From the NCBI GenBank assembly GCA_913048145.1, contig CAJWVP010000002.1, positions 1 through 33,940 on the forward strand: 33,940 nt of DNA, given 5' to 3'. The DNA is from an uncultured Rhodospirillaceae bacterium. Its GTDB lineage: Bacteria; Pseudomonadota; Alphaproteobacteria; Rhodospirillales; Casp-alpha2. The notes beneath the pieces are model-generated. The model saw only the letters and a program-made list of their open reading frames with translations, was not told where the DNA came from and did not search any database. Shown piece after piece: positions 1 to 33,940 of the stretch. Both the position numbers and the translations under genes were made by a program. The stretch's first letter is position 1. Each line of letters opens with the position of its first letter.

Positions 1-2
1 TG

Positions 3-926
3 ATGGCAGACGGGGCCACGGGAACCAACGCCTTTGAATTGGGCCTGAAACCGGGTAGTCCGCCGGATCTTTGGAATATAGACGATCCGGAGAAACCTAA
101 AAGCCTCTATCAGGCCTTCGTGGATGCGGGCGCCGACATCATCCTGACCAACACCTTTGGGTCAAACCCGCACCGGCTGATCCTCGACAAGATGGATCAC
201 AAGTATAAAGAGCTTAACGTCAACGGCGCGAAGCTGGCCCGCGAAGTGGCGGACGACGCCAACCGGCCGGTGGTGGTCGCCGGTTCCATGGGGCCGACGG
301 GCGGCATGATGGAGCCCTTCGGCGACCTGACGCCGGACGTCGTGGAAGAGACCTTCGCTAAGCAGGCGGAAGTCCTGGCCGAAGGCGGCTGCGACGTCAT
401 CTGGATCGAGACCATCTTCGCCTTTGACGAATTGGGCGCGGCCATTAGAGGCGCCATGAAGTCAGGTCTTCCGGTCGCGTCCACCATGACCTTTGATACG
501 GCCAGCCGCACCATGATGGGTGACACGCCGCAAAGCGCCTTCGATTTCATTCATGACTTCGACCCGGGCTTGATCGCCTTCGGCGCCAACTGCGGCGCCG
601 GGCCAGCCATGCTCATCGATACGGTAGTCGGTCTTTGTGAGGCTGCGCACGACGACGATGTGGTCATTGCCAAGGGCAACTGCGGCATGCCGCAGATGGT
701 GGACGGCAAGGTCCAGTATTCTGGCACCAAGGAGGTGATGGCCGATTACGCGAAACTGGCACGAGATTGCGGCGCGCGAATCGTTGGCGGCTGCTGCGGC
801 ACGACGCCGGAGATTCTGGCTTACGTGGTCGAGGCCATGAGGGACTACGCGCCGGGCGATGCACCCAGCCGTGAGAAGATCGAAGACGTCTTGGGTCCGA
901 TCAAGGTGCCGCCAACGGGCGGTTGA
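3..926 (+). CDS. Homocysteine S-methyltransferase family protein (stand-alone methyltransferase domain), 5' end possibly truncated by window edge
   Basis: DGATGTN start motif, GANCG and the GGCCGTTPE zinc-ligand motif of the Met synthase/BHMT-type domain. Confidence 0.85.
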   Translation: MADGATGTNAFELGLKPGSPPDLWNIDDPEKPKSLYQAFVDAGADIILTNTFGSNPHRLILDKMDHKYKELNVNGAKLAREVADDANRPVVVAGSMGPTGGMMEPFGDLTPDVVEETFAKQAEVLAEGGCDVIWIETIFAFDELGAAIRGAMKSGLPVASTMTFDTASRTMMGDTPQSAFDFIHDFDPGLIAFGANCGAGPAMLIDTVVGLCEAAHDDDVVIAKGNCGMPQMVDGKVQYSGTKEVMADYAKLARDCGARIVGGCCGTTPEILAYVVEAMRDYAPGDAPSREKIEDVLGPIKVPPTGG

Positions 927-1080
927 ACTGTGACCCGTGCATCAGCCATGGGCACATGTGTCGAAATTGAGAGCCGTCCTTTTTTGTCGTCGCCGCAAGT
1001 TGGGCGCTCACAGCTTGTATCCGATTGACGTTACCAAGGGGGCCTTGGCTATTCGTCTGAGCAGTCTATGCGATCGTCGC

Positions 1081-1500
1081 CTACCACTCCCCGGTGTTCT
1101 CCATAGACGCCCAGGGTTCGGCGGGCTTCAGCGGTTCGCCTTCTTGTAGGAGTTCGATGGAAATACCGTCGGGTGAACGCACGAAAGCCATGCGACCGTC
1201 CCGGGGTGGGCGATTAATGGTGACGCCGCCGTCCATGAGATTCTGGCAACTCTCATAAATATTATCGACCCGGAAGGCGAGGTGGCCGAAATTACGTCCG
1301 CCCGCGTATTCCTCGGGATCGTGATTGTAGGTGAGCTCGATTTCCGCGTCGGGCGTTTGCTCCGCGGCGACGAAGACCAGTGAATATTTGTGCTCCGGGC
1401 GGTCGATGCGGCGCATCTCCTTCAGACCCAAGAGATTGCAATAGAAATTCAGCGATGCGTCGATGTCCGTGACCCGCACCATGGTATGTAAGTAGCGCAT
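1081..1500 (-). CDS. VOC family protein / glyoxalase I-like (lactoylglutathione lyase)
   Basis: MRYLHTMVRVTDIDASLNFYCNLLGLKEMRR and NFGHLAFRVDNIYE; internal ATG at 1500 preceded by GGAGGA Shine-Dalgarno on the minus strand, preferred over the longer ORF call. Confidence 0.85.
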   Translation of the reverse strand: MRYLHTMVRVTDIDASLNFYCNLLGLKEMRRIDRPEHKYSLVFVAAEQTPDAEIELTYNHDPEEYAGGRNFGHLAFRVDNIYESCQNLMDGGVTINRPPRDGRMAFVRSPDGISIELLQEGEPLKPAEPWASMENTGEW

Positions 1501-1616
1501 TATTGGGTGTCCTCCTCCGGTCGGCGCGGAGAGTACCATGGGCATTCGGGCTTGGCGACCCGCTCTTGGCGTAAAACGGATGACATCCGGATGAACAACA
1601 CAATTTCCCGCCGGAT

Positions 1617-1970
1617 ATGCATCCGCTCCACCCATGGTTGATGCTGGCGGCGGGTTACAGCTTGTTCTTCTATGTCTTGGGTCAGCGCACGGCGCCCAGC
1701 GTCATTGATACGAAACTGATGCGGGATTTCGACGTAACCGCGGCCTCCCTTAGCAATCTTTCCGCCTTTTACTTCTGGTCATAAGTGGTTGTACCGATCA
1801 CGGTGGGTCTGGCTGTGGACCGCTGGGGTCCGCGCCGCGTGTTGGCATGGCCGACGGAATCCGCGTCTATGATCAGGCCGCCTATAGCGGCGCGTTCTGG
1901 GTGTTTCCCCCTAGTTGCGTGGTGGCGACGATTTTGTCTTTTTTGATCCGCGAAACGGGCGCGAAGGCTC
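1617..1970 (+). pseudogene. Decayed MFS transporter: N-terminal segment with in-frame TAA, then a C-terminal segment in another frame
   Basis: Frame from ATG 1617: MHPLHPWLMLAAGYSLFFYVLGQRTAPSVIDTKLMRDFDVTAASLSNLSAFYFWS*VVVPITVGLAVDRWGPRRVLA (TAA at 1782-1784), then from 1847 DGIRVYDQAAYSGAFWVFPPSCVVATILSFLIRETGAK, which resembles an MFS C-terminus. Confidence 0.7.
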
Positions 1971-2982
1971 AGGTGTCCGCTTCGTGCCGCGGTCGGATAT
2001 CAGCCTCCGCCGGTTGGCCCGTCGGATCGCACAGCTGCCGCCAAGCTATAGAAGCGGTGCTCACCCCATGTAAATGTTCCCATTGACGGAGCGCGACGCG
2101 AAATGCGGTGCGTGCGTGACGGGTTATGGGGACGGCATCCGGTGTGGCCGACGCGTCTGAATCCAGGAACTGCCAGGCCGCGTGTTTTGCTGCCGACAGA
2201 TTGGCCGGGGCGTGATCCTCGATCAGCGTTTGGAAGGCATCGAAGGTAATCTTGTCGAACGGTCTGAGACTCCCGTCGGCGGTGCGCATGGGATGCGGAG
2301 GATAGAAGGCTAGCGCCATGGCCCAGCCGTCTGGGACGGGGATGTTCGCAGCCTGCTCGCGTTTTCGGCCCAACAGGTCTGGCAAGACATGCGTGTGCGG
2401 GCCCATGGGCGTCACTCCGTCGCTGTCGGGGATCGCTTGGGCCACCTCGATCCGGCCCAATCGGGAGCGGAACACACGGACTGGGTTAGCGGTCTTCAGG
2501 GCCTGAACGACGGTTATTGGAAGCTCGAGAAAAGGGGTGCCGGCGGCATCCTCCAAGGCATCGCGAAGGTCAGGATCAGCGGTCCGCACGCAGGCCTCGA
2601 TATGGTGGAAACCGAAACCGAGATCATAGAGATGCGCGCCCGACGCCGGCATCAAGGCATCGTCATCCGAGCCCAAGCCGGCGACCCCGGCGCGGGTGGT
2701 TAACGCGGCCGTATCGTTCGGCAGGCAGACCATGACCCCCTGGCTCCAGGCCGTGGGCACGGAGGAGACTGTTTCATAGGGGACAAGACGCGCTAGCGGA
2801 TCGCGCATGATAGTGATGGCGCCGCGCGCCGTGCGGACCCGGCCGTGATCTGAAGAAAGATCGATCTCCGCCGCTTCGTTCGTGTCCCGATGAAATTCAG
2901 CGATCGCCCCGAAGGTCCCTATGGACCAGCTGATTTCTGGATCGTTCAGGTGCGAACAGAGGATGTCAAAGACGGTATCCAT
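1969..2982 (-). CDS. Conserved hypothetical protein (possibly the DUF6925 family, from memory)
   Basis: 337-aa ORF with coding-like composition; GPHTHVLPDLL motif; no functional motif recognised. Confidence 0.7.
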   Translation of the reverse strand: MDTVFDILCSHLNDPEISWSIGTFGAIAEFHRDTNEAAEIDLSSDHGRVRTARGAITIMRDPLARLVPYETVSSVPTAWSQGVMVCLPNDTAALTTRAGVAGLGSDDDALMPASGAHLYDLGFGFHHIEACVRTADPDLRDALEDAAGTPFLELPITVVQALKTANPVRVFRSRLGRIEVAQAIPDSDGVTPMGPHTHVLPDLLGRKREQAANIPVPDGWAMALAFYPPHPMRTADGSLRPFDKITFDAFQTLIEDHAPANLSAAKHAAWQFLDSDASATPDAVPITRHARTAFRVALRQWEHLHGVSTASIAWRQLCDPTGQPAEADIRPRHEADT

Positions 2983-3022
2983 GCTCTAATCCTAAACCGG
3001 TATAAATCTTTGGAAAACCTTC

Positions 3023-3259
3023 ATGCGGCCGTTGACCTCCAAGCGCCCACCGGTGACCGGCACGCCCGAGGTCGGCGGTATCACAACGGTCGAGGCGCAG
3101 AAACTGCTGCGTGGGCTTGGTGGCCTCAGCCTGGTTGGCGGCGACGTGGTCGAGGTGGCTCCGCCATTCAATCCGACGGGCAATACGGCTCTCGTGGGCG
3201 CGACCATGATGTTCAAAATTCTCTGCCTCCTAGCCGGGACAGTAAGGACACGAGGCTAG
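3023..3259 (+). pseudogene. C-terminal remnant of agmatinase/arginase-family ureohydrolase
   Basis: TGTPEVGGITTVEAQKLLRGLGGLSLVGGDVVEVAPPFNPTGNTALVGATMMFKILCLLA matches the C-terminal end of SpeB-type proteins; the metal-binding N-terminal two thirds are absent. Confidence 0.75.
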
Positions 3260-4119
3260 GCCGTTTCCTCTGCCTTCGCCGCTTCCCAAGCTAGCATGGC
3301 GTGCTTGCGGTCCGCACCCCAGCGATACCCCGTGATGGCGCCTGTTTCGCGGATTACCCGATGGCAAGGGATTAGGAAACCCACCCGGTTCGCTCCGCAG
3401 GCGGTGCCGACGGCCCGGGCCGCAGTGGGCTGTCCGAGACGGTTTGCCAGGACACCGTAGGAAATCACTTTCCCGCTGGGAATGCGCAATAGGGCCTCCC
3501 AGACCTTGATCTGGAAGGGGGTGCCGCGCATGAGCACCGACAGGGGCACAGTTGGGTTCGGTGCGCCGGAGAAAACCTGTTCCGCGTAGCTGTTGGTAAC
3601 CTTTTGGTCGTGCTTCCAAGTGGCCCGGTCCCAGCCGTTATTTTGTTCGGCCAGGGCTTGCGTGCGCCCTATTTCTGTTGTGAAGCCGAGTCCGGCAAGA
3701 CCGCGTTCGCTGACGACGACAATGACCTCGCCAAACAGACTAGGATGAAATCCATATTTAAAGACCATGCCGTTGCCCTGGCTCTTGTATTCTCCGGGCG
3801 TTACCGCATCGACGGTGACAAATAGGTCGTGAAGCCGACTGGCTCCAGAAAGGCCAACATCAAAAGCCGCGTCCATAACGCTCAATGAGGCGTCTAGGCG
3901 GTTCTTGGCGGCGTCTAGGGTTATGTGCTTGAGGAATTTTTTCGGGCTAAGGCCCGCCCAGCGGGTGAAGACGCGCTGAAAATGATGCGGGCTCAGGCCG
4001 ACGACGGCGGCGACGTCGTCTAGCTTCGGTTGGTCCTCCTGGCGATCGACTAGGTAATGAATCGCCGCAGCGATCCTTTGGAAATCGTCGTTAACCTTAT
4101 TTTTGATGTCAATTTTCAT
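3256..4119 (-). CDS. AraC-type HTH plus methylated-DNA--[protein]-cysteine S-methyltransferase fusion (Ada-like, lacking the N-terminal Zn-Cys domain)
   Basis: AraC HTH (LDDVAAVVGLSPHHFQRVFTRWAGLSPKKFLK) and MGMT active site (IPCHRVIRETG). Confidence 0.92.
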   Translation of the reverse strand: MKIDIKNKVNDDFQRIAAAIHYLVDRQEDQPKLDDVAAVVGLSPHHFQRVFTRWAGLSPKKFLKHITLDAAKNRLDASLSVMDAAFDVGLSGASRLHDLFVTVDAVTPGEYKSQGNGMVFKYGFHPSLFGEVIVVVSERGLAGLGFTTEIGRTQALAEQNNGWDRATWKHDQKVTNSYAEQVFSGAPNPTVPLSVLMRGTPFQIKVWEALLRIPSGKVISYGVLANRLGQPTAARAVGTACGANRVGFLIPCHRVIRETGAITGYRWGADRKHAMLAWEAAKAEETA

Positions 4120-4309
4120 GATGACCGCACTTTAACTCGCAACTATTGACTTAAACCACCCGCTTCTTGTGCGGTTTATTGTCGGAGCCCACGAGACGCC
4201 GACCACGTTTGCCATCGGTGCTCAGGTAAAAATCAAGATTGGTACGCTGTAGTATTGAATTTCCAAAAATTTTCGGCATCATGCCAATTGAATATGGGAG
4301 GATTTTAGA

Positions 4310-5494
4310 ATGTTCAAAAAGGTTTTACTTCTTGCATCCGCGGGATTGATGGTTATGGGATCCGCCGCGGCTGCTGAAAAAGTCAAAATTGGCTTTGTTA
4401 CTACCATCACTACGCCTGCCGGAGTAATTGGAAGAGATATGGTAGACGCAGTGAACCTAGCCATGGAAGATATTGGCGGGAAGATGGCTGGCCGTGATGT
4501 TGAGTTAATTATTGAAGATGACGGTTTTAAACCAGCTATAGGAAAACAGAAAACAGACAAATTAGTAAAGCAGGACAAGGTACAATTCGTAACTGGGTTT
4601 ATTTGGTCGCATGTCCTTCTTGCTTCCCAAAAATCCGCTCTAGGGGCGGGAAAATTTCTAATTAGCTCAAATGCCGGACCTTCGCAAATGGCTGGAAAAC
4701 TATGCCATAAAAACTTTTTCTCTACCTCCTGGCAAAACGACCAAACGCCTATGGCAATGGGAGAAGTGCTTAATTTAAACAATGTTGGATCACTCTACGT
4801 TATGGCGCCCAACTATGCCGCCGGGAAAAATATGGTTGCTGGAGTAACCAGAACGTTTAAGGGAAAGATAGTTGGAAAGGACCTTACAAAGTGGGGTAAG
4901 GATGCTCAGCTTGATTTTTCAGCTGAGTTAGCGAAAGCAAAAGCGTCTGGGGCTGAAGGTATTTTCGTTTTTTATCCTGGTAAAGCAGGTGGCGCATTCA
5001 TCAAGCAATATGCACAAGCTGGCCTCCAGGGAAAGATACCGCTGTACTCAGTCTTCACAGTTGATTCCATAGCCTTACCCAAACTCCAAAAAGCAAAAAT
5101 GAGCGGGGTAATGGGATCAGTAATGACGCAATTTTGGGCGCCCGATTTAGATACCCCACAAAATAAAAAGTTTGTTTCAGGCTTTAAGAAGAAGTACGGC
5201 CGGTATCCATCTTTCTATGCAGCGCAGTCCTACGATACAATATTTCTAATAAAAAGCGCTGTCGAATCGGTAAAAGGTGACCTATCGAATATGGATGGAA
5301 TGAGAGCAGCAATGAAAGCCGCTAATTTTCCATCCGTTCGTGGAAAATTCTCCTATGGGAATAACCATTTTCCGATACAAAACTTCTATTCGAGGAAAGT
5401 TGTAAAAGACTCGGAAGGAGTTTGGACTACGTCAGTGCAAGAGGTTGTTCTGAAAAATCATCAAGATACATATGCAAAGGACTGCTCAATGTAG
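4310..5494 (+). CDS. ABC transporter substrate-binding protein, branched-chain amino acid (LivJ/HAAT) type
   Basis: Signal peptide MFKKVLLLASAGLMVMGSAAAA, VKIGFVTTITTPAGVIGRDMVDAVNLAMEDIGG; SD GGGAGGAT upstream; followed by livHMGF-like genes. Confidence 0.9.
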   Translation: MFKKVLLLASAGLMVMGSAAAAEKVKIGFVTTITTPAGVIGRDMVDAVNLAMEDIGGKMAGRDVELIIEDDGFKPAIGKQKTDKLVKQDKVQFVTGFIWSHVLLASQKSALGAGKFLISSNAGPSQMAGKLCHKNFFSTSWQNDQTPMAMGEVLNLNNVGSLYVMAPNYAAGKNMVAGVTRTFKGKIVGKDLTKWGKDAQLDFSAELAKAKASGAEGIFVFYPGKAGGAFIKQYAQAGLQGKIPLYSVFTVDSIALPKLQKAKMSGVMGSVMTQFWAPDLDTPQNKKFVSGFKKKYGRYPSFYAAQSYDTIFLIKSAVESVKGDLSNMDGMRAAMKAANFPSVRGKFSYGNNHFPIQNFYSRKVVKDSEGVWTTSVQEVVLKNHQDTYAKDCSM

Positions 5495-5517
5495 TCTATT
5501 GTTCTCTGCAGAATTTC

Positions 5518-5553
5518 AGATACGGCGGGATATATCTCCCGCCGTATCTTTTA
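5518..5553 (+). terminator. Terminator/attenuator-like hairpin between SBP and permease genes
   Basis: AGATACGGCGGGA (5518-5530), loop tatatc, TCCCGCCGTATCT (5537-5549): perfect 13-bp inverted repeat followed by TTT. Confidence 0.75.
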
Positions 5554-5589
5554 AAAGCTCCGAATTAGAACTTTTGTAAGGAGTTTAAT

Positions 5590-5616
5590 ATGAAAAGTAA
5601 ATTTGATAGGATGTAG
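5590..5616 (+). CDS. Possible leader mini-ORF MKSKFDRM*
   Basis: ATG at 5590 preceded by TAAGGAG; stop TAG 5614-5616, three nt before the livH-like ATG at 5620. Confidence 0.35.
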   Translation: MKSKFDRM

Positions 5617-5619
5617 GCT

Positions 5620-6543
5620 ATGGATTGGGTGTTAATAATCACTCAACTGCTAAATGGCCTTCAGCTTGGCCTTCTCTTGTTTTTGTTGGCCTCCGGTTTG
5701 ACACTTGTTTTTGGCATTATGGACTTTGTTAATTTAGCCCATGGTGCTCTTTATATGATAGGCGCCTACTTTTGCGCGAGCCTAAGTGAAGTCACCGGTT
5801 CTTTTCTCTTAGGCATAGCAATAGCTATTCCAGTGACAGCAGCAGCTGGTGCTATTCTTGAAGTTTCAATCATTCGACGCCTTTATTCCAAAGATCATCT
5901 TGATCACGTCCTGGCAACATTTGGGCTTATTTTGTGCTTTGATACGATGGTACATTTTTTTTGGGGACCAGAAGGAAAAGCGATAGAACTCCCGGCTTTT
6001 TTAGATGGACGGCTTGCTATTCTACCTGGTGTGGAATTTCCTACATTTCGCCTTTCTATAATATTGGCGGGGCTACTTATAGCTTTTGGTCTTTATTTTA
6101 TAATTTCTCATACAAAAACGGGGATGCTAATTCGAGCAGGCGCTTCAAACAGACAGATGGTATCTGCTCACGGTATCGATATTAAATCTCTTTTTACGAT
6201 AGTATTTGCTGTCGGAGCAGCTATGGCAGGTTTCGCTGGGATGATGATTTCACCAATAACTGAGGCTAGTATTGGAATGGGTAATGAGATAATCATCGTA
6301 GCGTTTGTGGTGATCATTATCGGCGGTATCGGTTCAATCAAAGGTGCGTTCTTAGCTGCCATTTTGGTAGGACTTATTGACACTATGGGTAGGTCATTTC
6401 TCGATACTTTATTAAAAATTATTGTATCGGAGGAAAGCGCTGAAACCGCTGCCCCAGCCCTATCCGCAATGGCAATATACATTCTAATGGCGACAATTCT
6501 TGCATTTAGACCGCAAGGGCTTTTCCCGCCAAAAGGGCGCTGA
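5620..6543 (+). CDS. livH: Branched-chain amino acid-type ABC transporter permease (LivH family)
   Basis: LLNGLQLGLLLFLLASGLTLVFGIMDFVNLAHGALYMIGAY; C-terminal FRPQGLFPPKGR. Confidence 0.93.
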   Translation: MDWVLIITQLLNGLQLGLLLFLLASGLTLVFGIMDFVNLAHGALYMIGAYFCASLSEVTGSFLLGIAIAIPVTAAAGAILEVSIIRRLYSKDHLDHVLATFGLILCFDTMVHFFWGPEGKAIELPAFLDGRLAILPGVEFPTFRLSIILAGLLIAFGLYFIISHTKTGMLIRAGASNRQMVSAHGIDIKSLFTIVFAVGAAMAGFAGMMISPITEASIGMGNEIIIVAFVVIIIGGIGSIKGAFLAAILVGLIDTMGRSFLDTLLKIIVSEESAETAAPALSAMAIYILMATILAFRPQGLFPPKGR

Positions 6544-6547
6544 TCGT

Positions 6548-7504
6548 ATGCGCAACCTTCTTACAAGAAAATCCTTCAATTTTGCCTTTATAATTTCAGT
6601 GGGTCTCCTTGCCCTACTTCCTTTATATGTCGAAATGACTGGGGATGATTTCTATTTAGATCTTGCCAATAGATTAATGATTTTAGCTATTGCTGCAGTG
6701 AGCCTTAATCTAATCCTTGGTCATGGAGGAATGATAAGCTTTGGTCATGCAGCGTACCTGGGTATAGGAGCTTATAGCGTCGGAATACCAGCCTACTATG
6801 AAATCTATGATGGTCTATTTCAAATAATTACAGCTGTTTTTGTTTCTGGGGTTTTTGCCCTTCTAACTGGTGCAGTTTCCCTGAGAACAAAGGGCGTTTA
6901 TTTCATCATGATAACCATGGCGTTCACACAAATGGCATTTTTTGGCATTGTAAGCATTGAAGAATACGGCGGCGACGACGGTTTAGTGATCGACACAAGA
7001 AGCACTTTTGGAAATTTTTTTGATCTCGAAGATACCGTTACTCTTTATTATTTTGTCTTTGTATCTCTTCTAATCTCACTTTTTATTGTTAAACGGATCA
7101 TGGAATCTCGTTTTGGGATGGTAATTTCTGGATCTAAGAGCAACGAGAGAAGAATGCAGTCGATCGGTTACAACACATATAGATATAAGCTTGTTTGTTA
7201 TGTACTGTCCGGTTGCCTGTGCGGTTATGCTGGGGCCTTGTTGGGAAATTTCACAAATTTTATCAGCCCAGAAATGATGGACTGGACAGCATCTGGCGAA
7301 CTAATTTTCATGGTTCTTTTGGGTGGATCTGGGGCACTTCTGGGACCTTTATGGGGGGCCGCAAGTTTTGTTCTTTTGGAAGAGTGGCTTTCCAGTATTA
7401 CAACTTACTGGCATTTTTTCTTTGGCGCTTTACTTATACTTGTTGTCCTTTTCGCGCGAGGTGGCATTGATGGTTTGCTCTCTAAAATAGGCTTATCTAA
7501 ATGA
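6548..7504 (+). CDS. livM: Branched-chain amino acid-type ABC transporter permease (LivM family)
   Basis: SLNLILGHGGMISFGHAAYLGIGAY; ATG at 6548 preferred over the upstream alternative start at 6500. Confidence 0.92.
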   Translation: MRNLLTRKSFNFAFIISVGLLALLPLYVEMTGDDFYLDLANRLMILAIAAVSLNLILGHGGMISFGHAAYLGIGAYSVGIPAYYEIYDGLFQIITAVFVSGVFALLTGAVSLRTKGVYFIMITMAFTQMAFFGIVSIEEYGGDDGLVIDTRSTFGNFFDLEDTVTLYYFVFVSLLISLFIVKRIMESRFGMVISGSKSNERRMQSIGYNTYRYKLVCYVLSGCLCGYAGALLGNFTNFISPEMMDWTASGELIFMVLLGGSGALLGPLWGAASFVLLEEWLSSITTYWHFFFGALLILVVLFARGGIDGLLSKIGLSK

Positions 7505-8262
7505 GACAGACTATCCTTAGCATTTCCAACCTATCCAAAACCTTTGGGGGCGTTGTCGCAACAGATGATTTAAGTTTAGACGTAGAGCAAGGAGAATTGC
7601 ACGCGATTATTGGTCCCAATGGAGCTGGAAAGACCACACTCATCGCTCAGCTTTCAGGAGAAATATTTCCTGATAATGGACGAATTTTATTTCAAAATAA
7701 AAACATTACAATGCTCCCACCATTTAAAAGGAGCCACTTAGGTATAGCTCGTTCATTTCAGATAACCAGCTTAATGCAGGGAATGGATGTAATCGATAAT
7801 GTTGCCCTTGCAACGCAGGCGAACGACGGACATGCCTATAAATTCTGGAAACCTGCACGTGATGACCGTGATCTACGACAATCGGCGATAGATGCCTTAA
7901 AGGAAGTCGGACTCGAGGGGCGAGAATTTGAAAAAGTACAAAACCTTTCTCATGGTGAGCACCGTCAATTAGAGATAGCGATGGCTTTAGCCACCCAACC
8001 ACATCTTTTATTATTAGACGAGCCGATGGCAGGTATGGGTACGGAGGAAGGAGACAAAATACTGAAAATCCTGCAAAAATTAAAGAAAAGAAAAACGATA
8101 CTGCTGATAGAGCATGACATGGATGTAGTGTTCGCACTTGCCGACCGTATAACCGTACTCGTTTACGGTCGGGCTATAGCAAGCGGTTCCCCTCAAAGCA
8201 TAAAGACAGATGAAAGAGTGCGAGAAGCCTATCTCGGCACGGAGGGAGACCTCAATTGTTAG
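7501..8262 (+). CDS. livG: ABC transporter ATP-binding protein (LivG family)
   Basis: Walker A GPNGAGKTT, signature LSHGEHRQLEIA, Walker B LLLLDEP; ATGA overlap with livM. Confidence 0.93.
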   Translation: MRQTILSISNLSKTFGGVVATDDLSLDVEQGELHAIIGPNGAGKTTLIAQLSGEIFPDNGRILFQNKNITMLPPFKRSHLGIARSFQITSLMQGMDVIDNVALATQANDGHAYKFWKPARDDRDLRQSAIDALKEVGLEGREFEKVQNLSHGEHRQLEIAMALATQPHLLLLDEPMAGMGTEEGDKILKILQKLKKRKTILLIEHDMDVVFALADRITVLVYGRAIASGSPQSIKTDERVREAYLGTEGDLNC

Positions 8263-8957
8263 CGGTCCGCGGTATTGAAAGCCATTACGGAGCAAGCCAA
8301 GCGTTATTTGGAGTTTCTCTAAGCGTTAAGAGCGGCGAAGTAGTTACGTTAATTGGGCGTAATGGTATGGGTAAAACTACCTCTATAAACTCAATTATGG
8401 GAATAACGAAAATTACTAGAGGTGAAATTTTTCTCGAAAATCAGCCCATCAATGATCTCGAAAGTTTCGAAATAAACAGAATGGGAATTGCTTTGGTTCC
8501 CGAGGGCCGGCAAGTTTTCCCAAATTTAACTGTCCGAGAAAATCTTGTGGCCATTGCGGCAAACAGAAATAAACACGCAAATCCGTGGAACCTGGAAAAA
8601 ATACTCAATTTGTTTCCCCTATTATCCGCACGTATAGACAACATGGCAAATTTATTGTCCGGCGGAGAACAACAGATGTTAGCCATTGGTCGTTCACTTA
8701 TGACTAATCCAAAGATTCTACTGCTCGATGAAGCCACAGAAGGTTTAGCGCCATTAGTTCGAAGTGAGATCTGGAGATGCCTCAACCAATTGAAAGAGGA
8801 AGGGATTTCAATTTTAGTCGTAGATAAGAATGTAAACGACTTAGCTCGCATTGCAGACATGCATTATGTAATCGAAAAAGGACGCATAGTATGGGAAGGG
8901 ACTTCACCAGAGTTATTAGAACAGAAAGATTTCTTAGGAAATAAGCTGGGCGTCTAA
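8256..8957 (+). CDS. livF: ABC transporter ATP-binding protein (LivF family)
   Basis: Walker A GRNGMGKTT, LSGGEQQMLAIGRSL, ILLLDEATEGLAP; TTG start overlapping livG by 7 bp. Confidence 0.93.
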   Translation: MLAVRGIESHYGASQALFGVSLSVKSGEVVTLIGRNGMGKTTSINSIMGITKITRGEIFLENQPINDLESFEINRMGIALVPEGRQVFPNLTVRENLVAIAANRNKHANPWNLEKILNLFPLLSARIDNMANLLSGGEQQMLAIGRSLMTNPKILLLDEATEGLAPLVRSEIWRCLNQLKEEGISILVVDKNVNDLARIADMHYVIEKGRIVWEGTSPELLEQKDFLGNKLGV

Positions 8958-9097
8958 GTTGCGCCGCCTCCGATTTCATTATTCAAAACTTGATATTTCA
9001 ACGGCCAAAACTCTGAACCGTTGACTCCTGTCGCCGAATTTACACAACTATCCGGCGGCTGGAAGCCGTGATCAGCAATACCTGAGGAGATCGAGCC

Positions 9098-10264
9098 GTG
9101 AACATGGAGCTCTCTGAAACTCAATGTCAAATCAAGGAAAGCGTTGCCAAGCTTCTGGAGCAGTTTGATGATCAGTATTGGCTGGAGCGCGATTCATCTG
9201 GCGAATTTCCGGAAGAATTTTGCCGTGCCATTGCTGACAATGGCTGGATGGGCATCGCCATGCCAGAGGAATACGGCGGCAGCGGCCTCGGTATTACCGA
9301 AGCCGCCATCTTGGCCCAAACGATAACCGAGTCAGGGGCTGGAAATGCCGGCTTTGCGGCTATTGTCATAGGTATCTTTGGGCTCCATCCGGTGGTTGTT
9401 TTCGGCACCGAGGAACAGAAGCGCGAATGGCTGCCACCAATCATTAAGCGTCAGGATGTTGCGTGTTTTGCTGTTACCGAACCGAACACGGGCCTCGACA
9501 CGACACGTCTGAAAACACGAGCCAAGTGGGATGGTGAGAAGTATATCGTCAACGGGGAGAAAATCTGGACCTCGACGGCCCAGGTCTCGAACAAGATGCT
9601 GTTGATCGCTCGGACCAAGGACATCTCCGAGACGAAGAAGCCGATCGACGGTCTGTCGCTGTTCTATACAGATCTGAATCGCGATTACTGCGACATCCGC
9701 GTCATCGACAAAATGGGGCGGAAGTGCGTTGACTCGAACGAGCTCTTTATCGACGGCCTGCCGATCCCAAAGGAGCACCTGATCGGAGAGGAAGGGAAGG
9801 GCTTTCGCTACTTGCTGCACGGACTTAACGCGGAACGTATTCTGATCGCTGCATCCATGGTCGGTCTAGGCCGTTGCGCGCTTCGGAAGGCTGCCAAATA
9901 CGCCAAGGAGCGCATCGTCTTTGACCGACCCATTGGCATGAATCAGGCGATCCAGCACCCTTTGGCGATTTCTTGGGCGGAACTGGAGGCCGCTCACATG
10001 ATGGCTTTCAATGCCGCTACTAAATACGACAACGGCGAAGATTGCGGGCTTGAGGCTAACGCGGCTAAATACCTGGGCGCGGAAGCCACCTTTAAGGCCT
10101 GCACCAACGCTGTAATGACCCACGGCGGCATGGGATACGCAAAAGAATACCATGTCGAGAGGTATCTACGCGAAAGCTTAATTCACCGGCTTGCACCGGT
10201 CAGCCCTCAATTAATCCTGAGTTACCTGGCCGAGAAGGCCCTAGGCCTACCGAGGAGTTATTGA
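9098..10264 (+). CDS. Acyl-CoA dehydrogenase family protein
   Basis: CFAVTEPNTGLDTTRLKTRA, GEKIWTSTAQ, GGMGYAKEYHVERYLRES; GTG 9098 (or ATG 9104) with upstream TGAGGAGA. Confidence 0.92.
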   Translation: MNMELSETQCQIKESVAKLLEQFDDQYWLERDSSGEFPEEFCRAIADNGWMGIAMPEEYGGSGLGITEAAILAQTITESGAGNAGFAAIVIGIFGLHPVVVFGTEEQKREWLPPIIKRQDVACFAVTEPNTGLDTTRLKTRAKWDGEKYIVNGEKIWTSTAQVSNKMLLIARTKDISETKKPIDGLSLFYTDLNRDYCDIRVIDKMGRKCVDSNELFIDGLPIPKEHLIGEEGKGFRYLLHGLNAERILIAASMVGLGRCALRKAAKYAKERIVFDRPIGMNQAIQHPLAISWAELEAAHMMAFNAATKYDNGEDCGLEANAAKYLGAEATFKACTNAVMTHGGMGYAKEYHVERYLRESLIHRLAPVSPQLILSYLAEKALGLPRSY

Positions 10265-10295
10265 TCCAGAAGAACAACGATCGAGAGGTGGACCC

Positions 10296-11465
10296 ATGGC
10301 GCGACCAACCAAGGCCTACATCGCGGGGGTGTACGAGCATCCGACGCGCAAGGCCGTTGACAAGACGATCCCGCAGTTGCACGCGGAATTGGCTGCCGGC
10401 GCGCTGGCCGATGCGGGCCTGACCAAGGACGATGTCGATGGCTTCTTCTGCGACGGCACCGGACCCGGCCTGGGTGGCATTTCCATGGCCGAATATATCG
10501 GCTTGGACCTGAAGTATACGGACTGTACGGAGACAGGCGGGTCCAGTTACATCGTACACGTTGGCCATGCGGCTCAGGCTATTGCGGACGGGAAGTGCAG
10601 CGTGGCGCTTATCTCGCTTGCTGGACGACCGCGCGCCGAAGGTTTGAAGACCTTGGGGGCGCGTACATATGGTGGACCGCCCGAGGCGGGCTTTGAGATG
10701 TCCTATGGCCCGGCGGTAGTAAACACCTACGCCATGGTTGCCATGCGCCACATGCACGAGTTCGGCACCACGTCCGAGCAACTGGCCTGGATTAAGGTCG
10801 CAGCATCTCATCACGCGCAACATAACGAGCACGCCGTGCTCCGTGCTGTGGTCACGGTGGAAGACGTGGTCAATTCACCGATGATTGCCGATCCCCTGCA
10901 CCGGCTCGACTGCTGTGTGATCAGCGACGGCGGTGGCGCCCTCGTCATGGTCAGCCCGGAAATCGCCAAATCCCTGGGTAATCGTTCCGTCAAGGTGTTA
11001 GGCCAAGGGGAAGCGATCAAACACCTGAATGCAGGCCAAGTGGACCTCACCTATACGGCCGGTGTGACGTCGGGGCGCATCGCCTTCGAGGAAGCGAACC
11101 TGACGCCCGCTGATATGGACTACGCTTCGATCTACGACAGTTTCACCATCACGGTCTTGATTACTTTGGAGGATCTTGGTTTCTGTGAGAGAGGCGAGGG
11201 TGGCAAGTTTGTTTCCGACGGTAACTTGATTTCGGGGATCGGAAAACTTCCATTCAATACGGACGGTGGCGGCCTTTGCAACAATCATCCGAGCAACCGA
11301 GGCTCGATGACCAAGGTGATTGAGGCCGTGCGCCAATTGCGCGGTGAGGCCCACCCAGCGGTTCAGGTGCCGGACTGCACGTTGGCGCTCGCACACGGCA
11401 CCGGTGGTCAGATCGGTACTCGCAGTGGCAGTGCCACTGTCATCTTGGGGAGGAACGACGCATGA
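10296..11465 (+). CDS. SCP2-thiolase-like protein (thiolase superfamily; possible retro-aldolase)
   Basis: ADGKCSVALISLAGRP, IYDSFTITVLITLEDLGF, GGGLCNNHPSNRGSMTKVIEAVRQLRG, ALAHGTGGQIG; adjacent DUF35 gene. Confidence 0.85.
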   Translation: MARPTKAYIAGVYEHPTRKAVDKTIPQLHAELAAGALADAGLTKDDVDGFFCDGTGPGLGGISMAEYIGLDLKYTDCTETGGSSYIVHVGHAAQAIADGKCSVALISLAGRPRAEGLKTLGARTYGGPPEAGFEMSYGPAVVNTYAMVAMRHMHEFGTTSEQLAWIKVAASHHAQHNEHAVLRAVVTVEDVVNSPMIADPLHRLDCCVISDGGGALVMVSPEIAKSLGNRSVKVLGQGEAIKHLNAGQVDLTYTAGVTSGRIAFEEANLTPADMDYASIYDSFTITVLITLEDLGFCERGEGGKFVSDGNLISGIGKLPFNTDGGGLCNNHPSNRGSMTKVIEAVRQLRGEAHPAVQVPDCTLALAHGTGGQIGTRSGSATVILGRNDA

Positions 11466-11854
11466 GCCAGATGGAGCGGACTTACTCCGATCCCGATATC
11501 AACATGGAAACGGCGGTCTACTGGGAGAGCGCTAAGAACGGAAAGCTCTTGGTCAAGACCTGTAAGGCGTGTGGCAAGCTCCATTATTATCCCCGCACGA
11601 TTTGCCCGCATTGCCTGAGTAGCGATACGGACTGGGTCGAGGCCAGCGGGAAGGGTACCATCTACACCTATTCGGTGATGCGCCGCACAGAGACGCCCTA
11701 CGTCATCGCCTATGTGACACTGGAAGAGGGCGTCACGATGCTGTCGAACATCGTAGAATGCGATGTTGATGGCGTCGCCGTGGGGCAGACCGTGGAAGTG
11801 GTGTTTCGCGACACGGAGGGCGGTCATTCGCTTCCGGTTTTCCGGCCGGCTTGA
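11462..11854 (+). CDS. Zn-ribbon/OB-fold (DUF35) acyl-CoA-binding partner protein
   Basis: CKACGKLHYYPRTICPHC rubredoxin-like zinc ribbon, GTIYTYSVMRR, IAYVTLEEGVTMLSNI; ATGA overlap with preceding gene. Confidence 0.9.
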   Translation: MSQMERTYSDPDINMETAVYWESAKNGKLLVKTCKACGKLHYYPRTICPHCLSSDTDWVEASGKGTIYTYSVMRRTETPYVIAYVTLEEGVTMLSNIVECDVDGVAVGQTVEVVFRDTEGGHSLPVFRPA

Positions 11855-11882
11855 CCCGATAAAAAAAGGATAAGAGGGGAAT

Positions 11883-13088
11883 ATGGGACGGCCCTTGGAT
11901 GGCGTGAAAGTCGTCGATTTCTCGAATATGCTGATGGCGCCCTACGCGACGCAGATCTTGGGAGATCAGGGTGCCGACGTAATAAAGGTTGAGGCGCCGG
12001 GGGGCGATCCAGTACGCAATATCGGGCCGGCCCGCAACCCAGGCATGGGCGCGATCTTCTTAAACTGTAACCGCTCGAAGCGGAGCATCGTTCTGGACGT
12101 GAAGAAACCGGGAGGGCTTGCGGCGATGCATCGGATGATCGCTGACGCCGATGTGCTGCTTTACAATCGCCGGCCGCAATCCATGCAACGCCTAGGCCTC
12201 GCCTATAAAGACGTTGCTGAGGTCAATCCGCGTATCATCTATGTGGGCCTCTACGGTTACAAGGAAGAGGGGCCCTATGCCGGCCAGCCGGCATTCGACG
12301 ACCTAACCCAGGGTGCTGTCGGTATTCCCTGGTTGGCGCACATGGTAGATGGGCGCGAGCCTGCCTATTGCCCCACCGCCATCGCCGATCGGGGTGTCGC
12401 GCTTTGGGCCGTGGGAGAGATCAACGCCGCGCTCGTGCATCAAGTCCGCACGGGCCGAGGTCAACGCATCGACATCCCCATGTTCGAGATGCTGACCAGT
12501 TTTGTTCTTGGTGATCATTTAGGCGGCGAGACCTTCGATCCGCCGTTGGGTCCGGCTGGATACAAACGTATGTTGAACCCGAACCGCAAGCCCTACCCGA
12601 CTAAGGACGGCTATGTCTGCGTTATGGTGTACACGGACCGGCACTGGCAATCCTTTGCCGTGGCTCTGGGTGAGGATTGTCATTTCCGGGACGATCCACG
12701 CTACGCAAATATGGAGGCGCGCTCGGCTAATATCACCGAAATCTACACCGAGCTGGCGGCGCTGTTGTTGACGCGCACCACGACGTGGTGGATGGACCTT
12801 TTTAATGGCGCGGACATTCCGGCCATGCCTTTGCACACGCTGGAGACCTTGATTGAGGACCCGCAATTGGCCGCGACCGGGTTCTTTGGCGAAATCGATC
12901 ATCCAAGCGAGGGCAAGCTGCGATCTATCGGCGTGCCCAGTTCTTGGACGGAAACCCAACCGGCGCCCTCGCGTCATGCGCCGCGGCTCGGCGAACACAG
13001 TGCCGAGGTCCTTGGGGAATACGGCTATGGTGACGACGAGATCGCGGCCTTAATGGCGGACGGTGTCACGCAGGCACCCGCAAATTGA
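11883..13088 (+). CDS. CaiB/BaiF family (class III) CoA-transferase
   Basis: LDGVKVVDFSNMLMAPYATQILGDQGADVIKVEAPGGD; NRSKRSIVLDVKKPGG; TAIADRGVAL. Confidence 0.93.
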   Translation: MGRPLDGVKVVDFSNMLMAPYATQILGDQGADVIKVEAPGGDPVRNIGPARNPGMGAIFLNCNRSKRSIVLDVKKPGGLAAMHRMIADADVLLYNRRPQSMQRLGLAYKDVAEVNPRIIYVGLYGYKEEGPYAGQPAFDDLTQGAVGIPWLAHMVDGREPAYCPTAIADRGVALWAVGEINAALVHQVRTGRGQRIDIPMFEMLTSFVLGDHLGGETFDPPLGPAGYKRMLNPNRKPYPTKDGYVCVMVYTDRHWQSFAVALGEDCHFRDDPRYANMEARSANITEIYTELAALLLTRTTTWWMDLFNGADIPAMPLHTLETLIEDPQLAATGFFGEIDHPSEGKLRSIGVPSSWTETQPAPSRHAPRLGEHSAEVLGEYGYGDDEIAALMADGVTQAPAN

Positions 13089-13110
13089 ACGGATACGAGA
13101 GGAAACTAAG

Positions 13111-13569
13111 ATGTCAGGTCTGTATTATGAGGAATTTGAGATTGGCATGGAGTTCAAACATGCCCTGACCCGCACGGTCACGGAGATGGACAACATTATG
13201 TTCTGCGCCATGACCCACAATCCCCAGCCATTACACCTGGATGAAGAGTACTCGAGAAATACTTTCTATGGACAACGTCTGGTTAATTCCCTGTTCACGC
13301 TGGGTTTGGTCATCGGCGTGACAGTTGCCGACACGACGTTGGGCACGACGCTTGGTAACCTCGGAATGACTGACGTGCGCTTCAAGAACCCCGTGTTCCA
13401 CGGCGACACGATCCACGTCATGACTCGCATCAAGGATATGCGCGAGAGTGCGTCTAGGCCAACCACAGGAATCATCACCTTCGAGCACTTCGGCTTTAAT
13501 CAGCGGGATGAGGAAGTCACGTATTGCGTACGGACCGGCCTCATGAAGAAAAAGGAGCACGACGCATGA
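13111..13569 (+). CDS. MaoC family (hot-dog) enoyl-CoA hydratase
   Basis: FCAMTHNPQPLHLDEEYSRNTFYGQRLVNSLFTLGLVIG; start at 13111 after AGAGGAAAC. Confidence 0.9.
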   Translation: MSGLYYEEFEIGMEFKHALTRTVTEMDNIMFCAMTHNPQPLHLDEEYSRNTFYGQRLVNSLFTLGLVIGVTVADTTLGTTLGNLGMTDVRFKNPVFHGDTIHVMTRIKDMRESASRPTTGIITFEHFGFNQRDEEVTYCVRTGLMKKKEHDA

Positions 13570-14459
13570 TCATTCGCTCCTGGCTTTTCGTCCCGGGCGA
13601 CAGCGAACGTAAGCTGGCGAAGGGGCGTGGTAACTCGGCTGACGCGCTTATTCTCGATCTGGAGGACGCCGTTTCCGATGACCGCCAGGACCAGGCTCGG
13701 GCGATGACCTGTGCCTTTCTCAAGGACAACCCCGATCGCTCACGGCAAAAGCTATGGGTTCGAGTTAACCCCTTGGACCATGGTTTTTCCCTGCCCGACC
13801 TGGCGGCGGTCATGCGCGGCGCGCCAGATGGGATCGTGTTGCCAAAGGTGTATTCGGCAGCTGAGGTGAATCGCATGGCTGATTTCCTGCTTGCCCTAGA
13901 AGCTCGCGAGGGTTTGGGCCTGGGGTCGACTAAAATCCTCAGCGTTGCGACTGAAACGGCGGCTTCATTGCTGACCTTTCACACGTATTTGGACAATGTC
14001 ACCAATCGTCTGACGGCGCTCACATGGGGCGGCGAAGACCTGGCTGCGGCCTTGGGCGCCAGCGACAATCAGCATCCAACGTCTGGCGACTACGACGATC
14101 CGTATCTTTATGCTAAGTCCATGTGCTTGGCGACCGCCCGGGCCATTGACGCGCAGCCCGTGGGCTGTGTGTGGGTCAATTTTCGGGACCTGGAAGGTCT
14201 TAAAAATGACTGCCTGCGCGACCGGCGCACCGGATTCATTGGTAAGATCGCCATCCATCCCGACCAGTCTGATATTATCAACCGGGCATTTACCCCTTCG
14301 GAAGATGAAATCGCCTATTCCCAAAAGGTCATCGACCTGTTTGAACAGAACCCGGGAATGGGAACGGTCGGCCTGGACGGCAAGATGCTGGACATGCCGC
14401 ACCTGAAGCAGGCACGCAATGTACTGGCGCTCGCCAAACAAGTTAAGGAACGGGGATAA
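13566..14459 (+). CDS. HpcH/HpaI / CitE-like CoA ester lyase
   Basis: RSWLFVPGDSERKLAKGRGNSADALILDLEDAV, GKIAIHPDQ; ATGA overlap with maoC. Confidence 0.92.
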   Translation: MIIRSWLFVPGDSERKLAKGRGNSADALILDLEDAVSDDRQDQARAMTCAFLKDNPDRSRQKLWVRVNPLDHGFSLPDLAAVMRGAPDGIVLPKVYSAAEVNRMADFLLALEAREGLGLGSTKILSVATETAASLLTFHTYLDNVTNRLTALTWGGEDLAAALGASDNQHPTSGDYDDPYLYAKSMCLATARAIDAQPVGCVWVNFRDLEGLKNDCLRDRRTGFIGKIAIHPDQSDIINRAFTPSEDEIAYSQKVIDLFEQNPGMGTVGLDGKMLDMPHLKQARNVLALAKQVKERG

Positions 14460-14461
14460 GC

Positions 14462-15658
14462 ATGGTCGGAACACTAGAAGGCATCCGCGTCGTTGATCTG
14501 ACTACCGTCATCATGGGGCCGTGGGCGGCGCAGATGATGGGCGACATGGGTGCGGATGTGATTAAGGTCGAAACCCGTGGCGGCGACATCAGCCGTGGCA
14601 TGGGGCCGGGCCGTAACAAGGGCATGGCGGCTTGTTACCTGACGTCAAACCGTAACAAACGCTCGGTCGTGTTGGACCTGACCCAAGATGAGGGTTTGTC
14701 GGCGCTTCGCCGCTTGATCGATTCGGCGGATGTCTTCATGCACAACTTCCGGCCCAAAGTGATAAATAAGTTTAACCTCGGATACGAGACTTTTAAGGAC
14801 GCCAACCCTGAACTGGTGTATTGCGGCGCCTACGGCTTTCGCGCCGACGGGCCTTGGGCCAACAAGCCTGCCTACGACGATATCATTCAAACAGCCGCTG
14901 GCTACTGTGACATGCAGGAGCTGATTTCCGACCAGCCTCGTTACGTACCAAGCCTGATTGCCGATAAGACATCTTCCTATGCGGTGTTCTCGGCTATCCT
15001 CGCCGCACTCGTGTGTCGCGAACGTGGCGGCGGTGGGCAGGCGGTCGAGGTGCCCATGTTCGAGACCATGGTAGACTACGCCATGATTGAACACCTCTAC
15101 GGCGCAACCTTCGATCCCCCCATCGCGCAAATGGGCTATGAGCGGATTATGAACATCGAACGCCGGCCGTATCAGACCAGTGACGGCGGTTATTTGACGG
15201 TTCTCCCCTACACGGATAAGAACTGGATCGACTTCTTCAAACTGGCGGGCCGCGAGGAATTTCTCGACGACCCGGATTTCCAGACCTATTCGAACCGGCT
15301 CAACAATTCTAAGAAGGTCTACGCGACCCTCAACGAAATCGTTTCGACCCGAACATTAAACGATTGGATCGCGCAGTTGGACGCCGCCAACATCCCAGCG
15401 ATGATGGTAAAGACTAAGGAAGACTTGTTGGATGACGAACAGCTTAACGCCACCGGTTTCTGGCATAGCGTTGATCATCCGACGGAAGGTAAACTCCGGT
15501 TTACCGATCCACCATTCCGCTATTCGAAAACACCGTCGACGATACGTGACATGCCGCCGCTTCTCGGCGAACAAAGCCGCGAGATACTGGCAGAAGCCGG
15601 ATATTCGGCCGATGAGATCGACGATCTCATTGCCAAGAACGTGACCAAGGCATCGTAA
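14462..15658 (+). CDS. CaiB/BaiF family (class III) CoA-transferase, paralogue of 11883..13088
   Basis: LEGIRVVDLTTVIMGPWAAQMMGDMGADVIKVETRGGD; SNRNKRSVVLDLTQDEG; IADKTSSYAVFSAI. Confidence 0.93.
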   Translation: MVGTLEGIRVVDLTTVIMGPWAAQMMGDMGADVIKVETRGGDISRGMGPGRNKGMAACYLTSNRNKRSVVLDLTQDEGLSALRRLIDSADVFMHNFRPKVINKFNLGYETFKDANPELVYCGAYGFRADGPWANKPAYDDIIQTAAGYCDMQELISDQPRYVPSLIADKTSSYAVFSAILAALVCRERGGGGQAVEVPMFETMVDYAMIEHLYGATFDPPIAQMGYERIMNIERRPYQTSDGGYLTVLPYTDKNWIDFFKLAGREEFLDDPDFQTYSNRLNNSKKVYATLNEIVSTRTLNDWIAQLDAANIPAMMVKTKEDLLDDEQLNATGFWHSVDHPTEGKLRFTDPPFRYSKTPSTIRDMPPLLGEQSREILAEAGYSADEIDDLIAKNVTKAS

Positions 15659-15675
15659 TTGAGAAGGAAAGCAAA

Positions 15676-16449
15676 ATGTCGAATCCTATGAGCCTTGAAG
15701 GCCACAACATTATCGTCACTGGCGCCGGCCAAGGTATTGGCGAGGCTGTAGCGCGTCTCTCCGCGGATCTGGGCGCCAGGGTGATCCTGGTTGACGTACA
15801 GGCGGAAAAGATAAACGCCCTGGCAGACGACCTTGGCGCTGATAAGGCGGAGGTCCATATCGGTTCCGTCGCTGATCCGGGTTTTGTTCAGGGCATGGTA
15901 GCTAACGCGGTCACTAAGAACGGCGCCATTCACGGCCTGGTTAACAACGCTGGCATAGTCCGCGCCGCGATGATCAACAAGATGCCTATCGATACCTGGC
16001 AGGAGGTTATTGACGTCAACCTGTCCGGCGTCTTCTACTGTCTGCAGGCGGTGGGCCGCCACATGTATCAGCGCCATGAGGACGGGGACACGAGTCCGGC
16101 GTCCATCGTTAACATCTCATCCGACGCTGGCAGGCGCGGCACTATCGGCCAGATCAATTACGGCGCTGCCAAGTCCGGCGTCATGGGTATCACCATGAGC
16201 GCGGCCCGTGAATGGGCGGCTAATCAGGTGCGTGTGAATTCTGTCTGCTTCGGTGTTGTCGAGACGGAGATGACCGAAACCATCCGTTCCGATAAGTTCC
16301 GCGACCGTATCTTGGCTCAGGTCCCCATGGGCCGGTTCTCCGACCCAGAGGAGGTCTGCCAGCCCGTATGCTTCTTGCTGTCGCAGGCGGCCAGCTATAT
16401 CACCGGTCAGCACGTGTCTGTAAACGGTGGCTACACCATCGGCGTCTAG
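15676..16449 (+). CDS. SDR family NAD(P)-dependent oxidoreductase (FabG-like)
   Basis: VTGAGQGIGEAVA, NNAGIV, SIVNISSDAGRRGTIGQINYGAAKSGV (S-Y-K), C-terminal SYITGQHVSVNGGYTIGV. Confidence 0.95.
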   Translation: MSNPMSLEGHNIIVTGAGQGIGEAVARLSADLGARVILVDVQAEKINALADDLGADKAEVHIGSVADPGFVQGMVANAVTKNGAIHGLVNNAGIVRAAMINKMPIDTWQEVIDVNLSGVFYCLQAVGRHMYQRHEDGDTSPASIVNISSDAGRRGTIGQINYGAAKSGVMGITMSAAREWAANQVRVNSVCFGVVETEMTETIRSDKFRDRILAQVPMGRFSDPEEVCQPVCFLLSQAASYITGQHVSVNGGYTIGV

Positions 16450-16527
16450 GGGCCGCGGTTGAAGAACAAGTGAATGCCTTCGTATGAGGAAATGTTATCC
16501 GAGGAGTAGGCCAACGGGTGTTGGTCG

Positions 16528-17163
16528 TCAAACGGTTGCCCGGCAGGCCTTCCAAGCGGCAATGACTTCGCGGCCGTCGCGGCTCACATCGGCGGCCGCC
16601 TTCCCGGGTTTGTAAAGCGACGTTCCCATGCCGAACCCCTGCGCGCCGGCGGCTACGTAGGCCGCCATGTTGTCTGCGCCAATGCCGCCTACGGGAAGCA
16701 CGGGTACGTCAGCTGGCAATACAGCGCGTATAGCCTTCAAAATGGCCGGCGTTAAACCTTCCGCCGGGAACAGCTTTAAGGCGTCGGCACCGGCGTCCAG
16801 GGCAGCGAAGGCCTCCGTCGGAGTAGCAATGCCGGGCAAGGACACCAAGCCCTGACGTTTGGTTGCGACGATGACGTCCATATTCGCATTAGGCGAAATT
16901 ATTATCTCCCCGCCCGCCTCAGCCACCTCTGCGACCGCGTTCTTTGTAAGCACCGTACCCGCGCCAATGACCGCACGGCCCTCGCAGGCCTCACGCAGAT
17001 GGGCGATTGAGACCAGCGGCTCTGGCGAATTCAACGGAACCTCGATCAAGGTGAAGCCCGCCGCGATCAGGGCCAAGCCGACGTCCACTGCCTCATCTGG
17101 CTGAATGCCGCGGAGGATCGCCACCAGAGGGCATTGGGCAAGGGCGTCGGCAAAAGTCGGCAT
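16528..17163 (-). CDS. dgoA: 2-dehydro-3-deoxy-6-phosphogalactonate aldolase
   Basis: CPLVAILRGIQPDEAVDVGLALIAAGFTLIEVPLNSPEP, ALKLFPAEGLTPAILKAIRAVLP; ATG at 17163; adjacent dgoK. Confidence 0.88.
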   Translation of the reverse strand: MPTFADALAQCPLVAILRGIQPDEAVDVGLALIAAGFTLIEVPLNSPEPLVSIAHLREACEGRAVIGAGTVLTKNAVAEVAEAGGEIIISPNANMDVIVATKRQGLVSLPGIATPTEAFAALDAGADALKLFPAEGLTPAILKAIRAVLPADVPVLPVGGIGADNMAAYVAAGAQGFGMGTSLYKPGKAAADVSRDGREVIAAWKACRATV

Positions 17164-17174
17164 CTCTATCTTCC

Positions 17175-18089
17175 TTATGATTTGCTGAAATGTTCGGCAG
17201 CGGCCCAAAGTCCGGCTAGCGCAGCCGCTTCGGCGTCACGCGTGACGGTGGAGATATTCGCCCAATTGAAAGCAAGGGCATAGGGTTCGGAGATCGCCCC
17301 AGTGGTAAGAACCTGGATGGTATCGGCGCCGCCATACAATGCCCTAGCGCCCATGATTTCCGCGCCAATCAGCTGCCCGGATAAGAACGAGGCTAGTCCC
17401 GGTTTCGACATTTCGTTCGAGATGCCTAGCGTCCGGGCCGAGAATAGGCGGTGCAAAAGGCCGCCGGCCTCCCGGGCCCGTTCTAGACCCTGGATGAAGG
17501 TGTCCGCGTCGAATGTATCTTCCGGCTCCATCAGTCGGCCCAGGATCGAATGATCCTTGAGGACGGCGAATACCTCGCCAGTCATGAAGGTTGCGAAATC
17601 GTCGATGCGGCCATCCCGCACGCGAATCCATTTCGAATGCGTCCCTGGTATGCAAAAAAGGCCTTCAGTCACGCCATTGGCGGTAATCACGCCGCCAATC
17701 TGGGTTTCCTCGCCGCGCATGATTTCTGGCGCGCCGTCCGCCGTGCGCGCGCGAACCCCGGGCATGATGCGGACCGTGCCGTCCCCAGGCACGGTGATCA
17801 TGGCGGCGATCAGGGCTTCCAGATCACAGGGGGCTTCCAGGTATGGCGCTTCTACCCAGCCTTGCTGTGCGCCGATCATCCCGGACATGAGTACGGCGAT
17901 ATCTGGGTGCTCCTGCCGCCAGGCACCGCAGGCTGCGTCCAACTCGCCCGTGAAGTCGCCATCCGTGACTGCCAGGATGCCCTTCGGCCTGGCGACCCGG
18001 TCTAAGGCCTGACCGCCTGATCCGAGCAGGGTCGCACGTAGGCTGGTGGTGCCCCAGTCGACGGCGATGCAGCGTGCGGTGTCGGTCAT
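17175..18089 (-). CDS. dgoK: 2-dehydro-3-deoxygalactonokinase
   Basis: IAVDWGTTSLRATLL, MSGMIGAQQGWVEAPYLEAP, IPGTHSKWIRV. Confidence 0.92.
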   Translation of the reverse strand: MTDTARCIAVDWGTTSLRATLLGSGGQALDRVARPKGILAVTDGDFTGELDAACGAWRQEHPDIAVLMSGMIGAQQGWVEAPYLEAPCDLEALIAAMITVPGDGTVRIMPGVRARTADGAPEIMRGEETQIGGVITANGVTEGLFCIPGTHSKWIRVRDGRIDDFATFMTGEVFAVLKDHSILGRLMEPEDTFDADTFIQGLERAREAGGLLHRLFSARTLGISNEMSKPGLASFLSGQLIGAEIMGARALYGGADTIQVLTTGAISEPYALAFNWANISTVTRDAEAAALAGLWAAAEHFSKS

Positions 18090-18556
18090 GCGGTAGTTCC
18101 TCGGGTTGTCGATGGGTTATAGACGCATCCATGCACGCCCGACAATGATGTGGCACGGAGCCCCGGGGGTGGATGAAAAATGTCAACCACTTGGGATCAT
18201 TTTATCCCGTTCCCGCCGTTTCGTCTGGTTTGTCCCTGATCAAATGAAGTCGTTCGGGCTGTGAGGGCATGAAGCGAGCCAAACGTTCCTGTATCTCCAC
18301 GGTCCGCGAAGCCGCATAGTAGGCCTGATTCTGCCAGGGCCTGGTTGTAAGCGCTCTCCAGCTTGCCCAACAATGTATCCGCCTCCCAGCAATCAGACGG
18401 TTCCACAGATTCCACCCGCCGCGCTGTATTGTCGAGATAGACTTAGGCTTAGCAAAACGCTGCGTTTCTGGCCAAAAAGATGCCAATTAGCCTGACATGC
18501 CTTGTCATTTGAATGGAAAGACCAAAAGAGATGAAAAGCGAACAATAAAAAATATG

Positions 18557-19840
18557 TCATACAAATTCGAGTTGCTGATTTTTCTTTGACGGCGTCGTCG
18601 TTGTTTGGAGGGATTTGACAATCACGTTGCGCTGCCGCCACACCGTGTACCAGATGACCATGCCAATGACCGCGGCAGTGGCGATGGGTGGACGCAGACC
18701 CGTGTGTTCGGCGATCACGCCCAGGACGAAGGCGCCGACACCCGCGCCGCCAATATGGATTATCCCGTACAGGCTCATGACTCGGCCGCGCATGGCCGAC
18801 GGAGTAACGAAATGCAGCGTTGTTTGCATGCCGATACCTGCGACCACGGTGGTGAAACCGATTGAGAGAGCGACTGGAAGTGCGACCATGTACTCCGTTG
18901 TCGCGACCAAGGTGACCCCGAACACGGCGGTGCCGAGCACGCCCCACAGGGCAATAATCGGTTGATCGTCCATGCCGCCGCGCCTTGCCATCCATATGCC
19001 TGCACCGATAGCACCGATACCAAAGGCCGCGGTCAAAACTGCGAACTCGTCTGCGCCCTTGCCAAACACGTCGGATGTCAGTCCAGGCAGCAACTCGACT
19101 ACCGAGCGCAGACAAAAGGCCGCCGTGGCCATAATAAAGATGACCAGGCGGATCGACGCATGGCCCTGGATGAAACGAATGCCTTCGCGAATATCGTCAA
19201 GAAGCGACGGCTGCGGACCATCCGTTTCGGGTCGTTTGCGTCGCGGGATCTTTAACGAAAGCAACGCGATGATAAGTGCTGCATAGGAACACGCATTGAT
19301 TAGGAACGAACCATGGATCGACCAGAGTGTAATCACCACGGTCGAGATCATGGGCCCCACGAACCGGGCCCCGTTGAAGATCATGGCGTTGAGGGAAATG
19401 GCCGTAGTCAGCAACTCCGGTGGAACCAGGCTGGGCGCCAGAGACAACCGCGCCGGTTGGTTGATGCCCACCGCGCACCCCGTAAGGAAGGTGAAGATGG
19501 TCAGGTGCCAGACGTTCAAGATGCCTGAGGCCGACAAGGCGAACAGTACAAGCGCTGACAGCGCCGCTGCCACCTGCGCCCAGACCATGACCATGATGCG
19601 GCTATACCGGTCCGCCAAGGCGCCGCCCAAAGGGCCCAACAGAAACACGGGCGCGAAATCGGCCATCGCCATGATACCCAGCCATGCCGGCGAATGGGTC
19701 AACTCCCACGTCAGCCAGCCGACTGCGATCCGCTGCATCCAGGTGCCAATCAACGACAGGCCGTTGCCGAAAATATAGCGTGAGTAGTCGGAGTGACGGA
19801 GAGTTGCCCGGATTACACTGGGATTTGTTTTGCGCATCAT
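18557..19840 (-). CDS. MFS transporter (EntS-like exporter family)
   Basis: NGLSLIGTWMQRIAVGWLTWELTHSPAWLGIMAMADFAPVFLLGPLGGALADR. Confidence 0.92.
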   Translation of the reverse strand: MMRKTNPSVIRATLRHSDYSRYIFGNGLSLIGTWMQRIAVGWLTWELTHSPAWLGIMAMADFAPVFLLGPLGGALADRYSRIMVMVWAQVAAALSALVLFALSASGILNVWHLTIFTFLTGCAVGINQPARLSLAPSLVPPELLTTAISLNAMIFNGARFVGPMISTVVITLWSIHGSFLINACSYAALIIALLSLKIPRRKRPETDGPQPSLLDDIREGIRFIQGHASIRLVIFIMATAAFCLRSVVELLPGLTSDVFGKGADEFAVLTAAFGIGAIGAGIWMARRGGMDDQPIIALWGVLGTAVFGVTLVATTEYMVALPVALSIGFTTVVAGIGMQTTLHFVTPSAMRGRVMSLYGIIHIGGAGVGAFVLGVIAEHTGLRPPIATAAVIGMVIWYTVWRQRNVIVKSLQTTTTPSKKNQQLEFV

Positions 19841-20064
19841 ACGATAAAACTAATGGGCCAACCGCGCATGGGGTGCAAATACTGCCGAAGGATGTGTCAG
19901 GTTCGAAAAAATCCGAAGTCTATAACACGTTTGAGGAGCGATTAAGCCTCCCAGGAGACGAGGAGATATAGAGTGTATTGATAATCTTAAAAGTCGGATG
20001 TGAAGTAGGGAGATAACGTTACCAATCTACCGCCTCAATGACGAGCGTTTCCGGTTCGTCGTCG

Positions 20065-21072
20065 TTAATCAAGCTTGAGCTCGCCAATTTTCTCGGCCGT
20101 CGGATCAACAAAGTCGACCGTTGGGTCGCCGGTACGGCCATAGCCACACCAAACGCGAAGGCCGAGAAGTTCCCTGAGCCTGTCGGAGGCGTTGGAAAGT
20201 ACGTCTAAGCGAGTGCCAATCGTGTAGTTCTCTTGAGGGCGAAATTGTGGACCACAATAGGTTATGAGAATGGCGTTGCGATCAATATCGGTCTGGTTCG
20301 AGCCAGTGCCATGCCAGATACGGCCGTCGGTGACGATAGCGCACCCGGGCGGGCCCTCGGCAGCGATTGTATTGACTTCGGCGTCCAAAACTTTGTCTGG
20401 ATGGCGTCCAGCGAGGTGGCTGCCCGGGACGAGGCGGGTGCCGCCGTTCTCTTTTGTCATAGCGTCGAGCATAACTAACACATTGGATACTACCGGAGGT
20501 GCAAGCATCTTAGGCGGAGCCTTCGGGGGCCCATTAGCACTGAAACGCTCCCGTGTGAAGGACCCGACAGGCAGATGCTTAGTTCCTCGTACCGTCGGTT
20601 CGGGCGCCCACCATTGGTCGATATGCAAAGGCATAACGATACCGCCGGGTTTGGCGATGTTGGCCGTGTAACTGTGGATGATGAATTTGTCGCCAAGAAC
20701 ATGCCCGACTATCTCGTTTAACGATTCGAGCTCGAGCAAGTCTAAAAAGGCTTGTCCTTTATTGACTAACATCCAGACCCGTTGGTTGATGCCGCCGTTC
20801 TTTGCGCGGAAGGCTTCGGGGCGCACGCGGCCGTTATTATCGGTGAAGTCCCCCCATTGCTGGTTAGGGCCACCGTCTTCAAAGGCGAGACCCTGTTCTT
20901 TTTCGGCCGCCGCTTGCTCTCGAAGCCGGAGGCGGCAGCGTTCAACTAGCGACGTCGGTACTGCATCTTTTAAAAGACAATAGCCCCAAAGGTTGATATC
21001 AGCTCTTGCACGGGCCAAGTCCTTCGTTGGCTTGGGTAGGTCATCCAGTTTCCAGGTCGGCAGGTAGTTCAT
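20065..21072 (-). CDS. Phytanoyl-CoA dioxygenase (PhyH) family protein
   Basis: PLHIDQWW (HxD iron ligand motif), ENGGTRLVPGSHL, IWHGTGSNQT. Confidence 0.88.
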   Translation of the reverse strand: MNYLPTWKLDDLPKPTKDLARARADINLWGYCLLKDAVPTSLVERCRLRLREQAAAEKEQGLAFEDGGPNQQWGDFTDNNGRVRPEAFRAKNGGINQRVWMLVNKGQAFLDLLELESLNEIVGHVLGDKFIIHSYTANIAKPGGIVMPLHIDQWWAPEPTVRGTKHLPVGSFTRERFSANGPPKAPPKMLAPPVVSNVLVMLDAMTKENGGTRLVPGSHLAGRHPDKVLDAEVNTIAAEGPPGCAIVTDGRIWHGTGSNQTDIDRNAILITYCGPQFRPQENYTIGTRLDVLSNASDRLRELLGLRVWCGYGRTGDPTVDFVDPTAEKIGELKLD

Positions 21073-21448
21073 GAAGCGCTCCGGCAGCGATGAGTTTCCA
21101 AATAGTCTATAGGCCGTACGCGCGGTATGGGAACCGCCGGTATTTCAAATTTTGGCTTGGTTGTAGAAGCATGAAAACTCCTCTTATAGACGGCTTAGTA
21201 ATTTTTCGACTGACTGGCGAATTCAAGTATTGCAAATGTGGTTCTCAACATGCTGACACGCCGCTGCGGCTCGACGCCAACCAGGGTCTAGTATGCTTGA
21301 TCACGGTTATTGCTGCGGTGGGCGGCCCAGGCTCTCAAGTTAACTGCACGTCTTTCTTCTAGGCTTTAGATTTCGGGTATTTTAATTTGGCGATGTTTCT
21401 TCGTGAGAGAAAAAATTATGCAACCTGCCAAGCTAAGGAACCTCTCTT

Positions 21449-22618
21449 TTGAGCGATCTAATTAACACCACAGCAAACGTGCAACCATTCCAATTCCATG
21501 TCGCAGATGACGTACTAAAAGCGATTACAAACCGGGTCGCGACCTATCCCTGGCATGAGATGCCCGATGACGGTGGTTGGGATTACGGGACTAATATGGA
21601 ATACCTTAAGGAGCTATGTGCCTATTGGGTGAATGATTTCGATTGGCGCGCCCAGGAAAAGCGATTGAACGGTTTTTCTCAGTTCATCGCACCCGTTGAC
21701 GACATAAATATGCATTTCATTTATGAACAAGGTAGCGGCGACGCTCCCATGCCATTAATGATCAGTCATGGCTGGCCAGGCTCTGTGGCGGAATTTTTAG
21801 ATCTCATCGAACCGTTGGCACATCCTGAAAGGTTCGGTGGAGAGTCGAGCGACTCATTTACCGTCGTCGCCCCGTCCCTACCCGGGTTTGGGTTTTCTGG
21901 GCGCCCTCCTAGACCCTATGGGCCGAGAAAGATGGCGTCAGTTATTAATACCCTGATGACCAAAACCTTAGGTTTCCAGGGTTATATGGCACAGGGGGGA
22001 GATTGGGGTGGCGCGGTCTGCTCGTGGCTCGGCTTTGACCATGCGCCAGCGTGTAAGGCCATCCACATCAATATACTTACTATGCGTCATCCTGACGGAC
22101 CACAGACCCCGGCGGAAAAGGCATGGGAAGCGCAGTTCGACAATGACCAGATTATGCAGGATGGATATCGAACACAGCAGGCGACCCGTCCTCAAACCCT
22201 GAGCTATGCCATGATGGACAGCCCGGTTGGAATCGCAGCTTGGATTATCGAAAAATTTCACGATTGGTCTGATGTTGAGGTTGGAGAGATAGAGGCTGCC
22301 CACACCAAGGACGAATTGCTGACCAATATAATGATCTACATAACGACACGAACTTTTAACACGGCTTCTTGGATTTATTATGGGCGACGTGAAGAAGGTG
22401 GGCGGATCCTCTCACCAGAAGGTAAACGTGTTGAAGTGCCAACCGGTTGTGCGGTCTTTCCAGCTGAAATGCTCAACTGGCCGCCGCGCTCATATGTTGA
22501 ACGGATCTACAACGTGAAGCATTGGACAGAAATGCCTCGCGGTGGGCACTTTGCGGCGATGGAAGAACCCGATCTACTGCTTGAGGATATTCGAACATTC
22601 GCTCGAACACTCCGTTGA
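21449..22618 (+). CDS. Epoxide hydrolase family alpha/beta hydrolase (EHN N-terminal domain)
   Basis: N-terminal DGGWDYGTNMEYLKELCAYW, HGWPGSVAEF, QGGDWGG nucleophile elbow, GGHFAAMEEPD; no obvious ATG, likely TTG start. Confidence 0.9.
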   Translation: MSDLINTTANVQPFQFHVADDVLKAITNRVATYPWHEMPDDGGWDYGTNMEYLKELCAYWVNDFDWRAQEKRLNGFSQFIAPVDDINMHFIYEQGSGDAPMPLMISHGWPGSVAEFLDLIEPLAHPERFGGESSDSFTVVAPSLPGFGFSGRPPRPYGPRKMASVINTLMTKTLGFQGYMAQGGDWGGAVCSWLGFDHAPACKAIHINILTMRHPDGPQTPAEKAWEAQFDNDQIMQDGYRTQQATRPQTLSYAMMDSPVGIAAWIIEKFHDWSDVEVGEIEAAHTKDELLTNIMIYITTRTFNTASWIYYGRREEGGRILSPEGKRVEVPTGCAVFPAEMLNWPPRSYVERIYNVKHWTEMPRGGHFAAMEEPDLLLEDIRTFARTLR

Positions 22619-23007
22619 ACTAAAAAGCGAACAAATAGTTGTAGATGGTTTTGCTAGTCGACGGACTGGAGTTGGCGTTAGTGGTGCTGCGCGACAAGTT
22701 GCACGTTCCAAATCCAATCAGGTGCCCTGTTTTTATAAAGCGGTTACGGCACCATCGTGCTGCTGCGAGACAAAACTTAGGAACACGCTGCCCCACCTCG
22801 TGACAAATTGCAGCTCCTCGCTGATACCCATGGGGGTATCCCGATTAACAAGGCTTTCGTAACTATTTGAGCGCGTTCTTCAAAGAATAGTTGAAGAGTG
22901 GTATCTTAAGACACATTGCTCAAGATCCACGAAGCGCAGTTCGAATACCAGATGCTTTTGCACGCGCGTTGAATGCGCCGCGCGCGCCTCAAGGAAAGGA
23001 CCCCATC

Positions 23008-24006
23008 GTGACAAAACCCCGCGTTGCCGTCATTGGAACGGGTGGCACCATCTCCTCGGTCGGCCGCCATAGCCTTGACCTTGTTCGGTATATAGAAAAC
23101 AACAAGGTTTACGAAGTGGACGAGCTGCTGAACGCGTTTCCGGAAACCCTGGAACAGGCAGACTTGGTGCCCGTACGTCTAAAGGCCATTCCCTCAACGG
23201 CCATCGGCCCGGTCGATTGGCTTGCCATTAATGCTAAGGTCAATGAGGTAATTGACGACGACCCTTCCATCGACGGCATTGTCATTACCCATGGCACCGC
23301 GACTTTGGAAGAGACCGCCTATTTCCTGAACCTGGTAGCCCATGTGGATGTCCCCATCGTGTTGGTGGGGGCGCAGCGTCCAGCGTCGGGGATGGGGACA
23401 GATGCGGGTATTAATTTAGTCAACGCCATCCGCGCAGCGGGACATCCGGAATCACGGGGCCGGGGGGTGCTAGGTGTGCTCAACGACGAGATTCATTTTT
23501 CCCGGGACATGACTAAGACCTCGACACTCCGCCAGCAGACCTTCCGGAGCGCCGACTTTGGCCTTCTGGGCCATGCGGATTGGGACAAGGTTGCATATTA
23601 CCGCATGCCGGAACGCCGCCGCGCTCCAGATACGGAGTTTGACGTGCGCGGCCTGGATGATCTGCCTCGGGTCGATGTTTCCATGACCTACGCAGGATCG
23701 GACGGTGCCGCGATCGAGGCATTTCAAGCCGCCGGCGCTAAGGGCATCGTTATCGGCGCCATGGCACCGGGCTATGTGACGCCCACGGAACTGGAGAAGT
23801 TGCATGCGGCCCGCGAGGCCGGCGTCACCATTGTGCATTCGAGCCGTGCCGGTTCGGGCCGGGTAGGCGATGTGCCGTCCCGCCGCGCGCCGGGGACGGT
23901 CCTGGCCGACAATTTGACGCCACAGAAGGCCCGCGTGCTGCTCACCGTCGCTCTGACTAAGACCGACAACCCAATGGAACTGCAGCGAATATTTGACGAG
24001 TACTGA
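23008..24006 (+). CDS. Asparaginase/glutaminase-family protein
   Basis: VIGTGGTISSVG, ITHGTATLEETAYFL, VGAQRPASGMGTDAGINLVNAI, RDMTKTSTLRQQTF; GTG start at 23008 preferred. Confidence 0.85.
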   Translation: MTKPRVAVIGTGGTISSVGRHSLDLVRYIENNKVYEVDELLNAFPETLEQADLVPVRLKAIPSTAIGPVDWLAINAKVNEVIDDDPSIDGIVITHGTATLEETAYFLNLVAHVDVPIVLVGAQRPASGMGTDAGINLVNAIRAAGHPESRGRGVLGVLNDEIHFSRDMTKTSTLRQQTFRSADFGLLGHADWDKVAYYRMPERRRAPDTEFDVRGLDDLPRVDVSMTYAGSDGAAIEAFQAAGAKGIVIGAMAPGYVTPTELEKLHAAREAGVTIVHSSRAGSGRVGDVPSRRAPGTVLADNLTPQKARVLLTVALTKTDNPMELQRIFDEY

Positions 24007-24161
24007 AGGTTTGAACGGCGTCGAGCACGCGGAACTTCTTCTAGTCTGTTCTCCCTGACCCGGTCCAAACGCCTAAAGAGAGAAGTTCGCGTCTGGATCC
24101 CAGATCATAGGGGATGTAATGATGCCGGAAATGGTTGGGCCCAACATGAGGAGAGTTCACG

Positions 24162-24950
24162 ATGGATAGCAACAGCCGGGACGCCGCCGAACGGATCTGG
24201 AACTGCTGGCAGAACGGCACGGTCATGGACGATCTCCCTGAAGATTTGCGTCCGGTGACGCGGATCGAGGGCTATGCCGTTCAGGCTCATCTCGCAACCC
24301 TCAGCGACGATGCCGTGTTTGGCTGGAAGATTGCTGCAACCAGCACCGACGGCCAGAATCACATCGGCGTGTCGGGGCCTCTGGCGGGGAGGCTCTTGGG
24401 TGAGCGCGTATTCCAATCGGGTCAGATGCTTACCTTTGGTGCCAACCGCATGGCCGTAGCGGAGCCTGAATTTGCCTTCCGTATGGGCCGTCGGTTCGAA
24501 CCCCGCGCCGAGCCCTATGCACAGGCCGAAGTCATGGACGCCGTGGACACGCTGCACACGGCTATCGAGTTGCCCGATTCTCGCTTCGCCGATTTCGCTG
24601 GGGTCGGCGAAGCCGTGTTGATAGCCGACAACGCCTGCGCCCATGAATTCGTGATCGGCCCTCCCATGCCTGAAGATTGGCGGAACACAGACCTGGCGGC
24701 ACACCCGGTTGAAATTTCAGTCGTTGGCGGCGGCACTCACGTGGGTGTCGGCGCCAACGTCCTCGAGGATCCGCGCATCGCCTTAAACTGGTTGATCAAC
24801 GAGCTTCGTCAATACGGGATCACACTTGAGGCCGGAATGGTCGTCACCACGGGCACCTGTGCGATGCCTATCCCGATCGGGGCGGGCGACAGGGTGATGG
24901 CTGATTACGGAACCTTGGGCCGCCTCGAAATCACCTTTGCGTCGCCGTAG
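24162..24950 (+). CDS. 2-keto-4-pentenoate hydratase / FAH-family hydratase (MhpD-like)
   Basis: GWKIAATSTDGQNHIGVSGPLAGRLL, EPEFAFRMGR, TAIELPDSRFADF, VVTTGTCAMPIPIGAGDRVMADYGTLG. Confidence 0.88.
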   Translation: MDSNSRDAAERIWNCWQNGTVMDDLPEDLRPVTRIEGYAVQAHLATLSDDAVFGWKIAATSTDGQNHIGVSGPLAGRLLGERVFQSGQMLTFGANRMAVAEPEFAFRMGRRFEPRAEPYAQAEVMDAVDTLHTAIELPDSRFADFAGVGEAVLIADNACAHEFVIGPPMPEDWRNTDLAAHPVEISVVGGGTHVGVGANVLEDPRIALNWLINELRQYGITLEAGMVVTTGTCAMPIPIGAGDRVMADYGTLGRLEITFASP

Positions 24951-26040
24951 CCCGTGTATTATCACCTTCGACCTGCCAAGCTTGGAACAAAGCTGCGACG
25001 GTCTGTTCCGAGACACCCCGGGTGATGAACACGAGTTTCGTGCGGCGGTCTGCCGTCGGCCAAGCGTCCAGTCGGACCGGGTCGTGAAATATGTGCTGCA
25101 CGCCGTGGATAACGAAGGGCGTGTCGGGGGTTTCTGCGATGTTGACGATACCTTTTACCCGCAACAGATCGGCGCCCCGATTGGCGATCAGGACGTCGAG
25201 GGCGAACCGAAATACTGCCGTGCTTATCGGATCGTCGAGGACCAGGCTAAAAGCTCGCACATCAGCGCCGTGCCGGTTGACGTCATGGGCGTGATTATGG
25301 TCATGGCTGTAACCGTCAGGAGCGTGCGGGTCGTGGGGATCGGCCTCGAAGGCTTCGGCGTTGAGCCATTTCTGAACGTCGAAGGTCTTGGTTGTCGGGT
25401 CGAAGAGCGACGTATCGAAGAGGTTGCGAGGATCGAACGTGGATGCGTTGCGTTCAAGCAACGGCGCCGCGGGGTTAAGCTCAGCCAGTCGCGCCGACAG
25501 CCGCGCCAAGTCGGTGCGTGTGGCTGGGTCCTGAGCTAGGTCCGTCTTGGTAAGGACGATACGGTCAGCCACAGCCGCCTGTTTGACGCTTTCATCATGT
25601 TGAGCAAGTGTCGTTCCCCCGTTGACTGCGTCTACGCAGGTGATCACGCCGCCCAACATATACCGGCCGGCCAGCCCGGGGTCGGTCATGAGGGTGTGGA
25701 TGACCGGCGCAGGATCTGCGAGGCCTGTCGTCTCAACCACCAGGCGCGTGAACGGCGAAACCGCGCCTGCGGCCCTTCGGCGATGCAGGTCCATCAGGGT
25801 TTTACGGATGTCGCCGCGGATCATGCAACACAGGCACCCAGTGGTCATTTCCACGAGTTGCTCACCGCTGTGTTGGACGAGGAAACCGTCCAGGCCCACA
25901 TCCCCGAATTCGTTGACCACCACGGCCGTGTCGTGAAAGCGGGGATCACGGAGGACTTGGGTTAGCAGGGTTGATTTTCCGCTGCCGAGAAACCCGGTTA
26001 GGAGCGTCACGGGAATAATCGTTACATCGAATTCTTCCAT
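24931..26040 (-). CDS. CobW/COG0523 family GTPase (putative zinc metallochaperone)
   Basis: VTLLTGFLGSGKSTLL Walker A, GCLCCMIRGD (CxCC), TKTDL, His-rich loop HDHNHAHDVNRH; ATG at 26040. Confidence 0.93.
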   Translation of the reverse strand: MEEFDVTIIPVTLLTGFLGSGKSTLLTQVLRDPRFHDTAVVVNEFGDVGLDGFLVQHSGEQLVEMTTGCLCCMIRGDIRKTLMDLHRRRAAGAVSPFTRLVVETTGLADPAPVIHTLMTDPGLAGRYMLGGVITCVDAVNGGTTLAQHDESVKQAAVADRIVLTKTDLAQDPATRTDLARLSARLAELNPAAPLLERNASTFDPRNLFDTSLFDPTTKTFDVQKWLNAEAFEADPHDPHAPDGYSHDHNHAHDVNRHGADVRAFSLVLDDPISTAVFRFALDVLIANRGADLLRVKGIVNIAETPDTPFVIHGVQHIFHDPVRLDAWPTADRRTKLVFITRGVSEQTVAALFQAWQVEGDNTRATATQR

Positions 26041-26101
26041 CATTTGTCCATATTTCTCTATCGTCGACCGTTCGACATGGCAAATTTTAGCCTCTGCAGA
26101 T

Positions 26102-26119
26102 ACAACGTTATAACATGAC
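26102..26119. promoter_or_regulatory. Candidate Zur box upstream of the COG0523 gene
   Basis: acaacGTTATAACatgac; minus strand GTCATGTTATAACGTTGT has the GTTATAAC core of alphaproteobacterial Zur motifs; 62-79 bp upstream of the start codon. Confidence 0.55.
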
Positions 26120-26337
26120 AATTAATCTTGAACGGATAGAGAAATTCCTAAACGTCTTCCTACAGTCTGTGCTCATTTGTAAAAAGCTGCCACGGTTTGT
26201 GGCAGATTGTGTGCTAGGGGCGCCGAAGGCAGTCTATTTCTTCACTACCAGGAAGGTCGCGCCGCATCGCCAGCATATTGGGATGTTGATCATTGTCCGC
26301 CACCTCAATGGTGCGGTCGGGCCTGATGGCCCGGGCC

Positions 26338-27207
26338 TCAACCTGTCTTCGCCGTTTCCCAGTTCTCAGCCTCGTCCGTATAGGAGCCTTCGTCAAAAGA
26401 TCGCTCATTGTCCCAGATGTTCTTCGGCAAAGGCAGGCCCACCAGGTCGTCGTTGCTGATCGGAACGTTCGGTTCTATTCCCAGCTTTTCGCGAAGCATT
26501 AACATGATTTGACGGGTGTGCTGGCCGGAGTGCCAGCCCGTGCGCTCAAGGACCTCATGCAGGGACACTTCGCCATAGTAGACCTTGCCCGGTTGCGTGA
26601 AGTCCGTAGCGGCGCCGTCCCGCGTCCACCATTCGGCAAAGCGCGCGCGCGTGTCACGGCCGTAGGCCAACAGGTCCGCTTTCGTGGTCATATCGTCAGG
26701 CAAGATTGATTTCAGGGCTTCATATGTGTAGGGCGCGTCGTGTTCTACCCGGTCCAAGAAGACCTTTGGGATATCAAACACATGATAGGCCAATTGCCGA
26801 TAAGACCGCGGCCGGCCCGGCAAGATCACGTCCAATTGGTCGTCCGGAATTTGTTCCAAATAGCGCGCCGCGCCGTCCAGGATCATCAGTACCTTGTCCT
26901 TGAGAGCCTCTGGCGCCAGCATTTGCTGCCCGCCGTAGTCGAAGCCGGCGACCGCGGCGACGTCACGGAATACGGCGCCGTTGGCCCACACGGTCCCACG
27001 CGCCGCGATGGGCACCATGCGCACGCCAAGCTCTTGCAGCTCGGCGAACCCCGCATCGTCCTCCAAAACATTGACGGATTCGAAGGGCACCCCGTGCTCT
27101 AGTACGAACTCCTTCATTTTCAGGCAGCTCGAACAGCCAGGTTGCCAATAGAGCTTCAGCGGCAAGGCTAGGTTCTCCGGCGTTCCAGCGCCTTCCAGTT
27201 GGCTCAT
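26338..27207 (-). CDS. Glutaredoxin-like domain fused to DinB-like (DinB/YfiT superfamily) domain
   Basis: N-terminal LKLYWQPGCSSCLKMKEFVLEHGVPFESVNV; C-terminal YHVFDIPKVFLDRVEHD and EVLERTGWHSGQHTRQIMLML (DinB-type His positions). Confidence 0.75.
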   Translation of the reverse strand: MSQLEGAGTPENLALPLKLYWQPGCSSCLKMKEFVLEHGVPFESVNVLEDDAGFAELQELGVRMVPIAARGTVWANGAVFRDVAAVAGFDYGGQQMLAPEALKDKVLMILDGAARYLEQIPDDQLDVILPGRPRSYRQLAYHVFDIPKVFLDRVEHDAPYTYEALKSILPDDMTTKADLLAYGRDTRARFAEWWTRDGAATDFTQPGKVYYGEVSLHEVLERTGWHSGQHTRQIMLMLREKLGIEPNVPISNDDLVGLPLPKNIWDNERSFDEGSYTDEAENWETAKTG

Positions 27208-27282
27208 GGCGTTCTCCTCAACGTACAGATACCAAGGTCACAAGTTTCTTTCAATTTTAGGAATACGGCAACCTTAGGTGTT

Positions 27283-29934
27283 TCACGCGGCGTCAGCGCG
27301 AAAGCGCCTGGCCACGAAGGGCATTACGCCGCCCGCCCGGAACCAGGCGATTTCGCGGAGCGTGTCCAGGCGCGCCGTAAGTGTTGTTTCCACGGTCAAG
27401 GCGTCCGGCCGGGTGAACCGAGCGACCACGTCCTGGTGCACGTCTAACTCTCCGCTAAGACCCAACAGGTCGACCGTCTCCCGCCCGTCCAGACCCAGAG
27501 TTGTAAGGCTCACGCCGTCTGGGAACTGCAGGGGCAATAAGCCCATTCCGATTAGGTTGGAGCGGTGAATGCGCTCAAACCCCTCGGCGATGATGGCTCG
27601 TACGCCCAACAGGTGCGGGCCCCGAGCTGCCCAGTCTCGTGATGAGCCGGTGCCGTATTCTCGTCCCGCGATGACGATCAATGGCCGGCTTTCGGCGGCA
27701 TAGCGTTCGTGGGCGGCGAAGATGGTCATGACGTCGCCAGACGGCTGATGCTGGGTCCAGCCGCCACGGCGGTCCGGCGTCATCGCGTTCTGGATGTGCG
27801 GATTGTTGAAGATACCGCGCAGCATCACCTCATGGTGTGAACGGCGTTGCAGAAAGCCACTGAAATCCGACGCCGGAACCCCGCGTTCAGCCAGCCAATC
27901 TCCGGCTACGCTGCCTTCTAAGATGCGACTGCCGGGGGAGATGTGGTCCGTGGTCACGCTGTCCCCTAATAGAGCCAGGATCGCTGCGCCGTGGATATCG
28001 GGCATGGGGTCCTGATCGTGGGCGGTGTCCAGGAACGGTGGCCTTGAAATGTAGGTGCTGTCCGGGGCCCAGTCGAAGGTGCTCCCATCGCCCGCATCAA
28101 TTCCGTCCCAAAGTTCGTCACCCTCTGTAATATCGGCATATCGGGCGACAAACACGTCGCGGGTGACATGGCGAGCCACGGCGTCGGTGATCTCATGCGC
28201 CGTGGGCCAGATATCGCGTAGGTAAACGGCGTTGCCGTCACTGTCTTTGCCCAGGGGTTCGGTCGTGATGTCCGCGACCATGGTACCCAATAGAGCATAC
28301 GCGATCACCAGTGGTGGGGACGCGAGGTAGGCCAAACTCACCTGGGGGTGGATGCGGCCCTCGAAGTTACGGTTCCCTGACAGGACGGCGGCCGCATTCA
28401 GTCCGTCTGCGGTGATCTGTTCGGCGATGTCGCCGAATAGGTCGCCCGATCCACCGCAACAGGTCATGCAGCCATAGCCCGTGACGTGAAAGCCCATTGC
28501 CTCCAAAGGTTCCATCAAACCCGCCCCGCTGAGATAGTCGCCGACAGCGCGCGACCCCGGCGACAGGGATGTCTTGACCCAGGGCTTCGGCTTCAGCCCC
28601 CGGGCCCAGGCCTTTGCCGCCAAAAGACCGGCAGCAACCATGACGCTCGGGTTTGAGGTGTTGGTACATGACGTGATCGCCGCGATAACGATATCGCCAT
28701 CTCGTAGTCGGCCCGCACCCGTGTCGGTTGGCGCTTCGCCCACGACCGCTAGAGCGGAGCGGTGAACCTCATGCAATGGCACTTGGCTTTGCGGTAGCTT
28801 CGGGCCCGCTAGGCTGACCTCCACCTGGCTGAGATCGAAAATAATAGCGTCCGTGTAAATCCGCGCCGCATTATCGTCGCGCCATAGGCCCTGGACCTTA
28901 GCATAGGCCTCGACTAGGGGAACCTGGCAATCGCGGCCCGTCAGCCTTAGGAAGTTTAAAGTTTCGTCATCGATGGGAAAGTATCCAACGCTGGCACCAT
29001 ACTCGGGCGCCATGTTGGCCAGCGTTGCCCGTTCCGGCAGGGTCAGATGATCCAGCCCCGGGCCGGTGAATTCCACGAATTTCTGAACGACGCCGTGTTC
29101 CCGAAGCCGCCGGGTCAGCGCTAGGACCAAATCCGTGGTAGTTGTTCCTTCGCGCAACTGGCCCGTCAGACGCACCTCGACCACGTCCGGCAACACCATG
29201 CTCACCGGTTCTCCCAGCATGGCAGACAAGGCCTCGATCGCGCCGACCCCCCAGCCCAATATTCCAAGCGCGTTGATCATGGGCGTGTGGCTGTCGCAGG
29301 CTAGCAGGCTATCGGGGAAGGCAAGAAGACCCAAATCGGCGTGGTCCTCGGACCAAACAACCCGTGACAATGCCTCTAGGTTGATCTGATGACAAATACC
29401 CTTGCCTGGGGGCAGCACGCGCATGTTGTGGAATGCCCCCTGGGCCCATCTCGTGACCCGGTAGCGTTCGCGATTACGGCTGTACTCGGTTTCCATGTTG
29501 CGTTCCACGGCGTCCCGCGCGCCGTGAGCATCGACTGTCACAGAATGATCCATGATGAAATCCACCGGCCGGATAGGGTTTACCGCGTCCGGTTCACCGC
29601 CGATCTTGGCCACGTGCTCACGCATGGCGGCTAAGTCAGTCAACAGGGGAATCCCTGAAACATCGTGCAGCATCAGACGGGTCGGGAAAAAACTGATTTC
29701 GGCCGGATGGGTGGCCGTCTCCGCCCATGCGGCGAATGCCCGAATGGTGTCCGCGGTGACCGTCTCGCCGTCTTCATGGCGAAGGGCGTTCTCGACCAGT
29801 ATTTGAATACAGTAGGGCAGGCGGGCCAGGCCTGTGAGGCCGGCGACCTCGGCGTTAGGTAGGCTGAAATAGGTGTAGGTCTTTGTGCCGACCTTTAGGC
29901 GGTCGCGTGCGTCGAAGCTATTGGGATGGGCCAT
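27283..29934 (-). CDS. acnA: AcnA-family aconitate hydratase, divergent
   Basis: CDSHTPMINALGILGWGVG, SCTNTSNPSVMVAAGL, GYGCMTCCGGSGDL, LSGNRNFEGRIHP, YGTGSSRDWAARGPHLLGVRAIIAEGFERIHRSNLIGMG; ATG at 29934 preferred. Confidence 0.88.
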   Translation of the reverse strand: MAHPNSFDARDRLKVGTKTYTYFSLPNAEVAGLTGLARLPYCIQILVENALRHEDGETVTADTIRAFAAWAETATHPAEISFFPTRLMLHDVSGIPLLTDLAAMREHVAKIGGEPDAVNPIRPVDFIMDHSVTVDAHGARDAVERNMETEYSRNRERYRVTRWAQGAFHNMRVLPPGKGICHQINLEALSRVVWSEDHADLGLLAFPDSLLACDSHTPMINALGILGWGVGAIEALSAMLGEPVSMVLPDVVEVRLTGQLREGTTTTDLVLALTRRLREHGVVQKFVEFTGPGLDHLTLPERATLANMAPEYGASVGYFPIDDETLNFLRLTGRDCQVPLVEAYAKVQGLWRDDNAARIYTDAIIFDLSQVEVSLAGPKLPQSQVPLHEVHRSALAVVGEAPTDTGAGRLRDGDIVIAAITSCTNTSNPSVMVAAGLLAAKAWARGLKPKPWVKTSLSPGSRAVGDYLSGAGLMEPLEAMGFHVTGYGCMTCCGGSGDLFGDIAEQITADGLNAAAVLSGNRNFEGRIHPQVSLAYLASPPLVIAYALLGTMVADITTEPLGKDSDGNAVYLRDIWPTAHEITDAVARHVTRDVFVARYADITEGDELWDGIDAGDGSTFDWAPDSTYISRPPFLDTAHDQDPMPDIHGAAILALLGDSVTTDHISPGSRILEGSVAGDWLAERGVPASDFSGFLQRRSHHEVMLRGIFNNPHIQNAMTPDRRGGWTQHQPSGDVMTIFAAHERYAAESRPLIVIAGREYGTGSSRDWAARGPHLLGVRAIIAEGFERIHRSNLIGMGLLPLQFPDGVSLTTLGLDGRETVDLLGLSGELDVHQDVVARFTRPDALTVETTLTARLDTLREIAWFRAGGVMPFVARRFRADAA

Positions 29935-30128
29935 GTCCGATGCCGACCGCTTGTCCGTTCGTTCTATTTTAATACGCTCCATGTTCTCTTGCGCCCTAGT
30001 GATTGACGCTATTTTTTCAGCCTGCAGGCAGTGTGACAAATGCTACAGGTGCGCGCTAGTGTCGAGAACGCGATCCAGGCACTCCTGCTGCCCTCCGGGT
30101 CGACCCTCTCGGGGCGCCAGCGTGAAGC

Positions 30129-31353
<1,225 letters not shown>

Positions 31354-31527
31354 TGTCTGCTCCCTTTTCGGCCAGTGCGGCTTCACCGAAACCGATGAAG
31401 GCCAGGGTGGTCACGTCGCTGAGGGGAGTGGTTGATGAATCCATGTTGGGCCGCGCTCAGCTTCTCAATGTGCTTCAGAACTTAACATCGTCGCGCCTCG
31501 GAGCGAAATTGATAAGCACAATGGTCA

Positions 31528-31541
31528 ATTAAAAATTTAAT
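31528..31541. repeat. AT-rich palindrome in the divergent ligA/galB intergenic region
   Basis: ATTAAA-AA-TTTAAT perfect 6-bp arms. Confidence 0.4.
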
Positions 31542-31557
31542 AGAGGAGCACCCTAGT

Positions 31558-31581
31558 CCGGCGTGGTCGCCCGGACGCCGG
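31558..31581. repeat. GC-rich inverted repeat in the divergent ligA/galB intergenic region
   Basis: CCGGCGT (31558-31564) / ACGCCGG (31575-31581), 10-nt loop, followed by TTT. Confidence 0.45.
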
Positions 31582-31787
31582 TTTCGTGGCGGGCGCGCAG
31601 GTGGCTTTAGGTTCTGGAAGCATTGCGCGATGATCCGACCTTGATCCCTCTCGTCGGCAGGCATGTGTAGTGCTATAGCTAAAATAACAGTCGGCCGTGT
31701 TTGAAATGAGAAATTGAGCGGCCTCGGAAATAATAGGCGGCTGGACATTCGGGTCGGCGAGCAATTCAATATCTTGAGGGGGCTTCC

Positions 31788-32537
31788 ATGTCGGACAATA
31801 AGGCGGACAATAAAACGGCTTTGGTTATCAGCGCCCACGCGGCCGATTTCGTCTGGCGCTGCGGCGGCGCCATCGCCCTGCACCAGAAACAGGGTTACGA
31901 CGTGACTATCTGCTGCCTGTCCTTCGGGGAGCGTGGGGAGTCCGCGAAGCTCTGGAAGGAAGAGGGGATCACTCTAGAAAAGGTCAAGGTGTCCCGCCAG
32001 ATGGAAGCCGAAAATGCCGCCAAGGCGCTCAACGCCCATGACATCGTATTTTTCGACCAGGGCGACTATCCGCTGCGCATGAATGACGAGGCGAAATTCA
32101 AGCTCGTGGATCTGATCCGTGCTGTTCAGCCCAACTTCATGCTGTCGCATTCCAAGTATGACCCTTACAACACGGACCACATGTACGCTACTGAGGTGGC
32201 CATGGAATGTCGTATGATCGCTCAGGCCTGGGGCCACAACCCCGGCGAGAAGGTCCTGGGGGCGCCGCAGCTCTATCTCTTTGAGCCGCATCAGACCGAA
32301 CAGATGGGGTGGAAGCCGGACGTATTCCTAGACATCACCGACGTCTGGGACAATAAGCGCGCCGCCATCGAATGCATGCAGGGCCAGGAGCACCTTTGGG
32401 ACTTCTACACTAACGTCGCCGAGAACCGCGCCAACCACTTCCGCCGCAACTCCGGTGGTCAGGCCGGTGGTCGCAAGGCGAAGTACGCGGAAGGATTCGA
32501 AAGCATCTACCCGCGCACAGTCGATGAGCTTGAATAG
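31788..32537 (+). CDS. galB: 4-oxalomesaconate hydratase (PIG-L deacetylase-like family)
   Basis: ALVISAHAADFVWRCGGAIALHQKQGYDVTICCLSFGERGES; upstream of galD. Confidence 0.88.
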   Translation: MSDNKADNKTALVISAHAADFVWRCGGAIALHQKQGYDVTICCLSFGERGESAKLWKEEGITLEKVKVSRQMEAENAAKALNAHDIVFFDQGDYPLRMNDEAKFKLVDLIRAVQPNFMLSHSKYDPYNTDHMYATEVAMECRMIAQAWGHNPGEKVLGAPQLYLFEPHQTEQMGWKPDVFLDITDVWDNKRAAIECMQGQEHLWDFYTNVAENRANHFRRNSGGQAGGRKAKYAEGFESIYPRTVDELE

Positions 32538-32540
32538 GCC

Positions 32541-33608
32541 ATGCTAACTAGCCTTGTCTCTGCGCCTTGCATGTGGATGCGGGGTGGCACCTCGAAAGGT
32601 GGATACTTCCTAGCCGATCACCTGCCGGCAGATGAAGCGTCGCGCGACAACTTTCTCCTACGCGTCATGGGCTCGCCCGATCCGCGGCAGATTGACGGCA
32701 TGGGCGGCGCTGATCCGCTGACGTCGAAGGTCGCCGTAGTGAAACCTTCAAGCCGTGGCGGCGTCGATGTGGACTATCTTTTCCTGCAGGTTTTCATCGA
32801 CCAGGCCATTGTCACGGACGTGCAAAACTGCGGTAACATCCTAGCCGGCGTTGGGCCCTTCGCCATCGAACGCGGCATCGTGGACGCCACCGACGGCGTC
32901 ACCCCGGTGACCATCTTCATGGAGAACACAGACCAAGTCGCCATCGTCCGGGTGCCGACGCCCGGGGGCATCTTGGACTACTCAGGCGATGCCCAGATCG
33001 ATGGCGTCCCCGGTACTGCCGGAGCCATTCCCATTACCTTCAAGGATACGGCCGGCTCCACCTGCGGCGCACTCTTGCCGACGGGGAACGCCCTGGATGT
33101 CATCGACGGTGTAGAGGTGACCATGATCGACAATGGTATGCCCGTGGTCGTGATGCGGGCTGCCGACATGGGGATCACGGGCACGGAAACCCGAGAGGAA
33201 CTAGACGCGCATGAGGGCCTAAAGGTGAAGCTGGAGTCCATTCGTCTGCAGGCCGGGCCGATTATGAACCTCGGAGAAGTCACGGAAAAATCCGTGCCTA
33301 AGATGACTATGGTGAGCGTGCCGAGATCGGGTGGGATTATCTCGACACGCACCTTCACACCGCACCGTTGCCATGCCTCCATTGGGGTCTTGGGTGCGGT
33401 CAGCGTCGCTAGCGCGGCTGTTCTTGAAGGCTCGCCTGCGTACGATTTAGCGAACATCCCGGACGGAAAGACAAAAACCATGGCGGTGGAGCATCCCATC
33501 GGCGAAATGACTGTGGTTATGGAAATGGCTGCAAATGGCAATATCGAGAGCGCCGCCATTCTGCGCACGGCCCGTAAGTTGATGGACGGCACCGTATTTG
33601 TCGATTGA
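32541..33608 (+). CDS. galD: 4-oxalomesaconate tautomerase (PrpF/AcnD-accessory family)
   Basis: CMWMRGGTSKGGYFLADHLP, RQIDGMGGADPLTSKVAVV, DVQNCGNILAGVGPFAIE. Confidence 0.9.
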   Translation: MLTSLVSAPCMWMRGGTSKGGYFLADHLPADEASRDNFLLRVMGSPDPRQIDGMGGADPLTSKVAVVKPSSRGGVDVDYLFLQVFIDQAIVTDVQNCGNILAGVGPFAIERGIVDATDGVTPVTIFMENTDQVAIVRVPTPGGILDYSGDAQIDGVPGTAGAIPITFKDTAGSTCGALLPTGNALDVIDGVEVTMIDNGMPVVVMRAADMGITGTETREELDAHEGLKVKLESIRLQAGPIMNLGEVTEKSVPKMTMVSVPRSGGIISTRTFTPHRCHASIGVLGAVSVASAAVLEGSPAYDLANIPDGKTKTMAVEHPIGEMTVVMEMAANGNIESAAILRTARKLMDGTVFVD

Positions 33609-33613
33609 GAGGA

Positions 33614-33940
33614 ATGAGCGTGGATTCAGACTATTTGCCTTTTCATCCAAACCCGTCGAAGCCAACTTATGTCGTGCCGGCGGACGCCGTCGATGCGCAC
33701 TGCCACGTGTTCGGCCCGGCGGCCGAATTCCCTTTCGCGCCAGAACGTAAGTACACTCCCTGTGATGCGTCGAAGCAGCAGCTCTTCGATCTCCGCGATC
33801 ACTTGGGTTTATCGCGCAACGTCATCGTTCAAGCGACCTGCCACGGGAAGAACAACGACGCCATGGTCGATGCCTTGCGTGCCGCCGGCGATTTAACCCG
33901 TGGCGTCGCTATGGTCGGACCGGACATCACCGATGATGGG
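33614..33940 (+). CDS. ligI: 2-pyrone-4,6-dicarboxylate hydrolase (amidohydrolase family), 3' truncated by window end
   Basis: Open frame to window end: MSVDSDYLPFHPNPSKPTYVVPADAVDAHCHVFGPAAEFPFAPERKYTPCDASKQQLFDLRDHLGLSRNVIVQATCHGKNNDAMVDALRAAGDLTRGVAMVGPDITDDG; missing from the ORF track as no stop is present. Confidence 0.85.
   Translation, partial: MSVDSDYLPFHPNPSKPTYVVPADAVDAHCHVFGPAAEFPFAPERKYTPCDASKQQLFDLRDHLGLSRNVIVQATCHGKNNDAMVDALRAAGDLTRGVAMVGPDITDDG

Follow-up and report, generated by a model that had tools for sequence, protein, structure and literature searches.

A widespread thiolase-like family without the nucleophilic cysteine, paired with DUF35 proteins, probably breaks carbon chains by a reverse-aldol reaction

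Results

The window analysed here, a stretch of DNA of 33,940 nucleotides, contains a gene for a thiolase-fold protein followed by a gene for a DUF35 protein (Table 1). The two genes share an ATGA in the open reading frame listing, and the reading frames, this overlap and all sequence strings quoted in the original prediction are present as claimed. The thiolase-fold protein scores 684 bits over residues 1-386 against NF006010 (PRK08142 thiolase domain-containing protein), above the curated cut-off of 462 bits, and contains a Pfam Thiolase_C_1 domain; its PDB matches are, in order, 4u4e, 9myr (Sal), 7yvy and 6ok1 (Ltp2). PRK08142 is found above cut-off in only 6 of 199 genomes of the order and is therefore an accessory gene. 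The family occurs in proteobacteria, actinobacteria and haloarchaea, where its genes are annotated as thiolases or acetyl-CoA acetyltransferases. A literature search for the annotated gene pair gave no matches, and no tested activity was found for any member of the PRK08142/4u4e clade.

Table 1. Features of the gene pair, the surrounding operon and the active-site codons in the window.
Feature	Position	Strand	Length	Basis or remark
Liv-type ABC importer, substrate-binding protein	4310-5494	+		ORFs and similarity
Liv-type ABC importer, permeases	5620-6543 and about 6548-7504	+		ORFs and similarity
Liv-type ABC importer, ATPases	7501-8262 and 8256-8957	+		ORFs and similarity; whole importer 4310..8957
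Acyl-CoA dehydrogenase	9098..10264	+	388 aa	Pfam; conserved upstream neighbour in operon
Thiolase-fold protein, Cys-less, proposed retro-aldolase subunit	10296..11465	+	389 aa	NCBIfam PRK08142
Cys77 codon (TDCTE), not conserved	10524..10526	+		Ser 55, Thr 20, Cys 5, Asn 1 of 81
Gly82 codon, thiolase nucleophile (Cys) column	10539..10541	+		Gly in 81/81
Tyr280 codon (YDSF), proposed catalytic base	11133..11135	+		Invariant 81/81
Ser282 codon, column of Sal Cys304 / Ltp2 His296	11139..11141	+		Invariant 81/81
His331 codon (GGGLCNNHP), proposed proton donor	11286..11288	+		Invariant 81/81
DUF35 partner (zinc ribbon + OB fold)	11462..11854	+	130 aa	Pfam zf-ChsH2 and OB_ChsH2_C
CaiB/BaiF CoA-transferase 1	11883..13088	+		Pfam CoA_transf_3
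MaoC-fold hydratase, mesaconyl/itaconyl-CoA hydratase type	13111..13569	+		Pfam MaoC_dehydratas and MC_hydratase
CitE-type lyase, citramalyl/malyl-CoA lyase type	13566..14459	+		Pfam HpcH_HpaI
CaiB/BaiF CoA-transferase 2	14462..15658	+		Pfam, PDB
FabG-like SDR dehydrogenase	15676..16449	+		Pfam, NCBIfam

The DUF35 protein carries the zinc pattern Cys34-x2-Cys37-x10-Cys48-x2-Cys51, and its best PDB match is the DUF35 of ChsH2 (6ok1_B). The same C-x2-C-x10-C-x2-C pattern has been described for TcChsH2(DUF35) (PMC12329534). A DUF35 gene lies within 1.3 kb in 78 of 80 family loci, making it a constant partner across the family.

Behind the importer, the operon runs from the acyl-CoA dehydrogenase through the pair, CaiB, MaoC, CitE and the second CaiB to the SDR. 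The first CoA-transferase best matches 9br6, a succinate-hydroxymethylglutarate CoA-transferase. The MaoC-fold hydratase reaches 118.7 bits to RipB/Ich, under the cut-off of 340, with 8hgn (beta-methylmalyl-CoA dehydratase) as best PDB match, and the CitE-type lyase reaches 156 bits to RipC, under the cut-off of 375, with as best match the mitochondrial citrate lyase subunit beta-like protein 5vxc, a citramalyl-CoA lyase. The best solved relatives of the MaoC, CitE and CaiB proteins act on dicarboxylyl-CoAs, with modest scores, so that the substrate of the operon can be guessed, but not more than guessed, to be a branched or dicarboxylic acid. In the acyl-CoA dehydrogenase, the YEG motif is missing where the catalytic Glu usually lies; a Glu is present in GLNAER, the position of the base in enzymes of the isovaleryl-CoA dehydrogenase type, which would point to a branched substrate. 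Facing the operon on the minus strand (16528-18089) are genes for a KDPG/KHG-type aldolase and a 2-keto-3-deoxygalactonokinase.

To place the active site, the window protein and its closest 80 relatives (81 sequences) were aligned with four PDB chains. The motifs of the window protein are TDCTETGGSSYIVHV (starting at residue 75), IYDSFT (279), GGGLCNNHPSNRG (324) and HGTGG (367), and the reference numbering agrees with the literature (Tyr294 and Tyr344 in Ltp2; Tyr302, Gln352 and Gly89 in Sal). The nucleophile column holds Cys in 7yvy (EAAC), BbsB (SAC), SCP2 (NNC), L003 (NYC) and archaeal thiolases, and Gly in Sal (Gly89), in Ltp2 and in every member of the family, so that the lack of a Cys at this position, the starting point of the original prediction, is confirmed. 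Cys77 of TDCTE, which that prediction had named as a Cys that might occupy the column, can be ruled out as nucleophile: it sits five residues upstream and is variable across the 81 sequences. Tyr280-Asp281-Ser282-Phe283 is unchanged in all of them; Tyr280 shares its column with Ltp2 Tyr294 and Sal Tyr302, where all thiolase references have His, and His331 shares its column with Ltp2 Tyr344, Sal Gln352 and the His of the thiolase GHP motif. As Gly82, YDSF and His331 are invariant in 81/81 sequences, the alignment identifies the absence of the Cys as a conserved family trait, neither chance nor sequencing error. The window protein is not alone in having lost the second thiolase Cys, which in SCP2-type thiolases belongs to HDCF; its own motif at that place is YDSF.

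How does this trait relate to the rest of the superfamily? Among 93 aligned proteins from whole genomes, plasmids and solved structures, Cys at the nucleophile column goes with HDxF in 25 of 26 cases and its absence with YDxF in 65 of 67; the pairs of nucleophile and YD/HD residue are (C,H) 25, (G,Y) 64, (T,Y) 1, (C,Q) 1 and (P,Q) 2. In a tree computed without the four trait columns, a branch with an SH-aLRT of 100% unites the window family, Ltp2, Sal, IpfD and 4u4e against the thiolases BbsB, SCP2 and archaeal AACT, and 51 of the 52 Cys-less rows lie on one side of it. The exception, L162, has Gly at the Cys column and forms a long branch of uncertain placement near the thiolases. A careful tree search agrees: in 88% of bootstrap trees a single state change accounts for the Cys loss. 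The window family shares a separate clade with the 4u4e group, and grouping of the window protein with Ltp2 was not seen in the tree. The AF2 model of the window protein (pLDDT 78.6, pTM 0.85) gives no usable geometry for the loop 324-333 that holds His331, where pLDDT is below 50. In a Foldseek search with this model, every thiolase falls below 4u4e, Sal and Ltp2 (Ltp2 at rank 3-4, TM 0.82), and PhlABC and the thiolase/HMG-CoA synthase complex are among the matches. The residue, tree and Foldseek lines are not fully independent, because Foldseek also draws on sequence; together they make the class call, closer to Ltp2-type aldolases than to a thiolase, well supported.

A possible proton donor is present at position 282 (Cys, Asp or His) or 331 (Tyr or His) in 65 of the 67 Cys-less sequences, and Gln at 331 is always accompanied by Cys or Asp at 282. 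An exchange of the donor between the two positions, in two independent events, is suggestive only, as the statistical test had just two independent pairs and proves nothing. The two exceptions, L162 and L163, combine Gly at the Cys column with YDAF and Gly at the His column, leaving no obvious donor at either position. Two other proteins (L149, L151) have Pro at the nucleophile column and QDAT replacing YDxF, and cluster near IpfD and Ltp2. A Cys-less subclade beside Sal (L147, L155, L157, L159, L160) has YDDY, with Asp where Sal carries its catalytic Cys, and Gln in the second position; we know of no function for it. The genome of the window itself encodes a second Cys-less relative (L002; contig C12, 11023-15165) with YDCF, His in the 331 column and 37-40% identity, adjoining genes that resemble DUF35 and MaoC; its third copy (L003/L093), in contrast, is a canonical Cys/HDCF thiolase.

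Neighbouring genes in relatives were scored with reference proteins as tblastn queries. About ten loci, in Magnetovibrio, Sneathiella, Shimia and other alphaproteobacterial genomes, keep all or most of the module that extends from the acyl-CoA dehydrogenase to the second CaiB, and the SDR may lie on either side of it. The cultured relative Sneathiella litorea (L009) has the same operon. The Liv-type importer precedes the same operon as a whole set in L005 and in part in L004. In the wider family, SDR, enoyl-CoA hydratase or MaoC, CoA ligases and carboxylate-type importers vary near the pair. The proposed link of the substrate to the adjacent transporter and CoA genes is thus supported for close relatives but is not general in the family. 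A haloarchaeal Natrinema plasmid has MaoC, CitE and CaiB genes near the pair; in Natrinema caseinilyticum (L087), two divergent plasmid copies of the pair are separated by 2 kb, and genes for MaoC, CoA ester lyase and CoA-transferases lie near them. On Cupriavidus necator pENH92 (L089), the pair adjoins the tricarballylate genes tcuAB. On Phaeobacter inhibens pP66_d (L085), the pair and a CoA ligase gene are divergent to two class III aminotransferase genes, with pobA, pcaGH and a tricarboxylate-type transporter nearby, and here the pair possibly serves the catabolism of an aromatic beta-amino acid.

Discussion

What reaction would such a pair catalyse? It is probably a DUF35-dependent thiolase-fold retro-aldolase in which Tyr280 would act as the base and His331 would be the likely acid. 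The thiolase-like subunit would bind a 3-hydroxyacyl-CoA in the usual CoA tunnel and Tyr280 would deprotonate the 3-hydroxyl group; the C2-C3 bond would then break and a ketone or aldehyde would leave. Protonation of the acyl-CoA enolate would most likely fall to His331, while the DUF35 subunit would complete the substrate pocket and steady the fold. In the operon, a CoA-transferase would activate the imported substrate ahead of this cleavage, the acyl-CoA dehydrogenase would introduce a double bond and the MaoC protein would add water to it, and the carboxyl-bearing fragment would go to the second CoA-transferase and the CitE-type lyase.

In Sal, Gly at the Cys position is said to exclude thiolysis, Tyr302 is the essential base and the C304S variant is inactive (PMC12329534). 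Since Ser cannot replace Cys304 in Sal, Ser282 is by analogy unlikely to do the job of that Cys, and the proton donor probably lies elsewhere; His331, in the column of Ltp2 Tyr344, would be the natural candidate. As His331 is the His of the thiolase GHP motif, its conservation alone is no proof of a new role, and instead of a new acid it may be an inherited residue.

The neighbourhoods also bear on the substrate. An SDR gene lies within 3 kb in 32 and within 8 kb in 47 of 70 family loci, and in many lineages it is immediately next to the pair or coupled to it, for instance in Rhodococcus (L086), Mycobacterium (L099) and Methylobacterium (L095); aldehyde dehydrogenase, represented by one query, is found within 8 kb in only 2 of the 70. 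This pattern counts against an aldolase, because an aldehyde-making aldolase should often have an aldehyde dehydrogenase nearby and because a 3-hydroxyacyl-CoA aldolase needs no SDR, and it fits a 3-ketoacyl-CoA substrate at least as well. The pair could then be a hydrolytic retro-Claisen enzyme: the SDR would make the 3-ketoacyl-CoA, the Cys-less site would hydrate the ketone, and Tyr280 would initiate the breaking of a C-C bond in the hydrate, so that a free acid and an acyl-CoA would form with no acyl-enzyme. At the Phaeobacter pP66_d locus, where pair and CoA ligase lie near pobA/pca genes, free hydroxybenzoate would be the natural product of such a reaction. We nonetheless judge it unlikely: no SDR was seen close to the pair in several loci, including L013-L015 and L020-L022, and to our knowledge no characterised thiolase-fold enzyme carries out this cleavage. 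With a ketone as product, or with an SDR that acts on another group, the aldolase reading would still stand.

A true thiolase with another nucleophilic Cys is more doubtful still. The obvious residue would be Cys328, three residues before His331 and invariant among the 81 relatives, and the ligase or CoA-transferase, dehydrogenase, hydratase, SDR and pair do resemble a full beta-oxidation set. However, 4u4e and most members of its clade have Ser in the Cys328 column, several thiolases have Ala or Ser there, and the His of the HD motif has changed to Tyr in step with the loss of the Cys. Least probable, in our view, is an acyl-condensing enzyme (synthetic aldol or Claisen, or PhlABC-like acyl transfer) or a non-cleaving CoA-binding protein. 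The fold does serve condensing and acyl-transfer enzymes with DUF35 partners, as the fold matches to PhlABC and the thiolase/HMG-CoA synthase complex illustrate, but PhlC-type enzymes score far lower in the PDB search and the operon, with its importer, two CoA-transferases, acyl-CoA dehydrogenase, hydratase and lyase, is catabolic.

Annotation as thiolase makes pathway reconstructions assume a beta-ketothiolase step, against which the conserved residues argue. Reverse-aldol cleavage by Cys-less thiolase-fold enzymes has so far been shown mainly for steroid-degrading enzymes; if the retro-aldolase reading is true, DUF35-dependent aldol cleavage would be a general catabolic tool and not one peculiar to steroids, and many carboxylic acid pathways would have to be annotated differently. 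More tentatively, it is a real possibility that the PRK08142/4u4e clade is a large cross-domain family in which the thiolase fold uses Tyr280/His331, a third catalytic pair, for C-C cleavage of non-steroid acyl-CoAs of the dicarboxylate type, and perhaps even for hydrolytic cleavage of 3-ketoacyl-CoAs without an acyl-enzyme. Sites with Tyr/His, Tyr/Tyr and Tyr/Cys would offer a clean set for how one fold swaps its general acid.

Comparison with known systems

BbsAB (7pxp), the benzoylsuccinyl-CoA thiolase, resembles the window pair in its thiolase fold and DUF35 partner, but BbsB keeps the nucleophilic Cys and HDAF, has 29% identity and falls on the thiolase side of the tree. A DUF35 partner alone therefore does not decide the class, as this true thiolase has one as well. 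The bbs operon also has a CaiB-type CoA-transferase, a dehydrogenase, a hydratase and an SDR, and the gene kinds recur here (CaiB pair, acyl-CoA dehydrogenase, hydratase, SDR, thiolase/DUF35), whereas the window operon has a MaoC-type hydratase, an added CitE lyase and a Cys-less thiolase. Of the features of SCP2-type and DUF35-partnered thiolases (BbsAB, archaeal AACT), the window protein keeps the GHP His, as His331 of NHP; it lacks the nucleophilic Cys (Gly82) and the HD[CA]F motif (YDSF). A simple bbs-type thiolase is ruled out by the missing Cys and the missing HD motif.

IpfD, of the IpfD-IpfE system for ibuprofen degradation (pIBU218), shares 30% identity, the absence of the Cys and a DUF35-type partner, but has YDAF, Tyr at the 331 column and a place beside Ltp2 in the tree, and IpfE is without the zinc cysteines. 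IpfD-IpfE is held to release propionyl-CoA from ibuprofen (PMC9195938). Sal (9myr), a proven aldolase acting on bile acids, has 34.5% identity, Gly at the Cys column and the Tyr of YDxF; it differs in clade, in YDCY with the essential Cys304, which is not found in the window protein, and in Gln352, and in Sal-Shy the DUF35 is fused to a hydratase, whereas the window DUF35 has its own gene.

Ltp2 (6ok1), a proven steroid aldolase, has 35% identity and likewise Gly at the Cys column and the Tyr of YDxF, and Ltp2-ChsH2(DUF35) has a separate DUF35 partner with the same zinc finger. In contrast, Ltp2 belongs to another clade and has YDHF and Tyr344; this second catalytic Tyr is absent from the window protein, which has His331 in that column. 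The original call, Ltp2-type rather than thiolase, is thus upheld against the thiolases by residue columns, tree and fold ranking, but the separate clade, His331 for Tyr344 and Ser282 for the His of YDHF make the Ltp2 label too narrow. A steroid substrate finds no support in the window operon, where no steroid indications were seen and the CoA genes, judged by their best PDB matches, point to carboxylates.

The closest solved relative is 4u4e, a putative thiolase of Sphaerobacter thermophilus from structural genomics, with 47% identity and in the same clade, for which a literature search found no reported function. It shares Gly at the Cys column, YDSF, GGGL...HP and HGTGG with the window protein, but is without Cys328. 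The active-site sets are Tyr/Ser-or-Ala/His in the window family and 4u4e, Tyr/His/Tyr in Ltp2, Tyr/Cys/Gln in Sal and Tyr/Ala/Tyr in IpfD. By these residues, the window protein is neither an Ltp2 nor a Sal, with its Tyr280/Ser282/His331 set in a clade of its own. In conclusion, this kind of enzyme has been known since Ltp2 and Sal, and the PRK08142/4u4e clade is an uncharacterised variant of it with its own active-site set.
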